From positions 1 to 64,000 of the forward strand of contig NZ_RCCJ01000001.1 of assembly GCF_003664005.1 (NCBI RefSeq): DNA of 64,000 nucleotides. Direction: 5' to 3'. The notes below the pieces were generated by a model, which did not search any database, was not told the DNA's origin, and was given only the letters and a program-made list of their open reading frames with translations. This DNA comes from Hydrogenivirga caldilitoris. GTDB taxonomy: Bacteria; Aquificota; Aquificia; Aquificales; Aquificaceae. Both the position numbers and the translations under genes were made by a program. Of the stretch, positions 1 through 64,000 are shown piece after piece; position 1 is the first letter of the stretch; each line of letters opens with the position of its first letter.

Positions 1-95
1 TAGCGCCTGTGGCTATGGAAGAGGGGCTTAGGTTTGCTATAAGGGAAGGTGGAAGGACCGTTGGTGCTGGTGTCGTCACTAAAATTCTGGATTGA
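1..95 (+). CDS. tuf: Elongation factor Tu, C-terminal end (partial)
   Basis: The window opens inside this gene. Reading from base 3 gives 30 residues, including [19 protein letters not shown], which is the conserved end of EF-Tu domain 3, and a TGA stop at 93-95. EF-Tu carries aminoacyl-tRNA to the ribosome as a GTP complex. The stop is only 13 bases before rpsJ, so tuf leads directly into the S10 operon, the usual str-S10 arrangement. Confidence 0.95.
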
Positions 96-108
96 GGAGT
101 AACGGACT

Positions 109-423
109 ATGGAGCAGGATAAGATACGGATAAGACTCAGAGCATACGACTACAAGCTTTTAGATGAATCCGTTAAAAAGATAATAGAAACCGTCAAGAG
201 AACCGGAGGAGTTATAAGAGGTCCTATACCTATGCCAACGAAGATAAGAAAGTGGTGTGTCCTTAGATCTCCCCATAAATTTGAGCAGTCAAGGGAGCAT
301 TTTGAGGTCAGGGAGCATGCAAGGATACTTGATATAACGAGGGTTACACCTCAAACCATAGAAGCTCTTATGGAGATAAATCTTCCAGCAGGCGTAGACG
401 TTGAAGTGAAGATGAGAGGTTAA
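109..423 (+). CDS. rpsJ: 30S ribosomal protein S10 (NusE)
   Basis: This 104-residue protein is the usual S10 length. It has the family features [14 protein letters not shown] at the N-terminus, [19 protein letters not shown] in the middle (the loop that reaches into the 30S head), and the ending DVEVKMRG. S10 sits in the small-subunit head and also works with NusB in antitermination. It is the first gene of the S10 operon, 13 bases after tuf. A GAGGAG motif at 94-99 serves as ribosome-binding site. Confidence 0.97.
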
Positions 424-428
424 CGGTC

Positions 429-1139
429 ATGGGTATCGGAGTTATAGGAAGAAAGCTTGGAATGACGCGAGTATTCGCAAAGGATGGAACGGCTGTGCCT
501 GTAACTGTTGTGCAGGTGCCTACCAATTATGTCGTTCAGGTGAAGTCTCCCGAGAGAGACGGCTACCGGGCTGTTCAGGTAGGAGCCATAGAGGCGAAGG
601 AGAAACATCTAACTAAACCCCTTATAGGACACTTTACCAAGAGAAATATTAAGCTTCTGAGATACCTTAAAGAGTACAGGATTGACAATCCTCAGGACTT
701 TCAAGAGGGACAAGAACTGAAGATAGAGGAGTTATTTAAGCCCGGAGACCTTGTTGATGTGGTTGGGACTTCCAAAGGAAGAGGATTTGCTGGAACAATG
801 AAAAGGTGGGATTTTGGGGGTTTCCCTAAATCTCACGGACACAGGTACCACAGAGCCGTAGGTTCCATAGGAAACAGGACAGACCCTGGAAGAGTCTGGA
901 AAGGAAAAAAGATGGCCGGTCACTGGGGGTCTGAGAAGGTCAGAGTTCAAGCTCTTTTGGTGGTTGATGTTATTCCCGAAGAGGGGCTTTTACTCCTTAA
1001 GGGTTCTGTTCCAGGACCAAACAAAGGTTTGCTCTTTATAGAGCAGTCAAGGATAGCTGGTAGAAAGAAGCAGCAGCTTAAACAGAATAGGTTGAAGGCT
1101 ATAGTTGAAGGACTTGGGCAGGTAGGAGCACAGTCATGA
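429..1139 (+). CDS. rplC: 50S ribosomal protein L3
   Basis: This is a 236-residue L3, somewhat longer than the E. coli protein of about 209. It starts [13 protein letters not shown], and the central [15 protein letters not shown] and [14 protein letters not shown] loop that approaches the peptidyl-transferase region is present. L3 is an early assembly protein of the large subunit. The start lies 5 bases after rpsJ. The end overlaps rplD by 4 bases (ATGA), which suggests coupled translation. Confidence 0.97.
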
Positions 1140-1735
1140 AGATAGGAAAGATAGAGGTCAAGGATGAGGTTTTCAACGTCAGGGTGAAGAAACACGTACT
1201 CTGGGAAGTTGTGAAGTGGCAACTTTCCTCAAGAAGACAGGGAACACACTCCACCAAAACCAGGGGTGAATTAGGCTACAGCGGTAGAAAGTTGTTACCC
1301 CAGAAAGGTACAGGCAACGCCCGTCACGGGGATAGAGGGGCGAACATACTTGTTGGTGGAGGTGTAGCCCACGGACCCAAGCCCAGAGACTACTCCTACT
1401 CCCTTCCCAAGAAGGTTAAGAAGCTGGCGCTGAAGATGGCTCTCTCGGATAAGGCTCAGAATAAGAGTATCCTTATAGTTGATACTATAGAGCTTGGAGA
1501 TGTACCCAAAACCAAGAATGCCCTGGAATTTCTCAAGAAGAACAAGATTGATTCCGAAAAGGTTCTCATAGTTACACCTCAGAAAGATGAAGTTATTTAT
1601 AAGTCCTTCAGAAACTTGCCAAACGCTAAAGTCCTTCCCGTTGAAGGGCTTAATGTGTACGATATCTTGTGGAGTGATAAACTTGTGATACACAAGGATG
1701 CGCTTGAAGGAATCTATAAGAGGGTTGAAGCATGA
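1136..1735 (+). CDS. rplD: 50S ribosomal protein L4
   Basis: This is a 199-residue L4. The exit-tunnel loop is recognisable around residues 40-85 ([18 protein letters not shown], then [11 protein letters not shown]). L4 lines the peptide exit tunnel and in enterobacteria represses its own operon; whether that applies here cannot be seen. Both ends overlap the neighbours by 4 bases, so rplC, rplD and rplW form a tightly coupled run. Confidence 0.97.
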
Positions 1736-2040
1736 GTCAGAGGAGACCTTATGAGATCATTATCAGACCTGTTATAACAGAGAAGAGCAACAGGCTTATG
1801 GAGGATTACAACAAATACGCCTTTGAGGTTTCATTGGACGCTTCTAAGTCGGAGATAAGGAACGCCATACAGGAACTTTTCGGAGTCAAAGTGAAGAAGG
1901 TGAACACACTTATAGTCAAGCCAAAAAAGAAAAGGGTTATGGGAAGGTTCAGACAGTACGGGACCACAAAGAAGTGGAAGAAGGCTATAGTTACCCTTGA
2001 ACCGGGTGAAAGCATTGACCTTCTTAATTTTGCAGGTTAA
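1732..2040 (+). CDS. rplW: 50S ribosomal protein L23
   Basis: This is a 102-residue L23 with the family start [13 protein letters not shown], the motif [19 protein letters not shown], and a C-terminal [17 protein letters not shown] strand. L23 forms the docking site at the tunnel exit for trigger factor and SRP. The gene overlaps the rplD stop by 4 bases and is followed after 12 bases by rplB, which has a GGAGAG ribosome-binding site. Confidence 0.96.
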
Positions 2041-2052
2041 GGAGAGTGAGAT

Positions 2053-2916
2053 ATGGGTGTTAGGAAGTTAAAACCGGTCACAAATGGAGCTAGGCATGCG
2101 GTTGTTTACGATTTTTCTGAGATAACAAAAAGGGAACCCGAAAAATCCCTCGTGGTATGGTGGCATAGGGCTAAGGGAAGGTCACGCCAACAGGGTAAGA
2201 TAACCTCTAGGCATAGAGGTGGAGGGCATAAGAAACTCTACAGGATAATAGACTTCAAACGGGATAAGAGTCTCGTTCCTGCAAGGGTGGCTGCGATAGA
2301 GTACGACCCGTTCAGGAGTGCCAGGATAGCTCTCCTTCACTACGCGGACGGTGAGAAGAGGTACATCCTCTGGCCAGAAGGTCTTAAGGTAGGAGACACC
2401 GTTATGTCCATAAATTATGAGGATGCCTCTGCTGGTAAAAACCTTCCTGAGATTAAGCCTGGTAACGCTATGCCTTTAAAATTCATACCGGTAGGAACAA
2501 TAGTACACAACATAGAGCTCAAGCCTGGTAAGGGTGGTCAGCTTGTGAAGGCTGCTGGTACAGAAGCTCAGATACTGGGTAGAAGCGGGAGTTACGTTCA
2601 GGTAAGACTCCCTTCTGGAGAGATGAGACTCGTTCATGAGAGGTGCATGGCAACGATAGGAAAGGTTGGCCTCGCTGAGCATGAACTTGTTAAGCTTGGA
2701 AAAGCTGGTAGGACAAGGTGGCTGGGGTGGAGACCCCATGTTAGAGGTACGGCTATGAACCCTGTTGACCATCCTCACGGAGGTGGTGAGGGTAGAACCA
2801 GAGGTAAACATCCTGAGTCTCCATGGGGATGGAAGACCAAAGGGTACAAGACAAGGAGAGGTCGTAAGTATTCTGATAGGTTCATAATTACACGTAGAGA
2901 TGGGAGGCCGCTCTAA
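2053..2916 (+). CDS. rplB: 50S ribosomal protein L2
   Basis: This 287-residue L2 is slightly longer than the usual 273-277. The conserved block [14 protein letters not shown] near the C-terminus contains the histidine that lies close to the peptidyl-transferase centre. [18 protein letters not shown] in the N-terminal part is the rRNA-binding stretch. L2 is needed for joining of the subunits. The stop overlaps the ATG of rpsS by one base. Confidence 0.97.
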
Positions 2917-3377
2917 TGGGTTTTAAAGGTGCATGGAACAAGAGAAACAGGATTATTGAAGACCTTGATAGTTTCTACAGGCTTTACAAGAGAATTCACA
3001 GGCTTCACAAAAAGGTCAGGGAAGCTCAGAAGAAGGGAGACCCTGCCCTTATAGAGCAGAGGATTAAGAGGTATGAAGAAACCTATGAGCAGTTCAGAGA
3101 TCTGGTCAATAAGAAAGCCTGGGTTCATCCCAAGCTTTGGAAGAAAATCAAGCAGATGAATGAGACAGGCGACAGAAAAGTCATAAAAACCTATTCCCGT
3201 TCAACAACCATAATTCCGGAGTTTGTGGGGCACACTATAGCGGTGCACAACGGAAAGACATTCGTTCCGGTTTACATAACTCAGGAAATGGTGGGACATA
3301 AACTCGGTGAGTTTGCCCCGACGAGAACTTTTAGGGGCCACCCTGAAAAGAGTGCAAAGGTGGTCAAGAAGAAGTGA
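2916..3377 (+). CDS. rpsS: 30S ribosomal protein S19 with an N-terminal extension
   Basis: Residues from about 66 to the end form a normal S19, including [20 protein letters not shown] and [17 protein letters not shown]19 forms the 30S head surface facing the A-site finger and tRNA. Ahead of this core is an extra segment of about 60 residues, rich in Arg, Lys and Glu and predicted helical ([20 protein letters not shown] and onward), which typical S19 proteins of about 92 residues lack. The ATG overlaps the rplB stop by one base, and there is no in-frame Met at the core boundary, so the extension is very probably translated. Confidence 0.95.
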
Positions 3378-3387
3378 GGTGTAGGAT

Positions 3388-3786
3388 ATGGGACAGCTGA
3401 AGATAAAGGATAAGAGTCAGAGAGAAGGTTACAGGCAGGGTGAAGCTATAGCCATACTTAGATACGCCAGGGTTTCACCTCTAAAGGCAAGGCTTGTTCT
3501 GAGTCAGATTCATGGGAAAAGTGTGGGTGAGGCTCTCTACCTTTTGAAGGTCCTTCCTAAGAAAGGTGCCCGTATAATTGAGAATGTTCTAAAGAGCGCC
3601 ATAGCCAATGCTGAACAGAAAGGGCTTGACCTTGACAGACTTTACGTTAAGAAGGCGGTTGCCGATAGGGGACCTATGTTTAGAAAGTGGCTCCCCAGAG
3701 CCCATGGAAGGGCTACAATGCTCAGAAAGAGGCTTTCTCATATAACTATAGTACTTGCCGAAAAGCAGGAAGAGCAGGAGGACTGA
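3388..3786 (+). CDS. rplV: 50S ribosomal protein L22
   Basis: This is a 132-residue L22. The signature motifs ARVSPLKARLVLSQI and KAVADRGPMFRKWLPRAHGRA (the beta-hairpin that lines the exit tunnel) are clear. An extra 20 or so residues precede the core (GQLKIKDKSQREGYRQGEA). AGGTGTAGG before the ATG provides a ribosome-binding site. The gene sits 10 bases after rpsS and 3 bases before rpsC. Confidence 0.96.
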   Translation: MGQLKIKDKSQREGYRQGEAIAILRYARVSPLKARLVLSQIHGKSVGEALYLLKVLPKKGARIIENVLKSAIANAEQKGLDLDRLYVKKAVADRGPMFRKWLPRAHGRATMLRKRLSHITIVLAEKQEEQED

Positions 3787-3789
3787 TTT

Positions 3790-4488
3790 ATGGGACAGAA
3801 GACACATCCGATAGGCTTTAGGCTCGGTATAACTAAGAGCTGGGACTCAAAGTGGTACGCTCCCAAGAAGGAGTACGCTCAGACTCTCCATGAAGACCTG
3901 AAGATAAAGGAATACATAAAGGAGAGGTACAAGATAGCTGGGATATCCAACATTGAAATTGAAAGGATAGTGGACAAGCTCAAGATAAGGATTCACGCTG
4001 CGAGACCTGCAATAATAATAGGTAGGAAGGGACAGGAAGTTGAACTTCTTAAGAAAACTATAGAAAGTATGGTTCCTGGTAAAGAGGTGACTATAAACGT
4101 TGCTGAGGTGAGGGTCCCTGAGCTGGACGCCCAGCTTGTTGCCGAAGATATAGCCCTTCAGATTGAGAGAAGGGTATCCCACAGAAGAGCCATGAAGAGA
4201 GCCATAGACAATACCCTCAAGGCAGGTGCAAAAGGTGTAAAGATTCAGGTAAAGGGAAGGATAGGCGGTGCAGAGCTTGCCAGAAAAGAATGGTTCCTCG
4301 TTGGCAGGATGCCTTTACAAACCCTGAGGGCGGATATAGATTACGGATTTGCGACAGCTTACACGAAATACGGTATACTCAGCGTCAAGGTGTGGATATA
4401 CAAGGGTGATGTCCTTAAGGGTGGAAAGGAAGAGGTTCTTAGAAAGATAGAGGAAGACTTAGCAAAGGTTCCTCAGGAGGTAGGATGA
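3790..4488 (+). CDS. rpsC: 30S ribosomal protein S3
   Basis: This is a 232-residue S3 beginning [14 protein letters not shown]. The type II KH domain carries the GRKG motif in [14 protein letters not shown] at about residues 73-86, and the C-terminal domain contains [10 protein letters not shown] and [13 protein letters not shown]3 lies at the mRNA entry channel and takes part in mRNA unwinding. It is followed by rplP after one base. Confidence 0.97.
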
Positions 4489-4489
4489 G

Positions 4490-4912
4490 ATGTTTCTCCA
4501 GCCAAAGAAGACTAAGTACAGAAAACAGCAAAGGAGGACATTAAAGGGTAAATCTCTCAGAGGGAACAGGATAGCTTTTGGTGAGTATGGCATACAGGCG
4601 CTTGACAGGGCTTGGATAACCCAGAGACAGATAGAGGCAGTTAGGGTTGCCCTGGTTAGAGCCCTCAGAAAGGGTGCCAAGGTGTGGATAAGGATATTCC
4701 CTGATAAGCCATATACGAAGAAACCTAACGAAGTCAGGATGGGTGGAGGAAAAGGTGACCCTGAAGGTTTTGTAGCGGTGGTAAAGCCGGGCAGGATCAT
4801 GTTTGAGTTCGGTGGCGTCCCGGAGGATGTAGCTGAGGAGGCTTTCAGGCTTGCCTCTGCGAAATTACCTATAAAGACGAGGCTTGTTAAGGCTGGAGGA
4901 TTCACAGTATGA
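4490..4912 (+). CDS. rplP: 50S ribosomal protein L16
   Basis: This is a 140-residue L16 with the conserved start [19 protein letters not shown] and the blocks [19 protein letters not shown] and [21 protein letters not shown]16 organises the A-site tRNA binding region of the 50S subunit. GGAGGTAGG upstream, inside the rpsC end, supports the ATG at 4490. The end overlaps rpmC by 4 bases. Confidence 0.97.
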
Positions 4913-5106
4913 AGGCAGCGGAGCTTAGGAAATTGAAGAAGGAAGAGCTTGAGAAGAAGGTTGACGAGTTAAAGACAGAGCTTCTCAGGTTGAAATTTCA
5001 GCAGAAGATCTCCGGACTTGACAACCCCATGGCTATAAAGAACCTCAGAAGAGAGATAGCCAGGGCTCTTACCATTATTAGAGAAAAGGAATTAAGGGGT
5101 GAGTAA
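4909..5106 (+). CDS. rpmC: 50S ribosomal protein L29
   Basis: This 65-residue helical protein has the L29 pattern [19 protein letters not shown] followed by [20 protein letters not shown]29 is at the peptide exit site beside L23. It overlaps rplP by 4 bases, and its stop lies one base before the chosen rpsQ ATG. Confidence 0.95.
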
Positions 5107-5107
5107 G

Positions 5108-5404
5108 ATGGCTGAGAAGAACTGGAACGATAAAAGAAAACACCTTGTTGGAACAGTTGTATCCGATAAGATGGACAAGACAGTTGTGGTAAAGGTGGAC
5201 AGAAAAGTTCCCCACCCGCTTTACGGAAAGCACATAATAAGGAGTAAAAAGTACCATGCCCACGACGAAAAAAACGAGTGCAAAGTGGGAGACGTAGTAG
5301 AAATCAGGGAGACGAGACCTCTCTCCAAGACAAAGAGGTGGGTTGTTGTAAGGGTTCTTCAAAGAGCTATAAAGGAGGAGGAAGCTCTTACCCAACAGTC
5401 CTAA
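5108..5404 (+). CDS. rpsQ: 30S ribosomal protein S17
   Basis: This is a 98-residue S17, an OB-fold protein that binds 16S rRNA early in assembly. The motifs [20 protein letters not shown] and [19 protein letters not shown] are present. An in-frame GTG at 5099 exists, but GGGGTGAG at 5096-5103 is correctly placed to serve the ATG at 5108, which I prefer. This is the last gene of the S10 operon here. The expected next gene, rplN, is not adjacent but starts at 49321. Confidence 0.95.
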
Positions 5405-5440
5405 CTTTTCTTTCTCCTCTCCGAGCATATCTTTATCTCT

Positions 5441-5647
5441 ATGCTCAGGTATATCCTCTATGTGGCTGCTGTATTTATAATAGCTGACCACGTCTTTACC
5501 CACTGGGGACCAGAAATAATAAACTGGCTGGCGAGCAGTTTTTTAGGCAGAGACGTTACCGTCGTTGAAGAAGCCCCTTACAGGGAGAGTCTTATAGATA
5601 AAGTTATTCAGAGTGTGCGTGATAAACTCGGTGATAGCCGGAGGTAG
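5441..5647 (+). CDS. Small single-pass membrane protein, unknown function
   Basis: This 68-residue ORF has a hydrophobic N-terminal segment (LRYILYVAAVFIIADHVF, residues 2-19) followed by a charged tail ending VRDKLGDSRR. I do not recognise the family. It fills the gap between rpsQ (36 bases upstream) and ribBA (3 bases downstream) on the same strand, and its position and reading direction fit a real gene. No strong Shine-Dalgarno is seen before the ATG. Co-transcription with the S10 operon is likely but is an inference. Confidence 0.6.
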   Translation: MLRYILYVAAVFIIADHVFTHWGPEIINWLASSFLGRDVTVVEEAPYRESLIDKVIQSVRDKLGDSRR

Positions 5648-5650
5648 GTT

Positions 5651-6868
5651 ATGAGTGCAAGCGAGTTTAAGTTCAACACCATTGAGGAGGCTGTAAAGGA
5701 TATAAGAGAAGGGAAGATGGTCATAGTGGTTGATGACCCTGATCGGGAGAATGAAGGTGACCTTGTGATGGCGGCCGAGAGGGTGACCCCCGAAGCTATA
5801 AACTTCATGGCTAAGCATGGAAGGGGCTTAATATGTTTATCCTTGCCTCCTGAGAGATGTGAAGAGCTTGACCTTTATCCGATGGCCCACAGAAACACAG
5901 ACCCTAAAGGAACGTATTTCTGTGTATCTATAGATGCGCACCCTAAACACGGAACAACCACGGGTATATCTGCCCATGACAGAGCTAAAACTATAAAGTT
6001 AGCAATAAGCCCCGAAGCTGGACCATCAGACTTTATAAGACCTGGACATGTTTTTCCCCTGAAAGCCAGACCAGGTGGAGTCCTTGAAAGGGCAGGGCAC
6101 ACGGAGGCTTCCGTAGACCTTGCAAGGCTTGCAGGGCTTTACCCTGCAGGAGTTATATGTGAAATAATGAAGGAAGACGGGACTATGGCAAGACTTCCAG
6201 ACCTTGTAGAGTTTGCCAGAGAGCACGACCTTAAGATAATAACTATTGCAGACCTTATAAGGTACAGGCTTAAAAAGGAAAAGCTCGTTGAAAAAGTGGC
6301 AAGTGCCCATCTTCCCACACCTTGGGGAACTTTCAACATACACGCATACAGACACAAACTTACCGGGGAAGAACAGGTGGCTCTGACCATGGGAGATTGG
6401 GACGAGGAGGAGCCGGTTCTGGTCAGGGTTCACTCCGAATGCCTTACCGGCGACGTCTTTCGTTCCATGAGGTGCGACTGCAGACCGCAGCTGGAAAGAG
6501 CGCTTGAAATGATCGCCAAGGAGGGTAAGGGTGTTCTTGTGTATATACTCGGACATGAGGGTAGAGGCATAGGCATAGCTAACAAGATAAAAGCTTACGA
6601 GCTCCAGGAGAAAGGTTACGATACCGTAGAAGCCAACGAGAGGCTTGGCTATCCGCCAGACCTTAGAGACTACGGTGTTGGAGTTCAGATACTCCTTGAC
6701 CTTGGAGTCAGGAAGATGAGGCTTATGACAAACAACCCAAGGAAGATAGTAGCTCTTGAAGGTTTCGGACTTGAGATAGTGGAGAGGGTCCCAATAAAGA
6801 TAGACCCTAACCCTTACAACAGGGTATACCTTAGCACTAAGAAAGACAAACTGGGACATATGTTTTAA
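5651..6868 (+). CDS. ribBA: Bifunctional 3,4-dihydroxy-2-butanone 4-phosphate synthase / GTP cyclohydrolase II
   Basis: This 405-residue fusion feeds both branches of riboflavin synthesis. The N-terminal half (about 1-210) makes 3,4-dihydroxy-2-butanone 4-phosphate from ribulose 5-phosphate, with the acidic motif [16 protein letters not shown] and [13 protein letters not shown]. The C-terminal half (about 215-400) opens GTP, with the zinc cysteines in [20 protein letters not shown] and the [12 protein letters not shown] motif. A stop precedes it by 3 bases, and GGAGG lies just before the ATG. No FMN riboswitch can fit in that gap. The length is normal for the fused enzyme. Confidence 0.96.
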
Positions 6869-6878
6869 GGAGGTCAAG

Positions 6879-7187
6879 ATGGCAGATTTTAGGAACGCAG
6901 GTATTGACAGGGGAGATATTAGAGCTGAGCTGAAGAACTTCCTGCTCGCTATAAGGATAAGAAAGGAAGAGTACATGAACATAATAGACGAGCTTGAACC
7001 TGATGAGCTTGAATTTGACCTTCGGGAATACAAGGAGTACTTTGAGAAACAGGTTAAACCTATCTATGAGCAGGCTCACGCAGTTGGTGTGGAGAGCCTG
7101 GTGGCCTTGGCTGAAGAGGTGAAACGTGTTTACGATGAGATAATAAACATGATAGAAAGCAAGCTTTCTTATGGAAAACAGGGATAG
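6879..7187 (+). CDS. Small helical protein of unknown function
   Basis: This 102-residue, acidic, predicted all-helical protein has no membrane segment and no motif I recognise. It has a good ribosome-binding site (AAGGAGG at 6867-6873). Its end overlaps the start of the diguanylate cyclase gene by 17 bases, so the two are probably translated together. A role connected with that cyclase or with ribBA is possible only by position. Confidence 0.75.
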   Translation: MADFRNAGIDRGDIRAELKNFLLAIRIRKEEYMNIIDELEPDELEFDLREYKEYFEKQVKPIYEQAHAVGVESLVALAEEVKRVYDEIINMIESKLSYGKQG

Positions 7188-8460
7188 AGAGGGTCAAGAG
7201 GCTCTCAAGGAATTTGAAGGTCTATTTGAAGTAGTTGCAGTTAGGGATGAAGCCCAGATAGTCCGGGAATTTGGGAGGGGTTTAACCTTTTTAAAATTCT
7301 CTCCTATACTTGAGAGAGCCTTTCAGAATTACTACCTTTCCAAATACGCCTGGCAGTCCAGGATAGCGATAATCATGGGTATACTCCTTTACGCTTCCTT
7401 CGGTCTCCTTGATGCCATAGTGTTTCCAGACCTGAAGTCTTACTTCTGGTTCATTCGCTTTGGAGTTGTTATACCCTTAGGCTTTCTGTTTCTGTTTTTC
7501 ACCTTTAAGGTCCACGATGAAGCAAAGATAGAGCTTTTGCACTCCTTTGTGGTGATAGCAGGAGGGCTTGGCATAGTTGCCATGATATATCTGGCTTCAA
7601 CAGGCAAATCCTACCTCTACTATCCAGGGCTCATGCTGGTGATATTCTATGCCTTTACCCTTTCAGCCCTAAGGTTTTACTATGCCTCCGCTGTAGCACT
7701 CACGATAACCTTCACCTACCCTTTTGTTGACCTTTTTATTCTCAACACCCCAAAGGACCAGCTTCTTACAAATATGTTCTTTCTGGGCTCTGCTACCATA
7801 CTGGGCATGCCCGTAAGCTACCTTTTGGAGAGACATAGCAGAAGGGACTTTCTCCTGACGATGCTCCTTGCCTTTGAGAAGAGAAGAACGGAGGAGTTAA
7901 ACGTAAAACTTAAGGACATGTCCTATATTGACGGGCTTACGGGCGTAGCGAATCGTCTTCGCTTTGAAGAGTTCTTCCGTAAGGAGTGGGCAAGGGCAAA
8001 AAGGGCTAAGAGACCAATATCTCTTCTCATGCTGGATATTGATTTCTTTAAGAACTACAATGACCTGCTCGGACATCTGGAGGGGGACGAATGCCTTCAG
8101 ATGGTTGCCGGTGCTATCGGTAAACACATAAGGTCTGATATAGACCTGGTTGCAAGGTATGGAGGGGAGGAGTTTGTGGTTGTCCTTCCAGAAACAAACC
8201 TCAGGGATGCGCTGAAGGTAGCTGAGAGAATTAGAAAGGACATAGAGAACCTGGCGATAGCTCACCCAGGCTCAAAGGTTTCCAAGTTCGTTACGGTTAG
8301 TATAGGCGTAGCCTGCTTAGTACCAACCAACAACCTTAAGAAAGAAGCCCTGATAAGGATGGCGGATAAAGCCCTCTACAGGGCAAAGGAGAAGGGCAGA
8401 AACAGAGTTGAGTACTACTCTTCTGAGGACTTCAACAGTAAATTTACCACCTCAGGATGA
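7171..8460 (+). CDS. Membrane-bound diguanylate cyclase (GGDEF)
   Basis: This 429-residue protein has an N-terminal region with about six hydrophobic segments (residues 60-235) and no recognisable periplasmic sensor, followed by a GGDEF domain from about 265. The domain has DGLTGVANRLRF, the metal-binding LDIDFFKNYND and the active-site GGEEF at residues 331-335, so synthesis of c-di-GMP from two GTP is expected. The inhibitory RxxD site is not in its normal place: the four residues five positions before GGEEF read SDID, with the Arg one residue too early. The gene overlaps the helical protein upstream by 17 bases and, tail to tail, the ankyrin gene by 46 bases. Confidence 0.9.
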   Translation: MENRDREGQEALKEFEGLFEVVAVRDEAQIVREFGRGLTFLKFSPILERAFQNYYLSKYAWQSRIAIIMGILLYASFGLLDAIVFPDLKSYFWFIRFGVVIPLGFLFLFFTFKVHDEAKIELLHSFVVIAGGLGIVAMIYLASTGKSYLYYPGLMLVIFYAFTLSALRFYYASAVALTITFTYPFVDLFILNTPKDQLLTNMFFLGSATILGMPVSYLLERHSRRDFLLTMLLAFEKRRTEELNVKLKDMSYIDGLTGVANRLRFEEFFRKEWARAKRAKRPISLLMLDIDFFKNYNDLLGHLEGDECLQMVAGAIGKHIRSDIDLVARYGGEEFVVVLPETNLRDALKVAERIRKDIENLAIAHPGSKVSKFVTVSIGVACLVPTNNLKKEALIRMADKALYRAKEKGRNRVEYYSSEDFNSKFTTSG

Positions 8461-9026
8461 CCGTAATCCTTAGCGAAATCCAAAGCGGTGAGTCCAGCGT
8501 TGTCCTTAGATTTCACATCCGCACCGGCTTTCAAAAGGAGTTCAACTACCTCTTTGTGCCCGTTCATGGCGGCTACGTGCAGAGGTGTGAGACCTGCCCC
8601 GTTTCGTACGTTGACCTTTGCGCCCCTTTCAAGAAGCAGTTTAACGATTTTAAGGTGTCCATTGCGGGAAGCCAAGTGAAGCGGTGTCCACCCATTTAGG
8701 TTTCGTGCGTTTACCTTAGCCCCGTGTTCAAGAAGAGACAGGACTATTTCATAATGTCCGTTGTTGGCTGCAAAATGAAGGGGTGTTGCCTTGTAGTTGT
8801 CCCTTGCGTTCACATCTGCTCCCTGCTCAAGAAGGAACTTGACAATATCTGTGTGTCCTGCCTCCGCTGCCACATGTAGCAGGCTTTCCCCTTCATGGTT
8901 CTTCATGTTCACATTGCTGCTGTTTACTAACTTTCTTAGAGTCTCCAAGTTACCGCCTTCGGCGGTCTTAAAGAGATCTGTGGAGAAGGATAAACCCACG
9001 GACAGGATAAAGATAATCAGGAACAT
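8415..9026 (-). CDS. Secreted ankyrin-repeat protein
   Basis: This 203-residue protein begins with a short hydrophobic signal-like segment (FLIIFILSVGLSFS) and then carries one capping and five full ankyrin repeats of 33 residues, recognised by repeated TPLHxAAxNGH, LLLxxGAxVN patterns. Ankyrin repeats bind other proteins; with a signal peptide it should act in the periplasm. It lies 9 bases after Trbp111 on the same strand. A run of eight T residues immediately precedes the ATG and there is no Shine-Dalgarno, so initiation is unusual. The 3' end overlaps the diguanylate cyclase gene by 46 bases. Confidence 0.88.
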   Translation of the reverse strand: MFLIIFILSVGLSFSTDLFKTAEGGNLETLRKLVNSSNVNMKNHEGESLLHVAAEAGHTDIVKFLLEQGADVNARDNYKATPLHFAANNGHYEIVLSLLEHGAKVNARNLNGWTPLHLASRNGHLKIVKLLLERGAKVNVRNGAGLTPLHVAAMNGHKEVVELLLKAGADVKSKDNAGLTALDFAKDYGHPEVVNLLLKSSEE

Positions 9027-9035
9027 AAAAAAAAG

Positions 9036-9371
9036 TTAACCCGCCTTTGCACCCTCTTCAATGTCCCTGTCCGGGACTATGAGAGACATCTTGTCTCCGT
9101 TGGATAGGGCGAGGATCATTCCCTGGGATTCTATACCGAATATCTTCCTGGGCTTTAGGTTTGCTACTACAAGTATCTTCTTGCCTACAAGTTCCTCAGG
9201 TGAGTAAAACTTTGCTATGCCTGCAACCACGGTCCTCTCTTCGTTTCCAAGGGAAAGTCTCAGCTTTATGAGCTTGTCCGAACCCTCTACCTTTTCAGCT
9301 TCAAGAACCTTGGCGAGTCTAAGGTCCAACTTCAGGAAGTCTTCAATTCCCACGTAATTCTTTTCTTCCAT
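9036..9371 (-). CDS. Structure-specific tRNA-binding protein Trbp111
   Basis: Starting at the internal ATG (MEEKNYVGIEDFLK) the protein is exactly 111 residues and consists of a single EMAP-II/MetG-C-type OB-fold. It has LDLRLAKVLEAEKVEGSDKL and ANLKPRKIFGIESQGMILA. The Aquifex protein of this type binds the outer corner of tRNAs as a dimer and is a free-standing relative of the methionyl-tRNA synthetase C-terminus. An in-frame GTG at 9380 is less likely because a TATAAT box at 9387-9382 would overlap its leader. There is no Shine-Dalgarno before either start. Confidence 0.92.
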   Translation of the reverse strand: MEEKNYVGIEDFLKLDLRLAKVLEAEKVEGSDKLIKLRLSLGNEERTVVAGIAKFYSPEELVGKKILVVANLKPRKIFGIESQGMILALSNGDKMSLIVPDRDIEEGAKAG

Positions 9372-9458
9372 AGGATTCACTATTATATGACAGAAGACAT
9401 CAAAAAGCCCACAGATTGCTGATAGAATGGCTAAAAACCACAGAAGGAGGTGGATACC

Positions 9459-9971
9459 ATGGCTGAAACAGTAACTTTGAAAGGTAATACAGTCAGTCTT
9501 GTCGGACCTGTACTTAACGTTGGGGACGATGCACCGGAAGCGGTTGTCGTAACCACAGACCTGCAGGAAAAGAGAGTTGGTGGCGCTAAGGGTAAAGTTC
9601 AGCTTATAGTGACTGTTCCTTCCCTTGATACACCGGTTTGTGAAACCGAAACTAAGAAATTCAACGAACTTGTTCAGGGACTTGGAGACAAAGTTGACGT
9701 AACCGTGATTTCAATGGACTTGCCCTTTGCGGAGAAGAGGTTCTGTGAGAGCTTCAGCATAGGGAATGTCACCGTTGCATCTGACTTCAGATACAGGGAC
9801 ATGGAGAAGTACGGAGTCCTCATAGCGGAAGGCGCACTGAAAGGCATTCTTGCAAGGGCTGTGTTCATAGTTGACAAAGAAGGAAAGGTTGCCTACAAAC
9901 AGCTCGTTCCAGAGATAACCCAGGAACCCAACTACGACGAAGTTCTCAGCAAACTCAAGTCTATGGTCTAA
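9459..9971 (+). CDS. tpx: Thiol peroxidase
   Basis: This is a 170-residue 2-Cys peroxiredoxin of the Tpx family, reducing peroxides with thioredoxin. The peroxidatic Cys is in SLDTPVCETE and the resolving Cys in KRFCESF. The open frame begins at a GTG at 9450, but AAGGAGG at 9444-9450 is the ribosome-binding site, so the ATG at 9459 is the start. It is transcribed divergently from Trbp111 and convergently with gcvPB. Confidence 0.95.
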   Translation: MAETVTLKGNTVSLVGPVLNVGDDAPEAVVVTTDLQEKRVGGAKGKVQLIVTVPSLDTPVCETETKKFNELVQGLGDKVDVTVISMDLPFAEKRFCESFSIGNVTVASDFRYRDMEKYGVLIAEGALKGILARAVFIVDKEGKVAYKQLVPEITQEPNYDEVLSKLKSMV

Positions 9972-9978
9972 CTCTTCG

Positions 9979-9994
9979 GGGGCGTCCCAGCCCC
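9979..9994. terminator. Short GC hairpin between convergent tpx and gcvPB
   Basis: GGGGC at 9979-9983 pairs with GCCCC at 9990-9994 around a six-base loop, and a G-T pair can extend the stem. There is no clear T run on either side, so it would be a weak terminator. Its position in the 30-base gap between two converging genes supports a bidirectional role. Confidence 0.4.
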
Positions 9995-10001
9995 TGCTTA
10001 A

Positions 10002-11444
10002 TTACTTACCCCTATATCTCAATACAGGTTTCCTGTTTGCTTCGGCTTCTTTTATCCTTCTAACAGGTGTTCTGAAGGGAGCTTTGTTTAACCTGTCGGG
10101 GTTTTCTTTTGCTTCCTTGACGATACTCTTTAAAGCTTCGGCGAATTCCCTGAGAGTGTCAGGGTCCTCCGTCTCGGTAGGCTCTATCATGAGCGCTTCC
10201 CTCACAACGAGAGGAAAGTAAACGGTTGGAGCATAAAAGCCATAGTCCAGCAACCTCTTTGCCACACCCATGGCGTTGGTGTTGTACTTCAAAAGGTTGG
10301 TTGCAGATAGGACAAATTCGTGCATGCAGGGGACGTGAGAGTATGGGTCGTTGAACACCCCTTTCAAGAGACTTCTCAGGTATCTTGCATTCAAAACCGC
10401 GTACTTTGCAACCTTATCTATCTCCCTGCCGTAGCTTAAGATGTAAGCAAGGGCTCTGAGCCACATGCCGAAGTGTCCGTAAAAGGCAAGGAGTTTTCCC
10501 ACGCTCTTGGGGATGTTCCAGTTCAGGTAATATTTTTTTCCGTCAAACTCAACCTGGGGGACCGGGAGGTAAGGCTTCAGTCTCTCTGAGACCCCAACGG
10601 GACCGCTTCCGGGTCCTCCTCCTCCGTGGGGTGTGGAGAAGGTCTTGTGGAGGTTAAAGTGCATAACGTCAACTCCCCAGTCTCCGGGTCTTGCCACTCC
10701 CACAAGGGCGTTGAAGTTGGCTCCGTCCATGTAGAGGAGAGCGTCCCTCTTGTGGAGCTCCTCAGCCATTCTTTTTACCTTTCTTTCAAATATCCCAAGG
10801 GTGTTCGGATTGGTTATCATCAGTGCCGCCGTATCTTCTCCGAGCTTCTTCATAAAGTCTTCCCAGTCCAGCTCTCCGTTCTCGTCACTTTTAACCGTAA
10901 CCACATCAAAGCCGCATATGGCAGCGGAAGCTGGATTCGTTCCGTGGGCTGAGTCTGGTATCAGAATCTTTCTCTTCTTGTCGTTTCCCCTGTCTCTGTG
11001 GTAAGCGAGGATTAAGAGGAGTCCGAGGAACTCTCCCTGAGCGCCAGCTGCCGGCTGGAGAGATACGTCCGCAAAACCTCCCAATTCTTTTAGAAGCTCT
11101 TTTAGCTCGTAAGCTACCCTCAGTGTTCCCTGTACCAGCTCCTCTGGAGTCAGCGGGTGGACGCTGAGGAACTCAGGCATGTTTGCCAGCTCCTCGTTTA
11201 TCCTCGGGTTGTACTTCATAGTGCAGGAACCCAGTGGGACCATCGTGGTATCTATGGCGTAGTTGAGCTGGGAGAGCTTAGTAAAGTGCCTTACTACCTC
11301 CAGCTCGGAGAGCTCTGGGAGATTTAATTCTCTCCTTATATATCCTTCCGGTATAACCTCTGTAAGGTTTACCCTCGGAACATCAAGCTCCGGGAGTCTG
11401 TAACCTTTTCTGCCTTCCTTTGTCAGCTCAAAGAGGAGTTCCAT
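10002..11444 (-). CDS. gcvPB: Glycine dehydrogenase (decarboxylating), P-protein subunit 2
   Basis: This 480-residue protein is the C-terminal half of the split glycine cleavage P-protein. It holds the PLP-binding lysine in the block FNLHKTFSTPHGGGGPGSG. Other family blocks are MVPLGSCTMKYNPRIN and LLYMDGANFNALVG. It decarboxylates glycine and passes the aminomethyl group to GcvH. The partner subunit gcvPA and the gcvH and gcvT genes are not in the window. The ATG at 11444 has no Shine-Dalgarno but lies 9 bases from a TAAAAT box. Confidence 0.95.
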   Translation of the reverse strand: MELLFELTKEGRKGYRLPELDVPRVNLTEVIPEGYIRRELNLPELSELEVVRHFTKLSQLNYAIDTTMVPLGSCTMKYNPRINEELANMPEFLSVHPLTPEELVQGTLRVAYELKELLKELGGFADVSLQPAAGAQGEFLGLLLILAYHRDRGNDKKRKILIPDSAHGTNPASAAICGFDVVTVKSDENGELDWEDFMKKLGEDTAALMITNPNTLGIFERKVKRMAEELHKRDALLYMDGANFNALVGVARPGDWGVDVMHFNLHKTFSTPHGGGGPGSGPVGVSERLKPYLPVPQVEFDGKKYYLNWNIPKSVGKLLAFYGHFGMWLRALAYILSYGREIDKVAKYAVLNARYLRSLLKGVFNDPYSHVPCMHEFVLSATNLLKYNTNAMGVAKRLLDYGFYAPTVYFPLVVREALMIEPTETEDPDTLREFAEALKSIVKEAKENPDRLNKAPFRTPVRRIKEAEANRKPVLRYRGK

Positions 11445-11453
11445 AGGGGAAAT

Positions 11454-11459
11454 ATTTTA
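11454..11459 (-). promoter_or_regulatory. Possible -10 box for gcvPB
   Basis: TAAAAT on the minus strand ends 9 bases before the gcvPB ATG. No convincing -35 box is visible 16-18 bases upstream. If used, the transcript would begin about three bases before the start codon. Confidence 0.35.
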
Positions 11460-11540
11460 CCTTCAAGGCTGTAAGTTCGCCTTCAGCTTTGAAGTATATC
11501 TGGTATTACTAACCGTTTCTAACCCTTCCGGACGCCCTGT

Positions 11541-11567
11541 TAAAAAACTTTACAGCACTGCCGATTT
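11541..11567 (+). promoter_or_regulatory. Sigma-28 (FliA) promoter for the flagellin operon
   Basis: TAAA at 11541-11544 and GCCGATTT at 11560-11567 are separated by exactly 15 bases, matching the flagellar sigma-28 consensus TAAA-N15-GCCGATAA almost perfectly. It lies about 35 bases before the flagellin ATG. This fits late-class flagellar expression after hook completion. Confidence 0.88.
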
Positions 11568-11601
11568 AATTCTTTGACAAAACCAATAGGAGGTGTCAGC
11601 C

Positions 11602-13149
11602 ATGGCTCTAAGAATCAACTTCAACTATGAGGCGGCTGTGACGCACACAGCCCTCAAGCAGAACGAGAGGCTTATGAACAAGTCTCTCCTGAGGCTCTCA
11701 ACAGGTCTCAGAATTCTGAACGCTGCGGACGATTCCGCAGGTCTGTTCATAGCTGACCAGCTTGCCGTTGTCTCCGCCGGTCTTGAACAGGGTAACAGAA
11801 ACATCCAGACGGGAATATCCGCCCTCCAGATAGCGGAGAACTCCTCCGGACAGATTTACAACAAACTAAAGGAGATCTATGTCAAAGCTGAGAATGCTGC
11901 CAACGACATCAACGACCCCAACGCAAGGGCAGCTCTCCAGAAGGAGATAAGCAACCTCGTTGACGCCATTCAGAAGATAGGAACGGACACCGAGTACAAC
12001 GGGATAAAGCTCCTTGACGGAACCTTCGCCGGAAAGTCCATACACTACGGACCGAGGTACGGACAGACGGTTACAGTTAACATAGGCGACGTGAGGGCAC
12101 AGAGCCTGGGTGCTTACATAGTGAGCGGAAACGGAGGTGTATATACAAGTGCTGCAGACAAGCCAATAACTGGTTTGGAAACGGACAAAGATGATTATGC
12201 CCTTGCCAACGGTGAAGAGCTCAGGGTTGGAGGTCAGGTTGTCCTTCAGGGAACAGCTACAACTGTCCTCGTAGATGCGGCAACCGCCGCTAACAACATA
12301 AACAACGACGCTACCCTTCAGGCGGCGGGCATAGAGGCGGTTGCAAAGAACAAGAGCACCGGAGCGGATTTTACAGGTGTTGTGTCAGGTGATGCCGGAG
12401 ACACTGTCACGTTGCATTTCTATGTTGGTGCAAGGGATATAACATCTCCCAACTTTTCCATAACAGGAGTCACAACAACTACCACACTTTCAGACCTTGT
12501 TACTCAGATTAACAGCCAAGCTTCTGCAACGGGGACACCTATAACTGCAAGAGCGGAAAACGGTAAGCTCGTTCTTGAAACGACCAACGGAGAAACGATA
12601 GCTATAGAGGCTGAAGTTACTGCCGATGCTGGATCAAACAATAACGTCGCTGTTAACTTCTCCCAGCTTATAGAAGGTGCTTCGGATGTAACAGGATTGG
12701 CTGATACGCAAAAAGCCTACGCCGTCAAAGTAGGTGAGCTACAGATTTACGGAACCGACAGCTTCGTTGTGAATGAGAGTGGTATAGATATAGTCGGTGG
12801 GAGCGGTCCGGACACTTCCATCACTGCAACCTTGAACAACCTCTACTCCATAGACGTTTCTACCAACTCAGGAGCTGAGACTGCGCTCCTTATAATAAAG
12901 AAGGCGATACAGAAGGTTGATACGGTTCGTTCCGAGATAGGTGCTGTTATGAACAACCTCCAGACAATATTTGACGCCCAGAAGGTCGCTCAGGACAACA
13001 CCAACGAAGCTGAGAACGTCATAAGGAACGTGGACTTCGCTGAGGAGATGAAGAACTTCACGACGATGCAGATAAGGATGCAGTCCGGTGTTGCAATGCT
13101 CGCACAGGCGAACACCCTGCCCCAGCTCGTCCTACAGCTACTGAGGTAA
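11602..13149 (+). CDS. fliC: Flagellin
   Basis: This 515-residue filament protein has the conserved D0/D1 arms at both ends: LRLSTGLRILNAADDSAG near residue 30 and the C-terminal QSGVAMLAQANTLPQLVLQL. The central 250 residues, which form the exposed outer domains, are variable and rich in Thr, Ala and Val. The open frame starts at a GTG (11593), but TAGGAGGT at 11587-11594 directs initiation at ATG 11602. It is first in a flagellar operon behind a sigma-28 promoter. A single flagellin gene is seen in this window. Confidence 0.97.
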   Translation: MALRINFNYEAAVTHTALKQNERLMNKSLLRLSTGLRILNAADDSAGLFIADQLAVVSAGLEQGNRNIQTGISALQIAENSSGQIYNKLKEIYVKAENAANDINDPNARAALQKEISNLVDAIQKIGTDTEYNGIKLLDGTFAGKSIHYGPRYGQTVTVNIGDVRAQSLGAYIVSGNGGVYTSAADKPITGLETDKDDYALANGEELRVGGQVVLQGTATTVLVDAATAANNINNDATLQAAGIEAVAKNKSTGADFTGVVSGDAGDTVTLHFYVGARDITSPNFSITGVTTTTTLSDLVTQINSQASATGTPITARAENGKLVLETTNGETIAIEAEVTADAGSNNNVAVNFSQLIEGASDVTGLADTQKAYAVKVGELQIYGTDSFVVNESGIDIVGGSGPDTSITATLNNLYSIDVSTNSGAETALLIIKKAIQKVDTVRSEIGAVMNNLQTIFDAQKVAQDNTNEAENVIRNVDFAEEMKNFTTMQIRMQSGVAMLAQANTLPQLVLQLLR

Positions 13150-13159
13150 CAGCCTTTGA

Positions 13160-13184
13160 GGAGGGGAGGCTTGCCCTTCCCTCC
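13160..13184 (+). terminator. Strong hairpin between flagellin and flaG
   Basis: GGAGGGGAGG at 13160-13169 pairs over 10 bp (one G-T pair) with CCTTCCCTCC at 13175-13184 around a 5-base loop. It is followed by CGCCCTAAAAAGG, not by a T run, so it is more likely a partial attenuator or 3' mRNA-stabilising structure than a full terminator. This would fit much higher flagellin than FlaG/FliD expression from one promoter. Confidence 0.65.
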
Positions 13185-13206
13185 GCCCTAAAAAGGAGAA
13201 GGAGCC

Positions 13207-13575
13207 ATGAGGGTGAACGGTAAAGGCTCCGAGGTGGACATTGAACTTCTCAGGCAGGTTCAGAGGGAGGTTCAACCCCATAAGGGAGTGGAGTCTGTTA
13301 AGAGAGACATTGAAAGGAGGGCAGAGGAAAGCCTCCAGGAAAGCTCCATGAGCAGGGAGGAGCTCCAAAAGCTTCTCAGGGAAATTCAGAGGAAGCTTGA
13401 TTACCTCAACAGATACCTGAAGATAGATATAGACGACCAGCTTGAGATACCGGTTGTGAAGGTTTTTGAGAGGGACACCAACAGACTTATCCGTCAGATA
13501 CCCCCCGACTATGTCCTTGAGCTTATGAAGAGAATTGACCAGATGCTCGGTGTTCTGCTGAGCGAGAGGGTTTAG
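13207..13575 (+). CDS. flaG: FlaG family flagellar protein
   Basis: This is a 122-residue protein. The C-terminal half matches the FlaG domain: KIDIDDQLEIPVVKVFERDTN, then LIRQIPPDYVLELMKRI. FlaG influences filament length in several bacteria. The N-terminal half is charged and helical. AAAGGAG before the ATG is the ribosome-binding site. It sits between the flagellin gene and fliD, the standard late-flagellar order, and ends one base before fliD begins. Confidence 0.9.
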   Translation: MRVNGKGSEVDIELLRQVQREVQPHKGVESVKRDIERRAEESLQESSMSREELQKLLREIQRKLDYLNRYLKIDIDDQLEIPVVKVFERDTNRLIRQIPPDYVLELMKRIDQMLGVLLSERV

Positions 13576-13576
13576 T

Positions 13577-14908
13577 ATGGCTGGTGAACTCTTTCTGTCT
13601 GGACTTACGGGAACTAACTTTGACGGGGGTGCTATAGTTGACCAGATAATGCAGCTCAAATCCCTCCCGCTTCAAAGATTACAGCAGGAGAAAGCCCTCG
13701 TTCAGGCTAAGCTCTCCTCTCTGGGAAACCTCTCAAAGGGCATAGGTGATTTTCTATCTCTCTTTGAGGGTCTTGACGTTGATAGCTTATTTAAGGCAAA
13801 GCAGGCAACCTCCTCAAACCCTGACGTGTTAATTGCCTCTGCAACAGACGAGGCTCCCAACCTCAGTTTTTCCGTCAACGTGAACAAACTCGCCCAGGCT
13901 GAGGTCAGGGTCACCAACGGAGGCTTTGCAGACCTTACCGGAACCTTTGCAAGCTCTGGGACACTTACCATAACCTATGAAACCGGCTCGGGAACTGAAA
14001 CCTTTGATATAGACTATAACGCAGGTGAAACCCTTGAAGACCTTGTGAATTCTATAAACAACGCTCAGGACAGGGTCAAGGCGAGCATATACTACGATGG
14101 GACGAGCTATAAACTCATGCTCTCAGAGAACGATTTGGGCGGCTCTAACGTTGAAACCGACGTTGCGGGCAACGTTTACGTGATAGGTGTGTCTGGTCTG
14201 CCTTCAGAGTTAGGGACAGGACTTGACACGATTCAGAGTGCTCAGAATGCTGAGATTGTGATAGGCTCAGGTTCACCTGTAGTCAGCCCTACCAACGAGT
14301 TTGAAAATGTTATAAGCGGTTTGACCATAGAGGTTAAGGATATTGGGAGTGCCAACGTTAGCGTGTCAGAAAACTACTCAAAGGTTACCTCCTTCCTGGA
14401 GGATTTCGTTAAGCAGTACAACGGACTGGTAAAGCTCGTGGACTCCCTTACGGTCGGTGAACAGGCTCTCTTCAGGGGTGATTACACCATAGCGAGCGTA
14501 AAGACGGGTGTGGCGGAAAGACTTGACCCCCTTATAGAGGAAGGTTTGATTGACTACAACGGTGATACGGGAGAGATTTCCCTTAAAACTGACAGGTTAA
14601 ACGAGCTCCTGAACACTGACCCTGAAAAGGTGAAGGGTCTCATTGAGGACCTGAAAAGCTCCTACAGCTCCTATCTTGAGGGTGAAAAAGACCTCTTCAG
14701 CAGTTTTGAGCAGACCTACAACGAACAGATAGAGGATATAGACAGCCGGATACAATCCTTGGCAAACAGGCTCGTCCAAGAAGAGCAGTCTTTGAGAAGG
14801 GAATACGCTCAGCTGGAAGCTTTTATAGCTCAAGCGGAAGAGCTCAGACAGCGTTTCCAGCAGTTTATAGTCACCCTCTCTGAGATGACAAAAGGAGGTA
14901 ATAAGTGA
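13577..14908 (+). CDS. fliD: Flagellar filament capping protein FliD
   Basis: This 443-residue HAP2 protein forms the filament-tip cap that folds exported flagellin. The N-terminus carries the family pattern SGLTGTNFDGGAIVDQIMQL. The middle has repeated beta-rich segments, and residues about 380-440 form the C-terminal coiled coil (IDSRIQSLANRLVQEEQSLR). The stop overlaps the fliS ATG by one base (TGATG), so coupled translation is likely. Confidence 0.95.
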   Translation: MAGELFLSGLTGTNFDGGAIVDQIMQLKSLPLQRLQQEKALVQAKLSSLGNLSKGIGDFLSLFEGLDVDSLFKAKQATSSNPDVLIASATDEAPNLSFSVNVNKLAQAEVRVTNGGFADLTGTFASSGTLTITYETGSGTETFDIDYNAGETLEDLVNSINNAQDRVKASIYYDGTSYKLMLSENDLGGSNVETDVAGNVYVIGVSGLPSELGTGLDTIQSAQNAEIVIGSGSPVVSPTNEFENVISGLTIEVKDIGSANVSVSENYSKVTSFLEDFVKQYNGLVKLVDSLTVGEQALFRGDYTIASVKTGVAERLDPLIEEGLIDYNGDTGEISLKTDRLNELLNTDPEKVKGLIEDLKSSYSSYLEGEKDLFSSFEQTYNEQIEDIDSRIQSLANRLVQEEQSLRREYAQLEAFIAQAEELRQRFQQFIVTLSEMTKGGNK

Positions 14909-15324
14909 TGAATCCTGCGGAGATTTATCTGAAAAATATGGTTGAGAATGCAAACCCAATAAGACTTGTAATAATGTTGTACGACAAGGCTATCTCTTGT
15001 ATAGAGGACGCTATAGATGCTATAAGGAGCGGTCTTGGGGAGACTGAGAACGTTAAGAGAAAGGCTGAGAACCTGACAAAGACTATGGACATACTGATAG
15101 TTCTGAGGGCTTCCCTGGACTCCGAAAGGGGGCAGGAGATAGCTAAAAACCTTGACGAAATTTATGAGATTCTTATTAATGAAATTGTGAGCGCAAACAT
15201 GAGGAATGATATAAGCACCCTTGAGAAGATAAAGGGGATACTTGAAGAGCTTAGGGAAGCTTGGGAAGAGGCAGAGAAAAAGGTTTACGGAAAGGAGGAG
15301 GTCACGGCGAGGGCGAATGAATGA
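14908..15324 (+). CDS. fliS: Flagellin export chaperone FliS
   Basis: This is a 138-residue helical protein with the FliS signature NPIRLVIMLYDKAISCIEDAI near the N-terminus. FliS binds the flagellin C-terminus in the cytoplasm and prevents premature polymerisation. The frame can be opened at a GTG (14905), but AAAGGAGGT at 14890-14898 and the TGATG overlap favour ATG 14908. The end overlaps the next small gene by 8 bases. Confidence 0.94.
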   Translation: MNPAEIYLKNMVENANPIRLVIMLYDKAISCIEDAIDAIRSGLGETENVKRKAENLTKTMDILIVLRASLDSERGQEIAKNLDEIYEILINEIVSANMRNDISTLEKIKGILEELREAWEEAEKKVYGKEEVTARANE

Positions 15325-15559
15325 AAGCCTTAAGGAGATACTTCTGAAGTGTGAGATATACCTTGAAGAGGATAACTACGATGCGCTCATAGAATCCCTG
15401 GAGAAGGTTGCAAGCTTTGATACTAAAAACTTAACAAAGGAAGAGTACGAAGAGGCTTTAAGGATAATAGAGTTCCTTATAAAGAAGGCGGAAGATAAAA
15501 AACTGAGCATAGCTGAGAAGCTCATGAACTTCCAGAGGTTCAAAGGTTACATAAAGTAA
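15317..15559 (+). CDS. Small helical protein in the FliT position
   Basis: This 80-residue, acidic, all-helical protein starts MNESLKEILLKCEIYLEE. It overlaps the fliS stop by 8 bases in another frame. In many bacteria the gene after fliS is fliT, an export chaperone for FliD of similar size, so this is a candidate FliT analogue. I cannot see a clear FliT motif and the assignment is by position. The open frame extends upstream to 15242, but that part is Arg-rich out-of-frame fliS sequence and is not believable. Confidence 0.7.
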   Translation: MNESLKEILLKCEIYLEEDNYDALIESLEKVASFDTKNLTKEEYEEALRIIEFLIKKAEDKKLSIAEKLMNFQRFKGYIK

Positions 15560-15573
15560 GAGAAACTCCGATG

Positions 15574-16794
15574 TTAAAGCAGGACTACCTCTACGGGTTC
15601 ACCGTTCTTTATCTCCTTTACATCCTCAGGCACAATCATGTATGCGTTTGACTCAACCAATGAGGTCAGCATGTGGGACTGCTGCTTTGGATGAGGCTCA
15701 CAGAGGGCTCTCTCTCCTTCAAACCATACCTTTGCCCTTGCAAATTCTCTCCTGCTTGCATCCCTGCGGGAGAAGTCCTTAGTCAAAACAGCCTTGAGCT
15801 TTTTCTTGAAGACTTCCTTTGCACCCAGCATCGTTCTTATGGCTGGGTAAACGAGCAGGTCAAAGGCTACCGCACAGGAGACAGGATTTCCGGGAAGACC
15901 AAAAAACAGCTTGTTCTCTCCGTAGGTCCCAAAGAGAACCGGCTTGGCGGGTTTTATCCTGAGTTTATGAAACTTAACATCAACCCCAACTTCCCTGACA
16001 AGGTACTGGACGTAGTCCTTTTCCCCCATTGAGACACCGCCTGTGGTTATGAATATGTCGTATCTGTGGCAGGTCTTGAGAACCTTCAGTAGTTCCTCTG
16101 GTTTATCGGGAGCTATACCAAGTTGATGAGGGACACCTCCTGCGCTCTCTATGAGAGAGTAGACCATGTGATGGTTTGAGCTTCTTATCTGAGAGGCTCT
16201 ACTTTGAGGCTCGCCGAGCTCCAGGAGTTCGTCCCCCGTTGATAGCACGGCTACCTGTGGTCTCCTGTAAACTTCAATCACGGCTCTGTTAACAAAGGCG
16301 AGCATGCCCACCTCATATCCCCTTATCTCCTGTCCCTTGCGGAGTATCACTTCTCCTTCTCTTACGTCCTCCCCTTTGAGCCTTATGTTGGCTCCCTTCT
16401 TAAAGGCTCTCTTTATGTAAACCACCCCGTTTTTTGTTTCCGTATACTCTACCGGAACAACGGTGTCAGCCCCTTCAGGGATAGGAGCTCCAGTGAATAT
16501 CTTTACTGCCATCCCCTCACCGACTTTAAGGTTCTCTCCTGTGCCTGCAGCGAACTCTCCCACAAGTTTCAGCTGTGCAGGTTTCTCTTCAGAGGCTTCC
16601 TTTATATCCTCATACCTCACGGCGAAGCCGTCCATGGCTGAATTATTAAATAGGGGTTTGTCAGTGTCTGAGGTTATATCTCTGGCTAAAAAGCGTCCAA
16701 GGGCGTCGTATATGAACACCTTCTCCGTGTCCAGCGGTTTCACATTCTCAAGAACTGTTCTTAAGGCGTCCTCAAGGGGTGTGAGTTCAGCCAT
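15574..16794 (-). CDS. moeA: Molybdopterin molybdenumtransferase MoeA
   Basis: This 406-residue enzyme inserts molybdate into adenylylated molybdopterin to form Moco. Motifs include [37 protein letters not shown] and [10 protein letters not shown]. The upstream in-frame Met at 16830 is rejected: GCAGGAGGTAGTC directly precedes ATG 16794. The start overlaps the end of the tRNA nucleotidyltransferase by 8 bases. The molybdoenzyme at 27091-29937 is a plausible client in this window. Confidence 0.95.
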
Positions 16795-18328
16795 GACTAC
16801 CTCCTGCGGTAAGTATATCCTGATAGGCACCCTTTATGAACTCTATAGCCTCCTCTCGGGTTCTTACTTTACCTTCAATTTGAGCTTCCTCAAGCCTCTT
16901 CTTGAGCTCACCCACCATCTTCCCCTGAGATATGTTCAGTATAGCCATTATTTCCCGTCCGTTCAGCAGAGGCTCTATCCTTATTTCCTTTAGCTCGTTT
17001 CTTTTAAAGCTTTCAAGCTCACTTATAGTTTCAAGGAGGGCTTTGATGTCCTCCTGGCTATCTCCGCTGGCAAAGGCGTCTGCAATGGAAAGCAGGAAAA
17101 GGTGTGGAGCTATGTCGCCACACTCCTTCCAGAAGTTTGCCATACCCCTTCTTTTTAGCTCTCCTTTCAGGAAGGACTCCCTCAGGTAAAAGGGTCTCAG
17201 GTGATACCTCACAAGCTTCCCTATGAACCTGGTAGCTTGCTCACCCCATTTTAGTTTCCCACCTATTTTTTTGACTATCTCCTCGCCTACCTTGTCGTGG
17301 TTGTAAAAGGTTACCTTTCCCTCCTTTATTTCAAAGGTGTCAGGTTTGCCTATGTCGTGTAAGAGAGCACCCCACTTGAGTAGCTCAACGTCTGTGAACT
17401 CCCCCAGAAACCTTCGGCATCCGAAATCTCCCAGAAGCTCAACGCTCAGGTACTTTGTCCTCTCCTCTGTAACCCTCTCAACCTCCTCAAGAATCCTTAA
17501 AGTATGCTCATCAAGGGGATATAGGTGATGCTCTCCCTGGTCCTTTACCCTCTTTAACTTGGAAAACTCTGGTATAACGATTTCAAGGAGTCCCACCTCG
17601 TACAGCCTCCTTATAACCTTTGAGCCCTTTGGATGCTTCACAATTTTGAAGAGTTCGTGGGTTATTCTCTCTGCAGGAGCCTTGAGGATAAGACTCTTGT
17701 TCTTGTCAACGAATGTATAAAAGTCTTCTGTTAGCTCAAGCTCTTTCTCTATGGAAAGCCTGAAACCTCTCAGTATCCTCACTGGGTCTCTCTTCAGGTT
17801 CTCCTCGGAGATGGGTCTCAGCAGTCCGTTCTCTAAGTCCTTTATACCCTCTGTTGGGTCAAAGACTATGGTCTGTTTTGCTCCTATACTGAGTACGTCA
17901 TCAAGGTTGACCGCTATGGCGTTTGCTGTGAAGTCTCTTTCCCTCAAATCTTCTTCCAGGGCTTTCTCCAGGTCTTTACCCTTCACCTGTGAAAAGTCAA
18001 ACCTGTACCTATAAGGAGGCAGGTGTATGACCACGGAGGCAACTACGGGTCTCTTTATAAGTATTCCCTTCTTCTCAAATACGAAGAAGTGCCCTCCAGT
18101 CCTGTTTGCAAACTCTTGAGCAACCCTAACAGGGTCACAGGTAACCAGAAAGTCAACGTCTATATTTTCTCCCACAGGTTCTCCTAATATCCTGTCCCTT
18201 ACCCATCCTCCCACAATAAAGCAGTAATCCTCTCTCGGTAAGACTTTCGCTACGTCGTCAAAGTAGGATAGGTAAAAGTTCAATCCGTGAAGGGTGTGTT
18301 TACCTTTTGCAACCAACTCAATATCCAT
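16787..18328 (-). CDS. tRNA nucleotidyltransferase, probably the A-adding enzyme
   Basis: This 513-residue class II nucleotidyltransferase has [11 protein letters not shown] and DVDFLV (the catalytic DxD) near residues 40-80, then [11 protein letters not shown] and [11 protein letters not shown]. An HD domain follows ([11 protein letters not shown] near residue 330). Aquifex splits CCA addition between a CC-adding and an A-adding enzyme; the length and the HD domain match what I remember of the A-adding one (about 510 residues). The substrate cannot be proved from motifs alone, so a full CCA-adding enzyme or poly(A) polymerase remains possible. There is no Shine-Dalgarno before the ATG. Confidence 0.85.
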
Positions 18329-18382
18329 GGTCTTTTATTTTAAGGCTTTATATGTAAATTTCTATGCTGCTAACATGGTTAT

Positions 18383-19570
18383 ATGATTGCTGTTCTCTTG
18401 CTACTGTTTTCCCTTGCCTTTTCTGGAGTGAAGGTGCTGTCCTCCGAATTTAACGAAGCTGCCTTCGGAATAAAGGTTGCAGGTGATGGTCTGTGTTTCG
18501 TAGGCAGGAGGAGCTCGGAGGAGAACGGATACGACGCCCTCCTTGGCTTCTGCAGGGACAGGTGCAGGACCTATCTCCTGAGCTCCAAATCCGACGATTA
18601 CAGTTATACCGTTGAAACTCATGGGAGGTTGTGCCTCGGAGGGATCACTTCTCTCGCCCGCGGGAACATGGACCTGGTTTTAGTCCTCTTCGGAGAGGAG
18701 GGGATAGAGGAGGTTCTATCCTTTGGTGGTGAGGGAAACGATATGCTCTGGTTTATAAAACAGGTTAGTGATGGATATGTGCTTGTCGGTGGTGTGCAGG
18801 GCTCTGACTGGGACATACTTGTGGTTAAGCTGGACAAAGATTTAAACCTACTCTGGGCAAAAAGGTTGGGTACAGGATATGAGGAGTACGCCTACGGCGT
18901 GGCTGAGTATGGACGTAAGTACTACGTGGTGGGAAGGAGCAATTACAGAGGTAACTGGGACGCTTTCATACTTGAGATTTCCTCAGAGGGTAAGCTCCTG
19001 TCTTCAAAGCTTTTTGGTGGCGGAGGGAAGGACTACCTCAGGTATATAGGGCTTTTCAGAGGTAAACCTTTGGCAGTTGGAAGGTCTGAGACGACCCCAG
19101 ACAGCGATGTACTGATACTGCTTCCTGAGAGTGGCATTTACAAGCTGTACGATGGGGGTGAGTTTGATTACGGCCGAGTTTTCTCCGCGGATAGGGACAC
19201 AGTAATACTCATGGGCGATACTTATGAGGGGGGAACTTCGGACGGGCTGCTGATCTTCCTTGATGGAGAACTCAATCTCAGAGAAGCCTTCGCCGTTGGT
19301 GGAGACGATGTTGACTCGGTACGTTACCTTGACGGCCACGTTTTTGCAGGCTACACCTACTCTCTAAGCCTTGATAACGATGTTCTTTTGGGAGATGTCC
19401 GTCATCTGTGTAAGAGTTTTGTGGGGGAGAAAAAATTCAGAGAGAGGGAGGCAAATCTTCGCTTCTTTCCGTACCCGATTGAGGAGAGGATTTACGATAT
19501 ACGTCCCCTAGACCTTAGTTTTGGGATAAGGAGTCTGAAGCTACAGGAGAACAGCCCGTGTCAGGAATAG
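18383..19570 (+). CDS. Secreted propeller-like repeat protein, unknown function
   Basis: This 395-residue protein has a signal peptide (IAVLLLLFSLAFSG) and then repeated units of about 45 residues of the type WDILVVKLDKDLNLLWAKRLG and GNWDAFILEISSEGKLL. These resemble SBBP or PQQ-like beta-propeller blades. Several cysteines in the first 100 residues could form disulfides. It should be periplasmic or exported. No catalytic motif is seen. It is transcribed divergently from the nucleotidyltransferase gene, and its 3' end overlaps the HDLP gene by 10 bases. Confidence 0.8.
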   Translation: MIAVLLLLFSLAFSGVKVLSSEFNEAAFGIKVAGDGLCFVGRRSSEENGYDALLGFCRDRCRTYLLSSKSDDYSYTVETHGRLCLGGITSLARGNMDLVLVLFGEEGIEEVLSFGGEGNDMLWFIKQVSDGYVLVGGVQGSDWDILVVKLDKDLNLLWAKRLGTGYEEYAYGVAEYGRKYYVVGRSNYRGNWDAFILEISSEGKLLSSKLFGGGGKDYLRYIGLFRGKPLAVGRSETTPDSDVLILLPESGIYKLYDGGEFDYGRVFSADRDTVILMGDTYEGGTSDGLLIFLDGELNLREAFAVGGDDVDSVRYLDGHVFAGYTYSLSLDNDVLLGDVRHLCKSFVGEKKFREREANLRFFPYPIEERIYDIRPLDLSFGIRSLKLQENSPCQE

Positions 19571-20694
19571 ACCAGCTCCTTAATCTTTAAGACGAGCTCT
19601 TTTATCTCTTTTCTTATCGCTCCCTCTCTTGGCTTATCAATTAGGTACTCGTACATGTAGCTCCTGTCAACATCATCGTCAAACTCTTCCCAGTCAACGG
19701 AACTGAGAATCTCCTTGCCCAGGGCATTAAGCTCTCTGGGTGCTTCTCTCCCGGATATCTCGCACCATATCAGGGTCCAGCAGCGGGCAAGGGCGATGGG
19801 ATGATATCCACCCCCTCCGAGGTATACACCCTCTCCAAAAGCCTCCCTTACAAGCCTGAAGGCTTCAAGGAACCCTACGTTTGAAAGCTCAAACTTTGAC
19901 AGAGGGTCTTCAAGGAGAGGATCGGTGCCCAGCTGCAACAGGTAAACCTCTGGGGTAAACAAGTCCTTTACATAGGTGAGGATCTTTTCCAGCACAAAGA
20001 GATACTCGGTATCATTGACTCCCTTTGGGAGTGGGACGTTCAGGTTATACCCCTTCCCTTTTCCTTCACCTCTTTCCTCAAGGGAACCCTTTACAAAGGG
20101 AAAAGAATACTCTGGGGATTGGTGCAGAGACAGTACGAAAACTTCATTGTTGTTATAGTAGGCTTCTTGAACGCCATCACAGTGGTGGGCATCAAGGTCT
20201 ATGTAAAGGACGTTTTTAATGCCCTTTTTCCTCAGGAATTCAATGGTTATAACTGGGTCGTTTATGAAGCAAAAACCGTGAGCCTTACTCTTTAAAGCAT
20301 GGTGCATTCCTCCGGCGGGGTTGAAGGCTGAAAAGCCTTTCAGGAATAGTTCTGCAGCCTGAATGGAAGAACCGGTTGCTAAGGAGGAACCTCTGAACAT
20401 GGCTGGGGAAACTGGGTTTTCATAGTTTCCTATGTTAAACTTCTCTCTCGCGCCTTCTGGGACACACTGGCACCTGTCCGCCTCAATAAGTGTTTCTATG
20501 TACTCCCTGTCGTGGAACAGTAGAAGCTCCTCTATGGTTGCCTCTCTGCTTTCAACCATACATTCTTCTTCCAGAAGGTTCAAAGCCTTAAGGAACTCTA
20601 TGAGTAGGGATACACGGGGAATTCGGAGGGGATGGTTATTCGTGTATCGCAGGTTTTTATACCTGAGACTCCCTACAAGCTTAGCTTTTTTCAT
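19561..20694 (-). CDS. Histone-deacetylase-like amidohydrolase (HDLP/AcuC family)
   Basis: This 377-residue zinc deacetylase has the full catalytic set at the positions known from the Aquifex HDLP structure: His131-His132 (AGGMHHAL), Asp166, zinc ligands Asp168 and His170 (YIDLDAHHCDG), Asp258 (QLGTDPL) and Tyr297 (GGGGYHP). It should remove acyl groups from lysine or small amides; there are no eukaryotic histones here, and the natural substrate is not known. The ATG overlaps the stop of the CBS-sensor gene by 4 bases, so it is the last gene of a dapL / sensor / deacetylase operon. Confidence 0.95.
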   Translation of the reverse strand: MKKAKLVGSLRYKNLRYTNNHPLRIPRVSLLIEFLKALNLLEEECMVESREATIEELLLFHDREYIETLIEADRCQCVPEGAREKFNIGNYENPVSPAMFRGSSLATGSSIQAAELFLKGFSAFNPAGGMHHALKSKAHGFCFINDPVITIEFLRKKGIKNVLYIDLDAHHCDGVQEAYYNNNEVFVLSLHQSPEYSFPFVKGSLEERGEGKGKGYNLNVPLPKGVNDTEYLFVLEKILTYVKDLFTPEVYLLQLGTDPLLEDPLSKFELSNVGFLEAFRLVREAFGEGVYLGGGGYHPIALARCWTLIWCEISGREAPRELNALGKEILSSVDWEEFDDDVDRSYMYEYLIDKPREGAIRKEIKELVLKIKELVYS

Positions 20695-21974
20695 ACTGTT
20701 GTTTCCTTGAGACTCTTTACAAGCTTGTGTATCTGGCGGAAGTTTATATCCCCTGCAAGCACATAGGTTTTTCCTTCGTAAGTGAAGCTCTCGGATACTG
20801 TTATACAGAAGTCGTCGGTAGCCTTTGATAGGTAAACGTCGGATATGAAAGTGCCCCCAGCGATGGCCTCTTTAAAGTAAGGTTTCTCAGACCGATCCGT
20901 TCCCTTCTTACCCTGTGCTACAAAGTAATCAACCTTTGGGTTTACTATGTTGTTGGTAATTTGGAGTCCCTTGTCGCTCATAATGTAAAAGAGTTCAAAG
21001 TATGGATACTTTTCAAACATATCGTAGAGAACATGCTCCCACGTATCCTTAGGGGTTATCCTGACACGCTCAACAACCTCTTTGAAGTCTTCAAGGATCC
21101 TCTTCTTTATATTGGTTATCAATTTCTGTTTTGTGGGGTCGTGAAGTATAAGTGTTGGTTGCAAGCCGTATATTATGAACACAGAACCCTCAATCTTTGC
21201 AGTTCTGTTTCTGAGCTCTTCCTGTAGATTGTATAGTTTTTCCTCGGAATCAACAACTGACATGTCAAGACAGAAGCCGTAAATGTGGACATGCTGGAAC
21301 TCTCCAAAGAGGAGGGTATACTCTTTGTGGAACTCCTTAAACAGCTCTTTTATGCTTTCCTTTTGGGGTAGGTTGCTGGAAAGTATCCAGAACTCGCCTT
21401 TCTCAAGAATACCCGTTATCTCACCTTCAAATAACTCCTTTATGTCCTCAAGGAACATCTTCTTCACGCTCTCTAACTTTTGGGTATCAAAAACTTCCTT
21501 GAACTTATCAAGGTTTTTCAACCCGAAGATGCATAGGTACTCTTTCCTGCCTATGCTTGAATGAACCCTCTGCATTATAGGAAGTATGTATTCCTTGTGA
21601 TGGGTTATATAGTGAAGAAGGGTGTCGTAAGTGAGAACGCCCAGGTATGTTCCCCTCTTGTCTACCACTATCACCGGTTCTCTGTCTATAGGAAGCATAT
21701 CAAACAAATCGGTTAGGTTTTCCTTCCTTAGTGAAGTGTTTCTGAGCTTTGTACATATGATGGCTATATCTCCGGCGGTAAGCCTCTCGTTTGAATACCT
21801 ATCAACCGCATCCCTGTAAACGAGTCCTATTGGCGTATTCTCTTTCAGAACGGTAAGGTACTTGTATATCTTTAGCTCTTCAAATATACCCTTTAGCTCC
21901 TTTAAACCTATGTCATAAGGGACCGTAGGTATACTGATGCTGATATCAAGGAGACTTATCTCCTCAGCCTTCAT
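20691..21974 (-). CDS. CBS-pair / degenerate GGDEF-like / C-terminal PDC sensor protein
   Basis: This 427-residue cytoplasmic protein has no membrane segment. Residues about 20-140 look like a CBS pair (EPVIVVDKRGTYLGVLTYD). Residues about 145-285 follow the spacing of a GGDEF fold, but the catalytic motif is replaced (around EKGEFWIL), so cyclase activity is unlikely. Residues about 310-420 resemble a PDC/Cache sensor domain (KKGTDRSEKPYFKEA, then FISDVYLSKAT). CBS domains usually bind adenine nucleotides. It is joined by 4-base overlaps to dapL upstream and HDLP downstream. The domain calls are by eye, and the middle one is the least sure. Confidence 0.7.
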   Translation of the reverse strand: MKAEEISLLDISISIPTVPYDIGLKELKGIFEELKIYKYLTVLKENTPIGLVYRDAVDRYSNERLTAGDIAIICTKLRNTSLRKENLTDLFDMLPIDREPVIVVDKRGTYLGVLTYDTLLHYITHHKEYILPIMQRVHSSIGRKEYLCIFGLKNLDKFKEVFDTQKLESVKKMFLEDIKELFEGEITGILEKGEFWILSSNLPQKESIKELFKEFHKEYTLLFGEFQHVHIYGFCLDMSVVDSEEKLYNLQEELRNRTAKIEGSVFIIYGLQPTLILHDPTKQKLITNIKKRILEDFKEVVERVRITPKDTWEHVLYDMFEKYPYFELFYIMSDKGLQITNNIVNPKVDYFVAQGKKGTDRSEKPYFKEAIAGGTFISDVYLSKATDDFCITVSESFTYEGKTYVLAGDINFRQIHKLVKSLKETTV

Positions 21975-23137
21975 AACTTTAAATTTTCTATCCTCTTAGC
22001 CGCTTCAACAAGTCTTTCTGTCGGAACAGTAAGTGATATCCTGAAGAATCCTTCTCCTGCCTCTCCAAAGCCGTTACCGGGTGTACAAACTATACCAGCT
22101 TCATCTATCAATCTTCCTACAAACTCAGCGGAGGTGTACCCTTTGGGGACTTTAGTCCATACGTAGAAGGTAACGTCAGACTCTAAGGGTTCAAGACCGA
22201 GACTTTTAAGGGCTGCAGTCATCACTTCTCTTCTTTCCCTGTACACAGCCCTTAACTTGTCAAGTTCGTCTTCGGGTAAACTCAAGGCTGTAATGCCAGC
22301 CTCCTGAACTGCGTTGAACTGACCAGAATCCACGTTCGTCTTCACTTTACCCAGAGCCTTTACAAGCTCTTCGTTTCCAACGGCCATACCTATCCTCCAC
22401 CCTGTCATGTTGTAGGTTTTGGAAAGTGAGTGGAACTCTATAGCGACTTCCTTTGCCCCTTCTATCTGGAGTATGGATATTGGTCTTCTGTCTCCCATGT
22501 ATATCTCTGAATAAGCGTTATCAGAGGCAACTATTATGTTGTGCTTTTTAGCCCACCTAACAAGGTCTCTGTAGAAGTCTTCCGTTGCATCTGCTGAGGT
22601 AGGGTTGTTGGGATAATTAACCCAGATTATCTTTGCCTTATCTACTATCTCTTGGGGTATTGAGCCTATGTCTGGCAGGAAATCATTTTCCTCTTTAAGG
22701 GGCATGGTATAGGGTTTTCCTCCGGCAAATATGGTTCCTATCTTGTAAACGGGATAGGCTGGGTCTGGACATAGGACTACATCCCCTTCCTGGACGAAGG
22801 CAAGGGGAAAGTGTGCTATCCCCTCCTTTGAACCTATGAGTGCTGTCACTTCCCTGTTAGGGTCAAGATTTATGTCAAATCTTCTCTTGTACCACTGAGC
22901 AACAGCTTCTCTGTAAGCTTTCATGCCAACGTAGGAAGGGTATCTATGATTTTCAGGTTTCTTAGCAGCTCTGCAGAGGGCTTCCACTATGGGCTCTGGT
23001 GTGGGGAGATCTGGGTCTCCCACTCCGAGGTCTATCACGTCAACACCCTGGGCGAGTTTTTCCTGCTTCCTTCTGTCAAGCTCTGCGAACAGGTATGGGG
23101 GCAGAACCTTCAATCTCTGGGCGAGCTCAAAAGCCAT
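21971..23137 (-). CDS. dapL: LL-diaminopimelate aminotransferase-type aminotransferase
   Basis: This 388-residue fold-type I PLP enzyme has VIDLGVGDPDLPTPEPIV, WVNYPNNPTSA, the PLP lysine in HSLSKTYNMTGWRIG and a C-terminal FFRISLTVPTERL. The sequence fits the DapL (LL-DAP aminotransferase) group, which converts tetrahydrodipicolinate directly to LL-diaminopimelate for lysine and peptidoglycan synthesis. An aspartate or alanine aminotransferase of the same family is the alternative. AAGGAGG precedes the ATG. It is the first gene of the operon with the CBS-sensor and HDLP genes. Confidence 0.85.
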   Translation of the reverse strand: MAFELAQRLKVLPPYLFAELDRRKQEKLAQGVDVIDLGVGDPDLPTPEPIVEALCRAAKKPENHRYPSYVGMKAYREAVAQWYKRRFDINLDPNREVTALIGSKEGIAHFPLAFVQEGDVVLCPDPAYPVYKIGTIFAGGKPYTMPLKEENDFLPDIGSIPQEIVDKAKIIWVNYPNNPTSADATEDFYRDLVRWAKKHNIIVASDNAYSEIYMGDRRPISILQIEGAKEVAIEFHSLSKTYNMTGWRIGMAVGNEELVKALGKVKTNVDSGQFNAVQEAGITALSLPEDELDKLRAVYRERREVMTAALKSLGLEPLESDVTFYVWTKVPKGYTSAEFVGRLIDEAGIVCTPGNGFGEAGEGFFRISLTVPTERLVEAAKRIENLKL

Positions 23138-23167
23138 TCGGACACCTCCTTAAGAAATGAGTAGGCA

Positions 23168-23177
23168 TATAATTATA
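23168..23177. promoter_or_regulatory. Shared palindromic -10 region between dapL and the NERD gene
   Basis: TATAAT on the plus strand (23168-23173) and TATAAT on the minus strand (23177-23172) overlap in one AT palindrome (ATATAATTATAT, 23167-23178). Each is at a plausible distance from its start: the NERD ATG lies 11 bases downstream, and the dapL ATG lies 34 bases away with a Shine-Dalgarno. Clear -35 boxes are not visible. Confidence 0.55.
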
Positions 23178-23184
23178 TAGGCAG

Positions 23185-23910
23185 ATGGTAATTAAAGAGG
23201 TAGATGATAAGACCCCCATAATAAACGAGCTAAAAAAATTACTTAAAAACCCAAAGATATATCCTAAGAAGAAAGACCAGATAAAGTTTGAGCTTTACAA
23301 ACTGCAACAAGGTTGGAAGAATGAAAAAGAGGCTGCTTACTATATAAATACTTATTACAAAGATTCGGAAAAGGTTGCTGTGCTCCATGATATCAGGTTA
23401 GATATTAATGGCATAACTGTTCAAATAGACCATTTGCTTATATTTAGAACGGAAGTCATTGTATTTGAAAGTAAATATTTTTCTTCCAGCTTGTATTATG
23501 ACTGGAAAAATAAGGCATTCAGCATAAAGACGGCAAAGGGATTTGTTGGAATACAAGACCCGATAAAGCAGGCTGAGAGACAGACTATAAATCTTCAGAG
23601 AATATTGAAGGATATAAAACTATACGATATGTTGCCTTCTGAGTATAAGTTTTACGTGCTGGTATCGCCGTCGGTGAACTTCAAAGGACGTATGCCCAAA
23701 GGTATACTTAAGGCGGATAAGTTTATAGACCAGTTCCGTTATGAAGACGAGAACATTGGTTTTATGGAAGGTGTTACACGACTCACACGTTTTATTAAGC
23801 ATGGTTTTGGGAAAATAGTTTTTGTTGCAGAGCAGCTTAAAGAACTTCACCAGCCGTTAGATGTGAGTTTCTACTTGAAAAAATTAAAGTTAGACTGGTT
23901 ATATTCATAA
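23185..23910 (+). CDS. NERD domain (nuclease-related) protein
   Basis: This is a 241-residue protein. Residues about 55-165 match the NERD domain, with the restriction-endonuclease-like core DIRLDINGITVQIDHLLI followed by VIVFESKY, giving the D...ExK pattern. NERD proteins are thought to act on DNA but are poorly characterised. No helicase or kinase domain is fused. The gene looks richer in A and T than its neighbours, which may indicate transfer. There is no Shine-Dalgarno, and its -10 box is only 11 bases from the ATG. Its end overlaps the cupin gene by 6 bases. Confidence 0.85.
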   Translation: MVIKEVDDKTPIINELKKLLKNPKIYPKKKDQIKFELYKLQQGWKNEKEAAYYINTYYKDSEKVAVLHDIRLDINGITVQIDHLLIFRTEVIVFESKYFSSSLYYDWKNKAFSIKTAKGFVGIQDPIKQAERQTINLQRILKDIKLYDMLPSEYKFYVLVSPSVNFKGRMPKGILKADKFIDQFRYEDENIGFMEGVTRLTRFIKHGFGKIVFVAEQLKELHQPLDVSFYLKKLKLDWLYS

Positions 23911-24270
23911 CTCTACCTTTACGCTATCCTTCCCATCGTAGCTGGGACTGAAAGTTGCCAGTAGAACAGAAACAACCGAAGTGTTTGTATAAAAGTGAAC
24001 CTTTCCCCTCGGTATGAAGGCTGTATCTCCCTCACTCAGCTTCTCTCTCTTCCCATCAAGGTAGAGCTCTCCGTGACCCCTCACGACCACGAAGGTGAGG
24101 TCGTGCGCAGCGTGATAATGAGGAAGCTCTGCAGTCCTTATGAATACGAGAAACTGACTTATATACTCTGTTTCATTTAACTTTATAACTTCAATCTCCT
24201 TTACACCCTTTACCTTATCTTCTATAACTTGCGATAAGTCTCTGATACATTCGGGGTTGAACATTCTCAT
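23905..24270 (-). CDS. Small cupin-domain protein
   Basis: This 121-residue single-domain cupin has metal-ligand motifs in PHYHAAHDLTFVVVRGHGE and in the second motif (PRGKVHFYTN). Such proteins may be sugar isomerases, dioxygenases or binding proteins, and the substrate cannot be read here. AAGGAGGG lies 7 bases before the ATG at 24270 and a TATAAT box lies upstream. It is divergent from pabB. Confidence 0.85.
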   Translation of the reverse strand: MRMFNPECIRDLSQVIEDKVKGVKEIEVIKLNETEYISQFLVFIRTAELPHYHAAHDLTFVVVRGHGELYLDGKREKLSEGDTAFIPRGKVHFYTNTSVVSVLLATFSPSYDGKDSVKVEL

Positions 24271-24294
24271 CTCTCTACCCTCCTTAAGGCTAAG

Positions 24295-24300
24295 ATTATA
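24295..24300 (-). promoter_or_regulatory. -10 box for the cupin gene
   Basis: TATAAT on the minus strand is 24 bases upstream of the cupin ATG, leaving an untranslated leader of about 18 bases that contains the AAGGAGGG ribosome-binding site. The -35 region, inside the divergent pabB start, is not obvious. Confidence 0.5.
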
Positions 24301-24305
24301 TCTTT

Positions 24306-25322
24306 GTGAGGCTGGTGTTATCGGGGGGCTGGTTCGGAGAGGAAGGACTTTACTCTTGTGAGGTAAAGGAGGTCATTTATCCTCAGAGTGTTGAAGAGCT
24401 TAAAGACTTTGATGGTTTTGTTATACTGTCCTATGAGCTTGGTGGTAGATTTCTTGAGCTGAACCTAAAAGAAACTCCTCTTCCAAAGATAGTTGCCCTG
24501 AAGCTTTCCCAGCCTATGAGGTTTGAAGCTGAGCCAAAGGCTGTACATCTTGAACCCATAGGAATGTCCCTATCGGAGTTGGAGTTCAAGGAACGCGTTG
24601 ATAAAGTAAAGGGGTATATAGAGAGAGGGGACGTCTATCAGATAAACCTCTCCACTAAGATAGACTTCAGTCTTCAGGGGAAACCTTCAGACCTTTTCCT
24701 TCAGTTCTGGGAGAGGCAACCTGTTCCCTATGGCTTCCTCCTTGAGCTTGACGACCTCTTTGTTATGTCCGGCTCAATGGAGCTGTTCTTGGAGAAGAGG
24801 GGCAAGATAATATGTAGCAAGCCCATCAAGGGGACGGGCAAGAGCCCGGACACCATACTTGCCAGCGAGAAGGAGAGGGCTGAGAACCTCATGATTACGG
24901 ACATGGTTAGGAACGATATAGGCAGGGTCGCTAGAACGGGGAGCGTCAGGGTTGCGGAGCTCTTCAAGGTTGAGGAGTATGAGACCCTCTGCCAGATGCA
25001 CTCAACCGTTGAGGGAGAAACCGGGGAAAACTTTCCACGGATAATTAGGGAAACTTTCCCACCCGCCTCTGTAACTGGAGCACCAAAGCACAGGGCGGTT
25101 CAGGTGATAGACGAGCTTGAACCCCACCCCAGGGGTTACTACTGCGGTGCCGCGGGGTTCGTGGAAGCCGACGGAGACTTTACTTTGAGTGTTCTCATAA
25201 GGACCGCCTTCGGCGGTGGTTCAGAACTCAGCTACTTTGCGGGATGTGGAATAGTCTGGGACTCGGACCCGGACAGGGAGTGGAAGGAGCTTCTCCTGAA
25301 GACGAAAGCCTTTTATCCGTAG
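24306..25322 (+). CDS. pabB: Aminodeoxychorismate synthase component I
   Basis: This 338-residue chorismate-utilising enzyme has the family blocks RGDVYQINLSTKIDF, CSKPIKGTGKSPD, NLMITDMVRNDIGRVA, FPPASVTGAPKHRAV and GYYCGAAGFVEADGDF. It aminates chorismate to aminodeoxychorismate for folate synthesis, with a PabA glutaminase that is not in this window. The short length (no N-terminal TrpE-type extension) favours PabB over anthranilate synthase. The start is a GTG at 24306 with a poor Shine-Dalgarno. Its end overlaps the membrane-subunit gene on the other strand by 10 bases. Confidence 0.9.
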   Translation: MRLVLSGGWFGEEGLYSCEVKEVIYPQSVEELKDFDGFVILSYELGGRFLELNLKETPLPKIVALKLSQPMRFEAEPKAVHLEPIGMSLSELEFKERVDKVKGYIERGDVYQINLSTKIDFSLQGKPSDLFLQFWERQPVPYGFLLELDDLFVMSGSMELFLEKRGKIICSKPIKGTGKSPDTILASEKERAENLMITDMVRNDIGRVARTGSVRVAELFKVEEYETLCQMHSTVEGETGENFPRIIRETFPPASVTGAPKHRAVQVIDELEPHPRGYYCGAAGFVEADGDFTLSVLIRTAFGGGSELSYFAGCGIVWDSDPDREWKELLLKTKAFYP

Positions 25323-26329
25323 AGGGATATCTTCGTTTCCTTCCTCTCCATAAAGCCCTTTCTGAGGGTGTAGCCCTGTTCTGGGTATAGCCCGTAGAAG
25401 AGGTTCTGAACATGGTTACCCTCAACGAAGAAGCTCCACCTCTCAAGGGCGCTTCCAAAGAGTACGAAGAGGTATGTTAGCCCAAAGATCCAGTGGTTTG
25501 CGGTTCCTGTTATCCAGGCATATAGTACCAGGAATAGGGGCACAAGGAAGGTGATAAGGTATGCCAGGGGTATAACCGTTGAAAGCATCTCCTTACCCCT
25601 TCTGTAAAAGAATTCCTCGGTGCAGTAGTTGTCGGTTGTGGACCCTGTGTCTATAACCCTCATAGGTCTGTTGTGGGGTAGGTTTAAGGCTTCGTTTAGG
25701 GTTGGGCGCTTCAAATAGAACTGGCGTATGTTGAAGGCAAGTCTAAAGCCAAAGGCAAGTGCTATGAATAGAAAGGATAAGAATATGAAAACTCCGAGAT
25801 AGGGAAGGTTATACAGGTAGGAGAAGTAAGCCATCAACGTAGAGCCGAGCATAAGGTACATCAAGAGGTAGTAGATTACGGTTATAGAGCTGTTCCACTC
25901 AAGAACAAACTTGTTGGAAGCGTATATCATCGCTGTAGAAAAGCCACTCAGGATACCGAGCACGAAGGTGAGAATTCCAAAGAGGTGCTCAAAGAAGGGA
26001 TTGGCTCCAACTTGATTTAGAACCAGGTACACCAAGAGTGTAAAACCGTAGGCACCGCTGAAAACAGCCTCCCTTGATAACCAGGAAGTCCTGAATCTCT
26101 TTATGGCTTTCCAGGCTCTGAGTTTGTGTCCTAAGTGAAAAGAAGCCCCGAAGGCTCCCAGTCCTATTAGGATAAGTTCAAGCACCCCCAACTTAAGGAT
26201 AACTTCCTGGGGGAGTCCCTGTCCCTTTCCAAAGAGTTTCAGGAACTCAATTGCATACATGAATATAAAAAGACCTATAGACGTCCCTGCCGTTAGGAAG
26301 AAGAATATCAGTGACATAGGGGGATGCAT
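25313..26329 (-). CDS. DmsC/SoeC-like membrane anchor of a molybdoenzyme
   Basis: This 338-residue protein has about eight hydrophobic helices. It contains DmsC-family features such as the early GTSIGLFIFMYAIEFLK helix, SFHLGHKLRAWKAI and TSWLSREAVFSG. It should anchor the Fe-S and molybdenum subunits and exchange electrons with quinone. Its ATG overlaps the Fe-S subunit stop by one base (TAATG), so it is the third gene of that operon. Soe-type sulfite dehydrogenase is my favoured complex, with sulfur or polysulfide reductase as the alternative. Confidence 0.85.
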   Translation of the reverse strand: MHPPMSLIFFFLTAGTSIGLFIFMYAIEFLKLFGKGQGLPQEVILKLGVLELILIGLGAFGASFHLGHKLRAWKAIKRFRTSWLSREAVFSGAYGFTLLVYLVLNQVGANPFFEHLFGILTFVLGILSGFSTAMIYASNKFVLEWNSSITVIYYLLMYLMLGSTLMAYFSYLYNLPYLGVFIFLSFLFIALAFGFRLAFNIRQFYLKRPTLNEALNLPHNRPMRVIDTGSTTDNYCTEEFFYRRGKEMLSTVIPLAYLITFLVPLFLVLYAWITGTANHWIFGLTYLFVLFGSALERWSFFVEGNHVQNLFYGLYPEQGYTLRKGFMERKETKISLYG

Positions 26330-27078
26330 TATACAACCTCCTCCACCTGTTTTTCTTCAGGCACATGCCCTTTATTGGAAACATGATGTCTCTTCATAAC
26401 CTCTAAGAAGAGAGGGTTATCAGGCTTTAAAATATGCTTCTCAAACTCTTCAATGTTTATCTTGGTTTCAATCCTCGGTAAGTAATGGTTTCCGGGATTG
26501 GTTCCCATATCCGGGAAGAGAACAAATCCGTTTCTCTCTTCAATAACCTTGTACACCTCACTTTCTGGGTCCTCTATATCCCCAAAGAACCTTGCCCTTG
26601 CAGGACAGGTAAGGACGCAGGCAGGTTTCCTGTGCTCAGGGGGGAGGGATTCATCGTAAATCCTGTCTATGCACAGGGTACACTTCTTCATGACCTTGTC
26701 CGCTTCATCGTATTCCCTGCACCCGTAGGGACAACTCCAGGAGCATAGTTTACACCCTATGCAATCATCATAGTTCACGAGGACTATGCCGTCCTGCTCG
26801 CGCTTGTAGGAGGCTCCTGTTGGACAGACGGGAACACAGGGTGCATCCTGGCAGTGAAGACATGACTTGGGGAGATGAAACACCTGGGTATTTGGAAACT
26901 CACCCATCTCATATGTCATTATCCTGTTGTACCATACCCCTTCGGGATGGGCTCCGTAAGGGTCAAAGTCAGATAGGGGACCAAAAGCTGCTTGGGTGTT
27001 CCACTCCTTGCAGTTTGTAGCGCAAGCATGACACCCAACACAAGTGTTCAAATCTATGACTAATGCGAACTGTGCCAT
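26329..27078 (-). CDS. Four-cluster Fe-S subunit of a molybdoenzyme (SoeB-like)
   Basis: This is a 249-residue ferredoxin-type electron-transfer subunit. Four cysteine groups can be read: CVGCHACATNC, CLHCQDAPCVPVCP, CIGCKLCSWSCPYG, and CTLCIDRIYD with a later ACVLTCPARAR, enough for four [4Fe-4S] clusters. ALVIDLNTCVGCHACATNCKE at the N-terminus resembles the SoeB proteins I remember. AAGGAGGTACTGTG precedes ATG 27078; a GTG one codon earlier is less likely. It lies 12 bases after the catalytic subunit and overlaps the anchor gene by one base. Confidence 0.9.
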   Translation of the reverse strand: MAQFALVIDLNTCVGCHACATNCKEWNTQAAFGPLSDFDPYGAHPEGVWYNRIMTYEMGEFPNTQVFHLPKSCLHCQDAPCVPVCPTGASYKREQDGIVLVNYDDCIGCKLCSWSCPYGCREYDEADKVMKKCTLCIDRIYDESLPPEHRKPACVLTCPARARFFGDIEDPESEVYKVIEERNGFVLFPDMGTNPGNHYLPRIETKINIEEFEKHILKPDNPLFLEVMKRHHVSNKGHVPEEKQVEEVV

Positions 27079-27090
27079 CACAGTACCTCC

Positions 27091-29937
27091 TTAAGGCTTG
27101 TACCTGAGCAGGTCAACCCAGCGCTCCTTTATATAGGGCAGGGGCTCTACCCTGAATTCTGGGTAGGTTTCGGGCGTTTGGTCTTCTGCCCTGTATACCT
27201 TTACCTTTGTATCAAACCACGCCAAGTGTCCTGTCACGGGGTCTCCGTAGAAGAGTTCTCTGCCGCCTATCTTTATGCTATGGGGTATGACGTGGTTTAG
27301 GAGGAAACCTTCATGTCCCTCCTCAGCTTCGGGTTTGAGTCCCCAAGTGCCCTGCATCTTTCCTATGGCGTTCCATGTCCATACCGAATTTGGCTCTGTT
27401 GCTTCGGTCAGAAAAACCTGACACTTGACCCTTCCGACCCTTGACTCAACCCAAACCCAGTCAAGGTGTTTTATGCCCAACTTTTGGGCTGTCTTCGGGT
27501 TCATGTACAGGAAGTTCCTGGTTGAAATCTGTCTGAGCCAGACGTTCTGAGAATCCCAGGAGTGATACATCCACTGAGGTCTTGCGGTAAAGGCATAGAG
27601 GGGGTAGTCATTACCACTTACTTCCTCTTCAAAGGGCGGGTACCAGAAGGGTAGGGGGTCAAAGTACTTGACCAGTCGTTCTCTTATAACAGGGTCGTTT
27701 GGAGGCTGGTTTTCTCCTTCCCACAAACCTAATCCTGCCAGTCTGAAGGTTTGAAGGGATTCCACATAGAAGTTCATTATTATTGGGTCCGTCTTCTTTA
27801 TAAAACCAACACTCTTCGCCCACTCAAGGTAGTCCTTATTTATGTGCCTGAAGTATCTCATATGTTCGGGAAGCCTGTAGTAGAAAAAGCCCTTGTTCTT
27901 TGTATACATCTCAAGCTGCTTAGGGTTTGGTTCTCCCACAAAGTGCTTGTCTCCGTTCTTACCTCTCCATCCTGCCAGAGCTCCTATGCCGGGTCTGGGT
28001 TGCCAGTTTATAAGGAAGTCTTTAAAGTCCTTGTACTTTGGTGTTCCATCCTCATTCACGAAACCGGGGAGCTTGAGCTTTGTTCCGAGCTCTACCATTA
28101 CGTCTCCCCAAGGTTTGACATCAAGCCCTTCCTTTTTAGGGTCAACTATTGGTTGTCTGAGTGCGTCAACCGGTCCGAAGGCTACGGAGGGTGGTCTGTC
28201 AAGCAGAGAAAGGGCAAACCACTGCTCCAGATATGTGGCATCGGGCAGAACCAGGTCTGAGTAAGCCACCTGTTCGCTGTAGAAAGCGTCTATCGTTATT
28301 ATCCGGGGGATTATGTAGTTCCCCGCAGCATCCTTTGCCGTAAGGGCTTGGATTATGTAGGGTATGTTTTGGGAAGAGTTCCATGCCATGTTTGCCATGT
28401 AGATTATCAGTACATCTATTTCATAAGGGTCTCTCTGGTACGCTGCAGGGATGACGTTCTGAATGCACCCATGAGCTGCTACTGGGAACTCCCAGCTGTA
28501 AGCTCTGTCTATTCTAAGAGGTTTACCGTTTTCATCTACCAGCAGGTCATCGGGGTTTTGGGGTAATCCCAGGTGAGGACCCTTCAAGGTTTCTCCGTAT
28601 TTTAGGTCCTTCAGGGACCTTATCTTAACAGGTTTAGGCAGGTCTTCTATGTGTTTCGGGTAAGGTGGCTTTGCCAGGTGTCCACCGGGGACGTCAACAC
28701 AGCCAAGCAGCATCTTTAATACGAAGACCGCCCTTGCTGTTTGGAATCCGTTGGAATGAGAAGCTATACCTCTCATTATGTGGAAGGAGACGGGTCTACC
28801 TCTCATTGTCTTATGCTTTCTCCCCCACGCGTCTGTCCATTCTATAGGTAGCTCAATAGGCTCATAGAGGGCTATAACACCCATCTCCTTTGCAATTCTC
28901 TCTATGTCTTTTGCGGGTATCCCCGTTATCTTCTCAACCCTTTCAGGGGAGTATTCCTTAACAAGTCTCTCCGCAAAGATATCAAAAGCCGGTCTTACCT
29001 TGAACCCTTCCGGAGTTTCAAACACACCTATGAAGGCTGGTTCAAGCCCATCAGGAACTATTCTGTCCGCTGGCTGGAAGGACTTGGACTTCTTGTCGTA
29101 GACCATGGGCTTGCCTTCCTCGTTCCTGTAAAAGAGCCCATCTTTAGAGGTTCCGGGTGCCTGTATAACAAGCCATGGGGCGTTGGTTTGCTCCTTTAGG
29201 AAAGTCCAATCTATGAGGTTGTATTTGAAAAGCACGTGCATAATGCCCATTATGAAAGCTCCGTCAGTTCCAGGCTTTACCGGAACCCACTCATCCGCTA
29301 TAGCACCGTAAGACCACCTTACGGGGTTCACAAACACAAGCTTTCCGCCCTTCCTCTTCATTTCCTGTATTCCGAGCTTGAAGGGATTGGAGGCGTGGTC
29401 TTCTGCAACACCTATCATCATGAAGTACTTGGTGTTTTCAAAGTCAGGGTCTCCAAACTCCCAGAAGGAGTAGCCTGTTGAAAGCAGTCCGGCGGCGGCA
29501 ACGTTCACGGAACAAAAGCCTCCATGAGCTGCCCAGTTTATGGTTCCCAGCTGCTGGGCAAACCATCCGTTGATAGCCTGCATTTGGTCCCTTCCAGTAA
29601 AGAAGGCTACTCTTGCAGGGTTTTTCTTTCGTGCTTCATCTATCCACTTTGCAGCTATCTCTATAGCCTCTTCCCACTCTATCTCCTTAAACTGACCTGA
29701 GCCCCTTGGTCCAGTTCTCAGTAAGGGTTTTCTAAGCCTTGCGGGGGAGTATTCCTTCATTATCCCGGAAGAGCCTTTGGCACATAAAACCCCTTTATTC
29801 AGAGGGTGGTCATCATTTCCCTTTATGTAAGTGACCTTGTTGTTCCTAACGTAGACCTCTATCCCACATCTACAAGCACACATGTAACATGTGCTGTAAT
29901 ACTTCCTTTCGTAAAAACTTCCTCCTATCTCCATCAT
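27091..29937 (-). CDS. Molybdopterin oxidoreductase catalytic subunit (SoeA-like, cytoplasmic)
   Basis: This is a 948-residue member of the DMSO-reductase superfamily. The N-terminus has the [4Fe-4S] motif CYMCACRC at about residues 17-24 and a fourth Cys near 52 (KGVLCAKGSSG). A Cys near residue 142 (HGGFCSVNV) is the candidate Mo ligand. There is no twin-arginine signal peptide, so the enzyme should face the cytoplasm, as in the sulfite dehydrogenase SoeABC. The ATG at 29937 is chosen because CAGGAGGCGGC directly precedes it; the frame opens 6 codons earlier. Alternatives are sulfur, polysulfide or tetrathionate reductase. Confidence 0.85.
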   Translation of the reverse strand: MMEIGGSFYERKYYSTCYMCACRCGIEVYVRNNKVTYIKGNDDHPLNKGVLCAKGSSGIMKEYSPARLRKPLLRTGPRGSGQFKEIEWEEAIEIAAKWIDEARKKNPARVAFFTGRDQMQAINGWFAQQLGTINWAAHGGFCSVNVAAAGLLSTGYSFWEFGDPDFENTKYFMMIGVAEDHASNPFKLGIQEMKRKGGKLVFVNPVRWSYGAIADEWVPVKPGTDGAFIMGIMHVLFKYNLIDWTFLKEQTNAPWLVIQAPGTSKDGLFYRNEEGKPMVYDKKSKSFQPADRIVPDGLEPAFIGVFETPEGFKVRPAFDIFAERLVKEYSPERVEKITGIPAKDIERIAKEMGVIALYEPIELPIEWTDAWGRKHKTMRGRPVSFHIMRGIASHSNGFQTARAVFVLKMLLGCVDVPGGHLAKPPYPKHIEDLPKPVKIRSLKDLKYGETLKGPHLGLPQNPDDLLVDENGKPLRIDRAYSWEFPVAAHGCIQNVIPAAYQRDPYEIDVLIIYMANMAWNSSQNIPYIIQALTAKDAAGNYIIPRIITIDAFYSEQVAYSDLVLPDATYLEQWFALSLLDRPPSVAFGPVDALRQPIVDPKKEGLDVKPWGDVMVELGTKLKLPGFVNEDGTPKYKDFKDFLINWQPRPGIGALAGWRGKNGDKHFVGEPNPKQLEMYTKNKGFFYYRLPEHMRYFRHINKDYLEWAKSVGFIKKTDPIIMNFYVESLQTFRLAGLGLWEGENQPPNDPVIRERLVKYFDPLPFWYPPFEEEVSGNDYPLYAFTARPQWMYHSWDSQNVWLRQISTRNFLYMNPKTAQKLGIKHLDWVWVESRVGRVKCQVFLTEATEPNSVWTWNAIGKMQGTWGLKPEAEEGHEGFLLNHVIPHSIKIGGRELFYGDPVTGHLAWFDTKVKVYRAEDQTPETYPEFRVEPLPYIKERWVDLLRYKP

Positions 29938-29967
29938 GCCGCCTCCTGTGGGCACGCTTTATCTAAA

Positions 29968-29978
29968 AGGATAATCCT
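29968..29978. promoter_or_regulatory. Perfect palindrome upstream of the molybdoenzyme operon
   Basis: AGGATAATCCT, an 11-base palindrome, lies about 30 bases before the catalytic-subunit ATG. It could be an operator, but I recognise no regulator for it. The surrounding gap of about 115 bases (29938-30053) is AT-rich and should hold the operon promoter; I cannot fix its boxes. Confidence 0.25.
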
Positions 29979-30053
29979 GAGCCTAAAGTATTGATAGCAT
30001 TTTTACTTAAAGCTCCATAAGAGTTCCTTATAGGGTTTATAAGATACAACTTA

Positions 30054-31229
30054 TCACACCACCTCAACCCACACTCCTTTAAGATATAGGGTGTTTGGCA
30101 TTTGGAGTATCCAGGGGTGGTCTTTGTCTTGGAAGGTTTTTGCTATCACCCTGACCTGCCTTCTTACATCGTAGGATGCTTGTGTAAGAACTTCAAGGAG
30201 ATGTTGCTCTGTTATATGGAAGGAGCAGGAAAATATCGCAAGATAGCCTCCTGGTTTAACCAGTTTGAGTCCTCTAACGCATAGCTCTTTATAACCCCTG
30301 AGGGCGTTGGGAACCGCATGTCTGTTCTTGGCAAAGGAGGGTGGGTCTATCACCACCAGGTCAAACTTCTCTCCTTTGGAGACCAGTTCCCTCATAAAAT
30401 CAAAGGCGTTCGCTTCAACCCACTCTATTCCGGAGAGACCGTTTAACTCCTCGTTCTTCCTCCCAACCTCAAGGGCGAGCCCTGATATGTCAACCGCTAT
30501 GACCTCTCCAGCCCCCATTTTCTTCATGTTAAGGGCAAACCCTCCTGTATGACAGAATACGTCAAGACACCTGTCTCCTGGTTCAACGAGGCTTCGGACG
30601 AACCTCCTTGAGTTTCTCTGGTCAAGGAAAAAGCCTGTCTTCTGTCCCTGGGGTATGTTTATCACGTACTTCAGGTCGTGTTCCCATATGGTTATCTCCT
30701 CAGGCACGTTCCCGTAAACTGTGCCCTCCTTAGCATTGACACCTTCCACTTTCTTTGCCGTTAGGTTTTCCTTCTCGTATATACCTTTTGGTCTAAGAAG
30801 CTCAACCAGGGACTCAATAACCGTGTCCCTGAACTTGTTCATGCCGTAAGTGGTGAACTCAATTACTGTATACTCTCCATAGACGTCCACTATGAGCCCA
30901 GGCAAGAGGTCTCCCTCCGAGTGTATGAGCCTGAAGGCGTTGCTGTTTGTGTAAAGCCTTTTCCTGTAATTATAGGCTTCCTTTATCCGTTTCTTTATAA
31001 GCTCTTTGTTTATAGGCTCCTCCTTATCAAAGGAGAGTATCCTAACCGCTATGTTTACCTCGGGGTTTATATAACCGTAGCCGAGGAATTTACCTCCAAA
31101 ATCCCTAACTACTACCAGCTCTCCCTTTTTGGGCTTCCTTGAGTAAGACGCTATCTCCGGTCTGTATATCCAGGGAAAGAAACCCCTTACCCTGTCCTCA
31201 ATTCCCGGTTTCACTCTGACCTGAAGCAT
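30054..31229 (-). CDS. RlmI-type SAM-dependent rRNA cytosine-5 methyltransferase
   Basis: This 391-residue protein has an N-terminal PUA domain (about 1-75), a central linker domain, and a C-terminal Rossmann methyltransferase. The latter has CLDVFCHTGGFALNM (SAM motif I), VIAVDISGLALEV, and the catalytic VVIDPPSFAKN. A late Cys in FSCSFHI is typical of m5C enzymes. The E. coli relative RlmI methylates C1962 of 23S rRNA. It is divergent from accD with only 35 bases between, and no Shine-Dalgarno is visible. Confidence 0.88.
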   Translation of the reverse strand: MLQVRVKPGIEDRVRGFFPWIYRPEIASYSRKPKKGELVVVRDFGGKFLGYGYINPEVNIAVRILSFDKEEPINKELIKKRIKEAYNYRKRLYTNSNAFRLIHSEGDLLPGLIVDVYGEYTVIEFTTYGMNKFRDTVIESLVELLRPKGIYEKENLTAKKVEGVNAKEGTVYGNVPEEITIWEHDLKYVINIPQGQKTGFFLDQRNSRRFVRSLVEPGDRCLDVFCHTGGFALNMKKMGAGEVIAVDISGLALEVGRKNEELNGLSGIEWVEANAFDFMRELVSKGEKFDLVVIDPPSFAKNRHAVPNALRGYKELCVRGLKLVKPGGYLAIFSCSFHITEQHLLEVLTQASYDVRRQVRVIAKTFQDKDHPWILQMPNTLYLKGVWVEVV

Positions 31230-31245
31230 TCAGTTATATTTAGTT

Positions 31246-31251
31246 TATACT
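31246..31251 (+). promoter_or_regulatory. Possible -10 box for accD
   Basis: TATACT lies 13 bases before the accD ATG. On the other strand TATAAA (31249-31244) is 14 bases from the methyltransferase ATG, so this divergent gap may again be a two-way promoter. -35 boxes are not clear. Confidence 0.35.
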
Positions 31252-31264
31252 TCTCTTTTGAAAC

Positions 31265-32107
31265 ATGGGGATATTTGATAAGCTCTTCAAGAAAAAGAGG
31301 GAAGAAGAGAACCTATGGACGAAATGTCCTGAATGCAAGACACTCCTATACGTTCCGGACCTTAAGAGGAATTATAAGGTTTGTCCAAAGTGTGATTACC
31401 ATTTCCCCCTTTCTGCTCCTGAGAGGGCTGAATTTCTCCTTGACGATACGGGTGCCGAGAGACTGTTTGAAGATGTTCTGCCTGCGGACCCTTTAAAGTT
31501 TAAAGATACTAAGCCCTACAGGGAAAGACTTAAGAAGGCTCAGGAGCAGACGGGTCTTACCGAGGCTCTTGTTGTTGTGAAAGGATACATGGAAGGGAAG
31601 AAAGTGGTCTTAGCCTCAATGGATTTTGGCTTCATAGGGGGAAGTATGGGTTCCGTTGTTGGAGAGAGGTTTTTCAGAGCCTGTGAACTTTCTCTAAGAG
31701 AAGGTATACCCCTGATCGCGGTAACCTGTTCTGGCGGTGCCAGGATGCAGGAGGGTATACTCTCTCTGATGCAGATGGCGAAAACTACCTTAGGGGTTGG
31801 GATGCTGAAGGAGAAGGGAATTCCCTATATAACCGTGCTTGCAAACCCTACAACCGGAGGTGTTGCGGCAAGCTTTGCCTTTCTGGGAGACATAATAATA
31901 GCGGAGCCAAAAGCTCTGATAGGGTTTGCCGGACCCAGGGTGATTGAGCAGACCATAAAGCAGAAACTTCCGGAGGGCTTTCAGCGTTCTGAGTTTCTCC
32001 TTGATAAAGGTATGGTAGATATGGTGGTTTCCAGGAGGCAGATGAAGGGCACCCTTTCCAAACTTCTTGACCTCGCCTACTATTCGGAGAGATGTTACAG
32101 GAGCTGA
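31265..32107 (+). CDS. accD: Acetyl-CoA carboxylase carboxyltransferase subunit beta
   Basis: This is a 280-residue AccD. The N-terminal zinc ribbon is seen as KCPECKTLLY and VCPKCDYHFPL, and the carboxyltransferase core has GGSMGSVVGERFFRA, VTCSGGARMQEGILSLMQMA and NPTTGGVAASFAFLGD. With AccA it transfers CO2 from biotin to acetyl-CoA for fatty acid synthesis. Its last 16 bases overlap the MgtC-family gene. Confidence 0.96.
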   Translation: MGIFDKLFKKKREEENLWTKCPECKTLLYVPDLKRNYKVCPKCDYHFPLSAPERAEFLLDDTGAERLFEDVLPADPLKFKDTKPYRERLKKAQEQTGLTEALVVVKGYMEGKKVVLASMDFGFIGGSMGSVVGERFFRACELSLREGIPLIAVTCSGGARMQEGILSLMQMAKTTLGVGMLKEKGIPYITVLANPTTGGVAASFAFLGDIIIAEPKALIGFAGPRVIEQTIKQKLPEGFQRSEFLLDKGMVDMVVSRRQMKGTLSKLLDLAYYSERCYRS

Positions 32108-32769
32108 ACTTTCTTCTTGAAAGCTATCCCTTCCCTATATGGGAGGGGCTTTTGAGGATACTGCTTGCCATGTTCCTGGGGTCTATAATAGGTCTTGAAA
32201 GGGAAAGGAGGAAGCAGCCGGCGGGCTTTAGAACCCATGCTGTCCTGGCATTGGGCTCATCTTTGTTGAGTATAGTGTCCATATACATACCCACTGTTTA
32301 CGGGACGGGGGTAAACGTTGACCCATCAAGGATAGCCTCTCAAGTGGTAAGTGGAATAGGCTTCTTGGGAGCGGGTGCTATCTTACGAATGGGCGTATCT
32401 GTTAAGGGATTAACTACCGCTGCAAGCTTGTGGACTACCGCAGGTATAGGTCTGGCTGTGGGGGCAGGTATGTACTCCCTGTCCGTGTTCTCAACTCTCG
32501 TCCTTCTGATTGTGCTAAGTCTTATGAGCAAGTTTGAGAAGGAGTTCCTTTCAAAGAAGAGCAAGACGGTTAAGGTTGTTGCGCAGGAGCTTTCAGGTGT
32601 TTTTGAGGAGCTGAGTAAGGTCCTTGAGGAGGGAAATGTCTTCAAGATAGAGAGGAGAGAGGGGTTGGTGGAAGTTTATTATGAAGTTCCCTATGAGCCT
32701 GAAGAGCTTAGTCTGAAACTCAAAGAACTATCAAAAGCTGGGGGAATCCTGTCTGTTGAGGTCATATAA
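32092..32769 (+). CDS. MgtC/SapB family membrane protein
   Basis: This is a 225-residue protein. The N-terminal 150 residues contain about five hydrophobic helices with the family motifs GSIIGLERERRKQPAGFRTH, QVVSGIGFLGAGAIL and GLTTAASLWTTAGIGLAVG. A C-terminal ACT-like cytoplasmic domain follows. MgtC proteins are linked with magnesium limitation and modulation of F-type ATPase in pathogens; the role here is open. It starts inside the accD end and its own end overlaps pth by 8 bases. Confidence 0.9.
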   Translation: MLQELNFLLESYPFPIWEGLLRILLAMFLGSIIGLERERRKQPAGFRTHAVLALGSSLLSIVSIYIPTVYGTGVNVDPSRIASQVVSGIGFLGAGAILRMGVSVKGLTTAASLWTTAGIGLAVGAGMYSLSVFSTLVLLIVLSLMSKFEKEFLSKKSKTVKVVAQELSGVFEELSKVLEEGNVFKIERREGLVEVYYEVPYEPEELSLKLKELSKAGGILSVEVI

Positions 32770-33340
32770 GGAGGTCTCTTCTGTTACAGAACTCCATGGC
32801 GTCTTCTGGTGAGAGTTCTACACTCCTAAGTACACACTCAGCTGCCTTCTTTATCACGGCACGAGCCAACTCCTGCTCCTCTTTTGAGAAAGGAGAGAGT
32901 ACATACTTGACCACATCTCCCTTGGTTTTTGGTCTTCCTATACCTATCTTCAAGCGGGGGAACTTCTCCGTCTTTATATTCTTTATTATGGACTCAACCC
33001 CCTTGTGTCCTCCGGAACTCCCTTCAAGGCGAAGCCTAGTCATGCCCAGGGGAAGGTCAAGGTCATCATATATAACCAGCATCTCTGCCGGTCTTATGTT
33101 GTAATCCTCAAGAAGGTTGATAACGGCTAATCCAGAGTTGTTCATGTAAGTTTGGGGTTTAGCCAGAAGAACTTCCCTTCCACCTATCCTTGCCCTGTAA
33201 AGGTGAGACAGCCCCTCTTCGGTGTAGTTTTTCAATTTTAGTCTGCTGGCAAGCTCGTCTATGACCATGAACCCGACGTTATGTCGGGTGTTTTCGTACT
33301 CCTTTCCGGGGTTACCCAGACCAACTACAAGTTTTATCAT
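32762..33340 (-). CDS. pth: Peptidyl-tRNA hydrolase
   Basis: This is a 192-residue Pth that frees tRNA from drop-off peptidyl-tRNA. The conserved VGLGNPGKEYENTRHNVGF holds the catalytic His and Asn. VIYDDLDLPLG and SSGGHKGVESI complete the site. The ATG overlaps the rplY stop by 4 bases. The rplY-pth pair is a common bacterial arrangement. Confidence 0.96.
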   Translation of the reverse strand: MIKLVVGLGNPGKEYENTRHNVGFMVIDELASRLKLKNYTEEGLSHLYRARIGGREVLLAKPQTYMNNSGLAVINLLEDYNIRPAEMLVIYDDLDLPLGMTRLRLEGSSGGHKGVESIIKNIKTEKFPRLKIGIGRPKTKGDVVKYVLSPFSKEEQELARAVIKKAAECVLRSVELSPEDAMEFCNRRDLLI

Positions 33341-33939
33341 TCAGAGGCTTGTTCTTCCGTTTCCTCTTCCGTCTCTTCCGTTACCACCTGTTCAATTTCG
33401 GGCTCAGCCACGACCGCAACGGTCTCTTCAGGGTTGTCAAGGATTTCACACCCTTCCGGAGGCTGAATGTCCCTTACGTGAATGACATCACCTATTCCCA
33501 AACCGCTAACGTCTATGGATATCTTATCTGGTAGGTTTGCAGGTCTTGCCTTTACAGTGAGAGAGTGCATCAGGGCTTCAAAGATGCCTCCAAACTCAAC
33601 GCCCGCAGGGGTTCCCACGAACTCAATGGGAACTTCAACTTCTATCTCTTTAACGTTCGCGATATCGTAAAGGTCAACGTGAATAGGGTTGTCCCCGAGC
33701 CACCCGAATTGGACCTCTTTGAGAATGCAAACCCTTTTATCTCCGTTTATTTCAGCTTCCATCAGAAAAGCCTCACCGTGGGGTAGGGAAAGGAAGTCTT
33801 TTACCCCTATCCAGGCGTGGACGTTCTCCACGTCCTTCCCGTAAATCTCTACCGGTATGAAACCCTCTTTTATCATTCTCTTTGTTTCACTCTTCTTACC
33901 AGGCACCCTTTCCGTAAGTTTTACCTTAACCCTTCTCAT
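33337..33939 (-). CDS. rplY: 50S ribosomal protein L25 (long, CTC-type)
   Basis: This 200-residue protein has the N-terminal 5S rRNA-binding L25 domain and the C-terminal TL5/CTC domain (PIEFVGTPAGVEFGGIFE, then DISGLGIGDVIHVRDI-type sequence). The last 25 residues are almost all Glu, Thr and Val. AGGAGG sits before the ATG. It is divergent from the EAL-HDOD gene and followed by pth. Confidence 0.95.
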   Translation of the reverse strand: MRRVKVKLTERVPGKKSETKRMIKEGFIPVEIYGKDVENVHAWIGVKDFLSLPHGEAFLMEAEINGDKRVCILKEVQFGWLGDNPIHVDLYDIANVKEIEVEVPIEFVGTPAGVEFGGIFEALMHSLTVKARPANLPDKISIDVSGLGIGDVIHVRDIQPPEGCEILDNPEETVAVVAEPEIEQVVTEETEEETEEQASE

Positions 33940-33966
33940 AGAATTCCTCCTAAATTACATGCGGAG

Positions 33967-33997
33967 TTGAGAATTATATCACACTTGGTAATATAAT
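33967..33997 (+). promoter_or_regulatory. Sigma-70 type promoter for the EAL-HDOD gene
   Basis: TTGAGA at 33967-33972 is followed after 19 bases by TATAAT (33992-33997) or after 16 bases by TAATAT (33989-33994). AGGAG lies at 33998-34002, close behind the -10 box, and the start codon is at 34009, so the leader would be very short. Confidence 0.55.
33973..33981 (-). promoter_or_regulatory. Extended -10 promoter for rplY-pth
   Basis: On the minus strand TGA-TATAAT forms an extended -10 element about 35 bases upstream of the rplY ATG, which leaves space for the AGGAGG site. It overlaps the divergent promoter elements of the EAL-HDOD gene. Confidence 0.5.
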
Positions 33998-34008
33998 AGG
34001 AGTAGTCT

Positions 34009-35238
34009 ATGGTAAAGATATACGTGGCAAGACAGCCTATCCTTGACAGAGAGGGAAAGATATTTGCTTACGAGCTCCTATTCAGGTCCGGTTTTAAGAA
34101 CAAAGCTGAGTTTGGAGAGAATGACGGGGTGAGGTGCACCGCCAGGGTGATTGAGTCCGTGATGAGCTCCTACAACCTCGGAAAGATAATAAGGGATAAG
34201 AAAGGTTTTATAAACATAGATGAGACGAGCGAAATCCTTAACGTGGCTGAGCTGCTTCCTCCAGACAGGATTGGCTTTGAGGTCCTTGAGAGTGCAATCT
34301 TAAGTACCGATTTTCTGAACACCTTAAAGAGGCTCAAGGAGTTGGGCTATGAGCTCTCCTTGGATGACTTTGTATACTCGGAGGAGTTTATCCCATATCT
34401 TGAACTTGTTGACTACGTCAAGATAGATGTTCTGGAACAGAGCGAGGAGGAGGTGAGGGAGATTCTCCCAAGGTTAGAAAAATACGGGGTCAAACTTGTG
34501 GCTGAGAAGGTGGAAACCTACGAGCTCTTCAAAACCTATCTTGAGATGGGCTTCCATTATTTTCAGGGTTTCTTCTTTCAGAAGCCCAAGATTGTGGTTT
34601 CTAAAACTGTTGAACCGGCGTACGCTGCTCTCGTCCAGCTCTACAACATGGTTGCCGAGGAGAGAGACGTAAAGGACATAGAGAGAGTTTTTAAAAAGTT
34701 TTCAGAGTTGTCTGTGAAGCTCCTTCAGCTTATAAACTCCGCCTATTACTCCCTGAGGCAACCCGTGAAGTCTATAAGACATGCTGTCTTGATGCTGGGC
34801 TACCAGAACCTCCTTAAGTGGATACTCCTTCTGATGTACTCGGTAAGGAGCGAAGACTTCACCTCAGATCCCCTGTTTGAAGAGGCTTCCATAAGGGGTT
34901 TCTTTATGGAAAAACTGGCGGACTTCCTTTTCCCAGATAAGGAAACTCCAGGAAAGGCTTTTATAGTTGGGATTCTTTCTCTTGTGGATGTTCTTCTGAG
35001 CGTTCCTATGGAGGAGGTTGTAGAACATCTATCCCTTGAAGAGGATATTCGGGAAGCCCTTGTGAGCAGAAAGGGTAAGCTGGGCGGTCTTCTCACCCTT
35101 GTTGAGAAGGTTCAGAAAGGGAATCTTGCTAACCTTGAGGAGCTCCTTTCCCCTTATAAGGAGAAGGGGCTAACTCCGGAGAAGTTGCTTCAGCTGCATA
35201 CCGAGGCAATTAAAGAGTATTCAGAGATTGAGTTTTAA
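34009..35238 (+). CDS. EAL-HDOD signalling protein with a degenerate EAL domain
   Basis: This is a 409-residue protein with an N-terminal EAL-type domain (about 1-200) and a C-terminal HDOD domain (about 205-400). The EAL motif reads ELL at residues 22-24 (AYELLFR), and the DDFG loop is DDFV without the following GTGYS, so c-di-GMP cleavage is unlikely. Proteins of this YuxH/CdgJ type act as signalling adaptors, often in motility. It is the only gene of its unit; its stop shares TTAA with the prs stop on the other strand. Confidence 0.88.
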   Translation: MVKIYVARQPILDREGKIFAYELLFRSGFKNKAEFGENDGVRCTARVIESVMSSYNLGKIIRDKKGFINIDETSEILNVAELLPPDRIGFEVLESAILSTDFLNTLKRLKELGYELSLDDFVYSEEFIPYLELVDYVKIDVLEQSEEEVREILPRLEKYGVKLVAEKVETYELFKTYLEMGFHYFQGFFFQKPKIVVSKTVEPAYAALVQLYNMVAEERDVKDIERVFKKFSELSVKLLQLINSAYYSLRQPVKSIRHAVLMLGYQNLLKWILLLMYSVRSEDFTSDPLFEEASIRGFFMEKLADFLFPDKETPGKAFIVGILSLVDVLLSVPMEEVVEHLSLEEDIREALVSRKGKLGGLLTLVEKVQKGNLANLEELLSPYKEKGLTPEKLLQLHTEAIKEYSEIEF

Positions 35239-36173
35239 ATAAATAGGGAGCTTACAGACTCCTCTTCGTGTATCCTCTTTATGGCTTCTCCCAAAAGCGG
35301 TGCTACTGAAACTATCCTGAGCTTGTCAAACAGCTTGTCCCCTATCGGGATTGTGTTCGTTATTATCACCTGCTCTATGGGGGAGTTTGTCAGCCTTTCA
35401 ACCGCCGGACCCGAAAGAACCCCGTGGGTTGCGCAAGCCAAAACCCTCTTTGCCCCCCTGTTTATTAGCATGTTTGCAGCTGCGACCATAGTTCCGGCGG
35501 TATCTATTAGGTCATCTATTATTATCGCTTCCTTCCCATCAATTTCCCCAACCACATCCAGGACTTCCGCCTTGTTGGGTTCAGGTCTCCTCTTGTATAT
35601 TATCGCTATGCCACACCCAAGCCTATTGGCAAGCAGCCTTGCCCTTTCAACTCCGCCCGCATCCGGTGATACAACTACCGGATTCTCAAGGATAAGGTTC
35701 TTCTTGATGTACTCATAGAGAACAGGGAGTGCCGACAGATGGTCAACGGGAATGTCAAAGAAACCCTGTATCTGAGGGGAGTGGAGGTCTATGGTCACAA
35801 CCCTGTTGGCTCCAGCCACAGTTATGAGGTCTGCAAGGAGTCTTGCACTTACGGGAGTCCTTGGCTTGTCCTGTCTATCCTGACGGGCATAGGCGAAGTA
35901 AGGTATAACCGCCGTTATCCTTCCTGCTGATGAGCGTTTTAGAGCGTCAATTATCAGGAGTAGTTCCATTATATGCTGATTTGCTGGGCTGGAGAGAGAC
36001 TGGAAGACGTAAACATCTGCCCCCCTTATTGACTCGTTTATCTGAACCCTTACCTCACCATCGCTGAACTTGGTGACAAGCATGTTGGAGATAGGCACAC
36101 CGAGGTACTGGGCAGCCTCCTCAACTATGGCTCTGTTCGCTGTCCCTGTAAGTATCTTCAAAGGTCTATTCAT
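35235..36173 (-). CDS. prs: Ribose-phosphate pyrophosphokinase (PRPP synthetase)
   Basis: This is a 312-residue class I PRPP synthetase with FSDGEVRVQINESIRG, VIPYFAYARQDRQ, DLHSPQIQGFFDIPVDHL and the PRPP loop AIIIDDLIDTAGT. It makes PRPP for nucleotide, histidine and tryptophan synthesis. The longer open frame to 36260 is an artefact running through tRNA-Gln. The ATG at 36173 is only 10 bases from the tRNA 3' end with no Shine-Dalgarno between. It is probably co-transcribed with ispE and the tRNA. Confidence 0.95.
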   Translation of the reverse strand: MNRPLKILTGTANRAIVEEAAQYLGVPISNMLVTKFSDGEVRVQINESIRGADVYVFQSLSSPANQHIMELLLIIDALKRSSAGRITAVIPYFAYARQDRQDKPRTPVSARLLADLITVAGANRVVTIDLHSPQIQGFFDIPVDHLSALPVLYEYIKKNLILENPVVVSPDAGGVERARLLANRLGCGIAIIYKRRPEPNKAEVLDVVGEIDGKEAIIIDDLIDTAGTMVAAANMLINRGAKRVLACATHGVLSGPAVERLTNSPIEQVIITNTIPIGDKLFDKLRIVSVAPLLGEAIKRIHEEESVSSLFI

Positions 36174-36183
36174 AGGTTTTATA

Positions 36184-36259
36184 TGGCTGGGGTGCCTGGA
36201 TTCGAACCAGGAACCCCCGGATCCAAAGTCCGGTGCTCTGCCAGTTGAGCTACACCCCA
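36184..36259 (-). tRNA. tRNA-Gln (UUG)
   Basis: This is a 76-base tRNA on the minus strand. The acceptor stem TGGGGTG pairs with CACCCCA, followed by discriminator G and an encoded CCA. The anticodon loop CTTTGGA gives anticodon TTG, and the T arm has GGTTCGAATCC. Its first 10 bases overlap the end of ispE, and prs begins 10 bases after its 3' end. Confidence 0.95.
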
Positions 36260-37074
36260 AGCCAGCTCTTAGCTTTTACCACCTTCCACCCCCTGAGCCT
36301 GGCACCAGTCTCTAACTCAGGGGTAGGTTTACCTATATAGAATACAGCAGAACCGCTACCGCTGACAAGGGCTTTAAAACCAAGGTGTTCCACAAAGCGA
36401 ACAGCCTCACCTATCTCGGGATATAGGCTGCAGGCTATCTCTCCCAGTTTGTTTTCAAGGAGTTCGTACCTCCCCTCCCTAATTAATGAGACCAGCTTCT
36501 CCGGGCTCATCTGTGGGGTCAGGTCCTCTTCCCTGACCAAAGAGTAAACCTTTCTGGTTGAGGCTTTGACCGAAGGTATGAGAAGGGTTACGTCAAGCTC
36601 TATCGGTTCTATCTCCTCAAGTATCTCTCCCCTTCCCCTTCCTATCTGGGTTCCGCCCCTGAAGAAGAAAGGCGCGTCTGAAGAAATGATACCTGCTATC
36701 TCCATCAGCTCATCTTCACCGAGAAGCTCTCCCATTAACCTGTTAACCTCTTTTAAAACGGTGGCAACGTTTGAACTTCCACCACCCAGCCCTGCGCCTT
36801 CAGGTATATTCTTGTTTATAAAAACCGACAGCTCAATCTCTCTTCCCACCCTCCTCTCAAACTCTGCAAGGGCTCTGTAAACGAGGTTTTCTTCCATAGG
36901 GATTCCTGTGCTGGTCTCAACCCTAAAGGGTCCCTCCTCTATCCTCACCTCGTCACAGAGGTCAATAGCGTGGTAAAGGGTAAGTATGTCGTGATACCCG
37001 TCGGACCTCTTACCCAAAATCCACAAACCTAAGTTTATCTTTGCAGGAGAGGAAACCTTAGCTAAAACCTCCAC
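36250..37074 (-). CDS. ispE: 4-diphosphocytidyl-2-C-methyl-D-erythritol kinase
   Basis: This is a 274-residue GHMP kinase of the MEP isoprenoid pathway. It has SSPAKINLGLWILGKRSDGYH at the N-terminus, the ATP loop PEGAGLGGGSSNVATVL, and SGSGSAVFYIG near the C-terminus. The start is a GTG at 37074. The stop TAG lies inside the tRNA-Gln acceptor/position 8-10 region, so gene and tRNA share 10 bases. Confidence 0.95.
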   Translation of the reverse strand: MEVLAKVSSPAKINLGLWILGKRSDGYHDILTLYHAIDLCDEVRIEEGPFRVETSTGIPMEENLVYRALAEFERRVGREIELSVFINKNIPEGAGLGGGSSNVATVLKEVNRLMGELLGEDELMEIAGIISSDAPFFFRGGTQIGRGRGEILEEIEPIELDVTLLIPSVKASTRKVYSLVREEDLTPQMSPEKLVSLIREGRYELLENKLGEIACSLYPEIGEAVRFVEHLGFKALVSGSGSAVFYIGKPTPELETGARLRGWKVVKAKSWLGV

Positions 37075-37090
37075 ATTTATAAGTTTATTT

Positions 37091-37100
37091 ATTTTAAAAT
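37091..37100. promoter_or_regulatory. Shared palindromic -10 region between ispE and the 93-residue gene
   Basis: ATTTTAAAAT is a palindrome that contains TAAAAT on both strands (plus 37095-37100, minus 37096-37091). The ispE GTG lies 16 bases away on one side. The other gene starts 39 bases away, with GGAGGT in its leader. -35 boxes are not obvious. Confidence 0.45.
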
Positions 37101-37139
37101 TTTGGAAAGGGGGAAGATAGGCATAAGGGAGGTGGTATC

Positions 37140-37421
37140 ATGGTCCCTACTCAGGAAGTTATAAGAGAGGCTTACTTTCAGCTGTCAATTCTCAGCTCAA
37201 CCTCTTTGGAAGTTGAAGCCCTTAGGGAGCTCAATTATAAGGTCAGAAAGGTTGCTGAGAGACTGATTGCCCTTTCAAAGGGTAGAGAGGATGTTTTACA
37301 TAAGGCTGTTGACTTATATACCCGCTTGGGTGAGAACTATGAGCTTATCAATATAGACCCAGAGCTTGCCGCAAAAACGCTTGAGGAAGCCATAAGAGAG
37401 CTTGAAAAGCTTATCGGGTAG
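37140..37421 (+). CDS. Small helical protein of unknown function
   Basis: This 93-residue, all-helical, soluble protein begins MVPTQEVIREAYFQLSIL. I do not recognise the family. GGGAGGT at 37127-37133 is a good ribosome-binding site. It precedes gatB by 32 bases on the same strand, but gatB seems to have its own -10 box, so a shared role is not implied. Confidence 0.7.
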   Translation: MVPTQEVIREAYFQLSILSSTSLEVEALRELNYKVRKVAERLIALSKGREDVLHKAVDLYTRLGENYELINIDPELAAKTLEEAIRELEKLIG

Positions 37422-37440
37422 TCTGACACTCCTGAAAAGT

Positions 37441-37446
37441 TATAAT
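37441..37446 (+). promoter_or_regulatory. -10 box directly before gatB
   Basis: TATAAT ends 7 bases before the gatB ATG, so transcription would start at or one base before the start codon. No Shine-Dalgarno fits in between. No matching -35 box was found at normal spacing. Confidence 0.45.
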
Positions 37447-37453
37447 CATTCCT

Positions 37454-38881
37454 ATGGAATATGAAGCGGTTATCGGTCTTGAGATACACGTCCAGATGGA
37501 CACTCAGACCAAGCTCTTCTGCGGTTGTAAGGTTGAATTTGGAGCGGAACCTAACACCAACGTATGCCCGGTGTGCCTGGGTATGCCCGGGGCTCTCCCC
37601 GTTCTGAACAAAAGGGCGGTTGAATATGCGGTTAGGGCTTCCTTAGCTTTGAACTGTGAGGTTCACTTGGAGTCTATCTTTGCACGGAAGAACTACTTTT
37701 ACCCTGACCTCCCAAAGGGTTATCAAATATCTCAGTATGAAAGACCTATAGCTACCGATGGATACCTTGAGTTTGAACTCCCGGACGGGAGTAAAAAGAG
37801 GGTTAGGATAAGAAGGCTACACATGGAGGAAGATGCCGGTAAGAGCATACATGAAGGCTCAAAGAGTTACGTTGACCTTAACAGGGCTGGGACACCCCTT
37901 ATGGAGATAGTTACGGAGCCGGACCTGAGTACTCCTGAAGAAGCCAGGGTCTTCTTGGAAAACCTCAGGAACATAATGCGCTATGTGGGGGTTTCCAAAG
38001 CGGACATGGAAAAGGGACAGCTTCGTTGTGATATAAATGTCTCCATAAGACCAAAAGGTTCAAAGGAGCTTGGAACAAGGACAGAGATAAAGAACGTCAA
38101 TTCTTTCAGGTTTGTCCAGAAGGCTCTTGAATATGAGATAGAGCGTCAGATAAAGCTTGTTTCCGAAGGTGGTAGGGTTGAGCAGGAAACCAGAACCTTT
38201 GACCCTTCAACGGGAAAAACCTTCACCATGCGAACAAAAGAGGAAGCTGAGGATTACCGCTACTTTCCCGACCCAGACCTTTTGCCCCTTAAACTTGAAG
38301 AGAGCTGGATAGAGGAAATAAGGAACACGATGCCTGAACTTCCCCATCAGAGGTTAGAGAGACTCCTATCTCAGTATGGTATAAGCGAGTATGAGGCGAA
38401 GATATTTGTCCAGAACAAGGAGCTGGGAGACTTCTTTGAGGAGGCGGTCTCCCATCTTCAGGAGCCTAAGCTTATAGCCAACTGGTTACTTAACGACCTG
38501 CTTGGACTCCTTAACGAGAAACAGATACCCCTTGAAAACTCCCCAGTATCGCCGGAGGGTCTGGCGGAACTCGTCAAGCTTATAAAGGATAATGTGATCT
38601 CCACCAAGATAGGGAAAGAGGTAATAAGGGATATGGTTGATTCAGGTAAAAGAGCTTCTCAAATAGTGGAGGAGAAGGGTTTGAAGCAGATTACCGATGA
38701 GTCCTCTATAAGACAAATAGTTGAGGAGGTTGTGAAGCAGTTTCCAGAGGAAGCTCAGAGGTACAGACAAGGTGAGGACAAGCTCATAGGTTTCTTCGTG
38801 GGACAGGTAATGAAGTCTACCAAAGGGAAGGCTAACCCCAAGCTTGTGAATCAGTTATTGAGAGAGGTGTTGAAAGGATGA
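37454..38881 (+). CDS. gatB: Asp-tRNA(Asn)/Glu-tRNA(Gln) amidotransferase subunit B
   Basis: This 475-residue GatB binds misacylated tRNA in the GatCAB complex and transfers ammonia to make Gln-tRNA and Asn-tRNA. Motifs are [52 protein letters not shown] and the C-terminal YqeY-like tail. The Cys pairs of the zinc site (CGC, CPVC) are present. The presence of GatB indicates an indirect route to Gln-tRNA. Its stop overlaps rpiB by 4 bases. Confidence 0.97.
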
Positions 38882-39324
38882 GGATAGCTCTGGGTTCAGA
38901 CCATGCGGGTTTCCCCCTCAAGGAGAAGATAAAGGAGTTCCTCTTAGAGAAAGGACACGAGGTTGTGGATTTTGGAACTACCTCAGTTGAATCCACCCAC
39001 TATCCCCTCTTTGCAAAGGAGGTGTCTCTTGCTGTACAGAACGGCAAGGCAGACAGGGGTATACTCGTGTGTGGTACGGGCATAGGTATGTCTATAACAG
39101 CCAATAAGTTTAAAGGTATAAGGGCTGCCCTGTGTATGAACGAGTATATGGCGAGAATGAGCAGGCTCCACAACGATGCAAACGTTCTATGTCTCGGTGA
39201 CCGGGTTGTAGGTGAAGACCTCGCCCTTGCCATAGTTGAAACGTGGCTTGAAACACCCTTTGAAGGTGGAAGACACGCAAAGCGGGTTGAACTGATAGCG
39301 GAAATAGAGAAAGAATACCTCTGA
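38878..39324 (+). CDS. rpiB: Ribose-5-phosphate isomerase B
   Basis: This 148-residue enzyme interconverts ribose 5-phosphate and ribulose 5-phosphate. [15 protein letters not shown] at the start, the catalytic Cys in [17 protein letters not shown] and [14 protein letters not shown] are diagnostic. It overlaps gatB by 4 bases and is followed by rodA after one base. Confidence 0.95.
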
Positions 39325-39325
39325 T

Positions 39326-40444
39326 ATGGAGCGCTTAAGGAGGTTTTACCCGGACCCAGTTCTCCTTTTTGCAGTGATACTCCTGTCCCTCATAGGTTTC
39401 CTTGCGATACTGAGTGTCAGGGTGATGCCTGACCTCCTTTACAGCTTGGAAATCCAACATTTTAGAAAGCCGTTGTTCTTTCTGATATCTTTACTTTTGG
39501 GACTCTTCCTCATGTCTTTTGTGTCTTACGCACTGGACTATAAAAAGCTGAACAACCAGCGTATGGTTTACTTTCTGGTGAGCTTGTCTCTGTTCTTTCT
39601 CTTGCTTGTCCTGTTAAAAAAGCTTCTTTTGGGAAAATCCGTGGAAAGGTGGTTGATAGGGACCAGTATTCAGCCGTCAGAGTTTTCAAAGGTTATAATC
39701 GTGGTCTTCATAGCCTACTACGTTGCACGCAAAGGTGCCATAGACAGACTCAGGTTCTTTGGCTGGGCTGTCTTGATTGTGGTGGTTCATTCTGTTCTTC
39801 TGTTCCTACAACCCGATAAGGGAATGGCTCTATTTATACTCCTCTTGGCTTGGGGAGTGATGTGGATAGGTGGAACTTCGCCCAAGATATACATGCCTGT
39901 TGGGGCACTCTTCACCTTTTTCGGGGCTTTCATGCTCTACTTTGGGGGGGATTACGTCCACAAGAGGTTTAGTGTCTGGCAAAACCCCACTGAGGATTCT
40001 TTTGGAGCAGGTTATCAGGTAATTCAATCGTTACTTGCCTTTATGAATGGGGGACTTTTAGGACAGGGGTATGGAAAGGGGTTTCAGAAGCTGGGACCAC
40101 TGACCCAGGCGGACACGGACTACGTTCTTGCAGTTATAGGTGAGGAGCTGGGGCTCCCTGGGCTTATATTCGTATTTCTGCTCTATGGAATTGTGATTAA
40201 AAGGTTAATCAGTATAGCTAGCGAGGTTGCCGATACCTTTGGGAAGTTGTTGGTTTACGGGTTTATGCTTAACATAACCATATCCGTAGTTGTCAACGTC
40301 ATGATGACGGTTAACCTTATCCCACCGAAGGGAACTCCCCTTCCCTTTATAAGCTACGGTGTGAGTAACATGCTGGCTAACCTATTTGCCCTCGGGCTTG
40401 TTGGTGCGGTTTATAAAAGACAGCTTCAGTACAGACTCCTCTGA
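39326..40444 (+). CDS. rodA: RodA/FtsW (SEDS) peptidoglycan glycosyltransferase
   Basis: This is a 372-residue protein with about ten transmembrane helices. It has SEDS-family motifs GTSIQPSEFSKVIIV, LQPDKGMALFILLLAWG, YQVIQSLLAFMNGGLLGQGYG, AVIGEELGLPGL and GTPLPFISYGVSNM. SEDS proteins polymerise lipid II with a class B PBP. I prefer RodA (elongation) over FtsW because of its length and the missing division genes nearby, but this is not certain. hisD follows after 13 bases. Confidence 0.88.
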   Translation: MERLRRFYPDPVLLFAVILLSLIGFLAILSVRVMPDLLYSLEIQHFRKPLFFLISLLLGLFLMSFVSYALDYKKLNNQRMVYFLVSLSLFFLLLVLLKKLLLGKSVERWLIGTSIQPSEFSKVIIVVFIAYYVARKGAIDRLRFFGWAVLIVVVHSVLLFLQPDKGMALFILLLAWGVMWIGGTSPKIYMPVGALFTFFGAFMLYFGGDYVHKRFSVWQNPTEDSFGAGYQVIQSLLAFMNGGLLGQGYGKGFQKLGPLTQADTDYVLAVIGEELGLPGLIFVFLLYGIVIKRLISIASEVADTFGKLLVYGFMLNITISVVVNVMMTVNLIPPKGTPLPFISYGVSNMLANLFALGLVGAVYKRQLQYRLL

Positions 40445-40457
40445 TAGAATCATAGAG

Positions 40458-41738
40458 ATGAAGGTCGTAGACTTAAGGAACAGGGCTTGGAGGTTTGATG
40501 ACAGGCTCCGTTATCTGGCTAGCAGGGGTGATATCCTCGCCGAGGAGTACGAGGGGAGTGTAAAGGAGATAATAAGCCAGGTAAGAGACAGAGGGAATGA
40601 AGCTCTCATTGAGTACACCCGAAAGTTTGACGGACTTGAACTTACCCAGGATACCCTTGAGGTTCCTTACGAAGAGCTTGAGAACGCTTACGAAGAGCTT
40701 GAAGAGAAGGTAAAGGAAGCCCTTGAGATTGCTGAGGAGAGGATAAGAGTATTCCATGAGAAACAGCTTGAAAGGTCATTCTTCAAGGAGGAAGAAGGGA
40801 TAATCTTAGGACAGAAGGTTTTACCTCTGGAGCGGGTTGGGGTTTACGTTCCGGGGGGCAAAGCTGCTTATCCCTCCACCGTTCTTATGAATGTCGTCCC
40901 GGCTGTTGTTGCAGGTGTTGAGGAGATAGTGATGGTATCTCCAAAGCCTAATAGGTACACCCTTGCGGCTGCCTACATAGCCGGTGTGAGTAGGGTCTTT
41001 CAGGTTGGGGGTGCTCAAGCTGTAGCAGCCCTGGCGTATGGAACAGAAACTGTGCCAAAGGTTGATAAGATAGTCGGTCCAGGCAACATATACGTTGCCC
41101 TTGCGAAGAAGCTCCTCTTTGGAGTTGTTGATATAGACATGATAGCTGGTCCTTCAGAGATACTTGTGATAGCTGATGAAGGTGCAAACCCTTCCTGGGT
41201 TGCCTCTGACCTTCTATCCCAGGCAGAGCACGATGAGCTGGCAGCGTCAATACTCCTCACACCTTCGGAGAGCTTCGCAAACAGAGTAAAGGAGCACGTT
41301 TACAAGATTCTTGAATCTATGGAGCGAAGAGACATAGCTGCCAAGTCTCTGGAGAGGTTTGGAACCGCTTTCATAGTTGAAGACCTTTATCACGCTTGCG
41401 AGGTGGCTAACTTCATAGCTCCGGAGCATCTTCAGGTCATGACCAGAGAACCTATGGCTCTGCTTCCCTACATAAAGCATGCGGGAGCCATTTTCCTCGG
41501 AGATTACACTACCGAACCTCTTGGAGATTACGTCCTTGGACCGAACCATACCTTGCCTACCGGAGGAACAGCTCGCTTCTTCTCTCCCTTGGGTGTGTAT
41601 GATTTCCTGAAGAGGAGCTCGGTGCTTTACGTGTCTGAAGAAGGATTTAAGAGAGTCTCAGACCTTGCTGAAGCTATAGCTATGGCTGAAGGATTGGAAG
41701 CCCATGCTCTCTCTGTCAGAATTAGAATGAAAGAATGA
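40458..41738 (+). CDS. hisD: Histidinol dehydrogenase
   Basis: This 426-residue enzyme carries out the last two steps of histidine synthesis (histidinol to histidine with NAD). Motifs are RVGVYVPGGKAAYPSTVLMN, AGVSRVFQVGGAQAVAALAYG, VDKIVGPGNIYVALAKK and LSQAEHDELAASILLT. The last holds zinc-binding residues. The frame is open back to 40386, but that part lies in rodA; ATG 40458 is the natural start. It overlaps the lipoprotein gene by 4 bases. Confidence 0.95.
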   Translation: MKVVDLRNRAWRFDDRLRYLASRGDILAEEYEGSVKEIISQVRDRGNEALIEYTRKFDGLELTQDTLEVPYEELENAYEELEEKVKEALEIAEERIRVFHEKQLERSFFKEEEGIILGQKVLPLERVGVYVPGGKAAYPSTVLMNVVPAVVAGVEEIVMVSPKPNRYTLAAAYIAGVSRVFQVGGAQAVAALAYGTETVPKVDKIVGPGNIYVALAKKLLFGVVDIDMIAGPSEILVIADEGANPSWVASDLLSQAEHDELAASILLTPSESFANRVKEHVYKILESMERRDIAAKSLERFGTAFIVEDLYHACEVANFIAPEHLQVMTREPMALLPYIKHAGAIFLGDYTTEPLGDYVLGPNHTLPTGGTARFFSPLGVYDFLKRSSVLYVSEEGFKRVSDLAEAIAMAEGLEAHALSVRIRMKE

Positions 41739-42301
41739 GATATACCCTGTCCTTATTTTTATCCCTGATTCTTTTATTTTCCTGTGCCCCCAAGGTTGAG
41801 CGGGAATGTACATACGATAAACAGGCAATAGACACCTACAGGGATAGAAGAATACCGCAGGATTTCCGTATATACGGGCTTCTGAAGTATGGACCCGTCA
41901 AGTTACCTATGATGCTTGCGAAATTTGAAGATTACTACACTGTGAGAGTGGCTAAGGCTAAGGGAATCACCCTTGAAGGAGACAGGCTCTGTCTGGAGAG
42001 TAAATGTTATATACTGCCAGCACCTCCTGAGAACCTGGTCTTTGGTAAGCTTCTGACGGGGAAAGAGTACTCCTTTTGCAGAGAGGGGCTTTTGTATTTT
42101 CGTGAAAGGGGTAAACTTTACGAGAGATTGGTTGTTTTCAGGAACAACAAACCTTTGGAACTTGCGATAATCCATCTTAAGAGTAACGAGAGTGTGAAAG
42201 TTCTTTTTGGACCTGAAGATAACAAGGGTTACTTCAAGGAGCTCCGTTTTATACTTAATCAGAAGGAGATTGAACTTACTATTGAGGAGGTAGAAATCTG
42301 A
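41735..42301 (+). CDS. Lipoprotein of unknown function
   Basis: This 188-residue protein has a signal peptide ending in a clear lipobox (LILLFSC, Cys at about residue 17), so the mature protein should be lipid-anchored through that Cys. Three or four more cysteines follow. I do not recognise the domain. It overlaps hisD by 4 bases and lgt by one base, so it is made together with the enzyme that lipidates it. Confidence 0.85.
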
Positions 42302-43113
42302 TGTTTCCTGAACTCATAGAGGTATTTGGTTTGAAGATATCAACTTACGGTGTCCTGGTAGCCATAGGGCTTATATTCGCCTACTTCCTGGCTATAAGAC
42401 TCTCCCGTTCTCAGGGAATTCCGGAGGAAAAGGCTGAGTCCGTGTTCATATACGCTGCCGTTTTTGGCATAGTTGGTTCCCGAATCGCCTTTCTAATTGA
42501 ACACCCTGAGGAAATTAAAAGCCTGATAGATTTCGTAGCCCTTTGGAAGGGGGGAGTGAGCTTCCTCGGTGGTCTTGCGGGGGGCATACTTGGTGCTCTG
42601 ATAGCTGTTAAGAGGCATTCCCTCCCTTTATGGAAGGTTGCCGACGTTGCCGCTCCCTCTCTCGCCCTTGCTCATTCCATAGGCAGGCTTGGATGCACCG
42701 CTGCCGGGTGTTGCTACGGGAGACCTGTTCCAAACGCGGAAGATGTAAGTGTAGGTATCCATTTCATGAAGGATTTTCCCTTCTTTTACATAGTTTTTCC
42801 CTCAGGTGCTGTTGCTCCCCACGGGATACCGCTTTATCCTACCCAGTTGTTGGAGGCAGGAGGGAACTTCCTTATATTCCTCATACTGCTCTTCCTATTT
42901 AAAAGGAAGAGGTTTGATGGAGAGGTTTTCAGTCTTTACATGCTCCTCTATGGGGCAGAGAGGTTCACTCTTGAGTTCTACAGGGGTGTAACGCCGCCGA
43001 TACCAGGACTGGGCCTCACGTGGAATCAGGTGGCTACCCTCATGATGGTCGTGCTTGCTGTAGCTCTCTTCCTAATTCTGAAGAAACAGCCCTCTCCCGC
43101 AGAAGAACACTGA
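42301..43113 (+). CDS. lgt: Prolipoprotein diacylglyceryl transferase
   Basis: This 270-residue Lgt, with about seven membrane helices, transfers diacylglycerol to the lipobox Cys of prolipoproteins. Motifs include [36 protein letters not shown] and the catalytic-side [13 protein letters not shown]. It is the last gene of the rodA-hisD-lipoprotein-lgt run. Its 3' end overlaps mnmC2 on the other strand by 74 bases. Confidence 0.95.
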
Positions 43114-44005
43114 GACGGTAATCTATAAGTATGTCCACAGGTTCAAGTTCAAGGTTTTCGTCCCTGAAAGGCACACTGTAGGGAGAGCTGTAGAGTTTAA
43201 TTCTATCCCTGCCTCTGATGTCACCCACGTGTTTCTTCAGGGATGCTATTGTCCCACCCTTCTTTCTGCCAACCGCAGGCGTCTCCCCGATTTTGAAGCC
43301 TAAGTCAAGGAGAGCTCTTCTGACCGGCAGGGAAGAAGTATAGGATACCCACACGCCGGTATCCTTCATCAGACCTTTGACCATGTTGAGGAGTTCCAGA
43401 GTCCACGCCTCCGGATTTCTGTAAGGAGAGAACGGGTCGTAAAACACAGCGTCAGCTCTGAACCCCTTTATAACCTTCAGAGTTTTCCGCATGTCCCCTT
43501 TGTAAAGTTTTAAACTTACACCCTCCCTTTCCCCGTTCGGGAGCAGGCTGAGAACCTTCTTATGGGTTTCCCTGTATGGCTCTGGAAGGGCAGGTATGTT
43601 TTCAGGGATAGCTTTATCAAGGGTTATTATCTCTACTTCAATACTCTTGTTTACCTTTCTGAGCTTGTGGACGGCCACAGCCACGTTGTATCCAAGACCA
43701 AAACCTATGTCAAGTATCGCTACTCTTTCCATGAACTGGGCGGACTCTATCAACCCGGAGGGTTTTACAAACTTTTGAGCAGCTTCTGTGAGGGCTCCGG
43801 CTGTCAGGCTGTGATATGACTCACCGTACTCACTGCTTATCAGGGTGTAGCTTCCGTCTGCCGTGACCACAACTTCGTTATCTGAAGGTGGTGTGTCGGG
43901 CAACCATCTCTTTATATCCCTTAAAACCCTTTTACATTCTTCCTGTGAAAGCTCCAGCCCTCTTATAGAAGCCCTCTCAAACAGCCTTCTTCTGAGGTTC
44001 TCCAT
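43040..44005 (-). CDS. Stand-alone tRNA 5-aminomethyl-2-thiouridine methyltransferase (MnmC2)
   Basis: This 321-residue protein is a DUF752-type methyltransferase without the oxidase domain fused in E. coli MnmC. SAM-binding [18 protein letters not shown] and [17 protein letters not shown] followed by [10 protein letters not shown] match the family. The Aquifex homologue has been shown to methylate nm5s2U34 in tRNA. ATG 44005 is preferred to 44026 because the shorter protein starts MENLRRRLF and less of it lies in the glutaredoxin-like gene. The 3' overlap with lgt is unusually long. Confidence 0.88.
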
Positions 44006-44279
44006 ACCCGCCAAGGTGGCTCTCAATTATCTCTTTCAGCCTCCACTTTCTTGGTAGCTCTCCCATAAAGACTATATGTTCTTCGGTGTAGTCTTCGTCT
44101 TCATCTTCAACCAGTAAAACGGGGGTGGTTGCTATTCCAAGGTATGTAAAGGTATCCAGCATCTCATACATATCTACCTCTTCCCACTCAAATGGGACTT
44201 CCCTCTGAAGTTCTGAGAGGAGCTTTTTAACTCTATCACATCTTGGACATACTTCTTGGGTTACAAGTACGAATTTCAT
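43977..44279 (-). CDS. Glutaredoxin/thioredoxin-like protein
   Basis: This 100-residue protein has a redox CPRC motif at the usual place (VLVTQEVCPRCDRVKKLL) and a cis-Pro in ATTPVLLVED, both typical of the thioredoxin fold. It is likely a cytoplasmic thiol-disulfide protein. Its end overlaps mnmC2 by 29 bases with the chosen start. Its partner is unknown. Confidence 0.85.
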   Translation of the reverse strand: MKFVLVTQEVCPRCDRVKKLLSELQREVPFEWEEVDMYEMLDTFTYLGIATTPVLLVEDEDEDYTEEHIVFMGELPRKWRLKEIIESHLGGYGEPQKKAV

Positions 44280-44337
44280 TTCCGCTTACCTCCGACCAGG
44301 AATATAAGCTTCCGAACCACTGATACATTGATTTTCG

Positions 44338-45972
44338 TTATATTTCTCTCGCCACCCTGTTCTTTCCTGTCTTCTTGGCTATGTATAGGGCTTTGTCCGC
44401 CCGGAGGATCACATCCTCAGCATCTTTGTCTTCTCCCTGCCCCTGAGCCGCTCCTATGCTAACCGTTAACCTGATCGTTTCCTCGCCCGCCGAGAACCTG
44501 TGCAACTCTATTCTCTTCCTTATATTCTCGGCAGCCCTCAGGGAACCACTTAAGGGTGTAGAGGGCAGTATGGCTAAGAACTCTTCACCACCGTATCTGA
44601 ACACCATGTCCGAGTCCCTTAAGGTTTCCTTTATGAGCCTTCCAAGCTCTGCCAGCACCCTGTCCCCCACCTGATGTCCGTAGTTATCGTTTATTTTCTT
44701 GAAGTCGTCTATGTCTATCATAAGCACCGATACAGGCTTTCCTAAAGCTAAGAACCTATCTATGACCTCTTTACCAAATTCATCAAAAGCTCTCCTGTTG
44801 AAAACGCCCGTTATGTTGTCCATGTAAGCCTTACCTGTATAGACCTCTATCTCTTTGGAAAGGACGTTTATGTACTTCTCAATCTCCTTTGCCATATCAA
44901 GGATTGCGGACTCTATCGCACCAAACTCATCCCTTCCAAGGGAAGGGGTTTTGGGAAGCTCGTGAAACTTTCTCTTCTTTATTAGCTCAGTGAGGGCATA
45001 GAGTTTCTCCACCTTTGCGGACACCCTGCCCAGGGAAAGGACAGAGCCTATGAATATAGCCACCAGCAGGGGAATGTAGCTTCCAAGCAGGCTCTTTAAA
45101 CTGTCTAGAGCCAGGTTTGCCGAGAGGGAACTTACGTCCTTGTATGTGAAAAAGTAACCTATCTCCCTCTCTGAGAAATCCTCTATGGGCACGTTACAAA
45201 GGAAGAAGGGTTTGTCCTCAACCTTAACCTTAAGAGACTTACCGGAGAACTCAAGAGCACCGACGAGGTCCTTAGTTCCTCCCTGCAGGCTCACAAGGTA
45301 TTCCTCTTTTCTGACCGTTTTGGAGGTGTACGCCATGTAGCTCTCCTTTAAGAGGGAACGCTTTAGTGCTTCATCCTTGATGGCAAGTCCGCATCCTGTT
45401 CCGGTTATTGAGCTGTAGTACCTTAAAAAATCCTCCATGTCTATACCTACCGACACCAAGCCTATAGCTTTTCCATCCTTAGTTATTGGGTTTACAGCCC
45501 TTATGCCCACATAGTTCGTGCATATGATTATTGATTTTGTGGTGATGCAGTTCTTCCCCGACTCAACCACATCTCTTCTTATTCCTGTGACGTCCCTCCC
45601 AGATTCTCTTGGGTTCCTCATGTTGAGGAAGTTAACTGCAGGCAGCTTGAAAAAGCTTATCTCCCTTATAAGGTTCTCCCTGCTTACCTCCTCGTAAAGG
45701 GGTTTCAGCTTCAGGTATAAGCCTTCTTTATCACCCGACTCAAAGAGCTTCCTTACATCACTGTCCCTTGCTATGTACGAGGATACTGAGTTGGCAACCC
45801 TTTTATGGAACTCAACGAGCTTGTTGAACTCAAAGGTGCTCTTTTCACAGAAAGACTCCTTCTCCTTTTTGAGAAGCTCTCTGTACAACTCAAACTGGTG
45901 GTAAGTGACCAAAGCAGTGGTAAGGGTAAAGGCAGTTACAGTAAAGAGGAAGACCTTTTTACGCAGCGTCAT
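44338..45972 (-). CDS. Membrane diguanylate cyclase with periplasmic Cache-type sensor
   Basis: This is a 544-residue protein with an N-terminal helix (KVFLFTVTAFTLTTALVTY), a large periplasmic region of about 270 residues that looks like a Cache sensor, and a second helix near residue 300 (YIPLLVAIFIGSVLSLG). HAMP-like sequence and a GGDEF domain follow, with GGEEF at 461-465 (FRYGGEEFLAILP). The inhibitory RxxD site is intact (RDSD five residues before GGEEF). It should make c-di-GMP in response to an external small molecule. It lies 21 bases after lysS. Confidence 0.9.
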   Translation of the reverse strand: MTLRKKVFLFTVTAFTLTTALVTYHQFELYRELLKKEKESFCEKSTFEFNKLVEFHKRVANSVSSYIARDSDVRKLFESGDKEGLYLKLKPLYEEVSRENLIREISFFKLPAVNFLNMRNPRESGRDVTGIRRDVVESGKNCITTKSIIICTNYVGIRAVNPITKDGKAIGLVSVGIDMEDFLRYYSSITGTGCGLAIKDEALKRSLLKESYMAYTSKTVRKEEYLVSLQGGTKDLVGALEFSGKSLKVKVEDKPFFLCNVPIEDFSEREIGYFFTYKDVSSLSANLALDSLKSLLGSYIPLLVAIFIGSVLSLGRVSAKVEKLYALTELIKKRKFHELPKTPSLGRDEFGAIESAILDMAKEIEKYINVLSKEIEVYTGKAYMDNITGVFNRRAFDEFGKEVIDRFLALGKPVSVLMIDIDDFKKINDNYGHQVGDRVLAELGRLIKETLRDSDMVFRYGGEEFLAILPSTPLSGSLRAAENIRKRIELHRFSAGEETIRLTVSIGAAQGQGEDKDAEDVILRADKALYIAKKTGKNRVAREI

Positions 45973-45993
45973 TCTTCCATAATATAAATCGGT

Positions 45994-47706
45994 CTATTGA
46001 GGTCTCATGTGAGGGAAAAGTATCACGTCCCTTATCGTATCGGTATTTGTGAGGATCATAACCAGTCTGTCTATCCCTATTCCTTCACCGGCTGTTGGGG
46101 GCATCCCGTACTCAAGAGCTCTTATGAAGTCCTCATCCATGGCCATAGCTTCTTCGTCCCCCATCTCTTTCTCCTTTATCTGCTCAACAAACCTCTCCCT
46201 CTGGTCTGCAGGGTCATTTAGCTCCGTGTACGCGTTGGCGACCTCATAGGTAGCGACTATAAGCTCAAACCTCTCAACTAATTCACTGTCTTCCCTGTGG
46301 GTCTTGGCAAGCGGGGATAGTATTTTTGGAAAATCTATTACAAAGGTAGGTTGAATCAAGTCCTCCTCTGCCACCTTCTCAAAGACTTTATCTATCAGCT
46401 TCGCATGGGTGAGTTTGTCGTAATTGGTTATATCAAGCTCTTTGGCGAGCTCTCTTAGCCCTGAGAGGTTATGAAGGAAGAACTCCTTATCCCTCCCTGT
46501 TTTCTCCTTCAGCAGGTCAAAATACCTGACCTTTCTGAGAGGCGGTGTAAAATCTATCTCCTTCCCCTCGTAGATAAGCTTCAGGGTGCCTACTGTTCTT
46601 TCAAGTAGGTGGGCAAACAGCTCTTCCGTGAACTTCATCAGGTCATTGTAGTCCCAGTAAGCTGCATAGAATTCCACCATTGTGAACTCTGGGTTGTGGG
46701 TTCTGTCCACGCCTTCGTTTCTAAAGTTCCTTCCCAGCTCGTAAACCCTTGGAAAACCACCAACTATCAGTCTCTTCAGGTAAAGCTCCGGAGCTATCCT
46801 CAGATAGAGGTTCATTTCAAGGTAGTTATGGTAGGTCATAAAGGGTTTTGCATTTGCTCCACTGGCTATGGGTTGGAGTATTGGGGTTTCAACTTCAATA
46901 AAACCCCTGTCATCAAAAAATTTCCTCAATTCGCTTATGAGCTTGCTCCTGAGCAGAAAGGTTCTCCTTGCATCTGGGTTGGCTATGAGGTCAAGATATC
47001 TCTGTCTGTACCTGACTTCAACATCTTTAAGCCCATGCCACTTCTCTGGCAATGGATGAAGGCATTTGGCAAGGAGTTGAAAATTGTGAACTTCAACGGT
47101 TAGTTCCCCTGTCTGAGTTCTAAAAAGCTCACCTTCAACCCCCACTATGTCCCCAAGGTCAATAAATTCGTTGAAGAAAGAAAACCTCTCATCACCCACA
47201 AGGTCCTTCTTGAGGTATATCTGAATCTTCCCTGTAAGGTCCTGTATGTGCCCGAACACAGCCTTCCCCATGGTTCTCAGAGCCACAACTCTCCCACCGA
47301 GGGAAACCTTTTCCTCTTTGGGCTCCGAATCAAACCTTTCCTTCAGAGCTCTTATGCTCTCGGTATCGCCTTCTGATAGGACCGCCTGAGTTAAACTGAG
47401 CTTTCCCTCAACCCTTGATAGCAACCCTTCAAAGGTATACTCTTCGTTCTGTTTAAGCCCTTCTTCCCTTGTGAACACCAGGATTTCCACATTTTCCTCG
47501 TCGGAGAGTCTCACCATGTAACCTTCTTCCGTTTTTGAGACCCTCTTTGCCTTTCCCCTTATCCTAACCTTAAAACCCTCCGGCGGGTCGGTTTCAAACT
47601 TCCTTCTGACGCTTCCTATGAAGTCCGTAACCTCAAACTTGTAAGGGTAGGGGTTTATATTCCTTTTTCTCAGCTCTTGAAGTTTCTTCAATCTTGCCTC
47701 TTCCAT
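45994..47706 (-). CDS. lysS: Lysyl-tRNA synthetase (class II)
   Basis: This 570-residue class II LysRS has the N-terminal OB-fold (LGGRVVALRTMGKAVFGHI), motif 2 YELGRNFRNEGVDRTHNPEFT and motif 3 GMPPTAGEGIGIDRLVMILT. It is longer than the usual 500 or so residues. The extra sequence is near the middle and in an N-terminal duplication of beta-rich segments (residues 30-110). The ATG lacks a Shine-Dalgarno and lies 9 bases from TATAAT. Confidence 0.96.
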   Translation of the reverse strand: MEEARLKKLQELRKRNINPYPYKFEVTDFIGSVRRKFETDPPEGFKVRIRGKAKRVSKTEEGYMVRLSDEENVEILVFTREEGLKQNEEYTFEGLLSRVEGKLSLTQAVLSEGDTESIRALKERFDSEPKEEKVSLGGRVVALRTMGKAVFGHIQDLTGKIQIYLKKDLVGDERFSFFNEFIDLGDIVGVEGELFRTQTGELTVEVHNFQLLAKCLHPLPEKWHGLKDVEVRYRQRYLDLIANPDARRTFLLRSKLISELRKFFDDRGFIEVETPILQPIASGANAKPFMTYHNYLEMNLYLRIAPELYLKRLIVGGFPRVYELGRNFRNEGVDRTHNPEFTMVEFYAAYWDYNDLMKFTEELFAHLLERTVGTLKLIYEGKEIDFTPPLRKVRYFDLLKEKTGRDKEFFLHNLSGLRELAKELDITNYDKLTHAKLIDKVFEKVAEEDLIQPTFVIDFPKILSPLAKTHREDSELVERFELIVATYEVANAYTELNDPADQRERFVEQIKEKEMGDEEAMAMDEDFIRALEYGMPPTAGEGIGIDRLVMILTNTDTIRDVILFPHMRPQ

Positions 47707-47715
47707 GGGAAAAGA

Positions 47716-47721
47716 ATTATA
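47716..47721 (-). promoter_or_regulatory. -10 box directly before lysS
   Basis: TATAAT on the minus strand ends 9 bases before the lysS ATG, and the TAA stop of the upstream roadblock-like gene is part of this hexamer. Transcription would begin about three bases before the start codon. No good -35 box is seen. Confidence 0.4.
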
Positions 47722-48412
47722 AAGCCTCTTCGTCTACAATGCTCAGAGCGGTTTTAACAAATCTCTCTGCCCTGTCAAGAGAATCTATCTCTTGGGTTAG
47801 GTAATCTATAAGCTCGTAAGCGTCCTCCTTTGTCAGGAGGTTTCTGTTGAAGCGTTTCTCAATTATCACTGCATTGAAGATGTAATCTCCTGCAGGTCCT
47901 ATCTCGTTGATAAAGGTGTCCTTCAAAGCTTCTATTTGGTGGGGGGAGAGATACCTCTTCTTTCTCCTTACCTGTTTTAGCTCCCCTTCTTTCTCCTTCT
48001 GTTCAACGTACCTTCTCCTTGAAATTTCTTTCAGCTCGCTTAGAACATCCGTAAACTGCCTCAACTCCTCAACTACGCCACCCATACCGTAGAGGACTTT
48101 TGCCGCGCCTACTCGCTTTGGGAAGAGACCTATGACGTAGAGCTGAGGGTTCAGCACACCAATGTAGTAGTAATACTTACCAACATCTCCGAAGGAGAAA
48201 TCAGGAGGACTTTCGGAGTTTCCAGTATCAAGGGTGGTAAAGCTTATGGCTGTTGTTTCAAGCCTCTGGAGCCATCTTCTAACAAAGTTATCTTCAGTAT
48301 CCGCAGAGTATACACTTAAAAACCCCAGCACATCCTGGACAGCTATGAAGAGGGCACCTGTTCCTTGTCTTGCCCTATCAAGGGCTATCTTGAGCTCTTC
48401 TTCAGGACTCAT
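47717..48412 (-). CDS. Roadblock/LC7-like protein of unknown function
   Basis: This 231-residue soluble protein falls into two parts. Residues about 1-120 look like a roadblock/longin fold (GALFIAVQDVLGFLSVYS, YYYIGVLNPQLYVIGLF and a closing helix GGVVEELRQF). A charged linker (EQKEKEGELKQVRRKKRY) leads to a helical C-terminal domain with the motif FINEIGPAGDYIF, seen after roadblock domains in other signalling proteins. Roadblock proteins regulate small GTPases such as MglA, but none is present here. It overlaps the HAMP protein upstream by 11 bases. Confidence 0.7.
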   Translation of the reverse strand: MSPEEELKIALDRARQGTGALFIAVQDVLGFLSVYSADTEDNFVRRWLQRLETTAISFTTLDTGNSESPPDFSFGDVGKYYYYIGVLNPQLYVIGLFPKRVGAAKVLYGMGGVVEELRQFTDVLSELKEISRRRYVEQKEKEGELKQVRRKKRYLSPHQIEALKDTFINEIGPAGDYIFNAVIIEKRFNRNLLTKEDAYELIDYLTQEIDSLDRAERFVKTALSIVDEEAL

Positions 48413-48815
48413 GCTTCTTTAACCTTCTTATGAGAGCCTTGAGGGATAGTCTCATCCTCTCAAAGGACTCGGCTAGTCTGTTTATCTCTAAATAACGCCC
48501 CTGAATCTCCAGGGGTGTATCAAGGTCTCCCTCACTCATCTTCTCTAAACGTTTTGTCATCTCTTTTATGGGTCTGAGTATCGTCCACTCTATCAGGAGC
48601 TGAATTATCAGTATTGGACCCACAAACCAGCATAGAACGAGGAAAAGAGTTGAACCGAGGGCGTACTTCCAGGCTACCTCTTCCGGAACATCGTTGTTCA
48701 CCAGGGCAAAGAAGAAGACAAAAAACACCAGCACGGCAGCGAGCAGAGACCCTATAAAGACGATATCCAGAATTTTGTAAAGTATGCTCCTGTACTTTTT
48801 ACCTCTTCCTATCAA
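48402..48815 (-). CDS. HAMP-only membrane protein (second of two)
   Basis: This is a 137-residue protein with two hydrophobic helices (about 15-45 and 55-80) with a short periplasmic loop, then a HAMP domain (ILRPIKEMTKRLEKMSEGDL, residues about 80-130) and no output domain. HAMP domains normally pass signals from membrane to kinase, cyclase or chemoreceptor domains. It overlaps the first HAMP gene by 17 bases and the roadblock-like gene by 11 bases. Confidence 0.82.
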   Translation of the reverse strand: MIGRGKKYRSILYKILDIVFIGSLLAAVLVFFVFFFALVNNDVPEEVAWKYALGSTLFLVLCWFVGPILIIQLLIEWTILRPIKEMTKRLEKMSEGDLDTPLEIQGRYLEINRLAESFERMRLSLKALIRRLKKHES

Positions 48816-49200
48816 GCTCTCCCTCCAGCTGGGATATGAGTTCCTTTATGTTAACGCGCATCTTTTCAAAGGCTTCAGCCATATGACCGAACTCGTCGTT
48901 GGTTTCTGGCTTTATGGGTGTTTCCAGGTCTCCCTTGCTTACCCTTTCCATGGCGTCTATCATATGGTCAATCCTTTCAAGTATCAGCTTGTAGAATACA
49001 GCCCTAACGAAAAATATCGGTAGTGTAAAGGCAAGGGTTATAACGGCTGCAGAGAAGAGCATTATCTTAGGTATCTTGTAAGAAGGCACGTCGGTTATGT
49101 TAAGCACCACATAAAGGACACCGAGAGTTATAAGGACGCTGAACAATGAACCAGCGGTAACGTAAACCGTAAGCCTACCCAAAAGCCCCTCTTTTTCCAC
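48799..49200 (-). CDS. HAMP-only membrane protein (first of two)
   Basis: This is a 133-residue protein with two hydrophobic helices and a HAMP domain (DHMIDAMERVSKGDLETPI followed by NDEFGHMAEAFEKMRVNI), again ending shortly after HAMP. The start is a GTG at 49200 with AGGAGG upstream. It resembles its neighbour in layout and in the DLxTPI stretch, so the pair probably arose by duplication. It is transcribed away from rplN. Confidence 0.82.
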   Translation of the reverse strand: MEKEGLLGRLTVYVTAGSLFSVLITLGVLYVVLNITDVPSYKIPKIMLFSAAVITLAFTLPIFFVRAVFYKLILERIDHMIDAMERVSKGDLETPIKPETNDEFGHMAEAFEKMRVNIKELISQLEGELDRKR

Positions 49201-49217
49201 CTCTTCCTCCTGGCTGT

Positions 49218-49223
49218 ATTATA
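49218..49223 (-). promoter_or_regulatory. -10 box for the HAMP/roadblock operon
   Basis: TATAAT on the minus strand lies 17 bases before the GTG start of the first HAMP gene; the leader still contains AGGAGG. It is only a few bases from the divergent rplN promoter, so the two promoters may compete. Confidence 0.5.
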
Positions 49224-49235
49224 CAATCTTAGAAC

Positions 49236-49264
49236 TTGCTTTCGGCTTGGTAAATTGTTAAAAT
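49236..49264 (+). promoter_or_regulatory. Sigma-70 type promoter of the spc operon
   Basis: TTGCTT (49236-49241) and TAAAAT (49259-49264) are separated by 17 bases. The leader of about 50 bases before rplN contains AGGAG at 49300-49304. This shows that the spc half has its own promoter, as expected after separation from the S10 operon. Confidence 0.75.
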
Positions 49265-49320
49265 ACTATTTTGTCTCTTTTTAGGACGCATTTTAGCTTA
49301 GGAGTTGGGAGAGAAAAGCC

Positions 49321-49686
49321 ATGATACAGAGACAGAGTTATATGAGCGTTGCTGATAACTCAGGCGCAAAGAGGGTACAGGTTATAGGGATACCCTATGC
49401 ACCGAGAAAGTATGCTACCCTTGGAGATGTTATAACCGTGACTGTTAAGGACGCTCTGCCTGATGGGAACGCAAAGAAGGGGAAGATATACAGGGCTGTG
49501 GTCGTTAGGGTTGCAAAGGAGGTAAGGAGACCTGATGGAAGCTACATAAAGTTTGACGACAACGCCTGTATACTCCTGAACCAGTACGGGGAACCCCTTG
49601 GAACGAGGGTGTTAGGACCTATAGCGAGAGAGGTAAGAAACAGGGGCTTTACAAAGATAGCTTCCCTGGCACCGGAGGTGGTTTGA
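49321..49686 (+). CDS. rplN: 50S ribosomal protein L14
   Basis: This is a 121-residue L14 with [39 protein letters not shown] and [22 protein letters not shown], near-universal for the family. L14 forms part of the subunit interface near bridge B8. It is the first gene of the spc operon. The stop overlaps the rplX ATG by one base. Confidence 0.97.
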
Positions 49687-50045
49687 TGGCGTGGAAGATA
49701 AAGAAAGGAGACACCGTATTAGTAGTTAGGGGTAGCAAAGCTAAGAAGGGGCAAAGTGGTAAGGTTGTCAGAGTTATTCCCGAAAAGAACAGGGTTATAG
49801 TTGAAGGCGTTAACCTCGTTAAGAAGCATCTTAAAGAAATACCAAACGTCAGGGAAGGTGGAATTGTTGAGGTTGAAGCCCCCATACATGTAAGCAACGT
49901 TATGCTTGTGTGTCCTAACTGTAACAAGCCAACCCGTGTGGGTTTCAGGCTCGTTGAGGAGAAGGGTGTGCTAAGGAAGTACAGATTTTGTAAGAAGTGT
50001 AATGAAAACATAGACCTTGTTAGGGAAAAACAGTTGAGAGGTTAA
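49686..50045 (+). CDS. rplX: 50S ribosomal protein L24
   Basis: This is a 119-residue L24 with a KOW motif ([22 protein letters not shown]) and a C-terminal zinc-ribbon-like stretch ([11 protein letters not shown] then FCKKCNENI). L24 initiates 50S assembly. A TTG one codon earlier opens the frame, but the TGATG overlap with rplN favours ATG 49686. Confidence 0.96.
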
Positions 50046-50049
50046 TATC

Positions 50050-50613
50050 ATGGCTGTAGCTACTAAGTATGTGCCCAGGTTGTATCAGAAGTACAGGGAC
50101 GAGGTTGTCCCCCGTCTTATACAGAGGTTTGAGTATAAGAACCCTATGGAGGTCCCAAGGCTCGTCAAGATAGTCGTGAACATGGGCGTAGGGGAAGCTG
50201 TTCAGGATATAAAGAACCTTGAGAGAGCCATGGAAGACCTCAGGCTAATTACAGGACAACAGCCCTCTATAAGAAGGGCTAAGAAATCTGAAGCTGGCTT
50301 CAAGCTCAGGAAAGGCATGCCTGTGGGTGCTAAGGTTACCCTTAGGAAAGAGAGGATGTGGGACTTCCTTGATAAGACCATTTCTGTTGCACTGCCAAGG
50401 GTTAAAGATTTCAAGGGGTTGAATCCACGTTCCTTTGATGGAAGGGGTAACTACTCCTTTGGCATAGCTGAACAGATAGTTTATCCGGAGATAGACTACG
50501 ATAAGGTTGACAGGATTAGGGGTATGGATATAAGCATTCACACGACCGCCGAGACCGACGAGGAGGCGCTGTGGCTTCTGTCCCTCTTAGGTTTACCAAT
50601 AAGAGCATCTTAA
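50050..50613 (+). CDS. rplE: 50S ribosomal protein L5
   Basis: This is a 187-residue L5 with [61 protein letters not shown] and the C-terminal [16 protein letters not shown]5 binds 5S rRNA and contacts P-site tRNA. It lies 4 bases after rplX and 10 before rpsZ. Confidence 0.97.
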
Positions 50614-50623
50614 GGAGGTAAGT

Positions 50624-50812
50624 ATGCCTAGAAAAGCTAAAGTGGCAAAGGACCTTAAGTACTACCCAAAGTGGAAGGTGAGGAAGAAGAATAGATGTCC
50701 GATATGTGGAAGACCGAGAGGTTTTATAAGGTACTTCAATATGTGTAGGCTCTGCTTTAGAGAGAGGGCTTTGAGGGGTGAACTCCCTGGTGTAAGGAAA
50801 TCAAGTTGGTAA
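50624..50812 (+). CDS. rpsZ: 30S ribosomal protein S14, zinc-binding short form
   Basis: This 62-residue S14 keeps the zinc ribbon [20 protein letters not shown], that is two CxxC pairs, so it is the C+ type rather than the longer zinc-free form. It ends [19 protein letters not shown] before the ATG is a strong ribosome-binding site. Confidence 0.96.
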
Positions 50813-50825
50813 CGGAGGTTAAGAT

Positions 50826-51236
50826 ATGGACCCTATAGCGGATATGTTCTCTGCAGTTAAGAATGCGATAATGAGGAAGAAAGACTACGTTGACGTACCC
50901 TCTTCAAAGACTAAAGAGAGAATACTGGACCTCCTTAAGAGGGAAGGTTTTATAAAGGACTGGGAAAAAGTTGAAGGCGGCAAATACGACAAGGGAACCC
51001 AGTACACCCTCAGGATTCACCTTAAATACCTTGACCCTAAAAAAGAGAGAAACGCTATTACCAACCTGGTGAAGATTTCTACCCCAGGGAAAAGAGTTTA
51101 CTCCCCTGCTAAGAGGATTCCTTACGTGAAAAGAGGACTCGGTGTAGCTATAGTTTCCACCGATGCGGGCATACTTACAGACCACGAGGCAAGGAGCGCT
51201 AAAAAAGGTGGCGAGGTGATAGCCATAGTCTGGTAG
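50826..51236 (+). CDS. rpsH: 30S ribosomal protein S8
   Basis: This is a 136-residue S8 with [21 protein letters not shown] at the start and the C-terminal [19 protein letters not shown] block. S8 binds helix 21 of 16S rRNA, and in E. coli represses the spc operon. Regulation here cannot be judged. AGGTTAAG precedes the ATG. Confidence 0.97.
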
Positions 51237-51246
51237 GAGGAAGGAC

Positions 51247-51792
51247 ATGTCAAGAATTGGGAAGAACCCGATACCTATCCCTGATGGTGTTAAGGTTCAT
51301 TTAAAGGGAAACGAGATAACCGTTGAAGGACCGAAAGGTAAGCTTTCCATGAATTTTCACCCGGACATGAAAGTTACAGTTGATGAAAAGGAGAAGCAGA
51401 TAAGAGTTGAGAGACCAACGGAAAGAGCCTTTCACAAGGCTCTTCATGGAACAACGGCGGCTCTCATAAGGAACATGGTTAAGGGAGTTACCGAAGGGTT
51501 TACTGTTGTCCTTGAGGTTCAGGGACTCGGATACAGGGCTGCCGTTAAGGGTAACGCTCTTGAGCTTAGCTTGGGTAAGTCTCATCCGGACATATACCCA
51601 ATTCCTAAGGGTATAAGTATTGAGGTAAAGGGGAACGAGATTCACGTGAGTGGCGTAGATAAACAGATGGTTGGTCAGGTTGCAGCGGAAATAAGAGCCT
51701 TTAGGAAGCCAGACCCCTACAAGGGTAAGGGTATAAGGTACAAGGGTGAAGCCCTCAAACTCAAGCCTGGAAAGGCGGCTGGTAAGAAGTGA
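51247..51792 (+). CDS. rplF: 50S ribosomal protein L6
   Basis: This is a 181-residue L6 with two repeats of the L6 fold; [39 protein letters not shown] and [15 protein letters not shown] are diagnostic. It lies near the sarcin-ricin loop and factor site. AGGAGGAAGG directly precedes the ATG. Confidence 0.97.
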
Positions 51793-51803
51793 GGAGGTTT
51801 TAA

Positions 51804-52175
51804 ATGGCTAAGCTAAGCAGGAGAGAGAAAAGAGCGAGGAGACACAGGAGAATTAGAAAAAAGGTGTTCGGTACACCGGAAAGACCTAGGCTCGCCGTTT
51901 ACAGGAGTCTTCATCACTTCTATGCCCAGCTTATAGACGATACCACAGGAAATACGCTTGTTTTTGCTTCAACCCTTGACCCCGAGTATGAAAAATTGGC
52001 TGGGAAAAGGGGCGGTAAATCTATAGAGGCTGCCCAGAGGGTAGCAGAGGTTTTGGTGAAGAAAGCCCTGGAGAAGGGAATAAAGAAGGTTGTCTTTGAC
52101 AGGGGTGGTTTCATATACCATGGGAAGATAAAGGCTTTTGCTGATAAGTGTAGAGAATTAGGTCTTGACTTTTAA
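51804..52175 (+). CDS. rplR: 50S ribosomal protein L18
   Basis: This is a 123-residue L18 with an Arg-rich N-terminus, then [27 protein letters not shown]-type sequence and the ending [22 protein letters not shown]18 brings 5S rRNA into the 50S subunit. GAGGAGG precedes the ATG. Confidence 0.96.
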
Positions 52176-52186
52176 GGAGGATTTTC

Positions 52187-52807
52187 ATGGGTGGTAAAGA
52201 CATTGACGCTATGATTGATGAAAGAAGGAAGAGATACGGCGTTGCCGACATGATAGAGGAGCTTCAGCTGGAGGAGAGGCTCCTGTATGCCAATAGGACG
52301 GCAAGGGTTACAAAGGGTGGCAGGAGGTTTTCCTTCAGCACCTTGGTTATAGTGGGTGACAAGAGGGGCTTTGTGGGTTTTGGTCACGGTAAAGCAAAGG
52401 AGGTCCCCCTTGCTATCGCAAAGGCTATAGAGCAGGCAAAGAAGAAGATAATAAGGGTACCTATAATTGAGGGAACGGTCCCCCACGATGTGGTAGGCCA
52501 CTTTGGACCCACAAAGATAATTGTCATGCCTGCAAGGAGAGGAACGGGTGTTGTTGCAGGTGGTGCTGCTAAGCCTATATTTGAGCTTGCTGGTTACACG
52601 GACGTTCTCACCAAGATAATAGGGAGTACGACCCCTGACAACGTTGTGAGGGCTGTCTTTGATGCTCTGCTTCAATTAAAGACCCCAGAACAGGTGGCTG
52701 AGGAGAGGGGCTTACCCTTGGAGGAAGTTCAGAAAAGATTCAACGTCTACACAAACCCCAAGCTCAGGGTAAAGCTCTACTATCCCTGGAGGGGCGTCCA
52801 TGGCTAA
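52187..52807 (+). CDS. rpsE: 30S ribosomal protein S5
   Basis: This is a 206-residue S5, longer than E. coli (167), with extra residues at both ends. The dsRBD-like domain shows [20 protein letters not shown] and [17 protein letters not shown]. The second domain has [20 protein letters not shown] and [20 protein letters not shown]5 lies at the mRNA entry pore. It overlaps rpmD by 8 bases. Confidence 0.96.
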
Positions 52808-53015
52808 GAAGAAGTCTGGTAAAAAGCTTTTAAAGGTAACCCTTGTGAGAGGTCTTGCTGGAAAACCTGAATCTCATGTTCAGGCTGTCAGAAGCCTCGG
52901 TCTTAGGAAACCCGGACAGTCCAGGCTACTTGAGGATAACCCTATGGTAAGGGGTAATATCAGAAAAGCCCATTACCTGATACAAGTGGAGGAAGCAAGC
53001 GATGAAACTGCATGA
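52800..53015 (+). CDS. rpmD: 50S ribosomal protein L30
   Basis: This is a 71-residue L30 with [21 protein letters not shown] and [21 protein letters not shown]. It overlaps rpsE by 8 bases and rplO by 14 bases in other frames. Its C-terminal ten residues, acidic, are beyond the usual end of the family. Confidence 0.93.
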
Positions 53016-53447
53016 GTTACAGCCACATCCAGGAGCTACGAAGGAGAAGAAAAGGGTTGGTAGGGGTATAGCCGCTGGACAAGGCAAAACAGCAGGAAAG
53101 GGTCATAAAGGACAGAAGACCCGTTCGGGAGATAGGACTGTACCTGCCTATTTTGAGGGTGGACAGACACCACTACATCAGAGGATACCCAAGAGAGGCT
53201 TTACAAGCCCTAACAGAAAGGAGTACATACCTGTAAACGTAGGCACCCTTGAGAAGCTTTTTGAAGATGGAGCTGAAATTACACCTGAGGCTTTGTCTCA
53301 AAGGGGTATCTGCTCTAAAGGTGACCTCGTAAAGGTTCTCGGCGACGGAGAGCTCAAGAAGAAGTTCACCGTTAAAGCGCACGCCTTCTCCAAGAGTGCA
53401 AAGGAAAAGATAGAGAAGGCAGGAGGAACCTGCGAGGTAATTGGGAA

Positions 53448-53451
<4 letters not shown>
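53002..53451 (+). CDS. rplO: 50S ribosomal protein L15
   Basis: This is a 149-residue L15 starting [22 protein letters not shown], with the Gly-rich [18 protein letters not shown] stretch and [17 protein letters not shown]. It organises 23S rRNA domains late in assembly. Its stop overlaps the GTG start of secY. Confidence 0.96.
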
Positions 53452-56160
<2,709 letters not shown>

Positions 56161-56161
56161 T

Positions 56162-56401
56162 ATGGGGAAGAAAAGGAAGCAGGAGCACGAGAAGGAGAAA
56201 GGAATAGTTATGGAAGGAGAGGTTGTTGAAGCACTTCCCAACGGTATGTTTAGAGTTCAGCTAGAAAGTGGGCACGAGGTTCTTGCCCATATATCTGGGA
56301 AGATGAGGATCAACTTTATCAGAATACTTCCTGGAGATAAGGTTAGGGTAGAGCTTTCTCCCTATGACCTGACAAGGGGAAGAATCGTTTATAGACTTTG
56401 A
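56162..56401 (+). CDS. infA: Translation initiation factor IF-1
   Basis: This is a 79-residue S1/OB-fold protein; [30 protein letters not shown]-type sequence and the ending [15 protein letters not shown] are diagnostic. IF-1 blocks the A site during initiation. The N-terminus has a few extra Lys/Glu residues. Confidence 0.96.
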
Positions 56402-56411
56402 GGAGGTTGGT

Positions 56412-56525
56412 ATGAGAGTGAGAGCGTCTGTAAAGAAGAGATGCGCAAAGTGCAAGATAATCCGCAGGAAAGGTAAAGTTTACGTTATATGTGAAAACCC
56501 GAAACACAAACAAAAGCAAGGATGA
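56412..56525 (+). CDS. rpmJ: 50S ribosomal protein L36
   Basis: This 37-residue gene is easy to miss because of its size. It reads [20 protein letters not shown] and then a second half with [15 protein letters not shown]. The zinc ligands are Cys11, Cys14, Cys27 and His32, so it is the zinc-containing form. GAGGAGG at 56400-56406 is a good ribosome-binding site. It lies between infA and rpsM as in most bacteria. Confidence 0.96.
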
Positions 56526-56537
56526 TGGAGGTTTAAA

Positions 56538-56912
56538 ATGGCAAGGATAGCAGGTGTAGACCTACCTGACAGCAAGAGACTTGAGATAGCCCTTACTTAC
56601 ATCTACGGAATAGGTAAAACCAGGGTAAGGGAGATCTGCCAGTCCACTGGGATAGATTGTAGAAAGAGAGTCGGAGAGTTAACGCCCGAGGAGCTTAACG
56701 TCCTGAGGAAGTTTATTGATGAGAACTATAAAGTTGAAGGAGACCTCAGAAGAGAAGTCCAGTTGAACGTTAAGAGGCTAATGGACATGGGTTGCTATAG
56801 AGGTCAGAGACATGCAAGAGGTCTTCCTGTTAGAGGACAGCAAACCAGAACTAACGCCAAGACCAGGAAGGGTAGAAGAAGGTCTGGCGGCGGTGTAAGG
56901 AGAGGCAAGTAA
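56538..56912 (+). CDS. rpsM: 30S ribosomal protein S13
   Basis: This is a 124-residue S13 with [33 protein letters not shown] and the C-terminal [21 protein letters not shown]13 contacts the P-site tRNA and 23S rRNA. GGAGG precedes the ATG, and rpsK follows after 11 bases. Confidence 0.97.
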
Positions 56913-56923
56913 GGAGGTAGCCC

Positions 56924-57298
56924 ATGGCTAAGAAGAAACAGAAAAGAACCGTTACTAAGGGTATAGTGCATATCCACACCACTTTTAACAACACGATAAT
57001 CAATGTTACAGACCCACAGGGCAACACCATAGCTTGGGAGAGTGGTGGTACGGTGGGCTTTAAAGGTACAAGGAAGAGTACTCCTTACGCAGCCCAGCTT
57101 GCAGCCCAGAAAGCTATGAGGAAGGCTGTTAACGAGTTTGGGCTTCAGGAAGCTGAAGTATGGGTTAAAGGACCCGGTGCTGGTAGGGAGTCAGCTATAA
57201 GAGCTGTTTTCGCCTCCGGTATAAAAGTTACAGCTGTAAGGGACGTTACACCTGTTCCTCACAACGGATGCAGGCCACCTTCAAGGAGGAGAGTCTGA
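56924..57298 (+). CDS. rpsK: 30S ribosomal protein S11
   Basis: This is a 124-residue S11 with [52 protein letters not shown] and [17 protein letters not shown]. It forms the platform near the E site. The stop overlaps the rpsD ATG by one base (TGATG). Confidence 0.97.
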
Positions 57299-57933
57299 TG
57301 GGAAGGTATATAGGACCTTGGGTAAAACTTGACAGAAAGTTTGGAGTGGTGGTTTCTGGAAAGAAATCTGCCCCCAGGATACTTCAGAGGAGGAACTTTC
57401 CCCCAGGACAGCACGGAAGAATAAAGGGTAGAAGGAGAAAGCTCAGTGAGTACGGGTTACGTCTTATGGAGAAGCAGAAGCTAAAGTATCTGTATGGTGG
57501 ACTGAGGGAGAAGCAGTTTAAGAGGTACTTTGACCTCGCCGCAAAATCAAAGGAGAACACGGGAGAAGTCCTTCTCCAGCTTCTTGAGAGGAGGTTGGAC
57601 AACGTAGTGTACAGGCTTGGGTTTGCTACTACAAGGAGGCAGGCACGTCAGTTGGTAGCCCACGGGCATATCACGGTGAACGGCAGAAAAGTTGACATCC
57701 CCCATTACGAGGTAGAGCCCGGAGACATAATAGAGGTAAAACCCTCTTCCAGAGACATACCTTTCTTGAAAGAAAATCTTGAAAATATAGACCCCAGGAG
57801 TGTTCCTGAATGGCTTGAGCTTGATAAGGATAACTTTAGAGGGAAGGTGCTTAAGCTACCAGAGAACGTGAGCGAGTACTTGGAGACACCTATAAATGTC
57901 CAGTACATAATTGAGTTTTATTCAAGGGTATAA
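57298..57933 (+). CDS. rpsD: 30S ribosomal protein S4
   Basis: This is a 211-residue S4 with [39 protein letters not shown] and an S4 RNA-binding domain ([20 protein letters not shown], then [20 protein letters not shown]). S4 starts 30S assembly. The longer frame to 57268 lies within rpsK and is rejected. Confidence 0.97.
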
Positions 57934-57947
57934 ATGGAGGTTGTTGG

Positions 57948-58898
57948 ATGCTGAACGAATTTGTTTTTCCCAATAAGGTTTACTGGGAGCAGAAGGAGAA
58001 GAGCAGAGGTATATTTGTGGTGGAACCTCTTGAGAGGGGTTTTGGGACGACCCTAGGGAACGCACTCAGGAGAGTTCTTCTGTCCTCCATATCAGGAACA
58101 GCCGTTACCGCTGTGAAGATATACGGTGTATATCATGAGTTCTCTTCCCTTGAGGGTGTAGCTGAAGATGTTGTTGAGATAATAGCGAATATAAAGGGTG
58201 TGAGGTTCAATCTGAAGGATTCTGATGTTGAAATCTTATACCTGAAGAAGAAAGGGGAAGGTGAGATTAAGGCTGCGGACATAACCTTACCCCCAAACGT
58301 TGAGGTGGCTAACCCCGATAAGGTTATAGCCACTATCACAAATCCAGACGTGGAATTTAACGCCGAGATAAGGATAGAGAAAGGAAAAGGCTACGTGCTT
58401 GCCGAGGAGATGGAAACCATAGGAGAGACAGGATGGATACTCCTGGACGCTGATTTTTCACCTGTTAAACTTGTAAGCTACAGGATAGAACAGACCAGGG
58501 TAGGAGAGAAAACAGATTATGAAAGGCTTACCGTTGAGGTTATCACTGACGGTACAAAATCTCCCGATGAGGTTGTGAAAGAGTCTGTTAATATACTCCA
58601 GAAGCACTTCTCTCTCCTTGAACATATATCCTACGAAGTTCCCACCCTTGAAGAACCCATACCTGTTGACGAGCTCTCGGAGAAGCTCACCCTATCTATA
58701 GAGGAGTTAGATATATCTCAGAGGGCTCTCAACTCTCTGAAGAGGATGGGTATAGCCACGATAGGTGACCTCGTCCAGATGACAGAAGAGGAGCTAAAGA
58801 GCACTAAGAATATAGGAAGGAAAGCCCTCGCTGAAATAAAAGAGGCTTTAAAACAGATAGGTTTACAGCTCGGTATAAACATTGAGAGCAAGAGGTGA
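57948..58898 (+). CDS. rpoA: RNA polymerase alpha subunit
   Basis: This is a 316-residue alpha subunit. The N-terminal domain (about 1-230) has EPLERGFGTTLGNALRRVLL and LEGVAEDVVEIIANIKGV for dimerisation and beta contacts. The C-terminal domain (about 245-310) has the helix-hairpin-helix pattern LNSLKRMGIATIGDLVQMT and KNIGRKALAEIKEAL that touches UP elements. It lies between rpsD and rplQ in the alpha operon. Confidence 0.97.
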   Translation: MLNEFVFPNKVYWEQKEKSRGIFVVEPLERGFGTTLGNALRRVLLSSISGTAVTAVKIYGVYHEFSSLEGVAEDVVEIIANIKGVRFNLKDSDVEILYLKKKGEGEIKAADITLPPNVEVANPDKVIATITNPDVEFNAEIRIEKGKGYVLAEEMETIGETGWILLDADFSPVKLVSYRIEQTRVGEKTDYERLTVEVITDGTKSPDEVVKESVNILQKHFSLLEHISYEVPTLEEPIPVDELSEKLTLSIEELDISQRALNSLKRMGIATIGDLVQMTEEELKSTKNIGRKALAEIKEALKQIGLQLGINIESKR

Positions 58899-58904
58899 GA
58901 AGAG

Positions 58905-59261
58905 ATGAGGCACAAGGTAAAGAAGAAGAAGTTTGATAGAACCAAAGAGCAGAGAATAGCTTTATACAGAAGCCTTGCAAGGGCTCTTATCCTGGACGAG
59001 AGCATAGAAACCCCTCTTGAAAGGGCAAAGGCTGTGAGGAGCTTTGTTGAGAAGTTGGTCACCCTTGGAAAGAAAGGTGACCTCGCTTCCAGGAGGAGGG
59101 CTTTGGAACTCCTTCCAGACAGGGAAGCGGTAAAGAAGCTCTTTGAAGATATAGCGCCAAGGTTTGAAGGAAGAAACGGAGGATATACCAGGATTATCAA
59201 GTTGGCTGAAAGGAGAGTAGGAGACGGAGCTGAGCTTGCCATACTTGAATGGGTTGAGTGA
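58905..59261 (+). CDS. rplQ: 50S ribosomal protein L17
   Basis: This is a 118-residue L17 with the start [38 protein letters not shown] and the ending [16 protein letters not shown]. It is the last ribosomal gene of the alpha operon. Its stop overlaps the YggT gene ATG by one base. Confidence 0.96.
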
Positions 59262-59500
59262 TGCTCTTTAAGCTCCTCCATCTGCTGATACAGCTCCTCA
59301 TAATTCTTGTTTTTATACATGCTTTAGGTTCTTGGTTCCCTCAGATTAGGGAGAGCAGGTTTTATGCTCTTCTTGACAGGCTTATAGAGCCTATGCTAAG
59401 ACCCATAAGACAGGTTCTCCCTTACATGGGAGGGATAGATATATCACCTATGATTCTTATATTCATACTTATAGTTATTGATAGGTTGATAGGAAGATGA
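59261..59500 (+). CDS. YggT family membrane protein
   Basis: This is a 79-residue protein with two hydrophobic helices separated by an amphipathic stretch with LDRLIEPMLRPIRQVLP, the YggT signature. YggT proteins have been tied to osmotic stress, cell shape and septum formation, but the molecular role is not settled. It is coupled to rplQ by TGATG and to the Fe-S gene by a 4-base overlap. Confidence 0.9.
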   Translation: MLFKLLHLLIQLLIILVFIHALGSWFPQIRESRFYALLDRLIEPMLRPIRQVLPYMGGIDISPMILIFILIVIDRLIGR

Positions 59501-60033
59501 AGAGACCCTTAATGCTTATAGACCTTGACAGGTGTATTGGTTGTCTATCCTGCGAGGTTGCGTGTGTCCAGGAGAAGAGCCTTGAAAAGATTGGTATAAG
59601 ACCAATGAAAGTCTTTCGTATAGAAGGCTTATCCGATAAGCCCGATGGTTTCTTTCTGCCTATGAACTGCTTTCACTGCGACCCTGCCCCCTGTGTTATG
59701 GCGTGTCCAACCTCAGCGATGAGGAAGAGGGAAAAGGACGGGATAGTTTACGTGGAGGAACTGCTCTGTATAGGGTGTAAAGCCTGCATAATAGCTTGTC
59801 CTTACGGGGCTATAACCTTCAACCCTGCAACCATGAAGGTAGAGAAGTGCGACTACTGCTACAATAGGGTTGATAAGGGTCTCCTTCCTTCATGCGTTTC
59901 CAAGTGCGTTACTAACTGCCTTTACTTCGTTGAGATTGAGGATATTCCTAAGGAGAGACACAGAGTAAAACGTATAGATTCAGAACTGTACAGGGAAATC
60001 TTTGGAGTTTCCTCATACCATTCCTGTGCTTGA
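59497..60033 (+). CDS. Orphan four-cluster ferredoxin-type subunit
   Basis: This 178-residue protein has the HycB/DmsB-type layout of four [4Fe-4S] sites: CIGCLSCEVACVQ, CFHCDPAPCVMACPTS, CIGCKACIIACPYGA, and CDYCYNRVDKG with later CVSKCVTNC. Such subunits pass electrons between a molybdo- or hydrogenase-type partner and the membrane, but no catalytic subunit is next to it. It overlaps the YggT gene by 4 bases. Its TGA stop is part of the -35 box of tRNA-Met. Confidence 0.88.
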   Translation: MKRPLMLIDLDRCIGCLSCEVACVQEKSLEKIGIRPMKVFRIEGLSDKPDGFFLPMNCFHCDPAPCVMACPTSAMRKREKDGIVYVEELLCIGCKACIIACPYGAITFNPATMKVEKCDYCYNRVDKGLLPSCVSKCVTNCLYFVEIEDIPKERHRVKRIDSELYREIFGVSSYHSCA

Positions 60034-60058
60034 CCCATACTATGTAAGGAACTATAAT
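60030..60058 (+). promoter_or_regulatory. Sigma-70 promoter of tRNA-Met
   Basis: TTGACC (60030-60035) and TATAAT (60053-60058) are exactly 17 bases apart. Transcription should start near 60065, about six bases before the tRNA. It is among the best-matching housekeeping promoters in the window. Confidence 0.85.
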
Positions 60059-60070
60059 AATAGACTTGCA

Positions 60071-60143
60071 GGGCGCGTAGCTCAATTGGCAGAGCGGGCG
60101 GCTCATAACCGCCCGGTTGGGGGTTCGAGTCCTCCCGCGCCCA
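60071..60143 (+). tRNA. tRNA with anticodon CAU (elongator Met, or Ile2)
   Basis: This is a 73-base tRNA. The acceptor stem GGGCGCG pairs fully with CGCGCCC, and the anticodon stem GGCGG/CCGCC encloses loop CTCATAA, giving anticodon CAT. The T loop is TTCGAGT. The fully paired 1-72 position and the lack of three G-C pairs at 29-31 argue against initiator tRNA. Whether C34 is modified to lysidine (Ile2) cannot be told. No CCA is encoded: the base after A73 is T. Confidence 0.93.
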
Positions 60144-60147
60144 TAAT

Positions 60148-60744
60148 ATGAAAGTTTTAATAGCTCTCCAGCTTATGGTCTTTGTTTTAATATCATTCTC
60201 GGAAAAGAATGGGTTAAATCCATACAGGTTTAAGCATTATGAGAGATATATGTACGACTACAAAGAAACCTTTAGGGGAGAGAAGGCTACCGGGCGTTAC
60301 GAGATAGTCATAAGCATTTCGGGAGAAGAGTACGAAGTGAGTATAAGCGGTAAATACAGGGAGTGGGAAGGCGTAATATCTAACAGGTTCAAAAATGCCG
60401 AAGAACTTGCGGGCTTTGTTCTCATGAAAAGTTATTTTGACCACTACTGGCTTATACCTTTAACAAGAACTCTGTTCTCAAAAACTCTCGTCAAGGTCTT
60501 GGGTTCAAGAGAGGTTGAGCTTTCTCCAGGTGTAAAAGAAATAGACAAAGATACCTTTAGAGTTGTAAAAGAATGTAAGTTTGGCGGACTTGAAGGGGTT
60601 ATGATGGAGGTTTGGCATAAAAAGGAAGTTGTGTTTAAGCTATGCCTTACACCTTATACTTCCCTTCCAACCTATGTCTATAAGAAAACCGATGAAGGCA
60701 ATGTTTATGAAATTGAGCTCCTTGAGTACTCAGACTTAAAATAA
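60148..60744 (+). CDS. Exported protein of unknown function
   Basis: This 198-residue protein has a signal peptide (KVLIALQLMVFVLISFS). The rest is mixed alpha/beta with many aromatic residues, somewhat like the DUF3108-type periplasmic family, but I am not sure. The ATG is only 4 bases after the tRNA-Met 3' end, with no Shine-Dalgarno. Its sequence is AT-rich compared with the ribosomal genes nearby. It precedes the zinc-ribbon gene by 5 bases. Confidence 0.75.
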   Translation: MKVLIALQLMVFVLISFSEKNGLNPYRFKHYERYMYDYKETFRGEKATGRYEIVISISGEEYEVSISGKYREWEGVISNRFKNAEELAGFVLMKSYFDHYWLIPLTRTLFSKTLVKVLGSREVELSPGVKEIDKDTFRVVKECKFGGLEGVMMEVWHKKEVVFKLCLTPYTSLPTYVYKKTDEGNVYEIELLEYSDLK

Positions 60745-60749
60745 AGACC

Positions 60750-64000
<3,251 letters not shown>

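Follow-up and report, generated by a model that had tools for sequence, protein, structure and literature searches.

Organization of the gene triplet

The window, i.e., the complete 64-kb stretch of DNA from a heat-loving bacterium that was analysed, harbors three overlapping genes on the minus strand between positions 47717 and 49200, in agreement with the original prediction. The gene HAMP-A (48799-49200, minus strand) starts with GTG and encodes 133 amino acids that comprise a transmembrane (TM) hairpin, whose loop has about 10 residues, and a HAMP domain (48844-48996, minus strand), directly before the end of the protein. HAMP-B (48402-48815, minus strand; 137 amino acids) shows the same succession of TM hairpin, HAMP domain (48438-48590, minus strand) and stop, and its TTG start codon is preceded by GGAGG. 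The third gene (47717-48412, minus strand) encodes a soluble protein of 231 amino acids, a putative adaptor that combines an MglB-like roadblock domain (residues 1-120; 48053-48412, minus strand) with a four-helix STAC domain (residues 153-227; 47732-47956, minus strand).

The end of HAMP-A overlaps the start of HAMP-B by 17 bases (48799-48815, minus strand), and the end of HAMP-B overlaps the start of the soluble protein gene by 11 bases (48402-48412, minus strand). The first overlap comprises 17 bases in four close relatives and 20 in a fifth, and the 17/11 combination is confined to the closest relatives; elsewhere the values are 8/4, 4/4 and 1/4, or an overlap of 4 bases and a 3-base gap. 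The coupling of the genes is conserved across the trio copies, but the exact length of the overlaps is not, and the proposed synthesis of the three proteins in a fixed ratio therefore does not follow from them.

The lysS gene is located directly after the triplet, both in the window and in close relatives. A comparison with reference proteins revealed no gene for a small GTPase, a PF03259-type roadblock protein or a DUF4388 protein in the 64-kb window, which corroborates the earlier statement that no GTPase is encoded nearby. Two genes downstream of the triplet, beyond lysS, the window encodes a dCache_3-GGDEF protein (44338-45972), whose dCache_3 sensor family is also found in one HAMP-ended receptor of the same genome (type 2, see below).

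A pair of membrane proteins that end at HAMP

Both membrane proteins have a Pfam HAMP match (6.9e-13 for HAMP-A, 6.4e-13 for HAMP-B) and terminate 11-14 residues after this domain, thus confirming the initial description of two small proteins that end just past HAMP. Each has two TM helices connected by an outside loop of about 10 residues or less, i.e., neither contains an extracellular sensor domain, and HAMP represents the sole cytosolic part. The best fold matches of HAMP-B are structures of Af1503, the textbook HAMP structure, with 45% identity over 51 HAMP residues; their E-values of 0.01-0.09 are weak, which is no surprise for one helical chain, and in the sequence profile comparison Af1503 and the archaeal transducer HtrII obtain equally high scores.

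A quick maximum-likelihood analysis of 13 copies places HAMP-A, HAMP-B and the HAMP-only family f3 proteins (see below) each on one side of a branch, with SH-aLRT supports of 90, 98 and 97, respectively, and every complete trio copy retains both HAMP-A and HAMP-B. The separate clades are indicative of old and distinct paralogues that were retained together. HAMP acts as a parallel dimer, and the two clades together with their joint retention would fit a heterodimer without proving it.

The association of HAMP-ended proteins with STAC genes extends over the whole genome of the window, which contains nine HAMP matches above the Pfam cut-off. Six of them belong to proteins that end at HAMP; all six are found within the four gene sets that hold the four STAC genes of the genome, and each adjoins a STAC gene or a partner HAMP gene. 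The remaining three are kinases that run on into long C-terminal parts, and none of these adjoins a STAC gene.

The soluble protein combines roadblock and STAC

The soluble protein has no significant match in Pfam or NCBIfam, it does not pass the cut-off of Pfam Robl_LC7 (PF03259), and a profile of the full-length protein found no relative in the PDB. The AlphaFold2 (AF2) model based on 11 sequences (mean pLDDT 82.5) shows a roadblock topology at residues 3-118, from which a long helix leads to a four-helix region (residues 157-227). The order of elements in the roadblock domain is helix-strand-strand-helix-strand-strand-strand-helix, and its top Foldseek matches in the PDB are MglB proteins of Myxococcus and Thermus (E 2e-7, TM-score by target about 0.8), including MglA-bound MglB. 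A joint profile of the N-domains from the trio and family f3 matches MglB over positions 6-124 (7.8e-5). The N-domains of both groups align over their full length (hhalign P 3e-5, probability 72%), whereas a direct comparison of the trio domain with local roadblock proteins gave weak matches (P 0.0015 and 0.12). The roadblock-like N-terminus and the corresponding fold of the original prediction are hence recovered by structural comparison and profile search, even though Pfam misses them. A relationship of the trio N-domain with DUF4388 was ruled out (hhalign P 0.036 over 11 columns).

The helical C-terminus, initially noted for its IGP motif, is a genuine domain, which we assign to STAC based on profile matches to AF1502. 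Profile A3 of this region retrieved the AF1502 structure 5a1q as the sole PDB entry below 0.01 (E 1.1e-4), and the profiles of the trio (0.0049), family f3 (4.6e-4) and the type-2 proteins (0.01) all rank AF1502 first; the four STAC profiles from Aquificota overlap, and the match to AF1502 is short with about 30 aligned residues. The STAC domain of AF1502 consists of two helix hairpins with a nine-residue joint and carries an LGPx(x)A motif (PMC4834066). The AF2 helices of the window protein (157-171, 175-185, 195-207 and 212-227) exhibit the same order and the same nine-residue gap between the second and the third helix as described for STAC (PMC4834066). At the place of the motif, between STAC helices 1 and 2, the window protein has IGPAG and the relatives have variants including MGPVA and MGPIA, which suggests that LGPx(x)A is present in a relaxed form. 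The local motif EIGPA (residues 170-174; 47891-47905, minus strand) contains an invariant E, GP and A in the trio set, and GP is invariant across the classes. An SLC5 transporter or two-component fusion was not detected in the three proteins with Pfam and NCBIfam; such a fusion is not required for STAC and is also absent from the stand-alone AF1502. The assignment of the HAMP, roadblock and STAC domains is well supported and in our view close to certain.

Conservation of the triplet

HAMP-A, HAMP-B and the soluble protein gene are present in the same order in other genomes of the window's genus, and a second, divergent trio is located at 1.427 Mb of the same genome (L101:6205-9054; G000:C1 about 1425.2-1428.1 kb). 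The expectation that the three genes stay together has thus been borne out by the relatives and by a further copy in the genome itself, and the triplet is not a chance arrangement. The two trio families differ in their neighborhood, i.e., lysS on the one hand and genes for tal and a T2SSE ATPase on the other, and no neighbor is constant. The T2SSE (pilus/secretion) ATPase gene is convergent with the second trio and overlaps its end by 4 bases. The nearly complete genomes G001 and G015 have kept the GTPase operon described below but lack the trio, which is therefore accessory. A comparison with plasmid records yielded no match.

STAC genes and GTPase operons in Aquificota

Our survey of Aquificota detected the STAC domain in 83 of 136 genomes (E up to 0.01). 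Of the 50 distinct STAC genes with known gene context, 47 lie next to a HAMP-ended gene of the same orientation, and 30 have a roadblock or GTPase gene as an immediate neighbor, counts that include many close relatives and are not independent. Two operon types recur. Type 1 (family f3, Hydrogenothermaceae-like) encodes a HAMP-only protein, a roadblock-like-STAC protein, a roadblock protein, a DUF4388 protein and a small GTPase, while type 2 (Aquificaceae) encodes a roadblock protein, an MglA-like GTPase, a STAC protein with a different N-domain and a HAMP-ended sensor with dCache_3 or Tll0287. GTPase2 of the window's genome, which belongs to type 2, is MglA-like with an E-value of 3.7e-37 to MglA. 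In the genomes of family f5, a STAC gene is paired with a Tll0287-HAMP gene, and this pair has no GTPase gene next to it. Judged by its HAMP-only architecture and by the N-domain that aligns over the full length, the trio matches type 1.

In the genus of the window, the type-1 GTPase operon stands alone at approximately 433-436 kb, about 385 kb from the trio. It comprises the Robl1, DUF4388 and GTPase genes (G000:C1 about 433.2-434.8 kb), and its head in this Aquificaceae genus is a gene for a membrane protein of 241 amino acids (L102:6802-7527; G000:C1 about 434.8-435.5 kb). The latter protein appears to consist of a TM hairpin, a degenerate HAMP and a coiled coil, and shows weak similarity to the HAMP-only proteins with an hhalign P of 7e-5. 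The pair of DUF4388 and GTPase1 is kept in 17 of 17 genomes of the genus; since GTPase1 is present in every one of them, its joint occurrence with the trio carries no information. The puzzle of a roadblock protein with no GTPase nearby is largely answered by these relatives, as genes homologous to those of the trio head a roadblock-GTPase operon. The tie of the trio roadblock domain to an NTPase is an operon link that exists in relatives only. Neither the trio nor the inspected related operons contain a kinase gene.

A proposed split receptor for a Ras-like GTPase

The domains, homologies, conserved gene sets and GTPase operons of the relatives lead us to propose that the triplet encodes a split receptor, in which a dimer of HAMP-A and HAMP-B would signal via the STAC-roadblock adaptor to a Ras-like GTPase. 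We assign this reading a probability of roughly 55%; the whole chain, from the stimulus and the direction of the signal to the choice of the GTPase, is inferred from homology and gene order. HAMP-A and HAMP-B would constitute the membrane part, probably as a heterodimer given the parallel dimerization of HAMP. In place of a covalently attached output, the STAC domain would recognize their exposed HAMP end with its short tail helix, and the MglB-like roadblock domain of the same soluble protein would relay the state to a small GTPase module of the MglA/Ras type. The most likely partner in the window's genome is GTPase1 from the Robl1-DUF4388-GTPase operon about 385 kb away, since homologous HAMP-only and roadblock-like-STAC genes head this operon in a sister family.

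The main rival is a mere membrane tether, as the membrane proteins lack an outside sensor: the HAMP proteins would hold the roadblock-STAC protein, and via it the GTPase, at the membrane and pass no signal. The TM loop of about 10 residues or less fits this idea, and so do those relatives that keep the GTPase operon without the trio. HAMP is, however, a fold for signal relay, every trio copy retains two different HAMP paralogues, and the type-2 homologues at the same operon place bear dCache_3 or Tll0287 sensors before the same HAMP end, which makes a tether without signalling rather unlikely.

In line with the first proposal for the STAC domain, the HAMP proteins might also be connected via STAC to a transporter or some other membrane protein, with no involvement of a GTPase. 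In CbrA, the SLC5 transporter serves as the docking site of STAC (PMC13022988), the Af1502 operon contains an MgtE transporter (PMC4834066), and the window itself has no GTPase gene. This scenario is nonetheless quite improbable, because no transporter gene recurs beside the trio or the GTPase-linked STAC genes at the inspected loci, the STAC partner bears an MglB-like roadblock domain, and roadblock or GTPase genes are the direct neighbors of most STAC genes (30 of 50). We consider an output encoded next to the trio itself very improbable, be it the type II/IV secretion ATPase at the second trio or the lysS and dCache_3-GGDEF genes downstream in the window. The convergent T2SSE ATPase gene, a type-2 GTPase operon that runs directly into a T2SSE gene and the position of lysS after the trio in close relatives speak for such an output, but the two trio families share no constant neighbor. 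MglA-type GTPases moreover act on pilus ATPases, which would thus fall downstream in the split-receptor model.

Relation to known systems

In Archaeoglobus fulgidus, the gene for the STAC protein AF1502 adjoins that for the receptor Af1503 and is coupled to it in translation; HAMP is the sole cytosolic part of this receptor (PMC4834066). The triplet agrees with this system in a membrane protein that ends at HAMP and a coupled next gene that carries STAC (here with the 11-base overlap between HAMP-B and the soluble protein gene), in the fold of HAMP-B, which best matches Af1503, and in STAC profiles that match AF1502. It differs in its two HAMP proteins, neither with an outside domain, in the fusion of STAC to a roadblock domain as opposed to the stand-alone AF1502, and in the GTPase operons of its relatives in place of the MgtE transporter of the Af1502 operon (PMC4834066). 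The combination of a HAMP-ended receptor with STAC is already known from archaea, and the designation of the triplet as an uncharacterised module is only partly justified, since the HAMP-ended receptor with a STAC partner represents the Af1503/Af1502 arrangement (PMC4834066). Af1503 has no recognisable effector module and nothing after HAMP, and the role of STAC has been described as unclear (PMC4834066, PMC13022988). In CbrA and CrbS, STAC is located next to the membrane domain as a proposed coupler to the output (PMC13022988, PMC5715377); the triplet shares the STAC domain adjoining a membrane part but lacks the SLC5 transporter and the kinase that are united there in a single chain.

The MglA/MglB system of Myxococcus and Thermus corresponds to the roadblock fold of the soluble protein and to the MglA-like GTPase2, whereas in the triplet the roadblock domain shares a chain with STAC and is linked to membrane proteins that end at HAMP. 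The input of Myxococcus MglA comprises the Frz system, response regulators and RomR/RomX. DUF4388, the domain of the type-1 operons, and PATAN are presumably domains of one kind. For some MglA groups, PATAN neighbors are reported in a survey of prokaryotic small GTPases from 2014, and its section on signalling links mentions neither a HAMP-ended receptor nor a STAC partner. The pairing of roadblock proteins and GTPases is known from MglA/MglB and from the conservons (PMC13343842, PMC4316618), whose genes CvnA-D form one operon for a HAMP membrane sensor, a roadblock protein, an additional protein and a small GTPase (PMC13343842). The operons described here have the same four components, but CvnA exhibits histidine kinase features after HAMP, whereas here HAMP is the final domain of the membrane protein, a separate STAC protein follows, and DUF4388 takes the place of CvnC. 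A histidine-kinase-like CvnA is absent from the trio and from the inspected related operons.

The open literature that we searched, with the original description of STAC lying outside it, contains no paper linking STAC or Af1503 to a GTPase and no relevant one joining STAC, SLC5 and roadblock. In the triplet the receptor-STAC pair comes with a roadblock domain, and in relatives with a GTPase operon, which offers a concrete route by which a HAMP dimer in the membrane could reach a bacterial G protein and suggests how receptors without output domain may act on a Ras-like GTPase. Somewhat short of even odds, HAMP-ended receptors could form a class with non-covalent output, in which a STAC adaptor reads the HAMP end and acts on a Ras-like GTPase module. 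It is equally tentative that the complete chain is realized in Aquificota, where STAC carries a roadblock or a different N-domain, and that Af1503 may share this logic. The triplet proteins are likely heat-stable and suited to structural work.

Additional features of the related operons

Several peculiarities were observed in the related operons. The type-2 receptors L100:5578-6471 and L014:608-1504 contain, ahead of HAMP, a Tll0287-type domain that bears the c-type haem-like motif CxxCH, which suggests redox or gas sensing. The family f3 operons (L086, L087, L088, L093, L094, L099 and L104) are preceded by genes for a nucleoside diphosphate kinase-like protein and a membrane protein with DUF4149. 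A much longer linker between the two ends brings the roadblock-like-STAC proteins of genus g22 to 538-605 amino acids (L086:3740-5557, L087:2884-4680, L088:1860-3476). The type-2 operon of G066 (roadblock-GTPase-STAC-HAMP; L097:202-6246) directly precedes T2SSE ATPase and FtsA/PilM-like genes on the same strand, a gene run hinting at a pilus or secretion output.
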